Origin: Herminiimonas sp.
GTDB taxonomy: Bacteria; Pseudomonadota; Gammaproteobacteria; Burkholderiales; Burkholderiaceae_D
Length of the DNA stretch: 64,000 bases
Assembly (NCBI GenBank): GCA_028292665.1
Contig: JAQGLW010000189.1
Location: forward strand, 1-64,000
Reading direction: 5' to 3'
Shown here in pieces: positions 1-64,000 of the stretch (positions within the stretch are counted from its first letter, which is position 1; each line of letters starts with the position of its first letter). The translations under genes were made by a program, and so were the position numbers. The notes under the pieces are model-generated. The model saw only the letters and a program-made list of their open reading frames with translations, made no database searches and was not told the DNA's origin.

Positions 1-28
1 AAAGAATTGCGGCGCTGTTCCCGCTTTG

Positions 29-1171
29 TTATCGGTGTGCAAGCGGATCGGTTTGCGCATCGCTGCCCTCATTGCCTTTACTGATCACCTCGGCGCGCAT
101 TCGAGGCAGGTACTCGGGATAGTCGCGTTGGATGAAATGTACAAGACCTTCCCGTACCCGGCAGCGCAAATCCCAGCTCCGTGCGGCATCGCCCGCACTG
201 ACCAGTACACGCAGCTGCATTGCATTTTGACTGGTTTCCACCACTTGGGTCAGGCACAAGCGTCCATCCCATTCAGATGCAGTCTGGCAGATCCTTTCAG
301 CTTCTTTGCGGACCGGATCAAGCGGCAACCGATAGTCCGCCCAGATTAAAACCGTGCCGAGTATTTCAGAATTTGTCCTGGTCCAGTTCTGAAACGGATG
401 TTCAATGAACCATTGCAGCGGCACTACCATTCGCCGCTGATCCCATATACGCACGACAACGTAGGTGCCGGTAATCTCTTCTACATGTCCCCATTCGTTC
501 TCGACAATCACGACGTCTTCCAGGCGGATCGGCTGAGTCAGTGCGAGCTGTATGCCAGCGAGAAGGTTGCTCAGAACCGGTCTGGCTGCAAAACCAACCA
601 CCAACCCGGCGGCGCCGGCTGAAGCCAGCAAGCTCGTACCGATTTGACGCAGTAACGGCAGCGTCATCAAGGCCGTTCCGGAACCGATCAGGATAATCAA
701 TACCATGGCGGTACGCGACAGAACCTTGGTCTGGGTCTGTATTCGACGTGCCTGCAGATTGTCGGGAGCATGGGCCGGATTCAGTTCAATGATCGTGTCC
801 GCGATCGCTTTGACAAATCGAATTCCAAGCACGGTCAGCGCAGCAATGAGAGCGAGCGCATTGAGATGACGCAATATTGAAATACCTGGCAGCGAGTCGG
901 CGCCATTGCGCCATATGACTTGCAGCATCACTAAGAAAACAACTATTCTGCCCGCTCGGTGTCCGTATCGGACCAGCCTGCGGGAGAAGGGGTATGGGGC
1001 TGCCAGCCTTTGCAAGATATCGGTGCCAATCCGATGAATGATCAGTACTGCGATCAACGCCAGCAAAATCTGGAGAAGGATGTTAATCCACGGCATGACG
1101 CCAACGATCCCGATCCACGGCATCGCAGCAAAGATAATCTTCTCGACCCAATCCTGCGTGAGATCTGGCAT
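29..1171 (-). CDS. MscS-family mechanosensitive ion channel
   Basis: 380-residue inner-membrane protein. Several hydrophobic N-terminal segments (about residues 8-45, 65-90, 100-120, 150-175) precede a Gly/Ala-rich pore helix (SAGAAGLVVGFAARPVLSNLLAG, here abbreviated by its ends SAGAAG and LLAG, about 183-205). The beta domain typical of MscS follows, with the motif QPIRLEDVVIVENEWGHVEE around 213-232. Members open when membrane tension rises and release solutes in osmotic downshock. The length exceeds E. coli MscS (286 aa) because of additional N-terminal helices, as in many YbiO/YnaI-like paralogues. The stop codon lies at 29-31, so the gene is complete. The C-terminal tail beyond about 350 is polar and unremarkable. 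Confidence 0.85.
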   Translation of the reverse strand: MPDLTQDWVEKIIFAAMPWIGIVGVMPWINILLQILLALIAVLIIHRIGTDILQRLAAPYPFSRRLVRYGHRAGRIVVFLVMLQVIWRNGADSLPGISILRHLNALALIAALTVLGIRFVKAIADTIIELNPAHAPDNLQARRIQTQTKVLSRTAMVLIILIGSGTALMTLPLLRQIGTSLLASAGAAGLVVGFAARPVLSNLLAGIQLALTQPIRLEDVVIVENEWGHVEEITGTYVVVRIWDQRRMVVPLQWFIEHPFQNWTRTNSEILGTVLIWADYRLPLDPVRKEAERICQTASEWDGRLCLTQVVETSQNAMQLRVLVSAGDAARSWDLRCRVREGLVHFIQRDYPEYLPRMRAEVISKGNEGSDAQTDPLAHR

Positions 1172-1536
1172 AACATCCTTTTACCGGGGGAAGGGCATAA
1201 CCCTGTGCGGTTTCATTGATTATTTTGATGGAAGATTTGAAGCCCGTATTTGCAGCGGTCAATAAATCGCTTTTCATTGCTCGGTAATATGACTTTCCCG
1301 TACCAGTTCTGCAATGCCTGATCTTGTTGAGCGCCTTAAATTCCTGATTTTTTAAGTAGAGACAGTTCCGTTATTTGCTTCTCGGAAAATATCTATGGCT
1401 GTTACGTATCTTGTCAAAGGCCATAAAATAAAAACCCCGGCAATCACGAGGACTGGCAAGGTTTTAGGCTTTGTTGGACGTGCTAGCTTGAATTGACACA
1501 GCCGTGTCACAATGTGGGCTGGAACCCGCGTGAACT
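1172..1536. other. Intergenic region between MscS gene and tRNA-Arg
   Basis: 365 nt without a credible gene. A possible terminator for the minus-strand tRNA lies at about 1424-1466: AAAACC and GGTTTT arms followed on the minus strand by a T-rich run, with a poor inner stem. A small perfect inverted repeat (TGACAC, 4-nt loop, GTGTCA) lies at 1494-1509. Short plus-strand ORFs here overlap the start of the channel gene and lack coding character. Confidence 0.4.
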
Positions 1537-1611
1537 TGGTCCCGCCGACAGGAATCGAACCTGTATTTAGCGCTTAGGAGGCACTCGTTCTATCCATTGA
1601 ACTACGGCGAG
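1537..1611 (-). tRNA. tRNA-Arg (anticodon CCU)
   Basis: A full cloverleaf can be folded on the minus strand. The acceptor stem is CTCGCCG (1605-1611) with CGGCGGG (1541-1547), including one U-G pair. T8 and A9 follow, the D-loop contains AATGGATA, and the anticodon stem is AGTGC/GCGCT around the loop CTCCTAA, so the anticodon is CCU (1576-1578). The T arm is ACAGG/CCTGT around TTCGATT. The discriminator is A and CCA is encoded (1537-1539). It reads AGG codons. This tRNA type is a common integration site for mobile elements, but no integrase or duplicated 3' end is visible nearby. Confidence 0.93.
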
Positions 1612-1770
1612 ACGCTGGTAACTGAACGCATATTATTCAACTTACGCACGAGATTATAGCCGACACTTCCATAAAGAACAGTGATCGGTATCTCGTCAAT
1701 CGGTACAATGCGGCTTCATTAAGCTAATTCTCCGCGCCGCAGCGCGCAAACAATACAACATCAGGTATTT

Positions 1771-3672
1771 ATGGCAGTTATTTCTCTCTCCAACGCACAA
1801 CTGGCGTTTGGTCATGTCGCTTTGCTGGATCATGCTGAATTTTCTCTCGAATCGGCCGAGCGGGTCGGCTTGATCGGCCGCAACGGTACCGGCAAGTCTT
1901 CGCTGTTGAAGGTCATCGCTGGGATGTCCAAACTGGACGATGGCTTATTCGTGATGCAGCAGGGAATCAAGGTCGCTTACGTAGACCAGGAACCGCATTT
2001 TGTTCCCGACATGTCAGTATTCGATGCTGTTGCTGCCGGTATGGGTGAGCTGCAGGCTTTACTGGCGGAATATGATGCGTTGACCGGGCAATTCGGCGGT
2101 GACAATGATGATGCGATCATGGAGCAGATGCATGCCATTCAAACCAAACTGGACGCTGCGGATGCATGGAATCTGAACAACCGTGTCGAGACGACTCTGG
2201 ATCGGTTGAATCTCGATAAGAATGCATTGATGGGCACTTTGTCCGGCGGCATGCAAAAGCGGGTTGCTCTGGCATGCGCGCTAGTCAGTGCACCTGATGT
2301 ATTGCTGCTTGATGAACCGACCAACCATCTCGACTTTACGTCGATTCTGTGGCTCGAAGGCTTGCTGCGCGACTATAAAGGCAGTGTGCTGTTCATCACC
2401 CATGATCGCAGCTTCCTGGATAATGTGGCGACCCGCATCATTGAGCTGGATCGCGGACGCTTGCTGTCGTTTCCCGGAAATTTCAGCGCTTACCAAGTTC
2501 GCAAGGCGGAGCAGCTTGAAATCGAAGAAGTGGAAAATGCCAAGTTCGACAAATTCCTGGCGCAGGAAGAGGTCTGGATTCGCAAGGGTGTACAAGCGCG
2601 CCGCACCCGCGACGAAGGACGCGTTCGGCGGCTCGAAGCATTGCGTCTTGTACGCAGCGCGCGGCGCGAGCAGCAGGGCCAGGTCAAACTGGACGTATCC
2701 GCCGGCGATCGCTCCGGCAAGATCGTCGCCGAACTGACCAATATCGACAAGTCCTACGGCAGCAAAGTAATCGTGCGCGATTTCAATGCGATTATCCTGC
2801 GCGGCGATAAAGTCGGTTTGATTGGTGCGAACGGTGCCGGGAAGACGACCCTTCTCAAACTGATTTTAGGTGAAGAACAATCTGATGCCGGCACTATCCG
2901 CCAGGGAACCAAATTGCAGGTCGCTTATTTCGACCAGATGCGCGCTCAACTAAATGAGGAAGCCAGCCTGGCTGACACGATTGCACCCGGCAGCGACTGG
3001 GTGGAAATCAACGGTCAGCGCAAGCATGTGATGACTTATCTTAACGATTTTCTGTTCGCGCCGGAACGGGCGCGTTCACCGGTCAAATCATTGTCGGGCG
3101 GCGAACGCAATCGCCTGTTGCTCGCACGGTTGTTTGCCAAGCCTGCGAATGTCCTTGTGCTTGACGAACCGACCAACGATCTTGATATCGACACGCTGGA
3201 ATTGCTGGAGGAACTGCTGGAAGATTACAGCGGCACGGTGTTTCTGGTAAGCCACGACCGTACCTTCCTGGACAATGTGGTGACTCAGGTTATCGTTGCG
3301 GAAGGCAATGGTTTGTGGCGTGAGTACATCGGCGGCTACAGCGATTGGGAACGGGTGCGCCCGGCGAGTACGCAGAAGGGGACTGTAAAAGCCGAAGTTA
3401 AAGCGCAGTCGAAAGATGCGCAGTCTGTCGCCGTATCCAGGCAGAAAAAGCTCAGCTACAAGGAGCAGCGCGATCTGGAAGAGTTGCCGGTTTTGATCGC
3501 GAAATTAGAGGCTGAACAAAAAGCGATTTCCGAACGGCTGGCTAATCCAGCGTTATATCAGCAACAGACGGACGAAGTGCAGAAGCTTAATCAGCGCTTT
3601 GCTGAAATCGATACGCTGTTGCTGGAAAATCTGGAAAAGTGGGAAATAATCGAAGCACGGTCAAAAGGATAA
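1771..3672 (+). CDS. uup: ABC-F family ATPase Uup
   Basis: 633-residue cytosolic ABC-F protein with two ATP-binding cassettes and no membrane segments. Cassette 1 has Walker A GRNGTGKSS (36-44), signature LSGGMQ (157-162) and Walker B LLLDEPTN (178-185). Cassette 2 has Walker A GANGAGKTT (352-360), signature LSGGERNR (441-448) and DEPTNDLD (465-472). A charged linker and a C-terminal coiled coil (about 560-633) match Uup rather than EttA or YheS. In E. coli, Uup affects precise transposon excision and ribosome-related functions. The ATG at 1771 has only a weak CAGG upstream. It stands alone on the plus strand between the tRNA and the convergent SirB1-type gene. Confidence 0.93.
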   Translation: MAVISLSNAQLAFGHVALLDHAEFSLESAERVGLIGRNGTGKSSLLKVIAGMSKLDDGLFVMQQGIKVAYVDQEPHFVPDMSVFDAVAAGMGELQALLAEYDALTGQFGGDNDDAIMEQMHAIQTKLDAADAWNLNNRVETTLDRLNLDKNALMGTLSGGMQKRVALACALVSAPDVLLLDEPTNHLDFTSILWLEGLLRDYKGSVLFITHDRSFLDNVATRIIELDRGRLLSFPGNFSAYQVRKAEQLEIEEVENAKFDKFLAQEEVWIRKGVQARRTRDEGRVRRLEALRLVRSARREQQGQVKLDVSAGDRSGKIVAELTNIDKSYGSKVIVRDFNAIILRGDKVGLIGANGAGKTTLLKLILGEEQSDAGTIRQGTKLQVAYFDQMRAQLNEEASLADTIAPGSDWVEINGQRKHVMTYLNDFLFAPERARSPVKSLSGGERNRLLLARLFAKPANVLVLDEPTNDLDIDTLELLEELLEDYSGTVFLVSHDRTFLDNVVTQVIVAEGNGLWREYIGGYSDWERVRPASTQKGTVKAEVKAQSKDAQSVAVSRQKKLSYKEQRDLEELPVLIAKLEAEQKAISERLANPALYQQQTDEVQKLNQRFAEIDTLLLENLEKWEIIEARSKG

Positions 3673-3737
3673 GTATTCTGCTTCAGAATGATGGCAACCC
3701 AGTGTTTATATTGGCACGAGCGGTGCGCAATGGGAGG

Positions 3738-4577
3738 TCAGTTCAACTTTCTGCAGGCCTTCCGCAATTCCGGTAACTTGCTGCGCAATGCTTCCGCATC
3801 GGCCGCATGTGGTCGTGCGGCCAAATACGCCTCCAGATCCTGTAAGGCCGCTTGCGGACATTCCAGATTTGCATAGGCGAGTCCGCGGTCGCGGCGCTCG
3901 GTAATTTCATGCGGGAGCAGAATGACCAATCGCTGTTGAACGCCTAACACCCTTTCCCAATAAGGCTGTTCCACAAATAGTGCTTTGAGATTGCGCAGCA
4001 TGCGTACCAGAATTTCACGCGGCTGCGCTTCCTGCAGATAGGTAGCGAGTGGTATGTCGCCGGGGTAATCCTGTTGCGCAAAATAAGGCTCGAGCCGTTC
4101 TTCCAGTTCTTCGCGCGACAAACTCAATCCATTGAACGGGTCGAGGATAATGTCGCCGGACTGCACCGACAGCTTCATCAAAAAATGCCCCGGAAAGGAA
4201 ATCCCTTTTACGTCCAGTCCAATCTGCTGCGCCATTTCCATGTATATCACTGCGAGCGAAATAGGAATGCCGCGGCGCGTAGTGATGACCCGATGCAAAT
4301 AGCTATTGTCGGGGTCGTAATAGTCATTGACGTTACCGGCGAAACCCAGCTCATGATAAAAGAAATGGTTGAGCATGCGCAGTTTCTGCACATGCGAAGC
4401 GTCGGATGGCAGGCGTCGTTGCAGCTTTGCCGCGAGGATGTCGAGTTCGGCTTGAGATGCGGCCAGATCGAGCTGCGGGTCGACGTCCTGCGCGATGGCA
4501 AGTGCCGCTTCGAACAATGGAATGGAATCGTCCTGCTGCACCAGCGCGGAAAAGTAGTCGAGAGATTTGATCATCAT
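3738..4577 (-). CDS. SirB1-family protein (transglutaminase-like fold, TPR C-terminus)
   Basis: 279 residues from the double ATG at 4574-4577. A longer reading frame exists upstream but overlaps the end of murJ and has no family likeness. The N-terminal part (YFSALV, then LNHFFYHELGFAGN, then RRGIPISLAVIYMEMAQQIG) is the SirB1 N-terminal domain, related to transglutaminases. The phrase FPGHFLMK followed by ILDPFNG is typical. The last about 70 residues read as a tetratricopeptide-like repeat (RRDRGLAYANLECPQAALQDL). The biochemical function is not established for the family. It lies 77 nt downstream of murJ on the same strand and may be co-transcribed. Confidence 0.85.
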   Translation of the reverse strand: MMIKSLDYFSALVQQDDSIPLFEAALAIAQDVDPQLDLAASQAELDILAAKLQRRLPSDASHVQKLRMLNHFFYHELGFAGNVNDYYDPDNSYLHRVITTRRGIPISLAVIYMEMAQQIGLDVKGISFPGHFLMKLSVQSGDIILDPFNGLSLSREELEERLEPYFAQQDYPGDIPLATYLQEAQPREILVRMLRNLKALFVEQPYWERVLGVQQRLVILLPHEITERRDRGLAYANLECPQAALQDLEAYLAARPHAADAEALRSKLPELRKACRKLN

Positions 4578-4654
4578 ATATAGATCATCATATACAGACG
4601 ATGTCCCCAAATAAAGGAACAGATGGCGATTGGCATTGCCTGAATTGACTTCAA

Positions 4655-6205
4655 TCAGACCGAGATGCGCTTGAAGTCCGTAAAGCGGAACCCCATCGCA
4701 AGCAATGCGCCGAAATAGGTTGCGCCGCAAGCGCCTATTACCATGAGCAATGCTCCGATCCGCTGCCAGGGATGGGCTTGCAGCCCGAGCCAGTCAAAGT
4801 GCCCGGCAACCCACAATCCGACACCTGCAAGCAAAAAGAGTGCGCCCGCCAGTCGAACGAGAAACAAGCGCCAACCGCTTTGTGCAACATAAATGCCGCG
4901 CCGGTACAAACCCCGGTAGAGCAAACCTGCATTCAGGCAGGCGCCCACACCGATCGACAGTGCCAAGCCTGCATGGGCAATCCATGGCACAAACATTAAA
5001 TTCATCAATTGCGTCGCGATCAGCACGCCAATTGCAATTTTGACCGGCGTCCTGATATCTTGTCTTGCATAAAAGCCGGGCGCTAAAATCTTGACGAGAA
5101 TTAAACCGAGCAGGCCGACGCCATAAGCAACCAACGCTTTGGCGGTCATTGCGACGGATTGGACATCGAATTTTCCATAATGGAACAGTGTCGTGGTGAT
5201 AGGTTCGGATAATGTTGCAAGTGCTACAGCAGCAGGAAGAGCGAGTAAAAATGTCAAGCGCAAACCCCAGTCGAGCAACGCGGAATATTCCGTTCTATCC
5301 CCATTCGAATGCGCTTTGGCCAGACTTGGCAGAAGGATCGTGCCCAGTGCGGCGCCCAATAATCCGGTTGGAAGTTCCATCAAGCGATCCGCATAAGACA
5401 GCCATGAAACGCTGCCATTTTCCAGATGCGATGCGATATTGGTATTAATGATCAAACTGATTTGCGCAACCGAGACGGCAAAAGTTGCAGGGCCCATCTG
5501 CTTCAAGACACGGCGCACGCCCGGATCGCTCAATGCAAATTTAGGATTGAACGCGAAGCGCGGCAGCATGCCGATCTTGCGCAGCGCAGGAATTTGAAAT
5601 GTCATCTGCAATATTCCGCCTACGAATACTGCAATCGCCAATGCGTAGATAGGTTGTTCCATATGCGGTGCAACAAGGAGCGATGCCGCAATGAACGACA
5701 GATTAAGCAATACGGGCGTGAAAGCGGGGATTTTGAACTCGCGCCAGGTATTCAATATCCCGCCGGCCAGTGCAACGAACGACATGAAGCCGATATACGG
5801 AAACATGATGCGCGTCATCATGACTGAGACCCGGAACGCATCCGGATTCGATTTCAGGCCGGTCGCAATGAGATACACAATAATCGGCGCTGTTGCCATG
5901 CCGAGGGCACAGGTAACCAGTAATGCCCAAGTCAGAATAGTCGCAACATGATCCACCAGATGTTTGGTGGCGGCATCGCCCTTCCGATTTTTATATTCGG
6001 CCAGAATAGGCACGAACGCTTGTGAGAATGCGCCTTCGGCGAATAGCCTGCGCAGCAGATTAGGGATACGAAAGGCAACGAAGAAAGCGTCCGTGTAAGC
6101 CGATGCGCCGAAAGCGCGCGCGATCAAAAACTCGCGGAGTAGGCCTGTCACACGGGAGAGCATCGTCATGCCGGAGACGGTGGCAAGCGTTTTATGCAAG
6201 TTCAT
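4655..6205 (-). CDS. murJ: Lipid II flippase MurJ (MviN)
   Basis: 516-residue polytopic membrane protein of the MOP/MATE exporter superfamily, essential for moving lipid II across the inner membrane in peptidoglycan synthesis. The N-terminus (TVSGMTMLSRVTGLLREFL) and the segment RLFAEGAFSQAFVPILAEY are hallmark MurJ sequences, and about 14 hydrophobic helices can be read. Length matches the family (about 510 aa). It diverges from rpsT, the usual arrangement in betaproteobacteria. No Shine-Dalgarno sequence is visible before the ATG at 6205. A perfect TATAAT sits only 8 nt upstream of it, so a leaderless transcript is possible. Confidence 0.96.
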   Translation of the reverse strand: MNLHKTLATVSGMTMLSRVTGLLREFLIARAFGASAYTDAFFVAFRIPNLLRRLFAEGAFSQAFVPILAEYKNRKGDAATKHLVDHVATILTWALLVTCALGMATAPIIVYLIATGLKSNPDAFRVSVMMTRIMFPYIGFMSFVALAGGILNTWREFKIPAFTPVLLNLSFIAASLLVAPHMEQPIYALAIAVFVGGILQMTFQIPALRKIGMLPRFAFNPKFALSDPGVRRVLKQMGPATFAVSVAQISLIINTNIASHLENGSVSWLSYADRLMELPTGLLGAALGTILLPSLAKAHSNGDRTEYSALLDWGLRLTFLLALPAAVALATLSEPITTTLFHYGKFDVQSVAMTAKALVAYGVGLLGLILVKILAPGFYARQDIRTPVKIAIGVLIATQLMNLMFVPWIAHAGLALSIGVGACLNAGLLYRGLYRRGIYVAQSGWRLFLVRLAGALFLLAGVGLWVAGHFDWLGLQAHPWQRIGALLMVIGACGATYFGALLAMGFRFTDFKRISV

Positions 6206-6213
6206 GGAGCAGG

Positions 6214-6219
6214 ATTATA
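6214..6219 (-). promoter_or_regulatory. Candidate -10 box of murJ (TATAAT)
   Basis: Minus-strand TATAAT in the context GGCTATAATCC, 8 nt before the murJ ATG. No good -35 hexamer is found 16-18 nt upstream. If used, transcription would start at or within 1-2 nt of the start codon. Confidence 0.4.
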
Positions 6220-6393
6220 GCCGGTCAAACTCCCGTAATGTACTGCAATGAATTTGTTTGCATCTCTTCATACCAATCCGTTATTGTTTTCACGGAAATA
6301 TCTGGCGAAAATGGGTTTTGTTTCTCAAGGATGGATTGCAGGCCCAGCCGATTCCCCCGTTTTTCGGCAATATTGGTATATGAGAATGCGGAT

Positions 6394-6422
6394 TTGCTCG
6401 TTCATGAAAAAACCGCTATAAT
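6394..6422 (+). promoter_or_regulatory. rpsT promoter (sigma-70 type)
   Basis: TTGCTC (6394-6399), a 17-bp spacer and a perfect TATAAT (6417-6422). The predicted start near 6429 gives a leader of about 70 nt before rpsT, long enough for S20 feedback on its own translation as known in enterics. Confidence 0.7.
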
Positions 6423-6497
6423 CCACGGCTTTACAGAATTCTGTCTCGCTATCAGGTTATTTGCGAGTGCATACCGACCACGTTTTAGGAAATATTC

Positions 6498-6761
6498 ATG
6501 GCAAATACCGCACAAGCGCGCAAGCGCGCTCGGCAAGCAGTCAAGCAAAACGCGCACAATTCGAGCCAGCGCTCGACATTGCGTACGGCAATTAAAGCCG
6601 TTCGTAAGGCGATTGAAGGCGGTGACAAAGCTGCAGCGTCACAAGTATTTCAGTCTTCCATATCGACAATTGATCGCATCGCAGACAAGAAGATCATTCA
6701 CAAGAACAAGGCTGCTCGTCACAAGAGCCGTCTGGCGGCCGCTCTGAAAGCACTGGCTTAA
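6498..6761 (+). CDS. rpsT: 30S ribosomal protein S20
   Basis: 87-residue basic protein, the usual S20 length. It begins [18 protein letters not shown] and ends AALKALA; Lys/Arg-rich helices throughout fit binding to 16S rRNA. It is transcribed alone, from a clear promoter at 6394-6422 to a strong terminator at 6808-6845, facing murJ. ATTC-rich leader sequence precedes the ATG and no strong Shine-Dalgarno is seen, which is not unusual for this autoregulated gene. Confidence 0.98.
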
Positions 6762-6807
6762 GTTTCAATATATCTATCCGTCGAGATATCGGCGGAACGC
6801 AGGCTAA

Positions 6808-6845
6808 AAAACCCGCACGACATTCGTCGTGCGGGTTTTATTTTT
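6808..6845 (+). terminator. Intrinsic terminator of rpsT
   Basis: Perfect 14-bp stem (AAAACCCGCACGAC with GTCGTGCGGGTTTT) around the loop ATTC, followed by TTTTATTTTT. It could also work on the minus strand because A-runs precede it. Confidence 0.92.
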
Positions 6846-6935
6846 GCGCAGGAATGCACCGTTCAATATTACCTATTATTGGAAGGCCATTTTTGATAGC
6901 AGTCATATCTGCAAAACCAAAGGGTATTGCAGTAC

Positions 6936-7385
6936 TTACTTCGCTCGGGGCAATCCCTCAATCACGCTTCCCGGTTTGATATTCTTGTGCTTGAACCAGC
7001 CTTGATTCATTTCCAAAGCGTAGCGAATCGGTTTCTTGGCACAGTGTGATTCGGTCGTTTGCGGCGCCATATCTTCAATATTGACGATTTTGCCGGTTTC
7101 ATCGATAAACGCAACCGACAACGGAAGCAATGTATTTTTCATCCACATGCAGACACCGGCTGGCGCTTCGAACAAGAACACCATGCCTTCGTTGGGTCCC
7201 ATTTTTTCTCGAAACATCAATCCTTGTTGGCGCTCAGTCTCTTTGGCCGCAACCTCGGCCTGAATCACATATATGCCGGCTGTCAAGGGAATGACCGGGA
7301 ATTTCTGTTGTGCGGCTGCATTGATCGCCGTGAAGGCAAGGAATGCCGCAGCAAAGGTAGTTAAGCAAGAGTGGGATCTAATCAT
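6936..7385 (-). CDS. Exported DUF192-family protein
   Basis: 149 residues from the ATG at 7385, which has CAGGTG upstream; the longer frame upstream adds a second hydrophobic stretch and is less likely. A signal peptide (about 1-25, ending NAAAQQ) is followed by the DUF192 core with ETERQQGLMFRE, GMVFLFE and MWMKNTLLPLSVAFID. Members are small beta-barrel-like periplasmic or extracellular proteins of unknown function. The gene is flanked by the rpsT terminator and by a terminator belonging to the next minus-strand gene, so it appears to be its own unit. Confidence 0.85.
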   Translation of the reverse strand: MIRSHSCLTTFAAAFLAFTAINAAAQQKFPVIPLTAGIYVIQAEVAAKETERQQGLMFREKMGPNEGMVFLFEAPAGVCMWMKNTLLPLSVAFIDETGKIVNIEDMAPQTTESHCAKKPIRYALEMNQGWFKHKNIKPGSVIEGLPRAK

Positions 7386-7434
7386 GATTCGACACCTGAA
7401 TAGGCGGAGAGCTAAAGCGAAAAACAGTGTAAAC

Positions 7435-7463
7435 GAAAAAAGGCAGGACAAACCTGCCTTTTA
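7435..7463 (-). terminator. Intrinsic terminator of the Ala/Lys-rich gene
   Basis: Minus-strand stem AAAAGGCAGG/CCTGCCTTTT (7438-7447 with 7453-7462), 5-nt loop, then a T run. It sits 19 nt past the stop of the gene ending at 7482. Confidence 0.88.
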
Positions 7464-7481
7464 TTACGACTAATCTACCAA

Positions 7482-7697
7482 TTACTTGGAAGCAGCAGGT
7501 GCAGCAGCAGCGGAGTCAGCAGAAGCAGCTTTAGCTTTCTTCATTTTTTTGGCTTTTTTAGCTTTTTTAGCTTTTGGAGCCGATGCGTCAGCAGAAGCTG
7601 CGGCTGGTGCCGAAGCAGCAGCAGAAGCAGAAGGAGCAGCAGCGAAAGCGGAACCAGCGAACAGGCCGGCAACCAGGATAGCGATCAGGTTTTTCAT
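7482..7697 (-). CDS. Small exported Ala/Lys-rich low-complexity protein
   Basis: 71 residues. A clear signal peptide (MKNLIAILVAGLFAGSAFAAA) precedes a mature part made almost only of Ala, Ser, Pro and a central Lys block (KAKKAKKAKKMKKAK). About 31 of 71 residues are Ala and about 12 are Lys. The design (signal peptide plus basic low-complexity tail) resembles acid-shock proteins such as Asr, but no sequence homology can be claimed. It has its own terminator and a long AT-rich upstream region, so it is probably a separately regulated gene. A mirror-image Ala-rich frame on the opposite strand is a composition artefact. Confidence 0.7.
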   Translation of the reverse strand: MKNLIAILVAGLFAGSAFAAAPSASAAASAPAAASADASAPKAKKAKKAKKMKKAKAASADSAAAAPAASK

Positions 7698-8050
7698 TTT
7701 GTAGTCCTTGAAATTAACATGTTAATTAATTGATGATTCATGTGAATCAGTGCAGATAACGGAGTGCGGAGCGGCCGGTTGACAACTTTTATGCAAAAGG
7801 TAAATTTTTTATTAAAGTTAACAATAAAGAAACATAAGTTTTCCAAAATGAATCAGTGCAAAAAAGATTGATGCAATATATCAATAATTTCTTAAAAGAA
7901 ATATCCGTTAGATTTTAATAGGGAAACGCTCGACTTTAGGCCGGCATTTTTAATTTTCATCGGAAATTGTCTTTTGTGCAATATCTCCGTATAACTGTTT
8001 TGAAGAAATTATGTGATCAGCTTGGCGCAGCAATTGAAGGGAATATATAA
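7698..8050. other. AT-rich divergent regulatory region
   Basis: 353 nt between the Ala/Lys-rich gene and the HupE/UreJ-like gene, markedly richer in A+T than the surroundings. An 11-nt direct repeat GAATCAGTGCA occurs at 7744-7754 and 7850-7860. A possible plus-strand promoter is TTGACA (7779-7784), a 16-bp spacer and TAAATT (7801-7806). No gene is visible. Confidence 0.4.
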
Positions 8051-9175
8051 ATGAAGCGCCTGCTGCTTTTGTTCGTCTGCTGTTTTTGCGCATTGAATGC
8101 CTATGCACACAAGCCCAGCGACAGCTATTTAATATTGGGCGTTGAGGGCAACACAATTACCGGCCAATGGGATATCGCACTGCGCGACCTGGATTTTGCA
8201 ATTGGATTGGATGCCAATGGCGACGGTGCGATTACATGGGGCGAAGTGCGTGCGAAGCATTCCGACATTGCAGCTTACGCGATGTCGCGTCTGCAATTGT
8301 CCGCTGAAGGCAAAACATGCCCCGCGCGCGTGACCGAGCATCTGGTGGATGACCATACCGACGGCGCTTATGCGGTGTTGCGCTTCAAGGCAGAATGTCC
8401 TGCAATCGTGGGAACGTTACAAGCACGCTACGCATTGTTTTTCGATATTGATCCACAGCATAAGGGATTGTTGCGGCTGCAATATCAGGGTTCCTCCAGT
8501 ACAGGAATTTTCAGTCCTGACAAAGCAACTCAGCAATTTTCCTTGAACAAGCCGAGCAATCTCGGTCAATTCCTGGATTATGGTCGCGAAGGAGTGTGGC
8601 ATATCTGGGTAGGGTTCGACCATATTCTGTTTTTGCTGGCTTTGCTATTGCCGGCAGTCGTGTTCGATCAGCAGAAAAAATGGCAGGCGATAAGCGCATT
8701 CAAACCTGCATTTTGGGCAGTGCTCAAAATCGTGACGGCATTTACTGTTGCTCATTCCATTACATTGAGCCTGGCCACTTTAGGCATCATTAGCCTGCCC
8801 TCACGCTGGGTAGAATCGACCATTGCGGTTTCCGTCGTGATTGCGGCGCTGAACAATGTTTTTCCTTTATTCCGGGAGCGCCGCTGGGTGATGGCATTCG
8901 TGTTTGGCTTGATTCACGGCTTCGGTTTTGCCAGCGTATTGACCGATCTTGGTTTGCCGCAAAGCGCATTGATACTGGCTTTGGTAGGTTTTAATTTGGG
9001 TGTGGAAGCCGGACAGCTGGCGATCGTCGCCGTGTTTCTGCCGATAGCATTTTCGCTGAGGCATACATGGTTGTATCGACGTATTATTTTATTGTGCGGT
9101 TCTCTTGTCATCGCCGCTTTGGCGATGATTTGGCTGATAGAGAGGGCGTTTGATTTGAAAGTACTGACGTTTTAA
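8051..9175 (+). CDS. HupE/UreJ-family membrane protein with EF-hand-like loop
   Basis: 374 residues. A signal peptide (1-19, ending NAYA) is followed by HKPSDSYL and an extracytoplasmic region of about 165 residues. The C-terminal membrane part (about 185-370) holds the conserved GVWHIWVGFDHILFLLALLLP, then VTAFTVAHSITLSLA and FGLIHGFGFASVL. The His/Asp-rich helices fit the HupE/UreJ family, implicated in Ni/Co uptake. Residues 54-65 (DANGDGAITWGE) match the 12-residue EF-hand calcium loop pattern. No urease or hydrogenase gene lies nearby, so the substrate is unknown. Confidence 0.8.
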   Translation: MKRLLLLFVCCFCALNAYAHKPSDSYLILGVEGNTITGQWDIALRDLDFAIGLDANGDGAITWGEVRAKHSDIAAYAMSRLQLSAEGKTCPARVTEHLVDDHTDGAYAVLRFKAECPAIVGTLQARYALFFDIDPQHKGLLRLQYQGSSSTGIFSPDKATQQFSLNKPSNLGQFLDYGREGVWHIWVGFDHILFLLALLLPAVVFDQQKKWQAISAFKPAFWAVLKIVTAFTVAHSITLSLATLGIISLPSRWVESTIAVSVVIAALNNVFPLFRERRWVMAFVFGLIHGFGFASVLTDLGLPQSALILALVGFNLGVEAGQLAIVAVFLPIAFSLRHTWLYRRIILLCGSLVIAALAMIWLIERAFDLKVLTF

Positions 9176-9196
9176 TCGACGTCCCGCAGTTCAATG

Positions 9197-9754
9197 TCAT
9201 TTAAATTCGGATGGTGATACCTCACGCCATTCGCCGGGCCAAAGAGGATGCTTTTCCAATGAGAACGAACCGATTGCAATTCGAATCAGCCGTAATGTTG
9301 GTAATCCGACTGTCGCCGTCATTCTACGTATCTGGCGGTTTTTACCTTCCGCGAGAGTAACGGCCAGCCAACTGGTCGGCTTGTCAGCGCGCTGACGGAT
9401 TGGCGGATCACGCGGCCATAGCCATTCCGGCGATTGTATCTGCCTGGCCTGACATGGTTGCGTAACGAAATCTCCCAAATCAAGCGGACTACGCAGCCGG
9501 GCCAGAGCGGCAGCATCCGGCACACCTTCCACTTGTGCGAGATAAGTTTTAGGTTGCTTATGGTCAGGATGGCTGATGTCGTGCTGCAGTCGCCCATCGT
9601 CAGTTAACAGCAGCAAGCCCTCGCTATCGGCATCAAGCCGCCCGGCAGGGTATATATCAGGAATGTTCAAATAATCAGCCAAAGTGGCGCGCGTAGAATG
9701 CGGCGAGAATTGACACATTACTTGATATGGCTTGTTGAATAATATGAGTGGCAT
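9197..9754 (-). CDS. rluE: rRNA pseudouridine synthase (RluE-type)
   Basis: 185 residues from the ATG at 9754; a TTG at 9790 would add 12 residues but has no family likeness. RluE makes one pseudouridine in 23S rRNA. Motifs visible: LILFNKPYQVMCQF at the N-terminus, YPAGRLDADSEGLLLLT with the catalytic Asp of the GRLD motif, EGKNRQIRRMTATVG, and LRLIRIAIG. The S4 domain found in some relatives is absent, as expected for RluE. The rluE-icd neighbourhood is the same as in E. coli, which supports the assignment over RluB/RluF. Confidence 0.87.
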   Translation of the reverse strand: MPLILFNKPYQVMCQFSPHSTRATLADYLNIPDIYPAGRLDADSEGLLLLTDDGRLQHDISHPDHKQPKTYLAQVEGVPDAAALARLRSPLDLGDFVTQPCQARQIQSPEWLWPRDPPIRQRADKPTSWLAVTLAEGKNRQIRRMTATVGLPTLRLIRIAIGSFSLEKHPLWPGEWREVSPSEFK

Positions 9755-9922
9755 ACTAAGAGTTTGTGTCAGATAGGGATGGTTGACCAAGTTTTTTATG
9801 GATGAAAATCTTATTGTTTCGCCGACGCGCCAAGCATAAAACCAATCGAGCTGATTTTATCGCCGGGATAAATGTTGTAAAACCATGGCGTACAGTAAGA
9901 TTCTAGTGCATAATGCAAAGTT

Positions 9923-9943
9923 GTCTTATGTCTTATATAAGAC
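9923..9943 (+). promoter_or_regulatory. Candidate operator upstream of icd
   Basis: Two direct half-sites GTCTTAT (9923-9929, 9930-9936) are followed by the inverted half-site ATAAGAC (9937-9943). The last two form a perfect 14-bp palindrome. It ends 7 nt before the icd -35 box, a position suited to an activator. The cognate regulator is unknown. Confidence 0.5.
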
Positions 9944-9950
9944 TCGTGTT

Positions 9951-9980
9951 TTGAATTGAATCGTCTATTTAAAATACAAT
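9951..9980 (+). promoter_or_regulatory. icd promoter
   Basis: TTGAAT (9951-9956), 18-bp spacer, TACAAT (9975-9980). The predicted start near 9987 leaves a short leader that includes the GGAGG at 10004-10008. Confidence 0.6.
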
Positions 9981-10013
9981 TCACTTTTTACCGCATTCAC
10001 TCCGGAGGCAACG

Positions 10014-11267
10014 ATGTATCAACATATCAAAGTGCCGGCCGACGGCAAGAAAATTTCCGTCAACGCCGATTTTTCGTTGACTGTGCCTGATAATCCTATC
10101 ATCCCTTACATTGAGGGCGATGGTACAGGTGTCGACATCAGCCCTGTCATGATCAAGGTGGTCAATGCAGCTGTAGCAAAGGCTTATGGCGGCAAGCGCA
10201 AGATCCACTGGATGGAAATCTACGCAGGTGAAAAATCGACCAAAATTTATGGTCCGGATGTATGGATGCCTGAAGAAACGCTGAAGGCAGTGAAAGATTA
10301 TGTTGTTTCGATCAAAGGTCCTCTGACTACGCCAGTCGGCGGCGGTATCCGTTCGCTTAACGTTGCGCTACGCCAGGAACTCGATTTGTACGTCTGCCTG
10401 CGGCCGGTGCGCTACTTTACAGGCGTGCCATCGCCGGTGCGCGAGCCTGAAAAGACCGACATGGCCATCTTCCGTGAAAATTCGGAAGACATTTATGCCG
10501 GTATTGAATGGCAAGAGGGTTCCGAAGGCGCGAAAAAGCTCATCGATTTCCTGATCAAGGAAATGGGCGTCAAGAAAATTCGCTTTCCCGGCTCGTCAGG
10601 AATCGGCATCAAGCCGGTCTCTCGCGAAGGGACCGAGCGCCTCGTGCGCAAGGCGATCCAGTACGCGATCGACAACGACAAGCCATCGGTCACGATCGTC
10701 CACAAAGGCAACATCATGAAGTACACCGAAGGCGCCTTCCGCGACTGGGCATATGCTCTGGCGCAAAAGGAATTCGGTGCCAAGCTGATCGATGACGGCC
10801 CTTGGTGCAAATTCAAAAATCCGAAGACCGGCAAGGAAATCATCGTCAAGGATTCGATCGCTGATGCATTCCTTCAGCAGATTCTGTTGCGTCCGAATGA
10901 ATACAGCGTTATCGCGACGCTGAATCTGAATGGCGACTACGTTTCCGACGCATTGGCCGCACAGGTTGGTGGCATCGGCATTGCGCCGGGTGCGAATTTA
11001 TCCGATTCGGTGGCAATGTTCGAGGCAACGCACGGTACGGCACCCAAATATGCGGGGAAGGATTATGTAAATCCGGGTTCGCTCATTCTTTCCGCCGAAA
11101 TGATGCTGCGTCACATGGGTTGGACTGAAGCGGCTGATCTGATCATCAGTTCGATGGGTAAATCCATCAAGTCGAAGAAGGTGACGTATGACTTTGCGCG
11201 TTTGATGGAAGGCGCGACGCAAGTGTCATGCTCCGGTTTCGGTGATGTGATGATCCAGAATATGTAA
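10014..11267 (+). CDS. icd: NADP-dependent isocitrate dehydrogenase
   Basis: 417 residues, same size as E. coli Icd (416). It oxidatively decarboxylates isocitrate to 2-oxoglutarate in the TCA cycle. Visible features: [13 protein letters not shown] near the N-terminus and [20 protein letters not shown], where Ser114 matches the serine phosphorylated by AceK in E. coli. Further motifs are [14 protein letters not shown] and [19 protein letters not shown] of the cofactor and substrate site. A strong GGAGG lies 5 nt before the ATG. Its own promoter, a palindromic operator candidate and a terminator bracket it as a single-gene unit. Confidence 0.97.
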
Positions 11268-11288
11268 TTCGTGGGATTTTGAAATATG

Positions 11289-11316
11289 AAAAAGCCGGGG
11301 AATCCCGGCTTTTTTC
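11289..11316 (+). terminator. Intrinsic terminator of icd
   Basis: Stem AAAAAGCCGGG/CCCGGCTTTTT (11289-11299 with 11304-11314) around GAAT, followed by more T residues; 22 nt after the icd stop. Confidence 0.92.
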
Positions 11317-11693
11317 TTCGTGTCGGCTTTATTACGCGCCGACATTTTCATTGAATGTCGACAGTTTGTTCGAATGTAAACCGGATCAGCTTTGCTTACT
11401 CTCGTGTCTGGTTTGCGTTTAACGTTTAGACAATGCATTTCTGTCGTCTGAAAATTTTGCTTCTGCCGACGTATGTTGTCGCTGTGCGGGTATGTTAATT
11501 TGATCTCTTGATACAAGACTGATTTCAAAACAGCGCTGAAATTCATGATGTATTGCTGCAAGGATAATCTTTTCAGGTTTATGCTCTTTTATCGCTGATT
11601 CTATTTGGATTGATTACACGATAATTATCAATTATCAATTATCCAATCGTCGATATATAACAGAGCCGGAATATACCCAATAAATAATGACAA
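11317..11693. other. Gene-free AT-rich spacer between icd and csp
   Basis: About 375 nt with no convincing gene; a minus-strand frame at 11226-11561 has no coding character. It contains a small hairpin CGACATT..AATGTCG near 11340-11360 and three perfect tandem copies of AATTATC at 11623-11643. Confidence 0.4.
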
Positions 11694-11721
11694 AAAAATC
11701 CCCGCAATTGCGGGGATTTTT
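11694..11721 (-). terminator. Intrinsic terminator of csp
   Basis: Perfect palindrome AAAAATCCCCGC-AATT-GCGGGGATTTTT. On the minus strand it is followed by further T residues and lies 21 nt after the csp stop. Confidence 0.92.
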
Positions 11722-11742
11722 ACAACGCTGCTTAATTTACAA

Positions 11743-11946
11743 TTAAGGAGCTTGAATATTTGAAGCTTGCTTGCCTTTGGGGCCTTGCGTGACTTCGAAT
11801 TGGACTTTTTGACCTTCTTTCAGGGTCTTGAAGCCATTCATTTGGATTGCGGAGAAGTGCGCGAACAAATCTTCGCCACCGTCGTCCGGAGTGATAAAGC
11901 CAAAACCTTTGGAGTCATTGAACCACTTGACGGTACCTGTTGCCAT
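11743..11946 (-). CDS. Cold-shock-domain protein (CspA family)
   Basis: 67 residues forming a single OB-fold cold-shock domain. The RNP1 motif KGFGFITPD and RNP2 motif DLFAHFSAI are intact, with [14 protein letters not shown] at the start. Such proteins bind single-stranded RNA and melt structure at low temperature; non-cold-induced paralogues exist, so induction cannot be read from the protein. Its place next to clpS-clpA recalls cspD-clpS-clpA in E. coli. A long structured leader (11947 to about 12070) and a strong terminator suggest regulation at the mRNA level. Confidence 0.93.
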
Positions 11947-12070
11947 AAAAGCGTCTTTCTAATATAGACTAATCACACGAGCCGTAAAAGCAAGAAGCCT
12001 CGCGTAACGCTGCCCCCTCTTAAAACTTGCTCACTTCATATCAATAAGTGCCTACCGACACTTATCAATA
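11947..12070 (-). promoter_or_regulatory. Long 5' leader of the csp mRNA
   Basis: From the predicted start near 12070 the csp transcript would carry about 124 nt before the ATG. A hairpin ATAAGTG/CACTTAT (12044-12050 with 12059-12065) forms near its 5' end. Long leaders that change fold with temperature are known for cspA mRNAs; that behaviour here is inference. Confidence 0.45.
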
Positions 12071-12076
12071 ATTACC

Positions 12077-12105
12077 ATTGTTTGCGGAAAAAATAAAAAA
12101 GTCAA
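12077..12105 (-). promoter_or_regulatory. Candidate csp promoter
   Basis: Minus strand TTGACT (12105-12100), 17-bp spacer rich in T, and AACAAT (12082-12077). The -35 is good; the -10 matches consensus at four of six positions. Confidence 0.45.
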
Positions 12106-12183
12106 GTTTTTTGCAGAATGACGTAAGTTTTTTTATGTGATGCCGCAAAATAAACCCTTGATTTAGGGTATTCCAGCGTCATC

Positions 12184-12236
12184 TGCGCACTATCAAGAAA
12201 GCGCGTAATATCAATATAAATATCAAACAGTGCGCA
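12184..12236 (+). repeat. Inverted repeat upstream of clpS
   Basis: TGCGCACT (12184-12191) and AGTGCGCA (12229-12236) enclose 37 nt of AT-rich DNA. It may be a hairpin or paired regulator half-sites in the csp-clpS intergenic region; function unknown. Confidence 0.35.
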
Positions 12237-12279
12237 TGTTGCGTGTTGCGCCCGTAGTTGAACGCATTAGAATAGACGC

Positions 12280-12594
12280 ATGGCAACTAAGGATCAGAAC
12301 GGTACTGTCCTGTCGCGGCAAGAGCAAAAACAAGAGCTCAAGCCGCCGCCGATGTACCAGGTATTGTTATTAAATGATGACTATACGCCGATGGAATTCG
12401 TCGTTGCGATCATTCAGGAATATTTCAATAAAGACCGCGAGACCGCGACGCAAATCATGCTCAAGGTTCATCGTGACGGAAAAGGTATGTGCGGAGTGTA
12501 TCCTAAGGATATCGCCGGCACTAAAGTTGAACTCGTTTTAACCCACGCCAGAAAAGCAGGGCACCCCCTGCAATGCGTGATGGAGGAAGCATGA
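12280..12594 (+). CDS. clpS: ATP-dependent Clp protease adaptor ClpS
   Basis: 104 residues. ClpS binds the N-domain of ClpA and delivers N-degron substrates. The core [17 protein letters not shown], the helix [16 protein letters not shown] and the tail [10 protein letters not shown] are typical. The unstructured N-terminal extension is about 25 residues. The stop codon overlaps the clpA start (ATGA at 12591-12594), so the two are translationally coupled. No Shine-Dalgarno precedes the ATG. TTGCGC-16-TAGAAT (12246-12273) would start transcription at the ATG itself, suggesting a leaderless message. Confidence 0.96.
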
Positions 12595-14891
12595 TTGCGC
12601 AGGAATTGGAAGTTAGTTTACATATGGCCTTTGTGGAGGCCCGACAGGCTCGGCATGAATTTATCACCGTTGAGCACTTGTTATTGGCGTTGCTCGATAA
12701 CCCATCGGCGGCAGAAGTATTGCGTGCCTGTGCGGTGAATATCGAGGATTTACGCAAAACACTGACCAACTTTATCAGTGACAATACCCCTACGGTACCT
12801 GGTGCAAGCGAAGTCGACACGCAACCGACGCTCGGCTTCCAGCGAGTGATTCAGCGTGCGATCATGCATGTCCAGTCCGCATCCAACGGCAAGAAGGAAG
12901 TAACCGGCGCCAACGTGCTGGTTGCGATTTTCGGCGAGAAGGATTCGCACGCGGTCTATTATCTGCATCAGCAGGGAGTGACCAGGCTGGATGTCGTGAA
13001 CTTCATCTCGCACGGGGTGCGCAAGGATCAGCAGGTCGATGCGCAAAAAGCGCCGGAAGGTGCCGAAGATGCGCAGACGGAAGGCCAGCAAAAAGAGAGT
13101 CCGCTGGACCAGTTTACGCAAAATCTCAACAAACTTGCAGCTGACGGCAAGATCGATCCATTGATCGGTCGTGAGGCCGAGGTCGAGCGTGTGATCCAGA
13201 CGCTGTGCCGTCGCCGTAAAAACAATCCGCTGCTTGTCGGGGAAGCCGGCGTCGGCAAGACTGCGATCGCCGAAGGCCTTGCCTGGCGCGTGACGCAAGG
13301 CGATGTGCCCGAGATTTTGCAGAACGCCGTCGTTTATTCGCTGGACATGGGTGCGCTTCTGGCCGGGACAAAATATCGCGGTGATTTCGAACAGCGCCTG
13401 AAGGCGGTTCTGAAGCAACTGAAAGATAATCCTAACGGCATTCTTTTTGTCGATGAGATTCACACAATCATCGGTGCAGGATCTGCTTCCGGCGGTACGC
13501 TGGATGCGTCCAATTTGTTGAAGCCGGCGCTTGCCAGCGGTCAGCTGAAGTGCATCGGCGCGACGACATATACGGAATTCCGCGGTGTGTTCGAGAAAGA
13601 CCATGCACTGTCACGCCGCTTCCAGAAAATCGATGTGAATGAACCGACTGTCGAGCAGACGGTGCAAATCCTGCGCGGCTTGAAGTCGCGGTTCGAAGAG
13701 CATCATGGCGTCAAATATTCCGCTTCGGCCTTGACATCGGCGGCTGAGCTGGCTGCGCGCTTCATCAATGATCGCCATTTGCCCGACAAGGCGATTGATG
13801 TGATCGACGAAGCCGGTGCGGCACAACGCATCCTGCCGAAATCGAAGCAGAAAAAGACGATCGGAAAATCCGAAATTGAAGACATCATTTCGAAAATTGC
13901 ACGCATCCCGCCGCAATCGGTCAATCAGGATGACCGGACCAAGCTGCAGACGATCGATCGCGATCTGAAGAATGTCGTGTTCGGCCAGGAACCGGCGATC
14001 GAAGCACTGGCATCCGCCATCAAAATGGCGCGTGCAGGATTAGGCAAGACCGACAAGCCGATTGGTTCGTTCCTGTTTTCCGGCCCGACCGGTGTCGGTA
14101 AAACCGAGGTGGCGAAACAGCTTGCATTCATTCTCGGCATCGAACTGATTCGTTTCGACATGTCGGAATACATGGAGCGTCACGCGGTCAGCCGCTTGAT
14201 CGGCGCGCCGCCGGGTTATGTCGGATTCGATCAGGGCGGGTTATTGACCGAGGCGATTACGAAAAAGCCGCATGCGGTGCTGTTGCTGGATGAAATCGAG
14301 AAGGCGCATCCGGATATCTTCAACATCCTGCTGCAGGTGATGGATCATGGCACGCTGACCGATAACAACGGCCGCAAAGCCGACTTCCGTAACGTCATCA
14401 TCGTCATGACGACGAATGCGGGTGCGGAAAGTCTGCAGAAGCGCTCCATCGGTTTCACCGACAAGAAGGAAGCCGGTGACGAGATGGCGGATATCAAGCG
14501 CATGTTCACGCCGGAATTCCGTAATCGTCTGGATGCCATCATCAGCTTCGGCGCACTGGATGAAGAAATCATTCTGCGTGTAGTGGACAAGTTCCTGATG
14601 CAACTCGAAGAGCAATTGCACGAGAAAAAAGTGGAAGCGATCTTCACGGACAGCCTGCGCAAGTTCCTCGCGAAGAAAGGCTTTGATCCATTGATGGGCG
14701 CACGTCCGATGTCACGCCTGATCCAGGATATGATCCGCAAGGCGCTGGCAGATGAACTGCTGTTCGGCAAGCTCGTCGCCGGCGGTCGCGTGACAGTTGA
14801 TATGGATGAAAAAGACCAGATCAAACTGGATTTTGTCGAAGGCGATGCGCCGCCTCCGGCAGCGCCTCAAGAAACAGTGGAAGTCGAATAA
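12591..14891 (+). CDS. clpA: ATP-dependent Clp protease ATP-binding subunit ClpA
   Basis: 766 residues from the ATG at 12591 ([14 protein letters not shown]), which overlaps the clpS stop and has GGAGG upstream; the frame extends six codons further upstream but only inside clpS. ClpA is a AAA+ unfoldase ring that feeds ClpP. An N-terminal Clp repeat domain (about 1-145) is followed by two AAA+ modules with Walker [10 protein letters not shown] and GPTGVGKTE, the sensor segment HTIIGAG, and a C-terminal D2-small domain. The acidic Pro-rich tail is unremarkable. The clpP gene is not in the window. Confidence 0.97.
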
Positions 14892-14914
14892 TCCGGCAAA
14901 ACTGTATTGCTCTC

Positions 14915-14952
14915 AAGCCCGAATTCATGCATGCGTGAATTCGGGCTTTTTT
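14915..14952 (+). terminator. Intrinsic terminator of clpS-clpA
   Basis: 13-bp perfect stem AAGCCCGAATTCA/TGAATTCGGGCTT with an 8-nt loop and a following T run, 24 nt after the clpA stop. The convergent lipoprotein gene ends just beyond it. Confidence 0.9.
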
Positions 14953-14959
14953 ATCGGCG

Positions 14960-16030
14960 TCAAGGAAAGAGCGGTTTTCTGGCGGCCTGCTTGGCTTTTA
15001 CATCCGCCGCGATTTTTTCCATCACGGATATCCGGTAGCCGGTAGCCGGATGAATTGCAGTATAGCTGTTCGGCACGGTAGCCGGATATTGGCTTGCAAG
15101 GCGCTCCCAGAACGGGATTGCCCGATCGATGTTATAGCCTGCGCGAGCGAGCATGAACAACGACAACGTGTCGGCTGCAGCATCCAGTTCCTGCGGTGTG
15201 GGCTTGACACCGGCGGTTCCGGCCATTGCAGTCATGTCAGGATGGATGCGGATCAGGTTGTCGATGATATCGCCGACAGTGCCGCTCATGTTCTGTTTGG
15301 TCGCATGCAAAAGCGAATTGTGCGCCATTTCCTTGGCTAGTACATAAGCCAGCTCTTCATCGGATCGCGCGAAGTTCATCATGCCGCGAGTGATCATCAC
15401 ACGGCGTCCATCGTTATAGGCATTGACGTTATCGGCGTTGCCGAGTTCGATGCTGTAGGCGCAGGCGCGTGTCAGCGGAACATTCAACGGCACTTCTGCG
15501 CCATCCCGCAGGACATTGAGTTTGATACTGGAACGCGCGCCGACCAACGGCAAAAGAGCAATGGCAGCCTGGCGCTCGGCATCCGGTCCTTCCGGCATCG
15601 GCTTGCCCTCTACCGCAATCAGCTTGTCGCCGCGCCTGACGCCGGCGCGCGCTGCGCCGCTTCCCGCCAGCACGCCCGTCACCTGCAAGCGTTCGTCCAG
15701 CCCGAACAAGGTTTGAGCGGCATCGGCCAGATCGGCGGAATAGGAATATTTGTTTTTAGCGGTGAAGCCAAGCAAGTTACGCGCATTGCCCTTGCATAGT
15801 TCGGGATTATTGACCAGCAGCGGCGCAGCTACGCGGTACAGGCGGTCTTGCAGCGATACCAGGGAGCGCAATGTCGCCTGTTCTGCAGCGCCGATTTGAG
15901 GCGTAACGACTTGCGGTATCGGCTGTGATGGCGGCGCCTGCGTTGCACATGCTGCAAGCAGCAATGCAATGGGCAGCAATGCAGCCGGCAGCTTCAATTG
16001 GAATGGGACTAGCTGGGCTATGCGATGCAT
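14960..16030 (-). CDS. PDZ-M48 lipoprotein with altered zinc motif
   Basis: 356 residues from the ATG at 16030 (GGAGAG 5 nt upstream); an ATG four codons earlier overlaps the dut stop. The lipobox LLLAAC places Cys28 as the lipidated residue. A PDZ-like segment (GVLAGSGAARAGVRRGDKLI) lies around 115-145. The peptidase part follows with RRVMITRGMMNFARSDEELAYVLAKEMAHN and later ELDAAADTLSLFMLARAGY. The M48 motif HExxH reads KEMAH here: Lys233 (AAG) replaces the first zinc-binding His. The protein may be a non-peptidase or may bind metal differently. It probably follows dut in the operon. Confidence 0.8.
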   Translation of the reverse strand: MHRIAQLVPFQLKLPAALLPIALLLAACATQAPPSQPIPQVVTPQIGAAEQATLRSLVSLQDRLYRVAAPLLVNNPELCKGNARNLLGFTAKNKYSYSADLADAAQTLFGLDERLQVTGVLAGSGAARAGVRRGDKLIAVEGKPMPEGPDAERQAAIALLPLVGARSSIKLNVLRDGAEVPLNVPLTRACAYSIELGNADNVNAYNDGRRVMITRGMMNFARSDEELAYVLAKEMAHNSLLHATKQNMSGTVGDIIDNLIRIHPDMTAMAGTAGVKPTPQELDAAADTLSLFMLARAGYNIDRAIPFWERLASQYPATVPNSYTAIHPATGYRISVMEKIAADVKAKQAARKPLFP

Positions 16031-16041
16031 ATCTCTCTCCA

Positions 16042-16491
16042 TTAATGTTTTCCGGTGCTGCCGAAACCGCCGGCACCGCGCTCGCTTGTGTCGAATTCTT
16101 CCACGATGTTAAACCCGACCTGCAACACGGGGACAATTACCAACTGTGCCAGCCGCTCCATCGGATTCAGTATGAATCGAGTCTGGCCGCGATTCCAGGT
16201 GGACACCATCAGTTGGCCTTGGTAATCGGAGTCGATCAACCCTACCAAGTTCCCCAGCACAATACCGTATTTATGGCCCAAACCGCTGCGCGGCAGAATC
16301 ATCGCAGCATAACCCGGATCTGCGATATTGATCGCCAGGCCGGTCGGTATCAAATGCGTGACGCCCGGCTCGATGGCCAGCGGAGCATCGATGCAGGCAC
16401 GCAAATCCAGGCCCGCACTGCCCGCAGTGGCATAACCCGGCAGTTGGTCTTTCATGCGTGGGTCGAGAATTTTGACGTCGATAGTTTTCAT
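16042..16491 (-). CDS. dut: dUTP diphosphatase
   Basis: 149 residues, normal for trimeric dUTPase. It hydrolyses dUTP to dUMP and PPi, supplying the thymidylate pathway and keeping uracil out of DNA. All five motifs are readable: [40 protein letters not shown] and the C-terminal [11 protein letters not shown]. It lies 54 nt downstream of coaBC, and dut next to coaBC is a widely conserved pairing. Confidence 0.97.
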
Positions 16492-16545
16492 GGTTTCAGG
16501 TGATGATGCGTGCCGGGTTTGGCGACACTCAGGGTGATGTGGAAT

Positions 16546-17736
16546 TCAGATTCGACGCGCGATTTCAGCGATGAGCTGCCGTGCGAGGTGCTGTTTGTCC
16601 GCAAGCGGGAAATTGGTATGACCTTTTTCATCGAACAGCACCAGTTCATTTTCATCTCTGCCGAAAGTTTGCGGGCCAAGGTTCCCGATCAGCAGCGGTA
16701 TCCCTTTTTTTTCACGCTTGGCCTTGCCGTATTTGAGCAGATTTTCGGACTCGGCGGCGAAACCGACACAGTAGGGCTTATTCGGCAATGCCGCGACCGA
16801 TGCAAGGATGTCCGGATTCTGCTCAAACAGCAGGTGCGGCGCATCGTCGTCGCTGCGTTTCTTCAGCTTCTGTTCGCTCACATTGGACACCCGCCAGTCG
16901 GCCACCGCGGCAACCGCAATGAATACATCCTGTTCAGTCACATGCGACATCACGACGTCATGCATTTGCTGCGCGGTGTGGATATTGATGCGATGAACGC
17001 CGTATGGAGTGGACAATGCGGTCGGGCCCGATACCAGCGTCACTTCGGCGCCTGCCTGATGCGCCGCACGTGCCATCGCATAACCCATCTTGCCGGAAGA
17101 CAGGTTGGTGAGGCCGCGCACCGGATCGATCGGTTCGAAAGTCGGGCCGGCAGTAATCAGGATACGCTTGCCGGACAGGATTTTCGGCTGGAAGATTGCG
17201 GCCACTTCTTCCAGCAGTTGCTCCGGTTCGAGCATGCGGCCCATGCCGGTTTCGCCGCATGCCTGTTCGCCGGCATCCGGGCCGAGGATGCGTATGCCGT
17301 CTGCCTTGAGTTGAGCGACATTGCGCTGTATCGCGGGGTTTTGCCACATTTCCACATTCATCGCAGGCGCGACAAGCAATGGCAGCATCGTCGTCCGTGC
17401 CAGACATAATGTCGAGAGCAGATCGTCGCATGCGCCATGGGCCAGCTTGGACAGGAAATCCGCCGAGCAGGGCGCGATGACGATTGCATCGGCGCCGCGC
17501 GTCAGATCGATATGCGGCATATTGTTGGCGATACGCGCATCCCACTGATCGGTGTACACCGGCCGGTTGGAAAGCGCCTGCATCGTTATCGGCGTGATGA
17601 AATGCGTGGCTGCCTGCGTCATCACGATCTGCACCGATGCGCCCGCCTTGATTAGCGCACGGGTGAATTCCGCAGCCTTGTAGCAGGCGATGCCGCCGGT
17701 CAGACCCAAAACAATTCTTTTGCCAGCGAGGTCCAT
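16546..17736 (-). CDS. coaBC: Bifunctional phosphopantothenoylcysteine synthetase/decarboxylase
   Basis: 396 residues catalysing two steps of coenzyme A synthesis. The N-terminal flavoprotein CoaC domain (1 to about 185) has GLTGGIACYKAAE, ATHFITPITM with the active-site His, APAMNVEMW and CGETGMGRM. The C-terminal CoaB domain shows ITAGPTFEPIDPVRGLTNLSSGKMG and AAVADWR. A good AGGAG precedes the ATG. It stands third from last in the ribF-ileS-lspA-coaBC-dut series. Confidence 0.97.
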   Translation of the reverse strand: MDLAGKRIVLGLTGGIACYKAAEFTRALIKAGASVQIVMTQAATHFITPITMQALSNRPVYTDQWDARIANNMPHIDLTRGADAIVIAPCSADFLSKLAHGACDDLLSTLCLARTTMLPLLVAPAMNVEMWQNPAIQRNVAQLKADGIRILGPDAGEQACGETGMGRMLEPEQLLEEVAAIFQPKILSGKRILITAGPTFEPIDPVRGLTNLSSGKMGYAMARAAHQAGAEVTLVSGPTALSTPYGVHRINIHTAQQMHDVVMSHVTEQDVFIAVAAVADWRVSNVSEQKLKKRSDDDAPHLLFEQNPDILASVAALPNKPYCVGFAAESENLLKYGKAKREKKGIPLLIGNLGPQTFGRDENELVLFDEKGHTNFPLADKQHLARQLIAEIARRI

Positions 17737-17795
17737 AAACGCTCCTGAAATGACGTCGCGGGATAGTGTAGCAGGCTAGCCCCGGAATACGATTT

Positions 17796-18296
17796 CTATT
17801 TATTAACACGCCTCAATTCATCGACCACAAATAATACTGCGCCGATGCAGATTGCGCTGTCGGCGACATTGAATGCAGGCCAGTGCCAGTTGCGCACATA
17901 AAAATCCAGGAAGTCGATGACATGCCCATACATCATGCGATCGAGCAGGTTGCCGATTGCGCCGCCTAAAATCAGCGCCAGCGCCCAGCAGAACAGGCGC
18001 TGACCCGCATGACGCTTCAAAAGGTAGAGAATGAAGATCACGGCGGCGATGGCGATGCCGGTGAATAAATAGCGTTGCCAGCCGCCCTGGGTTGAAAGAA
18101 AGCTGAATGCCGCTCCCTTGTTGTATGCGAGCACCAGGTTGAAAAATGAAGTCACCGGATGCGATTGACCGTAACTGAACATCCTGGTGACCGTGATCTT
18201 GGTGAGCTGGTCGAGCAGAATCACGATCATCGCAATGCCGAGCCACGGCACGAGGCTGCCGCCGGCAGTAGAGGAGAAACGATTTTTAGTAGCCAT
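17796..18296 (-). CDS. lspA: Lipoprotein signal peptidase (signal peptidase II)
   Basis: 166-residue inner-membrane aspartyl protease that removes signal peptides from diacylglyceryl-prolipoproteins. Four hydrophobic helices are visible. The two catalytic-Asp motifs are present: [22 protein letters not shown] and [11 protein letters not shown]. It follows ileS, as in most proteobacteria, but the 79-nt gap between them contains a strong REP-like hairpin (18328-18357). Confidence 0.97.
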
Positions 18297-18327
18297 GTCT
18301 TATATTTTTACTGCGCGAGGTTTATTG

Positions 18328-18357
18328 CCGTCACGCCGGTTTGCGCCGGCGTGACGG
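18328..18357. repeat. REP-like hairpin between ileS and lspA
   Basis: Perfect 12-bp inverted repeat CCGTCACGCCGG/CCGGCGTGACGG around a 6-nt loop. There is no T run on either side, so it is not a classical terminator. It resembles small palindromic REP units common in proteobacteria. Confidence 0.65.
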
Positions 18358-18375
18358 TACGATGGTGTGCTGTAG

Positions 18376-21252
18376 TCAGGCAAATTTTCGCGGTTCGCCC
18401 GCACCGAATAAATTCGCTACGCAACGCGCACAAATTCCCGGATGCTCTGGATGCGCGCCGACATCGGCGCGATAGTGCCAGCAACGCTCGCATTTTTGAT
18501 ATGGGGACGGCGTGACGATGATCGCTTCTTCCATCTCATTTGCAACTTCGGTAACGCGCGCCCGGGATGTAATCAGGATGAATTTCAGATCGTCCCCGAG
18601 GCTGTTCAGCAATGCATATTTGCTGCCGCCGGCTTTGATCTCGACCTCCGCCTGCAACGATGATCCGATTGCGCCGGAGACGCGGATCTCTTCCAGTTGC
18701 CTGGTCACGTCGGCGCGTATGTCGCGCAATCGCGTAAATTTGTCGAGCAGTGCGGCGGCATCGGCGACTTCGGGCAGCGCGTAATAGGTCTGCGTGAAAA
18801 TCGTCCCGGCGCTTGCCGCGTAAACTTCCCCGCCGGCAAATACCGACCAGGCCTCTTCTGCCGTGAACGACAGTATCGGCGCCATCACGCGCAACAGCGA
18901 TTGCGTGATGTGCCAGATAGCCGTTTGCGCGGAACGGCGCGCGTGCGACGTCACACCGCCTGTATAAAGACGGTCTTTCAGAATGTCGAGATAGAAACCG
19001 CCCAAATCTTCCGAGCAGTACATCTGCAGTTTCGATACGACCGGATGAAATTCATAGATCGAGAAATGCTGCAGGATTTCCGCCTGGATTTCGGCCATGC
19101 GGGCGATTGCATAACGATCGATGTCAAGCAGGTCCGCGACCGGGACCGCGTCCCTGGCCGGATCGAAATCGGATGTGTTCGCCAGCAGGAAACGCAGCGT
19201 GTTGCGGATGCGGCGATAACTTTCGACCACGCGCTTCAGAATCTCGTCGGAGATCGACAACTCGCCCGAGTAGTCCGTCGATGCGACCCACAACCGCAGG
19301 ATTTCCGCGCCGAGCGAATCGGATACCTTTTGCGGCGCCACCACGTTGCCTTTCGACTTGGACATTTTCTTGCCTTCGCCGTCGACCACGAAGCCATGCG
19401 TCAGAAGCGCCTTGTACGGCGCGCAGCCGTTCAGCATCGATGATGTCAACAGCGATGAATGGAACCAGCCGCGATGCTGATCGGAGCCTTCCAGATACAG
19501 GTCGGCCGGGAATTGCGACTGCTCTGCATGCGAACCGCGCAGTACAGTCTGATGCGTGGTGCCGGAATCGAACCAGACATCGAGCGTATCCTTGTTCTTC
19601 AGATAGATCGCCGCGTCGTCGCCGAGCAATTCTTTCGGATCGAGTGTCTGCCATGCCTCGATGCCGCTTTGTTCGACGCGCCTGGCGACCGCCTCCAGCA
19701 GTTCAGGCGTGCGCGGATGCAGTTCGCCGGTTTCCTTGTGGATGAAGAATGCCATCGGTACGCCCCATTGGCGCTGGCGCGACAATGTCCAGTCCGGACG
19801 GTTCGCGATCATGCCGTGCAGCCGCGCCTTGCCCCAGTTCGGGAAGAATTCGGTTTCTTCGATTCCCTTCAGCGCGGTTTCGCGCAGCGTCGGGCCGCCA
19901 TCCTTCGGCGTCCGGTCCATGCCGGCAAACCACTGCGACGTCGCGCGATAAATGATCGGCGTCTTGTGACGCCAGCAATGCATGTAGCTATGATCGAACA
20001 TGACCAGCTTGAACAGCGATCCGACTTCTTCGAGCTTCGCACAGATCGGCTTGGAAGCCTCCCAGATCGTCATGCCGCCGAAGAGCGGCAGCCACGATGC
20101 ATATCTGCCGTCGCCCATCACGGGATTGAGGATTTCGTCGTCTTTCATGCCATGCGACTTGCACGAGATGAAGTCGTCCACACCGTAGGCGGGCGACGAG
20201 TGCACGATCCCGGTGCCGGTGTCGAGCGTCACGTAATTGCCGAGGTATACAGGCGATAGTCGATCGTAGCCGGGATCGGCACCGGCCAATGGATGCCTGA
20301 AGTTGATCAGCGACAGCGCTTCGCCGACGCAGGTTGCGATGATGCTGCCGTCCAGCCCATAGCGCTGCAGGCACTGTTCAACCAGGTCTTGCGCCAGGAT
20401 CAGCAATACCGGTTCGCCGTTGCGCACGGTCTGCACCAGCGCATAGGTGATTTCGGGATGCACATTCAGCGCCTGGTTGGCAGGGATGGTCCACGGCGTG
20501 GTGGTCCAGATGACCGCATAGCCTTTATCGGTAGGCAACTTCGCCAGGCCGAATGCCGCTGCGATTCTGTCGGGCTCCGCAAACGGGAAACCGACATCGA
20601 TCGCCGGATCGCGCTTGTCCTGATACTCGACTTCCGCTTCGGCCAATGCCGAGCCGCAATCGAAACACCAGTTGACCGGTTTCAGGCCGCGATAGACATA
20701 GCCTTTTTCCAGGATCGTTCCGAGCGCGCGGATTTCATCTGCCTCGTTGCGGAAGTCCATCGTCTTGTATGGATGGTCCCATTCGCCGAGCACGCCCAGG
20801 CGGATGAAATCCTTCTTTTGCCGCTCGATCTGTTCGCTCGCATAGGCACGCGACTTGGCGAGGACCTCGGCCGTCGGCAGGCCTTTGCCGTATTGTTTTT
20901 CGATCTGGATTTCGATCGGCATGCCGTGGCAATCCCAGCCCGGCACATATTGCGCGTCGAACCCGCCCAATTGACGGGTTTTGACAACCATGTCCTTCAG
21001 GATCTTGTTGACCGCATGGCCGATATGGATGTCGCCGTTCGCATACGGCGGGCCGTCATGCAGAATGAATTTCGGGCGGCCTTTCGATGCATTGCGGATT
21101 TTCTGGTAAAGCTTTTTTTCTTGCCATTGCTTGACCCATTGAGGTTCGCGCTTGGCAAGATCGCCGCGCATCGGGAACGGCGTTTCCGTCATGTTGACCG
21201 GATACTTGCTTTGCGGTTTGTTCGCAGGTTTGCTGGGTTTATTGTCGGACAT
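18376..21252 (-). CDS. ileS: Isoleucyl-tRNA synthetase
   Basis: 958-residue class I synthetase. The HIGH motif lies at 76-79 in [14 protein letters not shown], and KMSKS near residue 630 in [12 protein letters not shown]. The editing domain CP1 contains [13 protein letters not shown]. The C-terminus has the zinc knuckle [12 protein letters not shown]...CARC. Length matches bacterial IleS (about 940 aa). A short basic N-terminal extension (1-20) is slightly longer than in E. coli. No T-box or other riboswitch is visible upstream. Confidence 0.98.
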
Positions 21253-21318
21253 GTCTTTTCTTCGAGAATATCTTGTGGATCAAACGGATTTTCAAAATTG
21301 ACGGATTTCGTTTGATCG

Positions 21319-22296
21319 TCAAATTCGGTCGGTCGCAGAGATGGCCAGGTCGCCTTGTTGCTTGAAATACGCGCGCGCCTGTTCCGCATCGCGCGCAATG
21401 GCATCGGTCAGTGTCGGAAGATCGATATACTTTTTTTCGTCGCGCAATTTTTTCAGGAATTCCACCCGGATCAGTTTGCCGTACGATTGTTCTGCATAAT
21501 CAAAAACATGGGTCTCCAGCAGCACTCTGCCGCTGTCGTCGACCGTTGGCCGGATTCCGAGACTGGCCACCGCCGGCAGCGGCCGTTCCGCCAGACCATG
21601 CACCTGCACCACGAAGATGCCGGAGAGCGCAGGACGCTTATGCGCAACGCGCAGGTTCAGCGTCGGAAATCCAAGCGTCCGGCCAAGCTTTTTCCCGTGA
21701 ATCACATGACCCGACATCGTGTAGGGATGGCCGAGCAATTGCTGCGCCTGCATGAAGTCGCCTGCCGCCAATGCGCTGCGGATTGCAGACGAGGAGATCC
21801 GGGCGCCGTCGTTCATGACTGTCGGCAGCGCCTCGACATGGAAGCCGTATCGTTTGCCGGCCTCGATCAGCAGCGCAACGTTGCCGGCCCGTCTGGCGCC
21901 ATAACAAAAGTCTTCGCCGACGATCAGCCATTTGACGTGCAGACCCTGCACCAGCACTTTTTCAACAAAATCCTGCGGCGACAATGCGGAAAAATGCGCG
22001 TTGAAATGTTCGACGATGATGCGATTGATGCCGGCATTCGCCAGCGATTGCAGCTTGTCGCGCAAGCTGGCGATGCGTGTCGGCGCTCTGGACGGATCGC
22101 CGGTCAATTGAGCGAAAAATTCGCGCGGATGCGGCTCGAACGTCATCACCGCCGTGTCCAGTCCCAGACGTGCCGCAGCCTCGCGCATGCGCGCCAGCAA
22201 GGCCTGATGCCCGCGATGCACGCCGTCGAAGTTGCCGACCGTCAGCGCACAGGGCGCGCGCGATTCGGCGTTGGGAAGTCCGCGATATACCTTCAT
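21319..22296 (-). CDS. ribF: Bifunctional riboflavin kinase/FAD synthetase
   Basis: 325 residues from the ATG at 22296. A TTG at 22326 extends the frame but lies almost at the predicted transcription start from the TATAAT at 22335-22340, so it is rejected. The N-terminal FMN adenylyltransferase domain has LTVGNFDGVHRGHQALL and VGEDFCYGARRAGN. The C-terminal flavokinase domain has GKKLGRTLGFPTLNL and ETHVFDY. It makes FMN and FAD and heads the ileS-lspA-coaBC-dut operon with 66 nt to ileS. Confidence 0.96.
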   Translation of the reverse strand: MKVYRGLPNAESRAPCALTVGNFDGVHRGHQALLARMREAAARLGLDTAVMTFEPHPREFFAQLTGDPSRAPTRIASLRDKLQSLANAGINRIIVEHFNAHFSALSPQDFVEKVLVQGLHVKWLIVGEDFCYGARRAGNVALLIEAGKRYGFHVEALPTVMNDGARISSSAIRSALAAGDFMQAQQLLGHPYTMSGHVIHGKKLGRTLGFPTLNLRVAHKRPALSGIFVVQVHGLAERPLPAVASLGIRPTVDDSGRVLLETHVFDYAEQSYGKLIRVEFLKKLRDEKKYIDLPTLTDAIARDAEQARAYFKQQGDLAISATDRI

Positions 22297-22334
22297 GGAG
22301 GAAGCTGAATGGAGAAAGAGTCGCAAAACCTTGA

Positions 22335-22340
22335 ATTATA
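22335..22340 (-). promoter_or_regulatory. Candidate -10 box of the ribF operon
   Basis: Minus-strand TATAAT in the context TTTATAATTC. No clear -35 hexamer is seen. The distance of 38 nt to the ATG at 22296 fits a short leader. Confidence 0.4.
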
Positions 22341-22593
22341 AATGTTTTCGACGGATTTTCCTTGCTGCAAACCCTTGATGCAAGGTTTGTTCAGACTCGA
22401 ACGGCGAACTTGCCGATACTGCCGGGCAGTAATCGGTAAATATCAGGATAACCGGCCGGCATCGGCTGTGATAAGGCAATCGCGCCGGTGCGGCGATTGG
22501 AGCGGCGAACGTGACGATACGATCCGGCAGTTTTTCTGCATGATGAAAGCCGGACAACGGACCGATATCCCGGTCAGCCGTCCAGGTTTGCCG
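22341..22593. other. Spacer with several imperfect hairpins
   Basis: Between the yidB-like stop and the ribF promoter. Palindromes with single bulges lie at about 22368-22389 (CAAACCCTTG/CAAGGTTTG) and 22410-22434 (CCGATACTGCC/GGCAGTAATCGG). A perfect CAATCGC/GCGATTG pair lies near 22473-22495. No T run marks any as a standard terminator. No gene is seen. Confidence 0.35.
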
Positions 22594-23010
22594 TCAGCGG
22601 CGATTAGTCAGTTGCCCGAGCAATGCGCCTATATCACCCAATCCGCCCTGCGGCGCTTTTCCGTCGGGTGTCAATTTATCGATCAGTCCGGGCAGCAGGT
22701 CGCTTAAATGACTGGCGGTTTCTTCCTGCGGCATACCGGTTTCTTCCGAAATTTGTTGGAGGTGACCATCGCCCAGTACCTGCTGAACTTGCTGCGAAGA
22801 GATCGGCTGATTCCGATCCGGACCTATCCACGAGCCGATGATATTGCCGAGACCTGCTTCCTGGAACCGGCCTATCAGACCGTGCAGCCCGTCGGATTGG
22901 CTGTTGTTGGAGAGCATGCCAAGCGCGGCATGCAGCAGCCTCGTTTTCGGATCGTTCGCTTGCGTCAGGCCATTGCCGAACATTTCGGATGCGTTGTCAA
23001 AAATTCCCAT
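22594..23010 (-). CDS. YidB-family (DUF937-like) protein
   Basis: 138 residues from the ATG at 23010 (MGIFDNASEMFGNG); the frame extends upstream without family likeness. Features typical of YidB: LHGLIGRFQEAGLGNIIGSWIG, NQPISSQQVQQVLGD and the tail GGLGDIGALLGQLTNRR, a Gly/Leu-rich region. The family's function is not established. It follows rsmE by 84 nt on the same strand. Confidence 0.82.
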   Translation of the reverse strand: MGIFDNASEMFGNGLTQANDPKTRLLHAALGMLSNNSQSDGLHGLIGRFQEAGLGNIIGSWIGPDRNQPISSQQVQQVLGDGHLQQISEETGMPQEETASHLSDLLPGLIDKLTPDGKAPQGGLGDIGALLGQLTNRR

Positions 23011-23094
23011 GGATTGTCTCCCGGATTGAATTAAATTGAACCGTACAAGGTTCTGACACGCTGCCGGCCCGATCATTCAATTGTTTGATCCGGA

Positions 23095-23820
23095 TTACAT
23101 TGAACCCCAGACGGCATTCAGTGCGGCGACTGCAGCCAGCGCTGCAGTTTCCGTGCGCAGCACGCGCGGTCCCATCGATAATGCCAATACGCCTTGCGCA
23201 CATGCCGCGTTTTCTTCGGCTTCAGTGAAACCTCCTTCCGGTCCGACAAGCAATGCCACTGCCTGCGGCGGATGATGGCGTGCCCAGTCGGATAACGATT
23301 GTCCGGCGCGGGGAGTAAGCAAAATGCGCAGATGCAAATCATGCTGTCCGATCCAGCTGTTGAAATCGGCCGGCTCCGCCAAGTGCGGCAGACGATTGCG
23401 CCCGCTTTGCTCGGATGCGGCGATCATGATTCCTTGCCAATGCGCCCGCTTTTTCGCGGCGCGTTCGGCCGACAACTTCACTACGCAACGCTGCGTGGAT
23501 AGCGGCTGGATCGAGGTTGCGCCGAGTTCAACCGCTTTTTCGATGATCCAGTCCATCTTCGATGCTTCCGGCAAGGCTTGCGCGATCGTAATGGCATAAG
23601 GCAATTCGATTTCGCGCGGCGAAAACGTCTTGATTTCGACGTGAATCCGCTTTTTATCGACCGATGCGAGCGTTGCGGTGAATTCGCCGCCTTCGCCGTT
23701 AAACAGCGTGATAGGGTCGCCCGGCGCCAGTCGCAGCACCAGCACGTGATGAGCGACATGGTCCGGCAGCGCAACGATTGCGCCGACGGACAGAGGGTGT
23801 GAATAATAGAAGCGAGGCAT
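23095..23820 (-). CDS. rsmE: 16S rRNA m3U1498 methyltransferase RsmE
   Basis: 241 residues from the ATG at 23820 (MPRFYYSHPL), close to E. coli RsmE (243). An ATG at 23862 would add 14 residues; neither start has a clear Shine-Dalgarno. It is a SPOUT-class enzyme that methylates U1498 of 16S rRNA. Visible: VLRLAPGDPITLFNGEGGEF in the N-terminal PUA-like part, and EASKMDWIIEKAVELGATSI. The knot motifs LLVGPEGGFTEAEE and LSMGPRVLRTETAALAAV are also readable. It diverges from tkt. Confidence 0.95.
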   Translation of the reverse strand: MPRFYYSHPLSVGAIVALPDHVAHHVLVLRLAPGDPITLFNGEGGEFTATLASVDKKRIHVEIKTFSPREIELPYAITIAQALPEASKMDWIIEKAVELGATSIQPLSTQRCVVKLSAERAAKKRAHWQGIMIAASEQSGRNRLPHLAEPADFNSWIGQHDLHLRILLTPRAGQSLSDWARHHPPQAVALLVGPEGGFTEAEENAACAQGVLALSMGPRVLRTETAALAAVAALNAVWGSM

Positions 23821-24238
23821 GTGGAATCCGTCGGCGGGCGCAGTGAATGTTTTTTCTGTCATTGGCGGCGCATTATTGATTGATCATGCGGCCGGTGCAA
23901 TCGGCTGCAAGCGCGTTGACATAACGCATCAGCCTCTGCGGTGTAAACGTATAAAGTAACAGCTGCTACAAGGCCGGGCGTCATAAGGGATTGATAGAGA
24001 AATCGCATGCGGTTTCATAAAAGTAAAAGGCAACCGGCCCGGCTGCATGCCGCACGGCCAGGCGGGGCGTCAATGCCGGTGCGGAAGACGGATGAAAAGC
24101 CGGCATCATGGCTGGTTGGATGAAAAGATGTTGATCGAATTTCAATTTTAATCCCGGTGCATCACTCTGGTAAAATATGGGGCTTTGCAGCAACTTGCAT
24201 CAATCCGCCTTCATGCCTCGTCATTTATCTCAATCAAC
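23821..24238. other. Divergent spacer between rsmE and tkt
   Basis: About 420 nt. A possible tkt -10 (TAAAAT) lies at 24171-24176 with no good -35. A 70-codon minus-strand frame at 23981-24193 has no recognisable sequence and is not called. Nothing else stands out. Confidence 0.35.
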
Positions 24239-26245
24239 ATGACCTCCACGCTTTCAACCACCAAAATGGCCAATGCAATCCGCGCATTGGCAATGGATGC
24301 AGTACAAAAGGCCAATTCCGGACATCCCGGCATGCCGATGGGAATGGCGGAGATCGCCGTTGCGCTGTGGGCCAGGCATTATCGCCATAATCCTGTCGAT
24401 CCGCACTGGATCGATCGCGACCGCTTCGTGTTGTCCAACGGCCATGGATCGATGCTGCATTATGCATTGTTGCATCTGACGGGTCATGATCTGTCGATGG
24501 ACGAGATCAGGAATTTCCGTCAAATGCATTCGAAGACGCCCGGCCATCCGGAAGTCGAAGTGACACCCGGAATTGAAACCACCACCGGTCCGCTCGGCCA
24601 GGGTCTGACCAATGCAGTCGGCATGGCGTTGGCTGAAAAATTGCTCGCCGCCGAATTCAATCGGCCCGGCTTCAGCGTGGTCGATCACTACACCTATGCC
24701 TTTATCGGCGACGGCTGCCTGATGGAAGGCATTTCGCATGAGGCGTGTTCGCTTGCAGGCGCGTTGCGCCTGTCCAGGCTGATCGTGCTGTATGACGACA
24801 ACGGCATTTCGATCGACGGTCATGTGGAAGGCTGGTTCCGGGACGATACGCCGAAGCGTTTCGAAGCATACGGCTGGAATGTCATCCGCAGTATCGACGG
24901 CCACAATGTCGATGCGGTTGATGCCGCGATCAAGGCGGCCAGGCAGGCCGACAAGCCGACGCTGATCTGCTGCAAAACGGTCATCGGCAAAGGCGCGCCG
25001 AACATGCAGGGTACCGACAAGGTGCATGGCAGTGCGTTGGGCGACAAGGAAATCGCCGCTGCGCGCGAGGCATTGAACTGGCCGCATCCGCCGTTCGAGA
25101 TTCCGGCCGATGTATACGCTGCATGGGACGCGAAAGCGCAAGGCCGGGCCATGCAGAGCGAATGGGACGCATTGTTCAGCGCGTACAGCGAACGCTATCC
25201 GCAACAGGCGGGCGAGCTGCTGCGCCGGATGAAGGGCGAGCTCCCGGGCAATTTCGATCAGGCCGTCAAAACCTACATCGCTTCCTGCGTCGAGAAAAAG
25301 GAAACCGTCGCAACCCGCAAGGCCAGCCAGAATGCGATCCAGGCATTGGCGCAGGTGCTGCCGGAGTTTCTCGGCGGTTCCGCCGATCTGACCGGCTCCA
25401 ACCTGACCAACTGGAAAGAATCGATCGCAGTGCGGGCCGATCAGCCGGGCAATCACATCAATTACGGTGTGCGCGAATTCGGCATGAGCGCAATCATGAA
25501 CGGCATTGCGCTGCATGGCGGTTATATCCCGTTCGGCGCGACTTTCCTGACGTTTTCCGACTACAGCCGCAATGCGTTGCGGATGGCGGCACTGATGAAG
25601 ATCCGTTCGATTTTCGTATTCACGCACGATTCGATCGGCCTCGGCGAAGACGGTCCGACCCATCAATCGGTCGAGCATGTGTCGAGCCTGCGCCTGATTC
25701 CGAACCTGGATAACTGGCGTCCGTGCGATACGGTCGAATCAGGCGTGGCGTGGGAGCAGGCGCTCAGACGCCGGCAAGGTCCGACCACACTGATTTTTTC
25801 GCGCCAGAATCTGCAGTACCAGGAACGGACGGCGGAACAGATCGCCGACATCAGCCGCGGCGGTTATGTACTGAAAGACGCGGCCGGCGCCAAGGCAATC
25901 CTGATCGCGACCGGTTCCGAAGTCGAACTCGCCGTTCAAGCTGCCGGCGAGCTTGCCAAACAAGGCATACCGGTGCGCGTCGTGTCGATGCCGAGCACGG
26001 ATGTCTTCGATCGGCAGGATGCCGCGTACAAGGCGGGCGTATTGCCGAAAGGTTTGCCGCGCGTGGCGGTCGAGGCGGGCGTCACCGACTTCTGGTACAA
26101 GTACGTCGGCCTGGAAGGCGCGGTGGTCGGCATCGACACCTTCGGCGAGTCGGCGCCGGCAGGCGTGCTGTTCAAGCATTTCGGGTTCACGACGGAAAAA
26201 GTTGTCGCTGCGGTGAAAAATCTGGTTATTGCAGGACAGGGTTAA
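24239..26245 (+). CDS. tkt: Transketolase
   Basis: 668 residues from the ATG at 24239 ([20 protein letters not shown]); upstream codons in frame lack homology. A thiamine-diphosphate enzyme of the non-oxidative pentose phosphate pathway and Calvin-type carbon rearrangement. The substrate-channel motif is [13 protein letters not shown], the ThDP-binding motif is [15 protein letters not shown], and the activating glutamate region is [15 protein letters not shown]. Length matches E. coli TktA (663). The gap gene follows 76 nt downstream, so a co-transcribed tkt-gap pair is likely. Confidence 0.97.
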
Positions 26246-26321
26246 GCGAGGCGGCCAGGCCACCCTTGAGGTGGTACCTGTCCCCGACAAGTTGATAATT
26301 ACTTTTGTTCAGGAGAAAACA

Positions 26322-27332
26322 ATGACTATCAAGGTTGCAATCAACGGCTACGGCCGCATCGGCCGCAACATCCTTCGCGCGCATTACGAAGGCGGGAAAA
26401 AGAACGACATCCAGATCGTCGCCATCAATGATCTGGGCGACGCCAAGTCGAACGCCCATCTGACCCGCTACGATACTGTCCACGGCAAATTTCCCGGCAC
26501 CGTCACGGTCGATGGCGACAACATGATCGTCAACGGCGACAAGATCAAGGTCTTCGCGCAGCGCAATCCGGCCGACATTCCCTGGGGCGAGCTCGGCGTC
26601 GATGTCGTGCTCGAATGCACCGGTTTTTTCACCACGAAGGAAAAGGCATCGGCTCACATCAAGGGCGGCGCCAAGAAGGTGATCATTTCCGCCCCGGGCG
26701 GCAAGGATGTCGATGCAACAATCGTCTACGGCGTCAATCACGGCGTGCTGAAATCATCCGATACCGTCATCTCGAACGCATCGTGCACCACCAATTGCTT
26801 GGCGCCATTGGTCAAGCCGCTGCACGACAAGATCGGAGTGGTCAACGGTTTGATGACGACCGTGCATTCCTACACCAACGATCAGGTATTGACCGATGTG
26901 ATGCATGAAGATTTGCGCCGCGCCCGTTCCGCCACCCAGTCGATGATCCCGACCAAGACCGGCGCCGCTGCCGCAGTCGGCCTGGTATTGCCGGAATTGA
27001 ACGGCAGGCTCGACGGCTTTGCGATCCGGGTGCCGACGATCAATGTGTCGATCGTCGACCTGTCGTTCATTGCCGCGCGCGACACGACGGTCGAGGAAGT
27101 GAATGCGATCATGAAGGATGCCTCCGAAGGCGCATTGAAGGGCATCCTGACCTACAATACCGAGCCGCTGGTATCGATCGACTTCAATCATAATCCGGCA
27201 TCGAGCAATTTCGATGAAACGCTGACCAAGGTTTCCGGCCGGCTGGTGAAGGTGTCGTCATGGTATGACAACGAGTGGGGATTCTCCAACCGCATGCTCG
27301 ATACCACCGTTGCACTGATGTCCGCCAAATAA
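26322..27332 (+). CDS. gap: Glyceraldehyde-3-phosphate dehydrogenase, type I
   Basis: 336 residues from the ATG at 26322 with AGGAG at 26311-26315; a longer upstream frame overlaps tkt and is rejected. The Rossmann motif is [13 protein letters not shown], the catalytic Cys is in [14 protein letters not shown], and [11 protein letters not shown] and [12 protein letters not shown] are typical. NAD specificity is suggested by AINDLGD in the second strand, where NADP-dependent forms usually differ. It follows tkt, as in other Burkholderiales. Confidence 0.97.
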
Positions 27333-27358
27333 TCAAGTCGGCAGCAGAGCTTTATCAT

Positions 27359-27390
27359 GGAAAGTCATGCCTGCAACAGGCTGACTTTCC
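27359..27390 (+). terminator. Hairpin after gap
   Basis: GGAAAGTCA/TGACTTTCC (27359-27367 with 27382-27390) with an inner GCCTG/CAGGC and a 3-nt loop. It lies 27 nt after the gap stop. There is no T run, so termination would be weak or Rho-assisted. Confidence 0.45.
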
Positions 27391-27458
27391 CGGACAAGAT
27401 TCATTGAACCGTAACCGCTGCAGACATATGTTCCGCAGGGCATCGCGTCTCTAATCCT

Positions 27459-27659
27459 CTAATTTTTAGGCACCGGCGTATATCCGGCCTCCCGAATCGC
27501 TTGCTCGATGCCGTGGGCATCGGATGCGCCTTCAATGCGCACCATGTGCCCTTTCAGATCCACCTCTACCGAAGCCTTCGGGTCGGCGCCCTTGACTGCC
27601 TTGGTAATCGTGCTGACGCAGTGACTGCAGGTCATGTCTTCCACTTTGAACTCAAGCAT
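27459..27659 (-). CDS. copZ: Copper chaperone CopZ-like heavy-metal-associated protein
   Basis: 66 residues from the ATG at 27659, with AGGAG 6-7 nt upstream. A single HMA domain with the Cu(I)-binding MTCSHC motif (MLEFKVEDMTCSHC) and the family pattern VKGADPKASVEVDL. It carries Cu(I) in the cytosol and is expected to pass it to CopA. It is divergent from copA and has its own MerR-type promoter (27691-27721), so both arms should respond to CueR. Confidence 0.92.
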   Translation of the reverse strand: MLEFKVEDMTCSHCVSTITKAVKGADPKASVEVDLKGHMVRIEGASDAHGIEQAIREAGYTPVPKN

Positions 27660-27690
27660 TTTCTGCTCCTGAAATAAAAATCGAACGGTC

Positions 27691-27721
27691 AGGCTACACT
27701 TTCCCATAATGGCAAGGTCAA
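27691..27721 (-). promoter_or_regulatory. CueR-type promoter of copZ
   Basis: Minus strand: -35 TTGACC (27721-27716), a 19-bp spacer, and -10 TAGCCT (27696-27691). The over-long 19-bp spacer holds the dyad ACCTTGCC...GGGAAAGT, characteristic of promoters remodelled by MerR-family activators such as CueR. Confidence 0.75.
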
Positions 27722-27737
27722 GAACCGACTTATTTTA

Positions 27738-27884
27738 GAGCGGTTTTCGTATCAGTGTATGGGCGCTTTGGAGCGCATGGCGGCGTTGTTCGTCGCTTGT
27801 GTGGCTGGCCACACTGCGCTCCTCGCGCCTTGCCCTGCACCCCAAACCAACCCACATCACCCCACACTGATACGAAAACCGCTC
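27738..27884. mobile_element. MITE-like palindromic element in the copZ-copA regulatory region
   Basis: 147-bp element with perfect 21-bp terminal inverted repeats (GAGCGGTTTTCGTATCAGTGT at 27738-27758 and its complement at 27864-27884). It is flanked by TA on both sides (27736-27737, 27885-27886), as expected for a Tc1/mariner-IS630-type target duplication. The flanks read ATTT-TA and TA-AAAT, so the pre-insertion site would be ATTTTAAAAT. The interior contains the palindrome GTGTGGC/GCCACAC (27799-27814) and GGAGCGC/GCGCTCC, and no ORF. A second copy begins at 63958. Non-autonomous status is inferred from size. Confidence 0.8.
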
Positions 27885-27895
27885 TAAAATCGCTG

Positions 27896-27926
27896 TTGAC
27901 CTTACCATCGCTGGAAGGTCTATCGT
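27896..27926 (+). promoter_or_regulatory. CueR-type promoter of copA-cueR
   Basis: -35 TTGACC (27896-27901), 19-bp spacer, -10 TATCGT (27921-27926). The spacer carries GACCTTACC...GGAAGGTC, a close match to CueR boxes. Because the GTG at 27925 lies inside the -10 box, translation of copA must begin downstream, at the ATG 27952. Confidence 0.78.
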
Positions 27927-27951
27927 GAAGGTATCGCCACCGGAGAAATCT

Positions 27952-30165
27952 ATGGATACCGCTCTGAAATCTGATGTTGACGCTACGGACCTCACTTTCA
28001 AGGTCGACGGCATGACTTGCGCATCTTGTGTCTCGCGCGTCGAGAAAGCGTTGAAGAAAGTGCCCGGCGTATCGGAAGCATCGGTCAATCTTGCCACTGA
28101 AAAAGCACAGGTCAAGGCAACCGGCGCATCCGTGGAGGCGTTGATCGCAGCCGTGCAGAAAGCCGGTTACGAAGCGACCGTCGCCGCCGGCAGCACGGTC
28201 GGACAGGAAACGGAGCGTACCCTTCCGGCCTGGTGGCCTGTAGCCGCCTCGGCGCTGTTAAGCCTGCCGCTGGCCGCACCGATGCTTGGCTTGTTGTTCG
28301 GCCGGGACTGGATGCTTCCGGGATGGATTCAGCTCGTGCTGGCGACACCGGTGCAGTTCTGGCTCGGCGCACGCTTTTACAGTGCCGGCTGGAAAGCCGT
28401 TGTTGCGGGTTCGGGCAATATGGACCTGCTGGTCGCCGTCGGCACCAGTGCCGCTTACGGCCTGTCGGTTTACCTTTTCCTCGCCCACGGCGAACATGGC
28501 ATGACGCATCTGTACTTCGAGTCATCGGCGGTCGTCATTACGCTGGTTCTTCTCGGCAAATGGCTGGAAGCGCGCGCCAAGTACCAGACCGTATCCGCAA
28601 TTCGCGCGCTGGAGTCGTTACGCTCGTCCGTAGCCATTGTGCGTCGGGATGGCGCGGAGAACGAGTTGCCGGTGGCGGATGTCCGCGTTGGCGACATTGT
28701 CATCGTACGCCCGGGCGGCCACGTGCCTGTCGACGGCCGGGTTATCGAGGGCCGCAGTCATCTCGATGAATCGCTGCTGACCGGTGAAAGTTTGCCGGTC
28801 GCCAAGACGGTCGGGGACAGGGTGACCGGCGGCGCGGTGAACGCCGACGGGCTTCTCATTGTCGAAGCAACGGCCGTCGGCGGCGCGACGATGCTTTCGC
28901 ACATCATCAAACTGGTCGAAGACGCCCAGGCGGCAAAGGCGCCGATTCAGCGCCTGGTCGACCGGGTCAGCGCCGTCTTCGTTCCGGTGGTGTTGCTGAT
29001 TTCCGTCGTGACCTTCCTTGCCTGGGGCCTGCTGACCGGAGATTGGCAACAGGCGCTTCTGAACGCCGTCGCGGTGCAAGTCATCGCATGTCCGTGCGCT
29101 CTGGGACTGGCCACGCCGACATCCATCATGGCCGGAACCGGCGTTGCCGCCAAATACGGCATCCTTATCAAGGACGCCGGAGCCCTCGAAACAGCGCATG
29201 CGGTAACCGCTGTCGCGTTCGATAAAACCGGTACGCTGACGGAAGGGAAACCCGCCGTTGCGGCGATCGAAGGCGCAGCACAATCCGAGCGGCGCGTTCT
29301 CGAGCTGGCAGCGGCGGTTCAGCAATACAGCGATCATCCGCTGGCCAGGGCTGTCGAAGCGGAAGCGTCGAGGCGCGGGATCGCCTTGCTCCCGGTGTCG
29401 AATGCCAAGGCGCTGCCGGGGCGCGGCGTGCAGGCTGATGTCGACGGCGTCACGGTCTTTCTGGGCAACCGGCGGCTCATGCGCGAGATGGGCCTGCCGG
29501 CAACCGGGATGGACGATAGGGCGGGCGCACACGAGAACGCCGGCCGCACGGTATCCTGGCTTGCGGTCAAGACGGCGAACGGCATTGAACTGGCCGGACT
29601 GCTTGCCTTCGGCGATACGCTGAAGGCTTCTGCAAAAGAGGCCGTGTCGCGGCTCGCGCAAATGGGCATTGCATCGATCATGCTTACCGGCGATAACCGC
29701 GGAAGTGCCAAAGCCGTAGCGTCGGCCGCAGGCATCGCTGACTTCAGGGCGGAAGTGCTCCCTGCCGATAAGGCAAGTATCGTTGCGGAGCTGAAAAGAG
29801 GCGGCCTGAAAGTCGCAATGGTCGGCGACGGCATCAACGACGCGCCGGCGCTTGCCGCGGCAGACGTCGGCATCGCGATGTCCACCGGCACCGACGTGGC
29901 GATGCATACGGCCGGCATCACGTTAATGCGCGGCGACCCGGCGCTGGTTGCGGACGCCATCGACATTTCAAAAAGGACTTACAGCAAAATCCGCCAGAAC
30001 CTGGGGTGGGCATTCATTTACAACATCGTCGGCATTCCGCTCGCGGCCTTCGGTTACCTGAATCCCGTCATCGCCGGCGCGGCGATGGCATTCAGCAGCG
30101 TGAGCGTCGTGTCGAATGCATTGCTGCTTCGCGGCTGGAAGCCGAAACAAGCATTGGGAGAATAA
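27952..30165 (+). CDS. copA: Cu(I)-exporting P1B-type ATPase CopA
   Basis: 737 residues from the ATG at 27952 (GGAGA upstream; an upstream GTG falls within the -10 box). It exports Cu(I) from the cytosol. One N-terminal HMA domain carries Cys23 and Cys26 in GMTCASC. The membrane CPC motif is IACPCALG (Cys380, Cys382), the phosphorylation site is DKTGT (Asp424), and the actuator motif is LLTGES. YSDHPLA (P1B-specific HP) and GDGINDAPA are also present. It forms an operon with cueR, with 2 nt between them. Confidence 0.96.
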
Positions 30166-30167
30166 TC

Positions 30168-30566
30168 ATGAATATCGGGCAGGCGGCAGAAGCCTCCGGC
30201 GTTACCTCGAAGATGATTCGCTATTACGAAGGCATCGGGCTCATTGCCGAAGCGGACCGGACGGATTCCGGCTATCGCCAGTACAGCGAGAACGAGGTGC
30301 AGACGCTTCGTTTTATCAAGCGCTCGCGCGACCTCGGATTTTCGATCGACCGTATCAAAACCTTGTTGAGCCTTTGGGAAAACAGGAATCGGAAAAGCGC
30401 GGATGTGAAAAAACTGGCTCGCCAGTACATTGCAGAACTCGACCGGGACATCGAAAAACTCCAGTCGATTCGCGACCAGCTTCAACGCATGGCAGCCTGC
30501 TGTCATGGGGACAGCAGGCCGGAATGCCCCATTATTGAAGATCTTGCGCGGAGGTCGTTCCGTTGA
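30168..30566 (+). CDS. cueR: MerR-family copper-responsive regulator CueR
   Basis: 132 residues. The N-terminal winged helix (MNIGQAAEASGVTSKMIRYYEGIGLI) is followed by a dimerisation helix. The metal loop CHGDSRPEC (Cys, seven residues, Cys) matches the Cys112/Cys120 pair that binds Cu(I), Ag(I) or Au(I) in E. coli CueR. It should activate the 19-bp-spacer promoters of copA and copZ. The last residues (about ARRSFR) are read out of frame through the start of a decayed neighbouring gene, so the native C-terminus may have been replaced. Confidence 0.93.
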   Translation: MNIGQAAEASGVTSKMIRYYEGIGLIAEADRTDSGYRQYSENEVQTLRFIKRSRDLGFSIDRIKTLLSLWENRNRKSADVKKLARQYIAELDRDIEKLQSIRDQLQRMAACCHGDSRPECPIIEDLARRSFR

Positions 30567-30721
30567 AGCAAGGCGACGCCGTCGTATTCGCCGTCCGTCG
30601 CCCGGTCGGTGCAGGACATGTGCGGTATGGCATGTATCGGCTCAATCTGCGCAGCGGCGTGAACTGTCTGCGCTCGGGGTATAGCCATACGGTTGGTATT
30701 ATTTTCCATGATGCAACCTGA
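30554..30721 (+). pseudogene. C-terminal remnant of a 2OG-Fe(II) oxygenase
   Basis: Reading frame 2 from 30554 to the TGA at 30719-30721 gives VVPLKQGDAVVFAVRRPVG, then VRYGMYRLNLRSGVNCL, then RSGYSHTVGIIFHDAT. From memory this is the C-terminal end of the COG3826-type 2OG-Fe(II) oxygenases often found beside alkylation-repair genes. No start codon or N-terminal part exists. The 5' end merges into the end of cueR, so a deletion joined the two. It lies just upstream of alkB. The family assignment is by recall and unverified. Confidence 0.5.
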
Positions 30722-30731
30722 AAACCATGCA

Positions 30732-31385
30732 ATGACAATGAGTCTGTTCGAAGACGCGGAGCAAGGCCGGAGCCGGCGAGAAGAGCTGTGCTCCGGCGCG
30801 GTCGTGCTGCGCCGCTTCGCGCTCTCTGATGAAACGGCAATCCTGGCGGCGCTGGACGGTCTGATGGCCGAAGCGCCGCTTCGCCATATGGTTACGCCCG
30901 GCGGCTTTCGCATGTCGGTGGCGATGACGAACTGCGGTTCCTGGGGCTGGGTCACGGATAACACCGGCTACCGTTACGATGCCATCGATCCGCAGAGCGG
31001 CAAGCCTTGGCCCGGCATGCCCGACGTGTTCGCGAAACTGGCGCAGGAGGCCGCTGCGGATGCCGGCTTTGAAGGTTTCGTACCCGACGCATGCCTGATT
31101 AATCGCTATGCGCCGGGCGCACGCCTGTCTTTGCATCAGGACAAGAACGAGCGTGACTTCGGCGCGCCTATCGTTTCAGTGTCGCTTGGCATTCCGGCCG
31201 TCTTTCTGTTCGGCGGCTCGCGGCGGGAGGAAAAGGCCATGCGCGTTCGGTTGACGCATGGCGATGTAGTGGTGTGGGGCGGACCGGCAAGGCTGCGTTA
31301 CCACGGTGTGCTGCCTCTTAAAGAGGACTATCACCCGCTGACCGGCGGGCATCGTATCAACCTGACATTCCGCAAGGCAGCCTGA
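30732..31385 (+). CDS. alkB: DNA oxidative demethylase AlkB
   Basis: 217 residues from the ATG at 30732; ATGs at 30708, 30711 and 30738 are alternatives and none has a good Shine-Dalgarno. A 2OG-Fe(II) dioxygenase that repairs 1-methyladenine and 3-methylcytosine. Hallmarks: HMVTPGGFRMSVAMTNCG, PDACLINRYAPGARLSLHQDKNERD with the iron-binding H-x-D, RYHGVLPL with the distal His, and INLTFR with the 2OG-binding Arg. Length matches E. coli AlkB (216). Other adaptive-response genes (ada, alkA) are absent. Confidence 0.95.
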   Translation: MTMSLFEDAEQGRSRREELCSGAVVLRRFALSDETAILAALDGLMAEAPLRHMVTPGGFRMSVAMTNCGSWGWVTDNTGYRYDAIDPQSGKPWPGMPDVFAKLAQEAAADAGFEGFVPDACLINRYAPGARLSLHQDKNERDFGAPIVSVSLGIPAVFLFGGSRREEKAMRVRLTHGDVVVWGGPARLRYHGVLPLKEDYHPLTGGHRINLTFRKAA

Positions 31386-31509
31386 GTTCAAAGGACGACA
31401 ATTCAACTCGCCGGCCTTGAATTGCCGTACCGGATTTTCCGCTTGTTTTCAGGCATGACTGCCTCATAATGCCGATGGCGGATATTTCGATCATGACGGA
31501 GCATGTGCG

Positions 31510-32190
31510 ATGCTGAAAATAAAAAATTTGATCGTGCAGAACAAGGGGTTCCTGTTTTTTTTATGCGGCATGATCATCGTCCGCAGTGCGGTGGCCGATT
31601 GGTATGGCGTGCCTTCGAGCTCGATGTATCCGACGTTGCTGATCGGCGACCGGATTGTGTCGAACCGGCTGGCTTACGATGTAAAAATTCCTTTTACCGA
31701 TGTCATCGTGAAGCGTATCGCCGATCCGCAGCGCGGCGATATCGTGACTTTCATATCGCCCGAAGACGGCAACCGCCTGGTCAAACGCTTGATCGGCTTG
31801 CCGGGCGACATGATAGAAATGCGCAACGAGCGGCTGATCGTCAACGGCATCGAAGCATCGTATGCGCCTGCCGCCGCCGATGCCGCAACTCACCTGGCGC
31901 CCGATTATCGGGGACAGCAACTGGTGTTGAAAGAACAGCTTCTCGGAAGGCAGCGACGCATCATCGTGACGCCGCAGCGAACAGCGATGCGCTCGTTCGG
32001 TCCTGTCGTGGTTCCCGAGGGCGAGTACCTGATGCTCGGGGATAACCGCGACAACAGCAAGGATTCGAGGTATATCGGCTTCGTCAAGCGGGAACTGTTG
32101 ACGGGACAGGTCAAGCGCGTCGTGTTTTCACTCGATACAGACAGGTATTTTTTGCCGCGGATCGAACGCTTCGGGATATCCCTGCTGTAG
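31510..32190 (+). CDS. Signal peptidase I
   Basis: 226 residues with one N-terminal membrane segment (about 13-28). The catalytic Ser is in VPSSSMYPTLLIGD, the general-base Lys in RLVKRLIGLPGD, and box E reads MLGDNRDNSKDSRYIG. It cleaves exported proteins at the outer face of the inner membrane. It is shorter than housekeeping LepB (324 aa in E. coli) and is not next to lepA/rnc, so it may be a second, accessory peptidase; hence no symbol is given. It converges on glnE with 39 nt between stops. Confidence 0.9.
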   Translation: MLKIKNLIVQNKGFLFFLCGMIIVRSAVADWYGVPSSSMYPTLLIGDRIVSNRLAYDVKIPFTDVIVKRIADPQRGDIVTFISPEDGNRLVKRLIGLPGDMIEMRNERLIVNGIEASYAPAAADAATHLAPDYRGQQLVLKEQLLGRQRRIIVTPQRTAMRSFGPVVVPEGEYLMLGDNRDNSKDSRYIGFVKRELLTGQVKRVVFSLDTDRYFLPRIERFGISLL

Positions 32191-32229
32191 GAAGCGCAGA
32201 ATGCCTGCGCTTCGTGTGCGCAATCGAGC

Positions 32230-35019
32230 TCAGCCGAAAATTTCACTCCAAAGCCGCCGGACCTCTGCGGATTCCGCGGCTACCCGCTTCATGTCGACCC
32301 GGGCCCGCTCCGCTCCCTGCAGCCTGATCTGATGCTGCAGCTTGCGAAACGCACGATACGCATCGGCGGCATTTGCCGCCAGCTCCCGGGTGATCAATCC
32401 CAGTTCTCCGCACAATTTCAGCAATGCGATATTGCCGATATCGGCCGTCAGTTGCGGATATTGCGCAGCGAAGCGCAGCACCAGAAATTGCACGATGAAT
32501 TCGATATCGATCATGCCGCCCGCGTCATGCTTGAGATCGAACAACTCTGAACGGTTCGGATGAGCATCCTGCATTTTTTTGCGCATGGACCTGATTTCCT
32601 GCTTCAATACCGGCTCATCGCGCGGCTGGCGCAACACTGTTTCGCGAAGCGCCTCAAACCGTGTGCCGATGGATGCGTCGCCTGCGCAGAAGCGGGCGCG
32701 CGTCAGCGCCTGATGTTCCCATAGCCATGCCGATCCTGTCTGGTATTTTGCGAACGCTGAAAAGGGCGAGGCCAGCAAGCCGCTGGCGCCGTCCGGACGC
32801 AATGCAATGTCGATATCGAACAGGATGCCGGCCGGCGTATGGCTGGTCATCCAGGTGATGAAGCGCTGCGCCAGCCTGGCATAGAGCGCCGGCGCCTCGG
32901 GATGATCGTCGTCGTACAAAAAGATGACATCGAGATCCGATGCGTAGCCGAGTTCCTTGCCGCCGAGTTTGCCGTAGGCGATTACCGCGAATTTCGGAAT
33001 GTCGCGATGCCGGTCCCGGACCGTTTGCCACGCCGCCTGCACAGTCGCAGCGACCAATATATCCGCCAGCGCGGACAAATGATCGGCCAGCCGTTCGACC
33101 GTCAGCTCGCCTTCGATATCCTGCGCCAGCAAACGTATCAGTTGCGCGTGATGCATTTCGCGCAGGGTATCCATCTGGCGTTCGGTATCGCCCGGCGCAG
33201 CATCGAGCTGCAGTCGGCATTCTTCCGCAAAGGCAATCCAGTCGGGCGGCGATTTGAGCGTCCTGTCGTCCAGCAACTCGTCCAGCAGAAGAGGATGACG
33301 CGTAAGGTATTTTGCGGCCCAGTCGCTCGCGCTCATCATGCGGATTACCCGTTCCAGCGCATGCGGATATTCGGTAAGAAGCGCAAGGTAGGCGGCGCGG
33401 CGGGCGATCGCTTCGAAGAAATCCAGCAGGCGGCCGAGCGTTGCCGATTGCGCGCCGGCGATTTTCGCAATGATCGGCAAGGCGGCATTGATCAGCGCCG
33501 CCAGTCTGGTGCGGCTGGTTTCCGGTAAAGCCTGCAAACGAGGAGATTGCCATGTCGACGACAGGCGCCGGGCTGCAGCCGGCACCTCATCGAATCCCGA
33601 CACGGTCAGATGGGCCTCGATCGTTTCAACGCTGTCGGTGTCGGATAGTGCCGCGATCGTTTTGGAATTGTCCGATGCCTGCTCGCCGGAAGACTGGCCG
33701 TTTTTCTTGTCGCTGAAGATTGCATCGAATTGCATGGCCACGATCGCACGATGTGATTCCAGCTCGCCGGACAACGACAGCTCATCCGGGAATCCCATCA
33801 TCTGCGCGATTGCCAGCCGGTCGGCTTCGTTTGCCGGCAACGTGTGGGTTTGCGCATCGTCCAGATATTGCAGCCGGTGTTCCAGATTGCGCAGGAAGGT
33901 ATAGGCCTGCAGCAGTTGTTCCACCACTTCGGCGGTCAGCAGCCGTTTTTCCGCCAGCGTGCGCAACGTGCCGCGCGTTGACCGGTCCCTCAATGCGGTA
34001 TCGCGTCCGCCGCGGATCAGCTGGAATACTTGTGCCAGGAATTCGATTTCGCGGATGCCGCCGCGACCCAGCTTCACATTGTTGCTGCGGCCGGGATGGC
34101 GTGTCTCCTGGCGCGTTACTTCGGCGCGGATTTGCGCATGCATGCTGCGCATCGCGTCGATCGAACCGTAGTCCAGGTAGCGCCGGTAAACGAAGGGCCG
34201 GATGATGGCTTCCAGCGCGTCGATATCCGCCTGGCGCCCGGTCACCGCGCGCGCCTTGACCCATGCATAGCGTTCCCATTCGCGTCCTTGCACAATCAGG
34301 TATTCCTCGACCATGCCGAAGCTTGCGACCAGCGGACCGGATGCGCCGTTGGGCCGCAGCGCCATGTCGACGCGAAACGTGAAACCGTCTTCGGTGATGG
34401 TCGACAACGCATCGATCAGCTTCTTGCCGAGCCGGGTAAAGAATTCATGATTCGACAGCGGACGCTGGTCCGGCAACGTCGCCTGCGTTTCGCCATCTTC
34501 CGGATAGGTGAAAATGAGGTCTATATCGGACGATACATTGAGCTCGCGGCCGCCGAGCTTGCCCATGCCCAGCACGATCAGTTCCTGCGGGTTGCCGGAT
34601 TCCTCGCCGATCGGCGTGCCGTGGATAGCGATCATGTCCGCCGCAAGCGCGGCAAGATGAGTCTGTACGGCGAAATCGGCAAATGCAGACATGGTTTCGA
34701 CCACTTCGGCCAGATCGGCCCGGCCACCCAGATCGCGCGCAATCAGCGTGGCGACAACCAGATTGCGCAGGCGGCGCATTGCGCCCGGCAACGGTATTCC
34801 GCGATCTGTTTCATTTTGTAATACTTGAGCAAAAATGGCCGGGCTCAGCGATAATCCGGCAAGGCCGGCCACCATGCCGGCGCGAGCGGCGTCCGCGTTT
34901 ATCCAGCGCATGTAGAACCGCGAAGTATGAATGCTGGTCAAAGGAAAATCGGGCACAAGTGGAGGAAAAGGTATTTTAGGCTTTTTTAGATACTGCGGCG
35001 TCAATATGCCATGATCCAT
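32230..35019 (-). CDS. glnE: Bifunctional glutamine-synthetase adenylyltransferase/adenylyl-removing enzyme
   Basis: 929 residues, typical GlnE size. Two nucleotidyltransferase domains are visible. The N-terminal deadenylylation domain has GMGKLGGRELNVSSDIDLIF (151-170). The C-terminal adenylylation domain begins YGKLGGKELGYASDLDVIFLY at about 682. Companion motifs are VDMALRPNGASGPL and DIALRPDGASGLL. It switches glutamine synthetase off or on in response to PII. It is transcribed away from yhdP with a 70-nt divergent gap. Confidence 0.96.
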   Translation of the reverse strand: MDHGILTPQYLKKPKIPFPPLVPDFPLTSIHTSRFYMRWINADAARAGMVAGLAGLSLSPAIFAQVLQNETDRGIPLPGAMRRLRNLVVATLIARDLGGRADLAEVVETMSAFADFAVQTHLAALAADMIAIHGTPIGEESGNPQELIVLGMGKLGGRELNVSSDIDLIFTYPEDGETQATLPDQRPLSNHEFFTRLGKKLIDALSTITEDGFTFRVDMALRPNGASGPLVASFGMVEEYLIVQGREWERYAWVKARAVTGRQADIDALEAIIRPFVYRRYLDYGSIDAMRSMHAQIRAEVTRQETRHPGRSNNVKLGRGGIREIEFLAQVFQLIRGGRDTALRDRSTRGTLRTLAEKRLLTAEVVEQLLQAYTFLRNLEHRLQYLDDAQTHTLPANEADRLAIAQMMGFPDELSLSGELESHRAIVAMQFDAIFSDKKNGQSSGEQASDNSKTIAALSDTDSVETIEAHLTVSGFDEVPAAARRLSSTWQSPRLQALPETSRTRLAALINAALPIIAKIAGAQSATLGRLLDFFEAIARRAAYLALLTEYPHALERVIRMMSASDWAAKYLTRHPLLLDELLDDRTLKSPPDWIAFAEECRLQLDAAPGDTERQMDTLREMHHAQLIRLLAQDIEGELTVERLADHLSALADILVAATVQAAWQTVRDRHRDIPKFAVIAYGKLGGKELGYASDLDVIFLYDDDHPEAPALYARLAQRFITWMTSHTPAGILFDIDIALRPDGASGLLASPFSAFAKYQTGSAWLWEHQALTRARFCAGDASIGTRFEALRETVLRQPRDEPVLKQEIRSMRKKMQDAHPNRSELFDLKHDAGGMIDIEFIVQFLVLRFAAQYPQLTADIGNIALLKLCGELGLITRELAANAADAYRAFRKLQHQIRLQGAERARVDMKRVAAESAEVRRLWSEIFG

Positions 35020-35089
35020 GCGAACATTGCATTTTCGATTGTCATTTGATTCATTTATACGCCGAGTTGTTTATTTCCCTTTCTGATTG

Positions 35090-38000
35090 ATGTCTATCGA
35101 CCAATACAGTGCCGCCCGGACAAGGGGCCGCGTCGCCGCATGCTGGCGCGCGGTTCAGGACGGATATCGCATTGCCAATACCGTGACTCATCATGCGCTT
35201 GGTGCGCTGGTGACATTTTCGGTAATTGCCTATTTCCTGTTCTGCACGATATTTCTGGTATTGCGTTATGTAGTGCTGCCCAATATCGATTTTTACAAGC
35301 CACAGGTCGAGCAAATGGTCACGCACGCAATCGGCCGGCCGGTATCGATCGCCACGATTCATGCATCCTGGCGCGGCTTGAGGCCGCATTTATTGTTGAA
35401 TAACGTTGTGATCCACGACAAGGAAGGCGATCAGGCGCTGAGTTTGCCGAAGGTGTCGGCGACGTTGTCATGGTGGTCGCTGGCCGCTGCGGACTTGCGG
35501 CTGTATTCGCTGGAAATCAGCCGCCCGGACATGGATGTCGAACGCGACAAGGACGGCAATCTTTTTGTCGCCGGCATTTTGATAGACCGTCATAAAAGCG
35601 ACAATGGCACAGGATTGGACTGGTTATTGTCGCAACGGGAAATCGTCATTCGCGATGGATGGGTGCGCTGGAACGATGCGATGCGCGGCGCGCCCGAACT
35701 GGTCTTGAACGGTGTGGATCTCGTGCTGCATAACCAATGGCAGAATCACCAGTTTGCGCTGAAGGCAACGCCGCCGCCGGCGCTTGCCGCACCAATCGAC
35801 GTGCGTGCCGATTTCAATCATCCGGCTTTTGCGCAAAAGATTTCCGACGCCTCGCAATGGAAAGGCACGGTATACGCCGACTGGCGGGACACCGATCTGG
35901 CGGTCTGGAAAACCTATTTCGATTATCCGATAGAGATGCAGCAAGGAAAAGGTTCGGTGCGCGCGTGGCTCGATTTCGATCGGGCGCATATTGCAGACTT
36001 CACTGCCGACCTGACGCTGTCTAACGTATCGGCCCGTTTGCGCAACGATTTGCAGTTATTGAGCCTGGCGCAGGTCAACGGACGGGTGTCGGCCCGCGAA
36101 GAAATTAACGGAACCAAAGACGGCACGTTTTCTTTCGGGGCTCGGGGCCATGCCATTGCGCTCACCGATTTTTCGCTCGAGACGATGGACGGACTGAAGC
36201 TGCCGTCGACAACGATCAGCGAAACGTTTATTGCAGCCTCCGGGGATCGGCCTGAAAAGACCGAGATCAAGGCAACGGCGCTCGATCTGCATACGCTGGC
36301 CAATTTTGTCGGACATCTTCCATTGTCAGCCACGCAGCGGCAGATGCTGGTCGATTTTTCACCGCGCGGCCAGTTGAAGGATTTTTCCGCGCAGTGGCAG
36401 GGCGCGTATCCGGACATCTCATCGTATAACATCAAGGGACAATTCACCGGTTTGACGATGAATGCGCGGGCGCCTCGCCCGGCCAGGGCAAAGGACGGAA
36501 AAGTCCCGGCGCAGGCGGCATTGCCGGGCATCCCGGGCTTTGATAATTTGACCGGCCGGGTCGATGCCAGCGACCAGGGCGGCACATTCACTCTCGCTTC
36601 CGAAAAGCTGATAGTCCGTTTGCCCGGCTACTTCGCCGATCCGGTTCTGCCTTTCGACCGGTTGAACATGCAGGCGAAATGGGCACTGCAAGACAAGAAC
36701 AAGCTTCTGTTTCAAATCGAGAAAATGGATTTCTTGCAGGATGGCGTGGCGGGATCGGTGTCCAGCAAGCATTTGATGCCGCTTGGGGAGTCGCAGGGCA
36801 AGCCGTTGGGAACGATCGACTTGTCCGCGAAAATCTCTGCGTTCGATTTCAAGAAGATAGGCCGCTATCTGCCGCTGCATACGCCTGAAAAACTGCGCAA
36901 CTGGCTGACCGGCGCGCTGGAAGGCGGTAATGCGCAAGACGTCGCCGTCACGATCAAAGGCGATCTGGCGAATTTCCCGTTTCGTACGGAGCGGCCGACC
37001 GACAAGCCGACGGGCCAGTTTTCGGTCACCGGCAAGATCGACAACGGCAAATTGAATTACACACCCGGCAGATTCGCCAAAGATGAAAAGTCGCCGCTTT
37101 GGCCGCAGCTCGAAGAGATCAAGGGAACCTTTGCAATCGATCGCTCACGCCTGGAAATCAAGGCGGACAGCGCCAGAACGAACGGCGTCGCGCTATCGAA
37201 AGTGGAAGCGGCGATTCCCGATCTGCTGTCGGGAGACAGCGTGCTCGATATCGACGGCAATGCCGCCGGTTCTCTGCAGAATTTTGTGGATTTCACCAAC
37301 AACAGTCCGGTTTCCGATTGGATCGCCCGCTTTACCGAGGAAACGAAGGCGAGCGGCAATGCAAGGCTCTTGCTGAAATTGCAGTTGCCGCTGGCGCGGC
37401 TGACCGAATCCAGGGTGCAGGGAACGCTGCAGTTTGCGAATAATAACGTGACGCTGCAAAACCTGATGCCGCCGATACTGCAAACGAACGGCGAGTTGAA
37501 ATTTCACGAAAAGGGATTCGAGCTGAACGGCATCAAGGGCGGTTTTCTGGGCGGCCCGGTTGCAATATCCGGCGGCACCCAGCATGACGGCACGACGGCG
37601 GTCAAAGCCGAGGGCAGCCTGTCTTCCGAAGGCTTGCGTAAAACATATCCGGGATCGGCGCCGCAACGGCTGTTGCAGCGTATCACCGGCAGTACACGCT
37701 ATAGCGCATTGATCAATGTGAAAAAGCAGCATCCCGAGATCACGGTCGAGTCGAGCCTGCAAGGCATTGCAATTGATTTTCCAGCGCCGTTGCACAAGGC
37801 AGCCGGTGAAAGCCTGCCGCTCAAATTCGAACTGACGGACGCGGCATCCGACGACGTATCGGTCCTGCGCGATGAAATCAGGTTATCGTTGGGAAATGCT
37901 ATCGCCGCGCGTTATTCGCGTCAGAAATCGCTGGAAAAAAATGCCTCGTGGCAGGTTGTGCGGGGCGGCATCGGCGTCAATGTGCCTGCGCCGCAGCCGG

Positions 38001-39277
38001 ATAGCGGCCTGGTTGCCAATGTCAGCCTGAAGTCGCTCAACATCGATGCATGGCGCAACAGCGTTGCATCGATCATAGGGGCGGACAAACCGAAAGAAAC
38101 AACAGCGCAGTCGAATGCGCTGAACATCGCACAGTATATCGATCCGGAAGTATTGGCAGCGCGCGCGACGGAACTGTATGTGATGGGCAAGAAACTGGAT
38201 AACGTGGTGGTCGGCGCCTCTCATCAGGCCGGCGTATGGCAAGCCAATATCGATTCCGCACAGGCGTCCGGTTACGTCACGTGGAATGAAGCGGTACCGG
38301 GGCGAGGGCTGGGCAAGGTGACCGCGCGTCTGGCCTCGCTGATTATTCCGCAATCCGCCGCGTCGGATGTGACCGAATTGCTGGAAGGGAAAAATTCATC
38401 GGCACAGATTCCGGGCGTGGATATCGTTGCCGAAAATTTCGAACTGTTCGGCAAAAAATTAGGGCATCTGGAATTGCTTGCCAATAACGCCCCCGCTGCT
38501 GCCGGACGCGAATGGCGCATCGATAAGCTTTCCATCATCAATACGGACGCCACACTCAAAGCCGCCGGCAAATGGGCAACCAAGGCCGGAGAAAACGTGT
38601 CTAACCTGACTTATGCGCTTGATATCGCCGACGCGGGAAAATTGCTTGAACGGTTCGGCTTCGCCCATGTGCTGCGCGGCGGCAAAGGAAAAATGGATGG
38701 AGATATCAGCTGGAAAGGATTGCCTTTTTCGATCGACATACCGACTTTGTCCGGACAATTCCATCTGGATATGGCGGCCGGGCAATTCCTGAAGGTGGAT
38801 CCGGGCGCCGCGAAATTGCTGGGAGTCTTGAGCCTGCAATCCTTGCCGCGCCGGCTTGCGCTCGATTTTCGCGATGTGTTTTCGGAGGGCTTTGCGTTTG
38901 ACGGCGCCGTGGCCACAGCCACAATCTCGCAGGGCATCATCAAGACCGACAATTTCAAGATGCGCAGCATAAATGCAATCGTATTGATGGATGGCATAGC
39001 CGATATTTCGAAGGAATCGCAAAATCTGCATGTGGTCGTGATTCCAGAAATCAATGCGGGCGCCGCATCGGTCGTATATGGATTGGTAGTCAATCCGGTG
39101 ATCGGCCTGGGTTCCTTTCTCGCGCAACTGTTCCTGCGCGATCCGTTGATGCGGGCGTTCACCGTCGAGTATCAAATCACCGGCCCATGGAAAGAGCCTG
39201 CCGTCACCAAGCTCGATCGCAAAACGGGGCAGGCTGCCGCGCCCGGCGCTGTCACCAAGGGAGCGAACAATGGTTAA
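35090..39277 (+). CDS. yhdP: YhdP-family AsmA-like envelope protein
   Basis: 1395 residues from the ATG at 35090 (a TTG directly before it is the alternative). One N-terminal membrane helix (about 30-55, ALVTFSVIAYFLFCTIFLVL) anchors a very long periplasmic body. The DUF3971 middle part and C-terminal AsmA-like region are readable (GKGKMDGDISWKGLPFSIDIPTLSGQF, and KEPAVTKLDR near the end). Members are thought to form a bridge for phospholipid traffic to the outer membrane. It overlaps the following nitrilase gene by 8 nt, and tldD follows, a conserved proteobacterial order. Confidence 0.92.
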   Translation: MSIDQYSAARTRGRVAACWRAVQDGYRIANTVTHHALGALVTFSVIAYFLFCTIFLVLRYVVLPNIDFYKPQVEQMVTHAIGRPVSIATIHASWRGLRPHLLLNNVVIHDKEGDQALSLPKVSATLSWWSLAAADLRLYSLEISRPDMDVERDKDGNLFVAGILIDRHKSDNGTGLDWLLSQREIVIRDGWVRWNDAMRGAPELVLNGVDLVLHNQWQNHQFALKATPPPALAAPIDVRADFNHPAFAQKISDASQWKGTVYADWRDTDLAVWKTYFDYPIEMQQGKGSVRAWLDFDRAHIADFTADLTLSNVSARLRNDLQLLSLAQVNGRVSAREEINGTKDGTFSFGARGHAIALTDFSLETMDGLKLPSTTISETFIAASGDRPEKTEIKATALDLHTLANFVGHLPLSATQRQMLVDFSPRGQLKDFSAQWQGAYPDISSYNIKGQFTGLTMNARAPRPARAKDGKVPAQAALPGIPGFDNLTGRVDASDQGGTFTLASEKLIVRLPGYFADPVLPFDRLNMQAKWALQDKNKLLFQIEKMDFLQDGVAGSVSSKHLMPLGESQGKPLGTIDLSAKISAFDFKKIGRYLPLHTPEKLRNWLTGALEGGNAQDVAVTIKGDLANFPFRTERPTDKPTGQFSVTGKIDNGKLNYTPGRFAKDEKSPLWPQLEEIKGTFAIDRSRLEIKADSARTNGVALSKVEAAIPDLLSGDSVLDIDGNAAGSLQNFVDFTNNSPVSDWIARFTEETKASGNARLLLKLQLPLARLTESRVQGTLQFANNNVTLQNLMPPILQTNGELKFHEKGFELNGIKGGFLGGPVAISGGTQHDGTTAVKAEGSLSSEGLRKTYPGSAPQRLLQRITGSTRYSALINVKKQHPEITVESSLQGIAIDFPAPLHKAAGESLPLKFELTDAASDDVSVLRDEIRLSLGNAIAARYSRQKSLEKNASWQVVRGGIGVNVPAPQPDSGLVANVSLKSLNIDAWRNSVASIIGADKPKETTAQSNALNIAQYIDPEVLAARATELYVMGKKLDNVVVGASHQAGVWQANIDSAQASGYVTWNEAVPGRGLGKVTARLASLIIPQSAASDVTELLEGKNSSAQIPGVDIVAENFELFGKKLGHLELLANNAPAAAGREWRIDKLSIINTDATLKAAGKWATKAGENVSNLTYALDIADAGKLLERFGFAHVLRGGKGKMDGDISWKGLPFSIDIPTLSGQFHLDMAAGQFLKVDPGAAKLLGVLSLQSLPRRLALDFRDVFSEGFAFDGAVATATISQGIIKTDNFKMRSINAIVLMDGIADISKESQNLHVVVIPEINAGAASVVYGLVVNPVIGLGSFLAQLFLRDPLMRAFTVEYQITGPWKEPAVTKLDRKTGQAAAPGAVTKGANNG

Positions 39278-40082
39278 AGACGTGATGAAAATCGCCGCCG
39301 TGCAGATGGTGTCGGCGCCTGTGCCGGAACAGAATTTCATCGCTGCGCGCCGCCTGGTTGCGCAGGCGGCGCAGCAGGGAGCGCAGCTTGTTCTGCTGCC
39401 CGAATACTGGCCCGTGATGGGCATGCACGAGTCCGACAAGGCCGGTTATGCGGAACAGGAAACCGACGCGGGACCGATCCAGCGCTGCATGTCCGATATC
39501 GCGCGCGAACACCGGATCTGGCTGATCGGCGGAACGCTGCCGATGGTGTCGCCCGAAGCGGGCAAGGTGCTCAACACGACGCTGGTTTTCAACCCGGACG
39601 GCGAACGAATTTCGCGTTACGACAAAATTCATTTGTTCAGCTTTACCAAGGGCGACGAATCTTATGAAGAATCGCGTACGATCGTGCCCGGCAGTACGGT
39701 GGCGACCTTCGACGCGCCGTTCGGCAAAGTCGGGCTGTCGGTATGCTACGACCTGCGTTTCCCGGAACTGTATCGGGCCATGGGCGACTGTGCATTGATC
39801 GTGGTGCCGGCTGCATTTACTTACACGACGGGCAAAGCGCATTGGGAAGTCCTGCTGCGGGCGCGTGCCATCGAAAACCAGTGCTACGTTCTGGCGGCGG
39901 CCCAGGGCGGCCTGCATCCGAACGGCCGTCGCACCTGGGGCCACAGCATGCTGATCGATCCATGGGGCGAAGTCAAAACGGTGCTGGCCGAAGGCGAGGG
40001 GGTTGTAATCGGCGATATCGAGCCCCATCATCTGATGCGTATACGCGAGAATCTGCCGGCACTGACACACCGCAAATTATGA
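39270..40082 (+). CDS. Nitrilase-superfamily carbon-nitrogen hydrolase (Nit-like)
   Basis: 270 residues. The Glu-Lys-Cys catalytic triad is visible: LLPEYWPV, RYDKIHLFSF and LSVCYDLRFPE. The closest family is Nit1/NitA-like, which hydrolyse deaminated glutathione; the substrate cannot be fixed from sequence alone. AGGGAG lies before the ATG, which overlaps the yhdP stop by 8 nt, indicating translational coupling. An ATG at 39285 is an alternative start. Confidence 0.9.
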   Translation: MVKDVMKIAAVQMVSAPVPEQNFIAARRLVAQAAQQGAQLVLLPEYWPVMGMHESDKAGYAEQETDAGPIQRCMSDIAREHRIWLIGGTLPMVSPEAGKVLNTTLVFNPDGERISRYDKIHLFSFTKGDESYEESRTIVPGSTVATFDAPFGKVGLSVCYDLRFPELYRAMGDCALIVVPAAFTYTTGKAHWEVLLRARAIENQCYVLAAAQGGLHPNGRRTWGHSMLIDPWGEVKTVLAEGEGVVIGDIEPHHLMRIRENLPALTHRKL

Positions 40083-40186
40083 GCTTGTCGCCGGGCAAAA
40101 AACGGTAATCGGCGAGATGCTCTACAATCTGCCTATCTTCCTGAATTCATCTCAACTGCGACCTCGATTCGCAAACCGCACCCATC

Positions 40187-41647
40187 ATGAAACCATTTGA
40201 ACCGAATTTTCAGACCCTGGCCATCGCCCGCGACGTTCTATTGACGCCGTTCGGACTCGATGAGTCCAAATTGATCAAAGCGTTGGGCACCATGTTTACG
40301 CATCGCGTCGATTACGCCGACCTGTATTTCCAGTTCACCAAGAATGAAGGCTGGAGCCTGGAAGAAGGCATCGTGAAGACCGGAAGTTTTTCGATCGATC
40401 AGGGCGTCGGCGTACGCGCGGTGTCGGGCGACAAGACCGCATTTTCTTATTCGGATGAAATTTCCGAGCGTGCGCTGCATGAAGCCGCTGCCGCCACGCG
40501 CACCATCGCGCGCCAAGGCGCGGGCAAGGTCAAGGTCGCTTCTGCGATACAGCCGGCCGGCGGTCGCGCGCTGTACTTGACGAACGATCCGCTTGCTTCG
40601 CTGGATGCAACGCAGAAAGTGAAACTGCTGGAAAAAGTCGAGCGCATTGCGCGCGCCAAAGACCCGCGCGTGGTGCAGGTGATGGCGGGACTTGCGGGAG
40701 AATACGACGTCGTGCTGGTAGTGCGCAGCGACGGCGTGATCGCGGCCGACATCCGGCCGCTGGTGCGCGTGTCCGTTACCGTCATTGCAGAACAGAACGG
40801 CCGCCGCGAAATGGGTTCCAGCGGCGGCGGCGGACGCTATAGCTACGACTACTTCAGCGATGAATTGCTCGAAACATACGCAAGCGAAGCGGTCGCCGCC
40901 GCGCTCGTCAACCTGGATGCGCGGCCTGCGCCTGCCGGTCCGATGACCGTGGTGCTTGGACCGGGCTGGCCCGGCGTCCTGCTGCACGAGGCCATCGGCC
41001 ACGGTCTGGAAGGCGACTTCAACCGGAAGGGATCGAGCACATTCTCCGGCCGCATCGGCGAACGTGTCGCGGCCAAAGGCGTAACAGTCGTCGACGACGG
41101 CACCATCGCCGATCGCCGCGGCTCGCTCAACATGGATGACGAAGGCAACGCGACGCAATGCACGACGCTGATCGAAGACGGCATCCTGAAGGGTTATATC
41201 CAGGATACGATGAATGCGCGCCTGATGAAGATGCCGGTGACCGGCAATGCAAGGCGTGAATCGTTTGCCCACCTGCCGATGCCGCGGATGACCAATACCT
41301 ACATGCTGGGCGGCGACAAGGATCCCGCCGAAATCCTGGCGTCGGTCAAGAACGGCCTGTATGCAGTCAATTTCGGCGGCGGCCAGGTCGATATCACCAA
41401 CGGCAAATTCGTGTTTTCCGCCAGCGAGGCGTACATGATCGAAGACGGCAAGGTCACTTATCCGGTCAAGGGCGCAACGCTGATCGGCAACGGTCCCGAT
41501 GTGTTGAATCGGGTATCGATGATCGGCAACGACATGCGGCTCGATTCCGGGGTCGGCGTCTGCGGCAAGGAAGGGCAGAGCGTGCCGGTCGGCGTCGGTC
41601 AGCCGACCTTGCGCATCGACGGCGTGACGGTAGGCGGTACCGCGTAA
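40187..41647 (+). CDS. tldD: Metalloprotease TldD
   Basis: 486 residues, matching E. coli TldD (481). With its partner TldE (PmbA, not in the window) it forms a protease that processes modified peptides such as microcin B17 and degrades unfolded peptides. The zinc motif is [16 protein letters not shown] (HExxxH). [12 protein letters not shown]-like sequence near 65 reads [20 protein letters not shown]. The conserved tail [25 protein letters not shown] is present. It follows the nitrilase gene by about 105 nt and may also have its own promoter (TACAAT at 40123-40128). Confidence 0.96.
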
Positions 41648-41765
41648 CTGCGATGCAGTCATTCCTCTGATGACGGGAGTGACGGCGCAATTTGAACGCG
41701 GCGCTTGCCAAATGCATTGATTTATTGCACTATTGCTTTAAATTCGCTTCAAGCCCGGTAAAACC

Positions 41766-41837
41766 ATGACCTCCGCACGCTTTCACTTTTATTTTTACTT
41801 TAGCTATTCCAGCCCAACGGCGGTGGAAAAGCGGTAA
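41766..41837 (+). CDS. Phe/Tyr-rich leader peptide of aroG
   Basis: 23 codons, MTSARFHFYFYFSYSSPTAV then EKR, stop. Residues 6-14 (FHFYFYFSY) contain four Phe and three Tyr codons, the end products of the pathway begun by the next gene, a DAHP synthase. The layout matches ribosome-dependent attenuators such as pheL. Segment 1 is CCTCCGC (41770-41776), just before the control codons. Segment 2 is GGCGGTGG (41819-41826), next to the stop. Segment 3 is ACCGCCA (41888-41894) and segment 4 is TGGCGGT (41899-41905). Stalling at the aromatic codons would free 2 to pair with 3 and block the 3:4 terminator. The start has only a weak Shine-Dalgarno. Confidence 0.75.
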   Translation: MTSARFHFYFYFSYSSPTAVEKR

Positions 41838-41883
41838 GCTCACGTAAAAGCGACACGATAAACGAGACAAACCGAATTTCTTG

Positions 41884-41910
41884 AAAAACCGCCAGCGATG
41901 GCGGTTTTTT
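41884..41910 (+). terminator. Attenuator terminator before aroG
   Basis: 11-bp perfect stem AAAAACCGCCA/TGGCGGTTTTT around the loop GCGA, ending in TTTTTT. It lies 46 nt after the leader-peptide stop and 55 nt before the aroG ATG. Confidence 0.88.
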
Positions 41911-41965
41911 CATTTCAGGGTTTAAAAATTTTTCACAGATTTAAAATTTTTTGATTGGAGAAAAC

Positions 41966-43033
41966 ATGCCGCGCACCGACGACCTACGGATCCGAGAAAT
42001 GAAAGAACTGATACCGCCTTCGCACCTGATTCGCGAATTCCCCTGCTCGGAAAAAGTGGCCGATACGACCGCGGCCGCGCGCACCGCGCTGCACCGCATC
42101 CTGCACGGACAGGACGATCGCGTCATGGTCGTGATCGGTCCCTGCTCGATTCACGATACCAAGGCTGCGATGGAGTATGCACACCGGCTGGTGAAGGAAC
42201 GCAAGCGTTTTGCCGGCGAGCTGGAAATCGTGATGCGCGTTTATTTCGAGAAGCCGCGCACGACCGTCGGCTGGAAAGGGCTGATCAACGACCCGCATAT
42301 GGACAACAGTTTCCGCATCAACGACGGATTGCGGATGGCGCGCGAACTGCTGATGAATATCAATGAACTGGGCCTGCCTGCCGGCACCGAATTTCTCGAC
42401 GTGATCAGTCCGCAATACGTTGCCGATCTGATCAGCTGGGGCGCGATCGGCGCACGCACCACCGAGTCGCAAGTGCATCGCGAACTCGCATCGGGACTGT
42501 CGTGCCCGGTCGGTTTCAAGAACGGCACCGACGGCAACATCAAAATCGCGGTCGATGCGATCAAGGCGGCATCGCAACCGCACCATTTTCTGTCGGTGAC
42601 CAAGGGCGGCCATTCGGCCATCGTGTCCACCAGCGGCAATGAAGACTGCCACATCATCCTGCGCGGCGGCAAGGCGCCGAACTACGATGCGGCCAGCGTC
42701 GATGCAGCCTGCAAGGACATCGCCGCCAGCGGCCTCGCGTCGCGCCTGATGATCGATGCATCGCATGCCAACAGTTCGAAAAAGCCGGAGAATCAGGTGC
42801 CGGTATGCGCCGACATCGGCCGGCAAATCGCCGCCGGCGATACGCGTATCGTCGGCGTGATGGTCGAGTCGCACCTGGTTGCCGGACGTCAGGATCTGAT
42901 CCCCGGCAAGGAACTGACTTATGGTCAGTCGGTCACCGACGGCTGTATCGGCTGGGATGAGAGCATCAGTGTGCTGGAAGGATTGGCGGCGGCAGTCAGG
43001 CAGCGCCGCCACGTCAAGGACCCGGATGCCTGA
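41966..43033 (+). CDS. aroG: 3-deoxy-7-phosphoheptulonate synthase (DAHP synthase, class I)
   Basis: 355 residues from the ATG at 41966 (GGAG 5 nt upstream); an upstream in-frame TTG is rejected. First enzyme of the shikimate pathway, condensing PEP and erythrose-4-phosphate. Motifs: VVIGPCSIHDTKAAMEYA, RVYFEKPRTTVGWKGLINDP, IGARTTESQVHRELASGLS, KNGTDGN and DASHANSSKKPENQ. Isozyme type (Phe- or Tyr-sensitive) cannot be read with certainty, but the Phe/Tyr leader upstream fits either. The gene symbol is by family, not by allosteric evidence. A long palindrome lies downstream. Confidence 0.94.
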   Translation: MPRTDDLRIREMKELIPPSHLIREFPCSEKVADTTAAARTALHRILHGQDDRVMVVIGPCSIHDTKAAMEYAHRLVKERKRFAGELEIVMRVYFEKPRTTVGWKGLINDPHMDNSFRINDGLRMARELLMNINELGLPAGTEFLDVISPQYVADLISWGAIGARTTESQVHRELASGLSCPVGFKNGTDGNIKIAVDAIKAASQPHHFLSVTKGGHSAIVSTSGNEDCHIILRGGKAPNYDAASVDAACKDIAASGLASRLMIDASHANSSKKPENQVPVCADIGRQIAAGDTRIVGVMVESHLVAGRQDLIPGKELTYGQSVTDGCIGWDESISVLEGLAAAVRQRRHVKDPDA

Positions 43034-43051
43034 TGGATTCAACCCAATCAG

Positions 43052-43105
43052 GTCCCGGGATCATGGGCGGATAACGTTTCGTTCATCCGCCCATGATCCC
43101 GGGAC
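43052..43105. repeat. Long palindrome after aroG
   Basis: Perfect 21-bp arms (43052-43072 and 43085-43105, beginning GTCCCGGGATCATGGGCGG) with an inner AACG/CGTT and a TTT loop, nearly 25 bp in all. It lies between convergent genes and has no T run. It could act as a two-way transcription barrier or mRNA 3' stabiliser, or be a mobile palindrome. Confidence 0.75.
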
Positions 43106-43165
43106 GCACTTGATGAATATAGAGAGAGTGAAGTGGTTTTTTCAGGAGTGAAGAGAATGTGCTGG

Positions 43166-43798
43166 TCAATACCTCTTGATCAGCGTCATCTGTTCGCCTT
43201 CCCGCCGCATTTCCGTCCGATTCAGAAATGACATGCCGAGCAATGCAAGCGACAGGCCGCTTTCGTGAATGCTTGCATCGACTCCGTTGAGCACGATATC
43301 GCCGATTTTGACCGTATCCAATTTGACGCGATAGATGGAAATGACGCCATTGGCGGTGTTGCTGTAACCGATCTGGCCTTTCTTGTAGTCGATCCCGAGG
43401 CGGATTGCATCCGCCGCCGACAGCGCGACCGCTGTGGCGCCGGTATCCACCAGCATGGTGACGATGCCGCCGTTGATCTGGCCCTGCGTGATGAAATGGC
43501 CGCGTCCGTCGGCTTGCAGCGTGACGCTGGCCGGACCGGTCGGAGCAGTACGGTTGATATGCTCGCCGATGGCGATTGTCCGGCGTTTGCCGTTCGCTTC
43601 AACCGTTGCGCCGGATTGGTTGGCGGATATCAGCCTGACGCCGTCGGAAATCGAATTGCCGACGGAGTAGGTCTTGGGAGCGCTTCCATCGATCACCAGC
43701 ACCGCTTTGCCCGGAAACAGCCCGACGACGCTGATGTCAACCGCATGCGCGAAGTGGGCAGTCATGAACAGGCCGGCAACTAATATGAGTTTGCGCAT
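43166..43798 (-). CDS. Exported retropepsin-like aspartic protease
   Basis: 210 residues. A signal peptide (1-19, MRKLILVAGLFMTAHFAHA) is followed by a domain with SHxVSDGVRLISAN-like sequence (YSVGNSISDGVRLIS). The clan-AA catalytic core is HFITQGQINGGIVTMLVDTGATAVALS, with Asp in DTGAT. LLGMSFLN is the second conserved element of the TIGR02281-type family. Exported single-domain members probably act as homodimers; their substrates are unknown. It is the last gene of a yajQ-94 aa protein-protease operon. Confidence 0.85.
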   Translation of the reverse strand: MRKLILVAGLFMTAHFAHAVDISVVGLFPGKAVLVIDGSAPKTYSVGNSISDGVRLISANQSGATVEANGKRRTIAIGEHINRTAPTGPASVTLQADGRGHFITQGQINGGIVTMLVDTGATAVALSAADAIRLGIDYKKGQIGYSNTANGVISIYRVKLDTVKIGDIVLNGVDASIHESGLSLALLGMSFLNRTEMRREGEQMTLIKRY

Positions 43799-43816
43799 GG
43801 GGATGGCGGGGGCGGG

Positions 43817-44101
43817 TTAAAACGAGTCAGGCACTAAGGCCTGATGCAATGACAGCAACGTGAAGATTTCTTCCCGTGCTTCTTCGGGGAATTCTGCACG
43901 GTCACCTTGATTGTCCGAAACAAACCTGCGAAAGTAGACATTCAATTCCGGATAGCCCCATAACTTCTGAACCACCATGAGGATATGCGGAAAATCCTTT
44001 TCCAGCACAGTCCGGTAAGGAGCCGCGGAAGGCAATTGCCTGCCTGCGGATGAACGTTCTCCGCCGGGAAAATCGCTGTGCGGAAATGAATCGCGAGGCA
44101 T
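43817..44101 (-). CDS. Conserved-looking hypothetical protein, 94 aa
   Basis: I do not recognise the family. The protein is soluble, with a polar N-terminus rich in Pro, Ser and Gly and a helical acidic C-terminus (ILMVVQKLWGYPELNVYFRRF, then EEAREEIFTLLSLHQALVPDSF). It is probably real. It lies 5 nt after the yajQ stop and 18 nt before the aspartic protease on the same strand, with normal codon use. No signal peptide or metal motif is seen. Confidence 0.65.
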   Translation of the reverse strand: MPRDSFPHSDFPGGERSSAGRQLPSAAPYRTVLEKDFPHILMVVQKLWGYPELNVYFRRFVSDNQGDRAEFPEEAREEIFTLLSLHQALVPDSF

Positions 44102-44106
44102 GATCG

Positions 44107-44592
44107 CTAGTCGCGGAAATTATTGAATTCCAGGGGCAGGTCGGCCACCTCCTTGCGCAACAACGCCATCGCGGCTTGCAGGTCGTCCCGTTTGGCGCCG
44201 GTGATGCGCACGGCATCGCCTTGTATGCTGGCCTGCACTTTCATCTTGCTGTCCTTGATGATGCGGACAATCTTTTTGGCGGCATCGGATTCAATGCCGT
44301 TTTTGATCTTGATCACCTGCTTGACCTTGTCGCCGCCGATTTTCTCGATTTTGCCGATGTCGAGAAAGCGTACATCGACGTTGCGCTTGACCAGTTTCCC
44401 GGTTAATACATCGCGTACCTGTCCCAACTGAAATTCGGAATCCGCATATGCGGTCAGTTCGCGCTCTTTTTGTTCGATGCGGGCATCGCTGCCCTTGAAG
44501 TCGAAACGCGTGGAAATTTCCTTGTTCGCCTGATCGACCGCATTCTTCACTTCGACCAGATTGGCTTCGGACACAACGTCAAACGATGGCAT
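44107..44592 (-). CDS. yajQ: YajQ-family nucleotide-binding protein
   Basis: 161 residues from the ATG at 44592 ([15 protein letters not shown]), with AAAAGGAAAAG upstream. Two ferredoxin-like halves; the motifs [30 protein letters not shown] and [21 protein letters not shown] are diagnostic. Homologues bind nucleotides, including cyclic di-GMP in some plant and animal pathogens, where they act with transcription factors. Whether this one does is untested. It is first in a three-gene minus-strand unit and divergent from murB. Confidence 0.95.
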
Positions 44593-44699
44593 GGCTTTTC
44601 CTTTTATCTTGTACAAGTCCCCGTTGCATCGGCGCTTGCTATTTCATTAACTGGCCATTCTAGCGGACAAAAAACCGGGTGGCTATAGTCGCGGGACGC

Positions 44700-44705
44700 T
44701 ATAAT
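44700..44705 (+). promoter_or_regulatory. Candidate -10 box of murB (TATAAT)
   Basis: TATAAT in the context GACGCTATAATCGCC, 9 nt before the murB ATG. No convincing -35 lies 16-18 nt upstream. Use of this box would give a 5' leader of at most a few nucleotides. Confidence 0.4.
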
Positions 44706-44714
44706 CGCCCGGCT

Positions 44715-45746
44715 ATGGCTCTTCCTCTTTCCGTCCGATACGGTTTTCCGCTGCGCGACCATAATACTTTCGGTATTGAAGCCGACGCGCATGCCTATCT
44801 GCCCGTACTCTCGGCTGACGCGCTGGTTGCCGTCCGGGAAAACGAAACGCTGGCCGGGTTGCCGCGCCTGGTGCTGGGCGGCGGCAGCAATGTGTTGTTC
44901 ACGCGCGATTTTGCCGGACTGGTGCTGCATATGCGCAGTATCGGCATCGAGATCGTCGGCGAAGATGCCGATGTCACTTATGTCCGTGCGGCTGCCGGAG
45001 AAAACTGGCATCGTTTCGTTCAGTGGACGCTGATGCAAGGGTTGAACGGGCTGGAGAACTTGTCATTGATTCCCGGCAGCGTCGGCGCTGCGCCGATTCA
45101 AAACATCGGCGCCTACGGCGTCGAAGTCAAGGATTGCTTCCATGCGCTGACGGCGTTCGACTTTGAAACGGGAAAAATTCTTGCGCTGGACAAGCCGGAT
45201 TGCCGGTTCGGTTATCGCGATAGCGTGTTCAAGAACGGCCTGCGCGATCGTGCGGTCATCCTGGATGTGACTTTCGCATTGCCGAAACGCTGGCAGCCGA
45301 ATCTCCGCTATGCGGATGTCGCTCAGGAATTGCATGCGCGCGGGCTTGCTGCGCCGACTGCGCACGATATCAGCGAGGCCGTCATCGCGGTCCGCACGCG
45401 CAAGCTGCCTGACCCGGCCGTGATCGGGAATGCGGGCAGCTTCTTCAAGAATCCGGTGGTGCCGGCGATGCAGCGCGACGCGCTGCTGGCGCGTCATCCG
45501 CAACTGGTCAGTTACGCGCAGCCGGATGGAAGTTTCAAGCTGGCCGCCGGCTGGCTGATCGATCAATGCGGATGGAAAGGGAAAAGCATCGGCGCGGCGG
45601 GAGTGTACGAAAAACAGGCGCTGGTGCTGGTCAACCGGGGCGGAGCGTCGGGACCGGACATCGTGCGGCTGGCCGAGGCGATTCAGGCCGATGTATCAGC
45701 GAGGTTCGGCGTGATGCTCGAGCCGGAACCGGTCTTTGTCCATTGA
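44715..45746 (+). CDS. murB: UDP-N-acetylenolpyruvoylglucosamine reductase
   Basis: 343 residues from the ATG at 44715 ([20 protein letters not shown]); an upstream in-frame GTG/ATG extension lacks homology. FAD enzyme making UDP-MurNAc. FAD-binding motifs [12 protein letters not shown] and [19 protein letters not shown] are present, with the catalytic Ser in NAGSFFKNP and the Glu in [10 protein letters not shown]. It is the type I form, like E. coli MurB (342 aa). No Shine-Dalgarno is visible. Confidence 0.96.
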
Positions 45747-45764
45747 TATTCCAATGAAAAATTC

Positions 45765-45792
45765 TGTCATCCCGACACAAGCCGGAATGACG
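45765..45792. repeat. REP-like hairpin between murB and ppnP
   Basis: TGTCATCCCG...CGGAATGACG, an imperfect palindrome between convergent genes. It resembles the widespread GTCATTCCGG-type REP units of proteobacteria. Confidence 0.5.
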
Positions 45793-45828
45793 ATTTCCGA
45801 AGGTTCTATTTCCCCCCGGCAGTCCCGC

Positions 45829-46143
45829 TCAACCGAAATGGCAGACGTAATCCAGCGTCTCCACCGTTTCGATATCGAAGCTGGAATTGCCCGCCACTTC
45901 AAACCGCTGGCCGCCTTCATAGGTTTTCCAGCCGTCTTCGCCCTTTAGGCGGATGCGGCATTTGCCTGCGTTCAATTCCATGATTTCCGGGGCGCCGGTA
46001 TTGAATGTCAGTGAAGAAGGGAAAATCACGCCGATGGTTTTTTTTGTGCCGTCGGGAAGGATCACCGTGTGCGATACGCACTTCCCGTCGAAGTAAATAT
46101 TGGCTTGCTTGATGACGGATACGTTGTCGAATTGCTTGCTCAT
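45829..46143 (-). CDS. ppnP: Pyrimidine/purine nucleoside phosphorylase PpnP
   Basis: 104 residues from the ATG at 46143 ([10 protein letters not shown]). A second ATG five codons upstream and a third further up inside the argG terminator are less likely. Small cupin-fold protein (formerly DUF1255/YaiE) that phosphorolyses several nucleosides. Motifs: [45 protein letters not shown] and [12 protein letters not shown]. It lies 22 nt beyond the argG terminator hairpin. Confidence 0.9.
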
Positions 46144-46165
46144 GTCCGGTTCTTTCATCCTGATT

Positions 46166-46195
46166 AGAAAAGGGCCCATGACGAAACGGGCCCTT
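46166..46195 (-). terminator. Intrinsic terminator of argG
   Basis: Minus-strand stem AAGGGCCC/GGGCCCTT (46195-46188 with 46177-46170), 10-nt loop, followed by TTCT. The short T run makes it moderately strong. Confidence 0.7.
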
Positions 46196-46217
46196 GAAGT
46201 GTGAAGCGACAGCGGCG

Positions 46218-47450
<1,233 letters not shown>

Positions 47451-47546
47451 GGTTGTTTCCTATAAAAACGCGAGATTCTTCAAATCAGGAGGTGGCAAGC
47501 AGGAAGCCGCCACCGATTCCGGTATCGACCGGGGCGACCAGGCATG

Positions 47547-48461
47547 TCACGCAACCTTGCCCAGCACCAGGTATTCCATCAATGCCTTTTGCACATGCAG
47601 ACGGTTCTCCGCTTCATCCCAGACGACCGATTGCGGCCCGTCGATGACTTCCGCGGCGACTTCTTCACCGCGATGAGCGGGCAGGCAATGCATGAACAAC
47701 GCATTCGGCTTCGCCCGCTGCATCTTGCCGCTATCGACAATCCAGCCGTCGAAGGCTTGCAGCCGCGCCGCGTTTTCTTCTTCGTAACCCATGCTGGTCC
47801 AGACATCGGTCGTGACCAGGTCCGCGCCTTCGCAGGCGTCCGCCGGATTGGCGAAAACGGTATAGCGCGTATTGCTCGGCGACACCAGGGCCGGATCGAT
47901 ATCGTAGCCTTTGGGCGTGGAGAGATTGACATGGAAGCCGAATACCTGGGCCGCCTGCAGCCAGGAATAAAGCATGTTGTTGGCGTCGCCGATCCACGCG
48001 ACGGTCTTGCCCGCGATCGAGCCGCGATGTTCGATGAACGTGAATATGTCGGCCAGCACCTGGCACGGATGGTGTTCGTTGGTCAGGCCGTTGATGACGG
48101 GCACCCGCGAATTGGCGGCAAAACGGTCGATGATTTCCTGGCCGAAAGTGCGGATCATGATGATGTCGCACATGCGCGATATCACTTGCGCCGCGTCTTC
48201 CACCGGTTCGCCGCGGCCGAGCTGGCTGTCGCGCGTGTTCAGGTAAATCGCCGCACCGCCGAGCTGATGCATGCCGGCTTCGAACGATAAACGGGTACGC
48301 GTCGAATTTTTCTCGAACACCATCACCAGCGTGCGATCGAGCAATGTGTGATGCGGCTCGTATTTCTTGAATTTGCGCTTGATGATATGCGCGCGTTCGA
48401 TCACATACTCGAACTCGTCAAGCGTAAAGTCAGAAAATTGCAGAAAGTGTTTGATTGCCAT
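47547..48461 (-). CDS. argF: Ornithine carbamoyltransferase
   Basis: 304 residues from the ATG at 48461 (MAIKHFLQFSDFTLDE); an in-frame ATG six codons upstream lies inside the leader hairpin. Makes citrulline from ornithine and carbamoyl phosphate. The carbamoyl-phosphate site is FEKNSTRTRLSFE, the ornithine site includes GLTNEHHPCQVLAD, and HCLPAHRGEE holds the active-site Cys. It is the first gene of an argF-argG unit. No Shine-Dalgarno is visible, and a terminator-like hairpin ends 9 nt before the ATG. Confidence 0.97.
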   Translation of the reverse strand: MAIKHFLQFSDFTLDEFEYVIERAHIIKRKFKKYEPHHTLLDRTLVMVFEKNSTRTRLSFEAGMHQLGGAAIYLNTRDSQLGRGEPVEDAAQVISRMCDIIMIRTFGQEIIDRFAANSRVPVINGLTNEHHPCQVLADIFTFIEHRGSIAGKTVAWIGDANNMLYSWLQAAQVFGFHVNLSTPKGYDIDPALVSPSNTRYTVFANPADACEGADLVTTDVWTSMGYEEENAARLQAFDGWIVDSGKMQRAKPNALFMHCLPAHRGEEVAAEVIDGPQSVVWDEAENRLHVQKALMEYLVLGKVA

Positions 48462-48497
48462 AAATGAAAACGGCGGCAAGGGTGGCGCCTGCCGCCG
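48462..48497 (-). promoter_or_regulatory. Terminator-like hairpin in the argF leader
   Basis: Minus-strand stem CGGCGGCA/TGCCGCCG (48497-48490 with 48478-48471) with an 11-nt loop. It is followed at once by TTTTCATTT (48470-48462) and then the argF ATG. A GC-rich stem plus T-rich tail is terminator architecture. Confidence 0.55.
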
Positions 48498-48515
48498 AAG
48501 TAACTAACTTGTTCA

Positions 48516-48521
48516 ATTATA
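48516..48521 (-). promoter_or_regulatory. Candidate -10 box of argF-argG
   Basis: Perfect minus-strand TATAAT, predicted start near 48509. A -35 is poor (TGTCTT at a 17-bp spacing). The start would lie just before the leader hairpin. Confidence 0.45.
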
Positions 48522-48582
48522 AGGGATTTTTTTGCTAAAAGACACCAGGATGGAGAGGCTTTCAACGGCAGGATGGGCGCGC

Positions 48583-49473
48583 TCAGTAGAGTTTTTGCGA
48601 TGCCTCATGCAGTAACTGCTGATACAGCGCATGACGCATCGGCGCGATTGCGCCTGCCTTGACTGCCGCCAGGACTGCGCATTCCGGTTCGCTGATGTGA
48701 TGGCAGTTGTAGAACTTGCAGTGTCCGAGGCAAGGTTCGAATTCGGGAAATGCGCGCTCCAGCATGCCTTCGGTCAACTGGTACAGGCCGAATTCCTGGA
48801 AGCCGGGCGAGTCGATGATCGCGGTATCTTCGCCGATCCGGTACAGGCGCGTGAATGTCGTGGTGTGCTTGCCGGTGTCGAGCGCGGCTGAAATCTCGCG
48901 CACCGCGATATCGGCATCCGGCACCAGCAGATTGATCAGCGACGATTTGCCCATGCCGGACTGGCCGATCAGAATGGTCGCCTGGCCGGCCAGCAACGGC
49001 GACAATGTCGCGCACGCCGCGTCCGGCGCGGCGCGGGCCGATACTTCATGCACCGGATAGCCGAGCCCGGCATAAAATGCCAGCCGCCGGCGCGTCTTCG
49101 CCAGCGATTCGACGACGTCGATCTTGTTGAGCACGATGTGCGCCGCAATGCCTGCCGCTTCCGCGGCGACCAGTGCGCGCGACACCAGATCGTCCGCGAA
49201 TCCGGGTTCGGTCGCGACGACGATGAACAATTGCGTGACGTTGGCGGCCAGCAGTTTCGATTTGTACTGGTCCGAGCGGTACAGCAGCGTCTTGCGTTCG
49301 GCGATCGATTCGATCACGCCCTGATTGGGCGATGTCAGTTTGAGATCGACGACATCGCCGACCGCGACGTCGCTTTTTTTGCCGCGGGTGACGCATTGCA
49401 ATTTGATGGTGCCGGTTTGCGCGAGATAATGGCGGCCGTGCGCTGCGATGATGGTGGCGGTGACGTTCGTCAT
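48583..49473 (-). CDS. rsgA: Ribosome small-subunit-dependent GTPase RsgA
   Basis: 296 residues. Circularly permuted GTPase that checks late 30S assembly. An N-terminal OB domain is followed by the G4 motif [10 protein letters not shown], then P-loop [14 protein letters not shown] and G3 [11 protein letters not shown]. The C-terminal zinc knuckle is [20 protein letters not shown]. The G domain order (G4 before G1) confirms the family. It lies 3 nt after the pterin dehydratase stop in a Ste24-pcd-rsgA operon divergent from orn. Confidence 0.96.
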
Positions 49474-49476
49474 TCG

Positions 49477-49827
49477 TCAGGCGAACGATTGCTGAAAAAT
49501 CGCATCGACCTTGGCGGCGCAAATGAAATCGTTTTCGGAGAGGCCGCCGCGTCCGCCGTTGACCGAATGGGTATCGAATTTCACGACGCAGCGATTGTAA
49601 GTGACAACCAGTTCCGGATGATGATCCTCGGCGTGGATTACGTACGCGATCGCATTGATGAACGCCAGCGTTTCATGGTAATTCTTGAATCCGAAGTTCC
49701 TGACGAGCCTGCCTTCCTGCACGGCCCAGCCGTCGAGCGCCGGCAGATAGCCGGCGATTTCCGTTTCGGTCAGCGCCGTTTCAAGATGGCGGCATTTTTT
49801 CTCGATCAGTTCAGCAGCGGTTGTCAT
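49477..49827 (-). CDS. 4a-hydroxytetrahydrobiopterin dehydratase (pterin carbinolamine dehydratase)
   Basis: 116 residues. Recycles the pterin cofactor of aromatic amino acid hydroxylases or acts in molybdopterin metabolism. The active-site region AEDHHPELVVTYNRCVVKF and the tail GLSENDFICAAKVDAI are characteristic. A phhA-type hydroxylase is not in the window. It lies between the Ste24 protease gene (8 nt) and rsgA (3 nt). Confidence 0.93.
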   Translation of the reverse strand: MTTAAELIEKKCRHLETALTETEIAGYLPALDGWAVQEGRLVRNFGFKNYHETLAFINAIAYVIHAEDHHPELVVTYNRCVVKFDTHSVNGGRGGLSENDFICAAKVDAIFQQSFA

Positions 49828-49835
49828 GATCAGCC

Positions 49836-51092
49836 TCAGCCGGCAAGTAGTCTGTTGATCCGTGCGGTCGCAGGCGGATGGGAATCGTAAAACGCCGAAT
49901 GCAACGGATCCGGCGTCAGCGTCGACGCATTGTCTTCATACAGTTTCACCAGCGCCGACACCAGATCCTGCGCATCGCTGTACCTGGCGGCGAATGCATC
50001 GGCTTCGAATTCATGCTTGCGCGAACTGATCGAGGTCAGCGGCGAAAACAGGAAGGTGAATACCGGCAGCGCCAGCATGAACAGGATCAGCGCCATCGCA
50101 TCGTTGCCGGCTCCCAGCATCGGCTCGACTCCGAGACCGGTATAGAACCATGTCCGGGTTTTCAGGTAGCCCAGCAGCGCCATGAAGGCGAGCGAAATCG
50201 CAAACATCACGGCGATGCGCTTGACGATATGCTTCAATTTGAAATGGCCGAGTTCGTGCGCCAGCACCGCTTCGATTTCCTGCGGCGCGAGGCGCGACAG
50301 CAGGGTGTCGAAGAACACGATGCGCTTGGCCGCACCGAAACCCGAAAAATACGCATTGCCGTGCGCGCTGCGCTTGGAGCCGTCCATCACGAACAGACCT
50401 TTGGATGCAAATCCGACGCGCTGCATCAGGTTCTCGATGCGCGCGCGCAGACTGTCGTCCGTCAGCGGCGTGAACTTGTTGAACAGCGGCGCGATCACGG
50501 TGGGATAGAGCACGAGCATCAACAGCTGGAAAACGGTAAACACGATCCATGCGTACAGCCACCACAAGTTGCCGGCTTTTTCCATCAGCGTCAGGATCAC
50601 CCAGATCAGCGGCAACCCGATGGCCGCCCCCAGCAATGCGGCCTTCAGCATGTCGGTAATGAACAGGCGCAGCGTCATCTTGTTGAAGCCGAATCGGGCT
50701 TCCAGCACGAACTGCCTGTAATAGTCGAAAGGCAGTTCGATGATTCCCGAGATGACGGCGAAAGCGGCCAGCAATCCGATTTGATAGATCATGCCGGGAC
50801 CGGCAAGATTCAGTATCGCGATCGATAGCCACTGCAATCCGCCGAGCAGCGTAAAGCAGATCAGCACGGCAGTATTGACCAGCAGCGTCAGCATGCCGAA
50901 TTTTGTCTTGGCGATTGTATAGTCGGCGGCTTTCTGGTGCGCCGCGAGCGGAATTTTCTCTGCGAACTGCGGCGGAACCGCACTGCGGTGCATCAGCACA
51001 TGACGGATATGGCGCGACCCCAGCCAGAAGCGGACGCACAGGGTAATAACGAGGAAACCGACAAACAAACCTGAAAACACGTGTGAATACAT
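49836..51092 (-). CDS. Ste24-type M48 membrane metallopeptidase
   Basis: 418 residues with about seven hydrophobic segments. The zinc site is intact: [14 protein letters not shown] (HExxH), with the third ligand in [33 protein letters not shown] is a typical CAAX-protease/Ste24 motif. Bacterial members are integral-membrane quality-control proteases; no prenylation substrate is implied. It is the first gene of the operon with pcd and rsgA and diverges from orn with a 45-nt gap. Confidence 0.92.
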
Positions 51093-51137
51093 TCTATGCC
51101 TGTGAGAAAATGGCGAATTCCAAAGGAAAAATCAATT

Positions 51138-51725
51138 ATGTCACAAGCTACCGAAGCTCATGTACCGCCGGTGATGCCGGCCCGCCCGAACGAATTCAAT
51201 CTGGTGTGGGTCGATATGGAAATGACGGGCCTCGATCCCGATTCCGACCGCATCATCGAAGTCGCGGTGGTGGTCACGGATTCCAATCTGAATATCCTGG
51301 CAGAAGGTCCTGTTTTTGCAATCCATCAATCCGACGAGATGCTCGACGGCATGGACGCCTGGAACAAGGGCACGCACGGCAGATCCGGTTTGATCGAGCG
51401 CGTCAAGGCCTCCACCGTTACCGAGGCCGATGCGGAAATCGCACTGATCGATTTTCTCAAGCATTTTGTGCCGAACGGCAAGTCGCCGATGTGCGGCAAC
51501 ACGATTTGCCAGGATCGGCGCTTCATGGTGCGCGGCATGCCGAAACTCGAAGCGTTCTTTCATTACCGCAATCTCGACGTATCGACGCTGAAGGAATTAT
51601 GCAAGCGCTGGAAGCCTGAGCTGGCAAGCGGTTTCAAGAAGCATCAGAAACACACCGCGCTGGCCGACATCATCGAATCGATCGAGGAACTGCGCTACTA
51701 TCGCGAGCACTTCATCAAGCCCTGA
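51138..51725 (+). CDS. orn: Oligoribonuclease
   Basis: 195 residues from the ATG at 51138 ([11 protein letters not shown]), AAAGGAAAAA upstream. 3'-5' exonuclease of the DEDDh family that finishes RNA decay by degrading di- to pentaribonucleotides, including pGpG from cyclic di-GMP turnover. Motifs: [36 protein letters not shown], and [18 protein letters not shown]. The N-terminal extension of about 17 residues is longer than in E. coli (181 aa). Confidence 0.96.
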
Positions 51726-51885
51726 CAACGCGCGCTCCCGCAAAGCAGACGGGCTTTTCCTGCATTGCGCGGATATTGCCGTCCTGCACTGGCGATCCGT
51801 GGATTCCTGTCCTATAGTACAAAATCGATCCCGATGAAGCCGGGGAGGATGATCGAATATCCGGCCCCGCCTTTTCTGAAACATC

Positions 51886-53091
51886 ATGCATACTCCCGCT
51901 TTCATCTGCGATGCGGTGCGCACGCCGTTCGGCCGCTATGGCGGCGCTCTCGCTTCGATCCGTACCGACGACCTGGGCGCCATTCCGCTGATGGCGCTGA
52001 TGGTGCGCAATCCCGGTGTCGACTGGGAACAGGTCGGCGATGTGCTGTACGGCTGCGCCAACCAGGCTGGCGAAGACAACCGCAACGTCGCGCGCATGGC
52101 CGGTCTGCTCGCCGGCTTGCCGGCAGGGGTTGGGGGCGCAACCGTCAACCGTTTGTGCGGCTCCGGACTTGATGCGATCGGCAGTGCCGCGCGGGCGATC
52201 AAGTCGGGCGAGGCAATGCTGATGATCGCCGGCGGCGTCGAATCGATGAGCCGCGCGCCGTTCGCCATCGGCAAGGCCGACGCGGCGTTCGCACGCGATG
52301 TGCCGATTGCCGACACGACCATCGGCTGGCGCTTCGTGAACAAGCTGATGCAGGCGCAATACGGAATCGACACGATGCCCGAAACCGCTGAAAACATCGC
52401 ACGCGATTTCGGCATCGATCGCCAATCGCAGGACATTTTTGCATTGGCTTCGCAGAGGAAGGCAATTGCCGCGCAAAAGAACGGCTGTTTCGATGAAGAG
52501 ATCACGCCGGTGACGGCGGCGCAGAAAACCGGCGATCCGGTCATCGTCACGCAAGACGAGCATCCATGCGAGACATCGCTCGAAGCGCTTGCCGGGCTCG
52601 AGCCGGTTGTCGCTGCGGGCGGCACCGTGACTGCGGGGAATTCGTCAGGCATCAATGACGGCGCCTGCGCACTGCTGCTTGCCTGTGAAAAGAGCGCGCT
52701 GAAATACAGCCTGCGGCCCAGGGCGCGCGTGCTCGGCATGGCCACGGCAGGCGTGCCGCCGCGCATAACGGGTATCGGTCCGGCGCCGGCGGCGCGGATG
52801 GTCCTGGTGCAGACCGGCCTGACCATGGATCAGATGGAAGTGATCGAATTGAATGAGGCGTCCGCCGCGCAAAGCATTGCGGTGCTGCGCGACTGGGGCT
52901 TGCAGGATGACGATCCGCGCGTCAATCCGAACGGAGGCGCAATTGCGCTCGGCCATCCGCTCGGCGCGTCCGGCGCGCGCCTGGTAGCGACCGCAGTCAA
53001 TCAGTTGCACAGGATCAAGGGCCGTTATGCGCTGTGCACGATGTGTATCGAGGTCGGACAGGGCATTGCGATGGTGATCGAGCGGGTTTGA
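51886..53091 (+). CDS. Thiolase (3-oxoadipyl-CoA/acetyl-CoA acyltransferase family)
   Basis: 401 residues. The N-terminus (ICDAVRTPFGRYGGALASIRTDDLG) is closest to PcaF-type 3-oxoadipyl-CoA thiolases. The nucleophile is Cys91 in NRLCGSG, the catalytic His357 in GHPLGASG and the second Cys387 in TMCIEVGQG. Two nearly invariant spots differ: NEAFAAQ reads NEASAAQ (Ser326, TCC) and CIGVGQG reads CIEVGQG (Glu389, GAG), each one base from the usual residue. Activity may be changed. No other beta-ketoadipate or fatty-acid genes adjoin, so the substrate is uncertain. Confidence 0.88.
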   Translation: MHTPAFICDAVRTPFGRYGGALASIRTDDLGAIPLMALMVRNPGVDWEQVGDVLYGCANQAGEDNRNVARMAGLLAGLPAGVGGATVNRLCGSGLDAIGSAARAIKSGEAMLMIAGGVESMSRAPFAIGKADAAFARDVPIADTTIGWRFVNKLMQAQYGIDTMPETAENIARDFGIDRQSQDIFALASQRKAIAAQKNGCFDEEITPVTAAQKTGDPVIVTQDEHPCETSLEALAGLEPVVAAGGTVTAGNSSGINDGACALLLACEKSALKYSLRPRARVLGMATAGVPPRITGIGPAPAARMVLVQTGLTMDQMEVIELNEASAAQSIAVLRDWGLQDDDPRVNPNGGAIALGHPLGASGARLVATAVNQLHRIKGRYALCTMCIEVGQGIAMVIERV

Positions 53092-53137
53092 TCAGCCGGC
53101 CGGGACGCTGCTTGTTAGCTTGTTAAAGACTCCGGCT

Positions 53138-53836
53138 CTAATGCAAAGCCGGCTCCGCGCCGCAGCACATCTTGAATTTTTTGCCGCTGCCGCATGGGCA
53201 TGGATCGTTGCGCCCGGTTTTGGGCGCGTTGCGTTGCACTGTGGCGACCGGCGATTTGCGGTGCGGCAGCCAGAATCGGTGAATTTCCGGGATCGCGGCT
53301 TCGATTTCGACCGTTAATCTGTGGCACTTGACGGGGTCGTCGACCAGCGCCATTTCTTCCTCTTCGATTTCTTCCGCGCCGAGCAGATAGATCGGGCGCA
53401 GCAGCGGCGCGATGTTGGAACTCCAGATCGGCTCCCATGCCGCCGCGCGCAAATTCATGCCTTCCCAAAAACCCCAGGCCCAGGCTTCGCCATCCAGCAC
53501 CGCGCGTCCCTGCCATTCATGCTCGCAGAAGAGCGGTTCGAATTCTTTCGGCGCGACTTCGAGCGTGACGGCGATTTCATTCATGAAGCGCGCGATCAGG
53601 CCGGTAATCCGTTCGAACTCCTTGCCGGATTTGAATTCCGGCGCATCCTCGGAAGAGGAACCCCATACCCGCGGCAGCCATTCGGGCAGGGCAACGACTT
53701 CAGGTCCGATCGCCAGCGCGGTCAGGTAGCCGTGCAGCGAATCCATCGTCATGCCGTCGTCGCCGCAACGGTCGGACAGCAAAAATTTGTCGAGCTCGTC
53801 GAATTCTTTATCGGATAGCGGCTGGTCGAGATGCAT
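53138..53836 (-). CDS. YecA/UPF0149-family protein with SEC-C motif
   Basis: 232 residues. The N-terminal UPF0149 part has [15 protein letters not shown] and [20 protein letters not shown]. The C-terminus is a zinc-binding SEC-C motif, [19 protein letters not shown], like that of SecA. E. coli YecA carries the same motif and associates with ribosomes. Its exact role is unresolved. It converges on the thiolase gene and stands alone. Confidence 0.9.
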
Positions 53837-54054
53837 GGCGTTGTGCTTGTGGCGGGTAATCTGTCAGGCTCATAGTGTAGCGCGTTTGTCCGGCTGTCAG
53901 GTAATCGCGGAACGGCCTGCCGCCATCGATACTCGCTTGCAATTATTGACTCCGGTACAGGCCGATCGAATTCGGTAAACATCCGGATCGTCCGGCTGCC
54001 GAAAACATCACTGTATCGCAACGGGCTTGCCGATTGCCCCGTACAATAGGCAAC

Positions 54055-55044
54055 ATGAATGAACCTGCCGCTCTTTCCTTTTCCACACTGACCCCGGATA
54101 CGGTGCTCGATGCGCTTGACAGCGTCGGCCTGTACAGCGATGGACGCCTGCTCGCGCTGAACAGCTACGAAAACCGCGTTTATCAAATCGGCATGGAGCA
54201 GGGCGCGCCGGTAGTGGCAAAATTTTACCGCCCGGCACGCTGGAGCGACGCGGCCATTCTTGAAGAGCATGCGTTCGTGCAGCAATTGGTCGGGCATGAA
54301 ATTCCGGTCGTGCCGGCGTTGCCGCTGGCGGGACAAACGCTGCACCGGTATCAGGGATTCCGCTTCGCGGTATTTCCCAGGCACGGCGGCCGAGCGCCCG
54401 AGCTCGAAGACCGCATGACGCTGGAATGGATGGGCCGCTTCATCGGGCGTATCCATGCGGTCGGTGCGATCGAACCGTTTCGCGAGCGGCCGACGCTCGA
54501 TGTCGTCAGCTTCGGCGAGGAGCCGCGCGAGTACCTGTTGACGCACGGCTTCATTCCGGACGAACTGGCCGATGCTTACCGCAGTGTCGCGGCGCAGGCG
54601 CTGGAAGGCGTGCGGCGTTGCTTCGAGCGCGCCGGAGCGGTGCGAATTCTGCGGCTGCATGGGGATTGCCATGGCGGCAATGTATTGTGGACCGATGCGG
54701 GTCCGCACTTCGTCGATTTCGACGATAGCCGCATGGGACCGGCGGTGCAGGATTTGTGGATGATGCTGTCGGGAGAACGCGCCGACATGGTGCGCCAGTT
54801 ATCCGATCTGCTCGCCGGTTATGAAGATTTTTTCGATTTCGATCCGCGTGAATTGCACCTGATCGAAGCCTTGCGAACTTTGCGGCTGATTCACTATTCG
54901 GCATGGCTGGCGCTGCGATGGGACGATCCGGCTTTTACCACCGCATTTCCGTGGTTTAACACGCAACGCTACTGGCAGGACCGCATTCTGGAGTTGCGCG
55001 AACAGATTGCACTGATGGATGAAGCGCCGCTCTGGCCGGCATGA
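54055..55044 (+). CDS. srkA: Stress response kinase A (YihE/RdoA family)
   Basis: 329 residues from the ATG at 54055, close to E. coli SrkA (328). Ser/Thr kinase with an aminoglycoside-phosphotransferase-like fold that counters stress-induced death. Motifs: LNSYENRVYQIG, VVAKFYRPARWS with the ATP-binding Lys, the Brenner motif LHGDCHGGNVLW, and FVDFDDSRMGP with the Mg-binding Asp. In E. coli it sits before dsbA; here mtnP follows 51 nt downstream. A TACAAT lies 7 nt before the ATG. Confidence 0.93.
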   Translation: MNEPAALSFSTLTPDTVLDALDSVGLYSDGRLLALNSYENRVYQIGMEQGAPVVAKFYRPARWSDAAILEEHAFVQQLVGHEIPVVPALPLAGQTLHRYQGFRFAVFPRHGGRAPELEDRMTLEWMGRFIGRIHAVGAIEPFRERPTLDVVSFGEEPREYLLTHGFIPDELADAYRSVAAQALEGVRRCFERAGAVRILRLHGDCHGGNVLWTDAGPHFVDFDDSRMGPAVQDLWMMLSGERADMVRQLSDLLAGYEDFFDFDPRELHLIEALRTLRLIHYSAWLALRWDDPAFTTAFPWFNTQRYWQDRILELREQIALMDEAPLWPA

Positions 55045-55095
55045 TGCAGGCTTGCGCGATTTTACCGATCAACCGCTTCTCAATTCGTTTTTATC

Positions 55096-55968
55096 ATGGA
55101 AAAAATTCGTTTCGGCATTATCGGCGGCAGCGGTCTCTACAAGATGGAGGGATTGCAGGATGTCAGGGAAATCGATATCGCGACGCCGTTCGGCCCGCCG
55201 TCGGATGCAATCGCCGCCGGCACGCTCGACGGAGTGCGTGTCGCTTTTCTGGCGCGGCATGGACGCAGCCATTCCTTTTTGCCGGGTGAAATTCCGTTTC
55301 GGGCCAACATCTGGGCGCTGAAAACACTCGGCGTGGATTACCTGCTGTCGGTATCGGCTGTCGGTTCGCTGAAGGAAGAGCTGGCGCCGCGGCACATGGT
55401 GCTGCCTGATCAGTTCATCGACATGACGCGGCAGCGCGCAGGAACTTTTTTTGGCGAAGGCGCGGTCGCCCATATCGGCTTTTCGCATCCGGTCTGCGGC
55501 GGATTGAGCGATGCACTGGCGCGGGCGTTCGCCGACTGCGATTTGCCGGGTGCAATGATGCATCGCGGCGGCACGTATGTGTGCATCGAAGGGCCGGCTT
55601 TCTCCACCTATGCCGAATCGCGGCTGTACCGTTCGTGGGATGCATCCGTCATCGGCATGACCAACATGCCGGAAGCGCGGCTGGCGCGCGAAGCGGAAAT
55701 CGCCTACGCGACGCTGGCGCTGGTGACCGACTTCGACTGCTGGCATCCGGGCCACGCCGCAGTCACCGCCGAAATGGCGATCGGCAACCTGATGCACAAT
55801 GCGGTCAATGCACAGAAAGTATTGCGGGCATGCATCAAGCGGCTTGCTGCGAATCCGCCATTGTCGGCCGCACACGATGCGCTTGCCGCAGCGCTGGTTA
55901 CACCGCCGTCGGCGATGCCGGCCGCCGCTCGGGAAAAACTGGCGCCGTTACTGCGCAAATATCTTTAA
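55096..55968 (+). CDS. mtnP: S-methyl-5'-thioadenosine phosphorylase
   Basis: 290 residues of the PNP/MTAP family. It cleaves 5'-methylthioadenosine with phosphate to adenine and 5-methylthioribose-1-phosphate. Motifs: [72 protein letters not shown] and [18 protein letters not shown]. No other methionine-salvage gene is near. Its neighbour 133 nt downstream is arsS, a radical SAM gene whose product and by-product are 5'-deoxyadenosyl compounds, so a role beyond MTA is plausible. Confidence 0.94.
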
Positions 55969-56101
55969 GACGGATTTTCAAGGGGATTGATTCCGGCTGT
56001 TTCGCCAATCGTCGACTGCAAGTTCAGCAATCTCCCGGCGACCAACGGAAAACGCCGTTTCGGTTTATCCTAGACAGCAACAATTTCAATCGGATATTTT
56101 T

Positions 56102-57067
56102 ATGCGCGCCACGCTGCCTTTGTTGGCTGTTACCGATTTTCCCGCGATCCGACGCGATCGGACTGCGGATACGCTGCAAGTCAATCTGGGCTATACCTGC
56201 AATCAAAGCTGCGTTCATTGCCACGTCAACGCCGGTCCCAACCGCACCGAGCAGATGACCCGCGATACCGTTGAGCTGGTGATCGACGTGCTGCGAACCG
56301 GACGGATCAGGACGCTTGATGTGACCGGCGGCGCACCGGAAATAAATCAGCATTTTCGTTATCTGGTGGAAAATGCGCGCAAGCTGGATGTGGACGTGAT
56401 GGACCGCTGCAACCTGACGATTCTGGAAGAACCCGGCTACGAAACGATGGCGCAGTTTCTGGCCGATCATCAAGTGCAGATCGTCGCTTCGCTGCCCTGC
56501 TATCTTGAAGACAACGTGGACCGGCAGCGCGGCAAGGGAGTGTTCGAAACCAGTATCCGCGTGCTGCAAAAACTCAATGCGCTCGGCTATGGCGATAGCG
56601 CCGCCGGTTTGCCGCTGCATCTGGTCTATAACCCGCAAGGCCCGTCGCTGCCGCCGTCCCAGGCCGGGCTGAAGGCCGATTACGACAAGTTCCTCGGCGA
56701 GCGGTTCGGGATCCGTTTCAATCAGCTGTTGACCATCACCAACATGCCGATCCAGCGTTTCGGCAGCACGCTGCTTTCAAACGGCAAGTTCGACAGTTAC
56801 ATGCAACTGCTGCGCTCTGCGCATCAGGATGCCAATCTCGAAAACGTGATGTGCCGTTCGCTGGTGTCGGTGGATTGGCAAGGCTACCTGTACGACTGCG
56901 ATTTCAACCAGATGCTCGGGCTTCCGTTGAAGCAGCAAGGCAAAGCCCGGATGCATTTGTCTGATTTGCTGTCGAACCGGCTCGAAGGCAATCCGATCAT
57001 GGTCGCCGATCATTGCTGGGGATGCACCGCCGGCGCCGGCAGCAGTTGCGGCGGCGCGCTGGCGTGA
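56102..57067 (+). CDS. arsS: Arsenosugar-biosynthesis radical SAM protein ArsS
   Basis: 321 residues. The radical SAM cluster is Cys33, Cys37, Cys40 in GYTCNQSCVHC. TLDVTGGAPEINQHFRYLV and MDRCNLTILEEPGYE are typical of the DUF3641/ArsS family, which joins dimethylarsenical to the 5'-deoxyadenosyl group of SAM. C-terminal Cys clusters include VMCRSLVSVDWQGYLYDCDFNQMLG and HCWGCTAGAGSSCGG, where some relatives carry selenocysteine. No arsM is in the window. The arsenic role is a family inference; related proteins may act on other substrates. Confidence 0.88.
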   Translation: MRATLPLLAVTDFPAIRRDRTADTLQVNLGYTCNQSCVHCHVNAGPNRTEQMTRDTVELVIDVLRTGRIRTLDVTGGAPEINQHFRYLVENARKLDVDVMDRCNLTILEEPGYETMAQFLADHQVQIVASLPCYLEDNVDRQRGKGVFETSIRVLQKLNALGYGDSAAGLPLHLVYNPQGPSLPPSQAGLKADYDKFLGERFGIRFNQLLTITNMPIQRFGSTLLSNGKFDSYMQLLRSAHQDANLENVMCRSLVSVDWQGYLYDCDFNQMLGLPLKQQGKARMHLSDLLSNRLEGNPIMVADHCWGCTAGAGSSCGGALA

Positions 57068-57251
57068 AATGCATCGGAGCCGTATCGGAGGATGCGGCTT
57101 TCTTCGATGCGGCCTGCGGCCCGCATCGCTCTCCGTAACCCGCCTCATTATGTTAGGAGCTCTTGAATAATGCGGGCAGCCGGCAACGATGTCCGTCGAC
57201 ATCGAATCGGCAAGCAGTGTCGCTCAACGCTTTTCCAGTCAGGGACGAATA

Positions 57252-59402
57252 ATGAAAACAAAGCGCCTCATGTTGTTACTGCTGGCGGCAGCGGCGATTG
57301 CGGCTTATTTTATATTCGATCTGGGACGCTTCCTGAGCCTCGATACGCTCAGGTCGCGTCAGGAAGAACTGCAGGCCTTCGCGCAGATGCATCCGTGGCG
57401 AAGCGCCGCCGTTTTCTTTTGCATCTACACGCTGGCTACCGCATTGTCGTTTCCCGGCGCAACGATTCTGACATTGGCGGCGGGCGCTATTTTCGGATTG
57501 TGGCGGGGGACGTTGATCGTGTCGTTCGCATCGACCATCGGCGCGACGCTGGCCTTCCTCGCCGCGCGCTTCATCCTGCGCGATTGGATACAGCAGCGCT
57601 TCGGCGCAAAACTGAAATCCTTCAACGAAGGCGTTGCCAGCGATGGGCCGTTCTACCTGTTCACGTTGCGGCTGGTGCCGGTGTTTCCGTTTTTCCTGAT
57701 CAATCTGCTGATGGGATTGACGCCGATGGGCGCCTGGACTTTTTACCGGGTAAGCCAGTTGGGCATGCTGGCCGGCACGCTGGTTTACGTGAATGCCGGC
57801 ACGCAGTTGGCGAACATCACGTCGCTCAAGGGAATTCTGTCGCCCGCCCTGGTGTTCTCGTTCGTTTTGCTGGGAATATTTCCGCTGCTGGCAAAGAAGG
57901 CAATCGAGCTGTTCCGGCTGCGCAAAGTGTATGCGCGATGGCCGCGTCCGCAGCGCTATGACTACAACATGGTGGTCATCGGCGGCGGCTCCGCGGGTCT
58001 CGTTACGTCGTACATCGCGGCGGCGGTCAAGGCCAGGGTCGCATTGATCGAGCGGCACAAGCTTGGCGGCGATTGTCTCAATACCGGCTGCGTGCCGTCG
58101 AAGGCGCTGATCCGTTCTGCCAGGCTGATGTCGCAGATCGGACGCGCGCAGGAATTCGGCCTGGTGTCCGCGACTGCGCAGGTCGATTTCGCCGCAGTGA
58201 TGGAACGGGTGCAGCGTATCGTGAAAGCCATCGAGCCGCATGATTCGGCCGAACGCTACAAGGGACTGGGAGTCGAATGCGTGCAAGGCGACGCCAGAAT
58301 CATTTCGCCGTTCGCCGTGGAAGTGAAAGGCGCGGGCGGCGCCGTACGCACGCTGACCACCAGGAGCATCGTGATCGCCGCAGGCGCGCAGCCGTTCGTG
58401 CCGCCGATTCCCGGCCTGGCGGATACCGGCTATCTGACGTCGGATACATTGTGGAGCTTGCGCGAATTGCCGAGGCGGCTGGTAGTGCTGGGCGGCGGCC
58501 CTGTCGGCTGCGAATTGGCGCAGGCGTTTGCGCGGCTCGGGTCGCAAGTGATCCAGGTCGAGATGGCCGAACGCCTGCTCGTGCGCGAAGACCCGGATGT
58601 GTCGGCGCTGGTCGAGGCGCGATTCCGCGCGGAAGGCATTCGCGTGCTGACCGCTCACAAGGCCGGGCAATTCATGGCCGAAAACGGCGAGAAAGTAATG
58701 ATTGCCGAACATGAGGGCAAGGAGGTAAGGATTCCGTTCGACCTCGTATTGTGCGCGGTCGGTCGCATCGCCAACACCACCGGTTACGGACTGGAAGAAT
58801 TGGGCATTGCGACGACGGCGGCGCGCACTGTCGAAACCGATGCGTATCTGCAAACGCCGTATCCCAATATTTTTGCCGCCGGCGACGTCGCGGGACCGTT
58901 CCAGTTTACCCACACCGCTTCGCATCAGGCCTGGTATGCGGCAGTCAACGGATTGTTCGGCCGCTTCAAAAAGTTCAAGGCGGATTACTCGGTGATTCCA
59001 TGGGCTGTCTTTACCGAGCCGGAAGTCGCGCGGGTCGGCCTGAATGAACAGGAGGCGAAAGCGCAGAATATTCCGCATGAGGTGACGATCTACGGCCTCG
59101 ACGATCTGGATCGCGCGATTGCCGATGGAGAAGCGCATGGCTTCGTCAAAGTGTTGACGGCGCCGGGCAAGGACAGGATTCTCGGCGCAACGATCGTCGG
59201 CGAGCATGCGGGCGATCTGATTGCGGAATATGTAATGGCGATGAAGCATGGTCTCGGCCTCAACAAGATTCTCGGTACCATCCATATTTATCCGACGCTG
59301 GCCGAAGCCAACAAGTATGCGGCGGGCGCCTGGAAGCGTGCGCATGCGCCGGTGAAATTGCTGGAGTGGGTCAAGCGATATCATGCGTGGCAACGCGGAT
59401 GA
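57252..59402 (+). CDS. Fusion of TVP38/TMEM64 membrane domain and FAD-dependent disulfide oxidoreductase
   Basis: 716 residues from the ATG at 57252 (CAGGGA upstream). Residues 1 to about 225 form a TVP38/TMEM64 (DedA-related) domain with SFPGATILTLAAGAIFG and RLVPVFPFFLINLLMGLTPM. From about 237 a mercuric-reductase-like flavoprotein follows. FAD site: VVIGGGSAGLVTSYIAA. Redox pair: Cys275 and Cys280 in GGDCLNTGCVPSKAL. NAD(P) site: VVLGGGPVGCELAQAFARLG. C-terminal interface: HIYPTLAEANKYAAGAWK. No N-terminal HMA domain and no vicinal C-terminal Cys of true MerA are seen. Its place between arsS and two arsenosugar-type glycosyltransferases suggests a membrane-linked redox step. Confidence 0.88.
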   Translation: MKTKRLMLLLLAAAAIAAYFIFDLGRFLSLDTLRSRQEELQAFAQMHPWRSAAVFFCIYTLATALSFPGATILTLAAGAIFGLWRGTLIVSFASTIGATLAFLAARFILRDWIQQRFGAKLKSFNEGVASDGPFYLFTLRLVPVFPFFLINLLMGLTPMGAWTFYRVSQLGMLAGTLVYVNAGTQLANITSLKGILSPALVFSFVLLGIFPLLAKKAIELFRLRKVYARWPRPQRYDYNMVVIGGGSAGLVTSYIAAAVKARVALIERHKLGGDCLNTGCVPSKALIRSARLMSQIGRAQEFGLVSATAQVDFAAVMERVQRIVKAIEPHDSAERYKGLGVECVQGDARIISPFAVEVKGAGGAVRTLTTRSIVIAAGAQPFVPPIPGLADTGYLTSDTLWSLRELPRRLVVLGGGPVGCELAQAFARLGSQVIQVEMAERLLVREDPDVSALVEARFRAEGIRVLTAHKAGQFMAENGEKVMIAEHEGKEVRIPFDLVLCAVGRIANTTGYGLEELGIATTAARTVETDAYLQTPYPNIFAAGDVAGPFQFTHTASHQAWYAAVNGLFGRFKKFKADYSVIPWAVFTEPEVARVGLNEQEAKAQNIPHEVTIYGLDDLDRAIADGEAHGFVKVLTAPGKDRILGATIVGEHAGDLIAEYVMAMKHGLGLNKILGTIHIYPTLAEANKYAAGAWKRAHAPVKLLEWVKRYHAWQRG

Positions 59403-59418
59403 TCAGGTTATTCGCTTC

Positions 59419-60102
59419 ATGACACGTTTATCGATCATCGTTCCGGCGCTCAATGAAGCCGCCGGCATTGTTCCGCTGTTGACACAGCTTGCCGCGCTGC
59501 GCGCCCGCGGTGCGCAAGTCATTGTCGTCGATGGCGGCAGCCGCGACGGCACGCCGGCATTGGCCCGGCCGCTTGCCGACATGGTGGTGGATTCAGCCCG
59601 CGGACGGGCGCTGCAGATGAATGCCGGCGCACGGCACGCACAGGGCGAGGCGATGCTGTTTTTGCATGCCGACACGGTCCTGCCTGCCGATGCCGATGCG
59701 CTGATTGCCGCAGCGTTGCGCGATTATCAATGGGGACGATTCGATGTCCGTTTGAGCGGTGCGCATCCGATGCTGCCGGTGATTGCCGCAATGATGAACC
59801 TGCGCTCGCGCATCACCGGCATCGCTACCGGCGATCAGGCAATCTTCATGCGCAGCGAAGCATTCCATCGCCTGAACGGATTTGCATCGATCCCGCTGAT
59901 GGAAGACATCGAATTGAGCAAGCGCTTGAAGCGGACAGGCCGCCCGGCCTGCCTGCGTGCGCGGGTTGCGGCCTCGGCACGCCGCTGGGAAGAGCACGGC
60001 ATCTGGCGCACCATTCTTTTGATGTGGCGTTTGCGGACGGCTTATTTTTTCGGCGCCGATCCGCGCGCGCTGGCTGCAGCTTACGGTTACCGCGACCGAT
60101 GA
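59419..60102 (+). CDS. TIGR04283-type glycosyltransferase (family 2)
   Basis: 227 residues from the ATG at 59419. GT-A fold with LSIIVPALNEAAGIVPLL and VIVVDGGSRDGTPALA at the N-terminus. Metal-binding region: AMLFLHADTVLPADAD. TGIATGDQAIFMRSEAFHRLNGF and PLMEDIELSKRLKR follow. The family is annotated as arsenosugar-biosynthesis-associated because it co-occurs with arsS. It lies 16 nt after the fusion gene, and its stop overlaps the next start (ATGA). Confidence 0.88.
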   Translation: MTRLSIIVPALNEAAGIVPLLTQLAALRARGAQVIVVDGGSRDGTPALARPLADMVVDSARGRALQMNAGARHAQGEAMLFLHADTVLPADADALIAAALRDYQWGRFDVRLSGAHPMLPVIAAMMNLRSRITGIATGDQAIFMRSEAFHRLNGFASIPLMEDIELSKRLKRTGRPACLRARVAASARRWEEHGIWRTILLMWRLRTAYFFGADPRALAAAYGYRDR

Positions 60103-60764
60103 CTGCGCCTTTTCACATCGCGGTTTTCGCCAAGGCGCCGGTTGCCGGCACGGTCAAGACGCGCCTGATTCCGCTGCTGGGAAAAGAAGCGGCTGCCGAA
60201 GCGCAACGTGCAATGATACTGCGGACACTGGCTACCGCTTGCCGCGCAGCGCCCGGACAAGTGTCGTTGTGGACAGCGGGCGAAAGCGGCCATCCTTTTT
60301 TTGCGGAATGTGCCGGCCGCTTCGACGCGGTTCTGTACCGGCAATGCGAAGGCGGTCTCGGAAAACGCATGGCCGACTGCCTGCATATGCATTTAAGGCA
60401 ACATCGGGCGGTATTACTGATCGGCACCGATTGCCCGGCGCTGTCGCCGGCTGATTTGCAGGCCGCGGCGCAGGCATTGCGGCAAGGCGCGCACATGGTT
60501 TTCACGCCCGCCGAAGATGGCGGCTATGTGCTGGTCGGCGCGCGCGGGCACGGCAATTCCGAGACGGATTTTTTACAGGCGTTCGATGCGATCGATTGGG
60601 GTACGCCGCAGGTGATGGCGCAAACCCGCAGCCGGCTGGCCGCGATCGGCTGGCAGGCGGGCAGCGACTGGATCGAGCTGCCCGCGCTATGGGATGTCGA
60701 TACGCCGGCCGATTATATTCGCGCGCAGCAGGCCGGCCTGTTGTCCGGCATCGCCGATTGGTGA
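60099..60764 (+). CDS. TIGR04282-type (DUF2064) glycosyltransferase-like protein
   Basis: 221 residues from the ATG at 60099, which overlaps the preceding stop by 4 nt; a much longer in-frame extension lies inside the previous gene and is rejected. The nucleotidyltransferase-like fold has IAVFAKAPVAGTVKTRLIPLLG, the acidic motif LLIGTDCPALSPADL and TPAEDGGYVLVGARG. Family members pair with TIGR04283 proteins beside radical SAM genes, as here. Nucleotide-sugar use is plausible but unproven. Confidence 0.88.
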   Translation: MTAPFHIAVFAKAPVAGTVKTRLIPLLGKEAAAEAQRAMILRTLATACRAAPGQVSLWTAGESGHPFFAECAGRFDAVLYRQCEGGLGKRMADCLHMHLRQHRAVLLIGTDCPALSPADLQAAAQALRQGAHMVFTPAEDGGYVLVGARGHGNSETDFLQAFDAIDWGTPQVMAQTRSRLAAIGWQAGSDWIELPALWDVDTPADYIRAQQAGLLSGIADW

Positions 60765-60806
60765 ATTACCCGAAGCGGTGTTGCGGAATACCTTGTTGCG
60801 TTTGCA

Positions 60807-61337
60807 TCACGACGGTTTTTTCTCCGACCCTTCGACATTTGCTTCTGCGAACGTTTCCCAGGAAGCTTCCACCACTTCGGCTTTGGGAAGATGCCGGTAA
60901 TGATAATGCGTCAAGCCCTGGGTAATGTATTCGTCATTGCTCTCAACCGGCTGGGTCGCTTTGCCGGCGGCGGCATCCTGGATGCTTTTCTCGACCGGAA
61001 AGCGCCAATAGATATTGTCGATTTCCAGCCGATGCAGGTTATGCACGAGATCGCGCAGCGTCGATTCGATGATATGGGACAGGCGGAATCGCTTCATCGG
61101 TTCGGATTCGATGCAGACGGTGAAGCGCTTTGTGCCCGGCAGGCGGGCGCAGTCAACCGAGACTCTCACGCCGCTCTTGTGAAAATAATCGGCGATCGCC
61201 TTTTTTATCAGGGAGATATTCCGCTCATCGCGGTATGCCTTGATCCGAACGATCGCCACATAGATCATGACGGCGATGACATTGACCGCAATCAGATAAA
61301 GAATTGCCAGATTGGATAAGCCTGTTGTCGAGTGCAT
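60807..61337 (-). CDS. Hypothetical single-pass membrane protein
   Basis: 176 residues from the ATG at 61337. One N-terminal membrane helix (about 8-30, LAILYLIAVNVIAVMIYVAIV) is followed by a soluble alpha/beta part (DYFHKSGVRVSVDCARLPGT, then SEPMKRFRLSHIIESTLRDLV). The tail is Glu- and His-rich. I do not recognise the family. It converges on the arsenosugar-type cluster, with 42 nt between stops, and has no obvious operon partner. Confidence 0.6.
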   Translation of the reverse strand: MHSTTGLSNLAILYLIAVNVIAVMIYVAIVRIKAYRDERNISLIKKAIADYFHKSGVRVSVDCARLPGTKRFTVCIESEPMKRFRLSHIIESTLRDLVHNLHRLEIDNIYWRFPVEKSIQDAAAGKATQPVESNDEYITQGLTHYHYRHLPKAEVVEASWETFAEANVEGSEKKPS

Positions 61338-61512
61338 TTTCGTTCCGTTCCATTGTTGGCGGTAATTGGCCATTGCGCCCGTGATAATAGCAATGCCGCG
61401 GACGCGACGCCGATTTCAATGAATTTAATTTTAAAACAGATATCCGTCAACTATTCGCCTGTCGGGCGCCGCCGATGCAACCGCCTTTGCAGACGGCGGA
61501 ACGATTCAGGCA

Positions 61513-62928
61513 TCAGGCCGCTTCGCAGATGCGATTGCGCCCGTTTTGTTTTGCCTTGTACAACGCGGTATCCGCCGCCTGGATCAAGGCGCCGGCGTCC
61601 GTCATCGCAGTGGCTTCCGACATGCTTAAATTCAGGCTCGATACGCCGATGCTGATCGTGACGGGATGTTCGGGATGCAGTATCGCTACCGCACGGCGAA
61701 GCCGCTCGGCAATGATCAGCGTACCTTCCCGGCCGGTATTGGGCAGAATCACCGCAAACTCTTCGCCGCCGTAGCGTGCGATGGTGTCGTGCGAGCGGGC
61801 GTTTTCCTGCATTACCCGCGCCACCGATTTCAATAACTCGTCGCCTGCCGGATGCCCGAATGAATCATTGAATTTCTTGAACCGGTCCACATCGATCATC
61901 AGCAGCGATAGCGACAAATGATACCGTTGCGCGCGGTCGAATTCTTCGGTCAGTTTCTCATCGAATGCGCGCCGGTTTTTCAGGCCGGTGAGCACATCCG
62001 TGGAGCTCAGGATCTCAAACTGCACCAGCATGCTTTCCAATTTCTGCTGGTACTCTTCCAGTTGCTGCTCGTACAGCTTGTTTTCCGTAATATCGAGAGC
62101 CACTCCCCCGAGCATTTTCTGCTTGGTTTTCAACGGGAATTTATAGGTGTGCCAGTAGGTCGGCGCAGAGCCGGGGATTTGCACGGTTTCAGTTACGGAA
62201 ACGGTCGTATTCCCGGACAGGACTTCGATATCGTGCGCGCGCAATTTCTTCGCCTGATCTTCCGGCCATATTTCAAAATCGGTTTTCCCGATGACATCGG
62301 ACGGTTGCATGTTGAAGCGCTGCAGATAGGCCTGGTTGACGTACTGCATGCGGCCTTGCTCATCTTTCAAAAAAGCGGCGGCCGGACTGTTGTCCATGAA
62401 TATCCTGAATCGATGTTCGCTCTCTTCCAGCTCGATTGTCTTGCGCCTCAGTTCGAGTTGCGCGATGACTTGCCGGGACAAGATGCTTAATGCTTCTTTT
62501 TGCTGCTGATTGAGTTCGCGCGGGATGCGATCCAATACGCATAATGTTCCGAGCACCTGATCGTCGGGCGTCACCAGGGGCGCGCCGGCGTAAAACCGGA
62601 TATTCGGCTGGGACCGAACCAGCGGGTTGCCCGCAAAACGGTCGTCGGCATGCGCATCGCCGACGACGAGCAGTTCGTCTCCCTGCGACAGTGCGTGCGA
62701 GCAGAACGAAATATCCCTGGCAGTTTGCTCCATCTCCAATCCGATCCTCGCCTTGAACCACTGGCGGTCGGCATCGACCAGACTGAGCATCGCGATCGGC
62801 GCGCCGCAAATGGCCGATGCCAGCCGCACAATGTCGTCGTACGGCTGCTCGGGCGAGGTATCGAGCACATGATATCGGCGAAGAGCCTGCAATCTGGCCG
62901 CTTCATTGGCAGGTAGGGGAGCTGTCAT
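61513..62928 (-). CDS. GAF-PAS-GGDEF diguanylate cyclase
   Basis: 471 residues, soluble. A GAF domain (about 25-160; ICGAPIAMLSLVDADRQWFKAR) is followed by a PAS domain (about 170-290; FRIFMDNSPAAAFLKDEQGRMQY). A C-terminal GGDEF domain follows with STDVLTGLKNRRAFDEKL, LMIDVDRFKKFNDSFGHPAGD and the active GGEEF near residue 388. An inhibitory I-site RSHD lies exactly five residues before GGEEF. It should make cyclic di-GMP with product inhibition, under sensory control of unknown ligands. Confidence 0.93.
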   Translation of the reverse strand: MTAPLPANEAARLQALRRYHVLDTSPEQPYDDIVRLASAICGAPIAMLSLVDADRQWFKARIGLEMEQTARDISFCSHALSQGDELLVVGDAHADDRFAGNPLVRSQPNIRFYAGAPLVTPDDQVLGTLCVLDRIPRELNQQQKEALSILSRQVIAQLELRRKTIELEESEHRFRIFMDNSPAAAFLKDEQGRMQYVNQAYLQRFNMQPSDVIGKTDFEIWPEDQAKKLRAHDIEVLSGNTTVSVTETVQIPGSAPTYWHTYKFPLKTKQKMLGGVALDITENKLYEQQLEEYQQKLESMLVQFEILSSTDVLTGLKNRRAFDEKLTEEFDRAQRYHLSLSLLMIDVDRFKKFNDSFGHPAGDELLKSVARVMQENARSHDTIARYGGEEFAVILPNTGREGTLIIAERLRRAVAILHPEHPVTISIGVSSLNLSMSEATAMTDAGALIQAADTALYKAKQNGRNRICEAA

Positions 62929-63175
62929 GTTTCGCTTGATGGAGTTTTTCGATGAAATCCAAAACTAACACAAAACCGGCTCTTGGAAGAAAAGAGTTCG
63001 ATTTCAGCAGGAATCCGGCAGCGATGAATCGCTATCCGGCAGCCGGCTGAAAATCGCGCCGGATTATCGCAATGAAAAGGCCGAGTCTTTTTCAACAGGC
63101 GGCCGATCCGGATAAATCCAGGGTTTGCATCGGCGTCCGTTATATCTTTCCGCATCTTCGTCGTTCCTGCTGCAA

Positions 63176-63922
63176 TCATGCCGTCTTTTTTGCCAGGCCC
63201 AGATAGGTATCGATGACTTTCGGATCGTTCGCGAGTTCGGATGCGGGGCCTTCAAGCGCAATCTCGCCGGTTTCCAGCACATAGGCATAATCGGCGACTT
63301 GCAATGCCGCGCGCGCATTTTGCTCGACCAGCAGAATCGCGACGCCGCTCTGCCTGAGCCGGACGATGATATGGAATATTTCCTTGACGATCAACGGAGC
63401 CAGGCCAAGGCTCGGTTCGTCCAGCATCAGCAGTTGCGGCCTGGCCATCAGTGCCCGGCCGATCGCGAGCATCTGCCGTTCCCCGCCGGACAGCGTGCCG
63501 GTATCCTGGCGGCGCCGCTCTTTCAGGCGCGGGAAAAGATCGAACACGACGTCCATCTGGTCGGCGTAATTCTTTTCGCGCGCCTTGTAGCGGCGATAAC
63601 TGCCCAGCAGCAGATTGTCTTCCACCGTCATCGTCGCGAACAGCTCGCGCTTTTCCGGCACCAGGCACATGCCGCGCGCAACCCGCGATTCGATCGGGAC
63701 GCCGCTCATGTCATGGCCGAGCAGCGAGATCCGGCCGCGCAGCGTGCCGCCGGCCGGAAGCGCATCGGCAATGGCATTGAGCATCGTCGATTTGCCGGCG
63801 CCGTTGGGGCCGATCACGGTGACGATCCGGCCCGCGCCCACGGTCAGATTCACGCCGTGCAGCGCTTCGACCTTGCCGTAGCCGACATGCAGATCGCTGA
63901 CTTCAAGTACCGGTGCCGCCAT
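63176..63922 (-). CDS. livF: Branched-chain amino acid ABC transporter ATP-binding protein LivF
   Basis: 248 residues. Walker [15 protein letters not shown], signature [15 protein letters not shown], Walker [14 protein letters not shown] and the LivF-type [18 protein letters not shown] are present. It powers uptake of leucine, isoleucine, valine or related compounds by the HAAT family. The partner genes (livG, livHM, binding protein) would lie beyond the right edge, upstream on this strand. A MITE-like repeat begins 33 nt before its start. Confidence 0.93.
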
Positions 63923-63957
63923 CGCTCGCTTCCTTCACAATGCAATCATCGTCATTA

Positions 63958-64000
63958 GAGCGGTTTTCGTATCAGTGTATGGGCGCTGCGGGCCGCTTTG
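63958..64000. mobile_element. Second MITE-like element, cut by the window end
   Basis: TA (63956-63957) followed by GAGCGGTTTTCGTATCAGTG and on to GGGCGCT. It is identical to the left end of the 27738 element for 33 nt counting the TTA, then diverges (GCGGGCC here, TTGGAGC there). Same orientation as the first copy. It sits just upstream of livF on the side of the presumed operon. Confidence 0.75.

Follow-up and report, generated by a model that had tools for sequence, protein, structure and literature searches.

The aroG gene of Herminiimonas sp. is preceded by an element that, to judge from its sequence, is very probably a ribosome-mediated transcription attenuator of this gene. Its parts, their conservation, the alternative pairing obtained in folding and the joint loss of leader and terminator in a relative all point to this reading. 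An attenuator had already been proposed by the initial annotation, and the conservation and joint loss in relatives support this proposal. The element lies in a window of 64,000 nucleotides (the whole stretch of DNA that was analysed), downstream of a gene encoding TldD (NF008006). The following features are considered here:

41705–41733, + strand: promoter-like pair (TTGCCA at 41705–41710, 17 nt, CACTAT at 41728–41733)
41766–41837, + strand: leader ORF of 23 codons, peptide MTSARFHFYFYFSYSSPTAVEKR, stop codon TAA at 41835–41837, kept in relatives
41781–41807, + strand: putative control codons FHFYFYFSY, seven aromatic (Phe/Tyr) codons in nine, assigned with the codon statistics of relatives
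41803–41832, + strand: hairpin 1:2, arms 41803–41814 (5' arm, the end of the run) and 41819–41832, 632 of 780 cells paired
41819–41824, + strand: strand 2, GGCGGT, 5' arm of the antiterminator
41884–41910, + strand: intrinsic terminator, arms 41884–41894 and 41899–41909, T run 41905–41910
41888–41893, + strand: strand 3, ACCGCC, common to antiterminator and terminator
41966–43033, + strand: aroG, encoding 3-deoxy-7-phosphoheptulonate (DAHP) synthase (NF006723, 598 bits, cut-off 568)

Four features by which an attenuator can be recognised were found: a short ORF carrying a run of codons for end products of the pathway, an intrinsic terminator between this ORF and the structural gene, an antiterminator that excludes the terminator and begins directly past the control codons, and a target gene belonging to the pathway of the amino acids that would be sensed (aroG, DAHP synthase). 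Both the 23-codon ORF with seven aromatic codons in nine and the 11-bp terminator 46 nt after it lie where the initial annotation had placed them. The terminator consists of a perfect 11-bp stem with a 4-nt loop, and it begins 46 nt past the leader stop codon. It is absent from the list given by a simple terminator scan of the region, because its T run forms part of the stem. Among the 1147 short ORFs of the 64-kb window (12–60 aa, distinct stops, both strands), the leader alone reaches seven aromatic residues in nine, the runners-up having five. An ORF with seven in nine arose in 11 of 5000 dinucleotide shuffles of the spacer 41648–41965.

Ahead of the leader, a promoter-like pair was found in 72 of 79 listed relatives (defined below), usually 22–40 nt before the ATG and with a spacing of 17 or 18, by a pattern tuned by eye on these same sequences. 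The −35 is TTGCCA in 60 of these 72 and the −10 is mostly TATAGT, CACTAT or TATAAA; a generic promoter scan of 41400–42200 found none. No clear Shine-Dalgarno sequence was seen ahead of the leader ATG. In several other families, a −10-like box ends some 6–12 nt before the leader ATG (L087, L092, L093, L095, L098, L116, L126, L133 and L160) and no Shine-Dalgarno sequence is visible in these leaders; such a short distance suggests that their leader mRNA may be almost leaderless. The aroG gene itself is preceded by GGAG at 41957–41960, and it is the only place in the genome that matches this type of AroG with E ≤ 0.001, in a search to which class II DAHP synthase is invisible. Beyond it, 18 nt past its stop codon, lies a perfect 21-bp inverted repeat (arms 43052–43072 and 43085–43105, 12-nt loop) with no T run behind it.

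Relatives were obtained by an AroG scan of GTDB genomes, from which the best 80 loci among the matches listed were taken and one (L064, which begins inside aroG) was dropped. The 79 others belong mostly to Oxalobacteraceae genera and MAGs, with 12 from Burkholderia, Paraburkholderia and Caballeronia. A plasmid collection considered as a further source of relatives held mostly other AroG types and was left out. The alignment of the tldD-aroG spacer across relatives, which had been proposed as a check on the attenuator, bears it out: 78 of the 79 loci among the matches listed carry, upstream of aroG, an aromatic-rich short ORF and then a hairpin, CCGCC...GGCGG, together with a T run. Leader and terminator are both absent from the only exception, a 2.2-Mb MAG (L034) whose aroG begins about 36 nt after tldD. 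A strict rule (five of nine residues aromatic, a perfect stem of at least 6, a T run and a complementary strand downstream of the run) is satisfied in 77 of the 79 listed loci. The combination of ORF and terminator was obtained in 1 of 6240 shuffles, the full rule with the antiterminator strand in none of these 6240 and in none of 208 opposite strands.

The pairing of the RNA was scored in alignment A2, whose 78 rows were fitted to the covariance model R1; there, the terminator is paired in 766 of 780 cells over 10 inner-to-outer pairs. The antiterminator described at the outset, an exact complement between GGCGGT at 41819–41824 and ACCGCC at 41888–41893, is likewise conserved (456 of 468 cells paired). 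The first strand then chosen, CCTCCGC at 41770–41776, can indeed pair with GCGGTGG at 41820–41826 with one T-T mismatch, but this helix is not conserved: 328 of 546 cells pair in A2, the comparison with shuffles (64.0% of cells paired versus 63.6%) shows no excess, and it was rejected. The segment 41803–41814 fits better as first strand. The resulting hairpin 1:2, for which the 12 Burkholderiaceae rows of A2 show no aligned counterpart, would sequester strand 2 when the run is free of ribosomes.

Taken jointly in A2, hairpins 1:2 and 3:4 beat all of 500 shuffles in percentage paired, covariation score and number of cells changed on both sides, but just 461 of the 500 when pairs with two-sided changes are counted. 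When A2 is slid by −1, two-sided changed cells amount to 33 versus 17 for the structure, and 52.5% of the cells are paired versus 90.1%. In both percentage paired and score, the extended antiterminator ranks above some 99% of its shuffles. In alignment A3, which contains 41 diverse sequences, two-sided changes occur at either end of the core of the terminator (A-T in 37 and G-C in 4; A-T in 29, G-C in 7 and T-A in 1), and the edge pair of the antiterminator is T-A in 19 and C-G in 4, with neither pair in 18 of the 41. Covariation support is limited to the edges because the pairing core is nearly invariant. A near-invariant five-base core is what one would expect of a strand 3 that has to pair with strand 2 and with strand 4 alike, invariance not being the same thing as covariation.

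Folding was carried out through strand 3 with the ribosome-covered positions held unpaired, a procedure whose footprint and choice of a single stall site are crude. For the leader of the window, the probability of pairing between strands 2 and 3 is 0.12 without ribosome, 0.95–0.98 when the codon in the A site is Tyr11, Phe12 or Tyr14, and 0 with the ribosome at the stop codon; hairpin 1:2 has a pairing probability of 0.76–0.88 when ribosome-free. With the same crude masking, the 2:3 probability exceeds 0.5 in 51 of the 79 listed leaders when stalled, 12 when ribosome-free and 26 at the stop codon, and an excess of at least 0.3 over the stop-codon value was obtained for the stalled ribosome in 36 of the 79. 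Among 20 more distant leaders, from which L100 was left out as having no recognised strand 2, a probability above 0.5 was obtained in 9 stalled, 10 ribosome-free and 9 at the stop codon, with the 0.3 excess in 6. At equilibrium, the terminator fold is favoured in every calculation with the full-length RNA, which means that antitermination would have to be kinetic.

The following model for the control of aroG can be proposed. Transcription would start upstream of the leader, at about 41740 as judged from the conserved promoter-like pair, and a ribosome would translate the leader behind the RNA polymerase. If charged tRNA-Phe and tRNA-Tyr are plentiful, the ribosome would reach the stop codon at 41835 and cover strand 2; strand 3 would then enter the terminator and transcription would stop ahead of aroG. 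If aromatic aminoacyl-tRNAs are scarce, the ribosome would stall within FHFYFYFSY and break hairpin 1:2, so that strands 2 and 3 would pair before the last terminator arm exists, leading to readthrough into aroG. In the absence of translation, hairpin 1:2 would form and the terminator would win. From these features we infer both termination in the cell and the sensing of charged tRNA-Phe and tRNA-Tyr, to which Trp codons would add in some relatives.

As 43 of the 79 listed loci have tldD upstream in the same orientation, the hairpin could merely serve as a plain terminator of tldD or of another upstream gene, aroG being transcribed from a promoter downstream of the hairpin, where the spacer 41911–41965 is AT-rich. 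This is highly improbable, however, since the element stays in all 36 listed loci without a tldD match, the longest upstream ORF being on the opposite strand in 24 of these 36 (longest-ORF heuristic, flanks of at most 1.5 kb). Moreover, the distance from the T run to aroG, with a median of 41 nt in the 79 listed loci, falls to 18 nt in the shortest and to 18–32 nt in the 12 shortest, leaving no room for a promoter there, whereas the conserved promoter-like pair sits ahead of the leader; and L034 keeps tldD yet has neither terminator nor leader. A role of the hairpin as tldD's own terminator was thus rejected on this joint loss, the short distances to aroG and the loci without tldD. That the ORF serves to produce a small protein with a function of its own, the terminator being incidental, can be given even less credit, in spite of the conserved, constant-size ORF and of the residues SYSSPxAVEKR found in many Oxalobacteraceae. 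The length, stop and first residues of the ORF vary, no such protein occurs in Pfam or NCBIfam, and the terminator and the complementary strand go with the ORF throughout the 78 relatives. Furthermore, downstream of the run, 9 of the 78 leaders, as read here, change frame (L020, L035, L036, L048, L058, L065, L066, L073 and L075), so that the tail is read in other frames while the DNA stays: the GGCGG word is retained in 77 of 78 aligned rows. These data indicate that it is the codons that are preserved in the run and the RNA in the tail, the peptide tail being unconstrained.

Within the attenuator reading, the element might answer only or mainly to Phe, the Tyr and Trp codons being incidental, a possibility that deserves attention but is rather less favoured than the sensing of both Phe and Tyr. 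Phe codons outnumber Tyr codons in the 79 listed loci (on average 4.7 versus 2.2 per leader). In addition, TTT accounts for 275 of 372 Phe codons in the listed leaders versus 76 of 510 in the compared part of aroG, an excess that might mark the Phe codons as slow; it possibly reflects slow decoding, or else a run held unpaired. In Corynebacterium glutamicum, the leader aroR contains Phe-Tyr-Phe and yet, according to a review, only Phe limitation mattered (PMC11802643). Against this, Tyr is present in 77 and Trp in 26 of the 79 leaders among the matches listed, including Trp in 11 of the 12 from Burkholderiaceae. The run ends in ...FYFSY/N/H/D-S... in Oxalobacteraceae leaders and in FYFYFFW(Y/H)L in Burkholderiaceae. 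Codon changes were compared in 59 distinct leaders (from 67) aligned on the last Phe, whose invariance is partly due to construction as the anchor pattern itself demands TTT or TTC. In these 59 leaders, the Tyr codon preceding the last Phe varies mainly at its third position (pairwise differences of 0.07 at position 1, 0.10 at position 2 and 0.36 at position 3), the remaining codons of the run being more mixed, and this Tyr is kept with synonymous change in 54 of the 59.

In the family, the covariance model R1 matched 188 of 195 genomes, including that of the window, where a search with E up to 10 returned the element, its antisense terminator at E 0.0147 and, from E 1.3 upwards, four further places. 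In the order, a leader and a terminator were recognised by reading in 24 of 69 AroG upstream stretches (18 by the strict rule), belonging to 12 families; in the other orders of the class, this was the case for 2 of 60 stretches, both from family f60. A second covariance model, R2, built from 41 sequences (23 of them taken from genomes of the order sample), matched 65 of the 250 genomes of the order, at one place each and in 15 families. Of the 52 matches checked, 51 immediately precede a gene of the AroG type (32 of 33 in genomes with known AroG places and 19 of 20 fetched places, G117 being common to both). Some R2 matches have weak leaders (three aromatic residues in nine in L237, unclear in L222), and two loci of the order sample, L137 and L142, harbor a G+C-rich terminator without aromatic ORF, which counts against the attenuator reading. 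An apparent second copy in G283 (L156 and L157, on G283:C1) was dismissed: both copies are near the ends of one 5.55-Mb contig, precede the same aroG and differ by one base in the leader, which looks like a contig-end overlap of an unclosed circular contig and not like a second element. In family f27, G117 and its relatives (L240 and L241–L246; G117:C20:48229-48373) carry an aromatic leader (...YFYWYRSS or FNSYFYWYRTPAAPRDGC) and a GCCGCC...GGCGGC terminator. The genes downstream are not aroG and encode an uncharacterised protein of about 180–204 aa and a small membrane-like protein, for which no Pfam or NCBIfam family was found above cut-off.

The pheA (pheL) and pheST (pheM) attenuators of enterics combine a Phe-rich leader ORF with alternative antiterminator and terminator folds. 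The element shares with them the Phe-rich leader ORF and the alternative folds but differs by its target gene. It does not belong to the Rfam family Phe_leader (RF01859), as it scores 20.0 bits versus a gathering score of 55. In the window and in six relatives, no Rfam 15 family reaches its gathering score over the element; a match to RNAI (33.7 bits versus 47, E 0.00019) was set aside as a terminator-like resemblance. Elsewhere in the window, a cspA thermoregulator leader of Rfam is found at 11691–12065 on the − strand (110.6 bits).

For E. coli aroF-tyrA, an attenuation hypothesis was reportedly put forward by Camakaris et al. in 1980, and the likeness to the element is that attenuation was proposed for a DAHP synthase operon. 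This attenuation is tabulated as sensing tRNA-Tyr (PMC2659441), whereas the DAHP synthase genes of E. coli are elsewhere reported to be under TyrR/TrpR control (PMC5343134). A closer precedent is the aroR-aroF attenuator of C. glutamicum (Neshat et al. 2014), which is reported to have a leader with Phe-Tyr-Phe before a DAHP synthase gene (PMC11802643, PMC4046766) and in which ribosomes that stall when Phe is limiting reportedly increase readthrough (PMC11802643). As far as these descriptions go, the likeness resides in an aromatic leader peptide upstream of a DAHP synthase gene; C. glutamicum is however an actinobacterium and three aromatic residues are named, versus seven in nine here. Likewise, the uORFC-13-1 motif located before aroF (24 representatives from Acholeplasma and unassigned environmental sequences; PMC8632094) is a proposed uORF with at least one Phe and a terminator. 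It thus resembles the element as a Phe-containing uORF and terminator before a DAHP synthase gene, but differs by the origin of its representatives and by its requirement of at least one Phe only. Among the open-access full texts covered by the literature search, no description of an aroG attenuator in Burkholderiales was found. The initial annotation, for which no aroG attenuator was known from betaproteobacteria, needs one correction here: given the reported precedent of C. glutamicum, this kind of control is not new for a DAHP synthase. The kind of control is already known, and what is absent from Rfam and from the open-access papers searched is this conserved Burkholderiales element.

Aromatic amino acid synthesis has its gate at DAHP synthase. 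TyrR and TrpR are stated to be absent outside gammaproteobacteria (PMC5343134); on that account, the control of the DAHP synthase step in betaproteobacteria was left open, and a conserved attenuator would answer this question. The element could readily be proposed as an Rfam family, and deletion of the leader provides a handle for strain engineering, as with aroR in C. glutamicum (PMC10006044). A broader proposal, somewhat less likely than not, is that a single ancestral attenuator family of the order Burkholderiales (as defined by GTDB, roughly the betaproteobacteria), with a GGCGG box common to strands 2 and 4, might read Phe, Tyr and partly Trp, replace TyrR/TrpR repression in at least 14 families and also have been placed before a second gene in f27. 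If this is true, the whole aromatic pathway would be gauged at its entry step.
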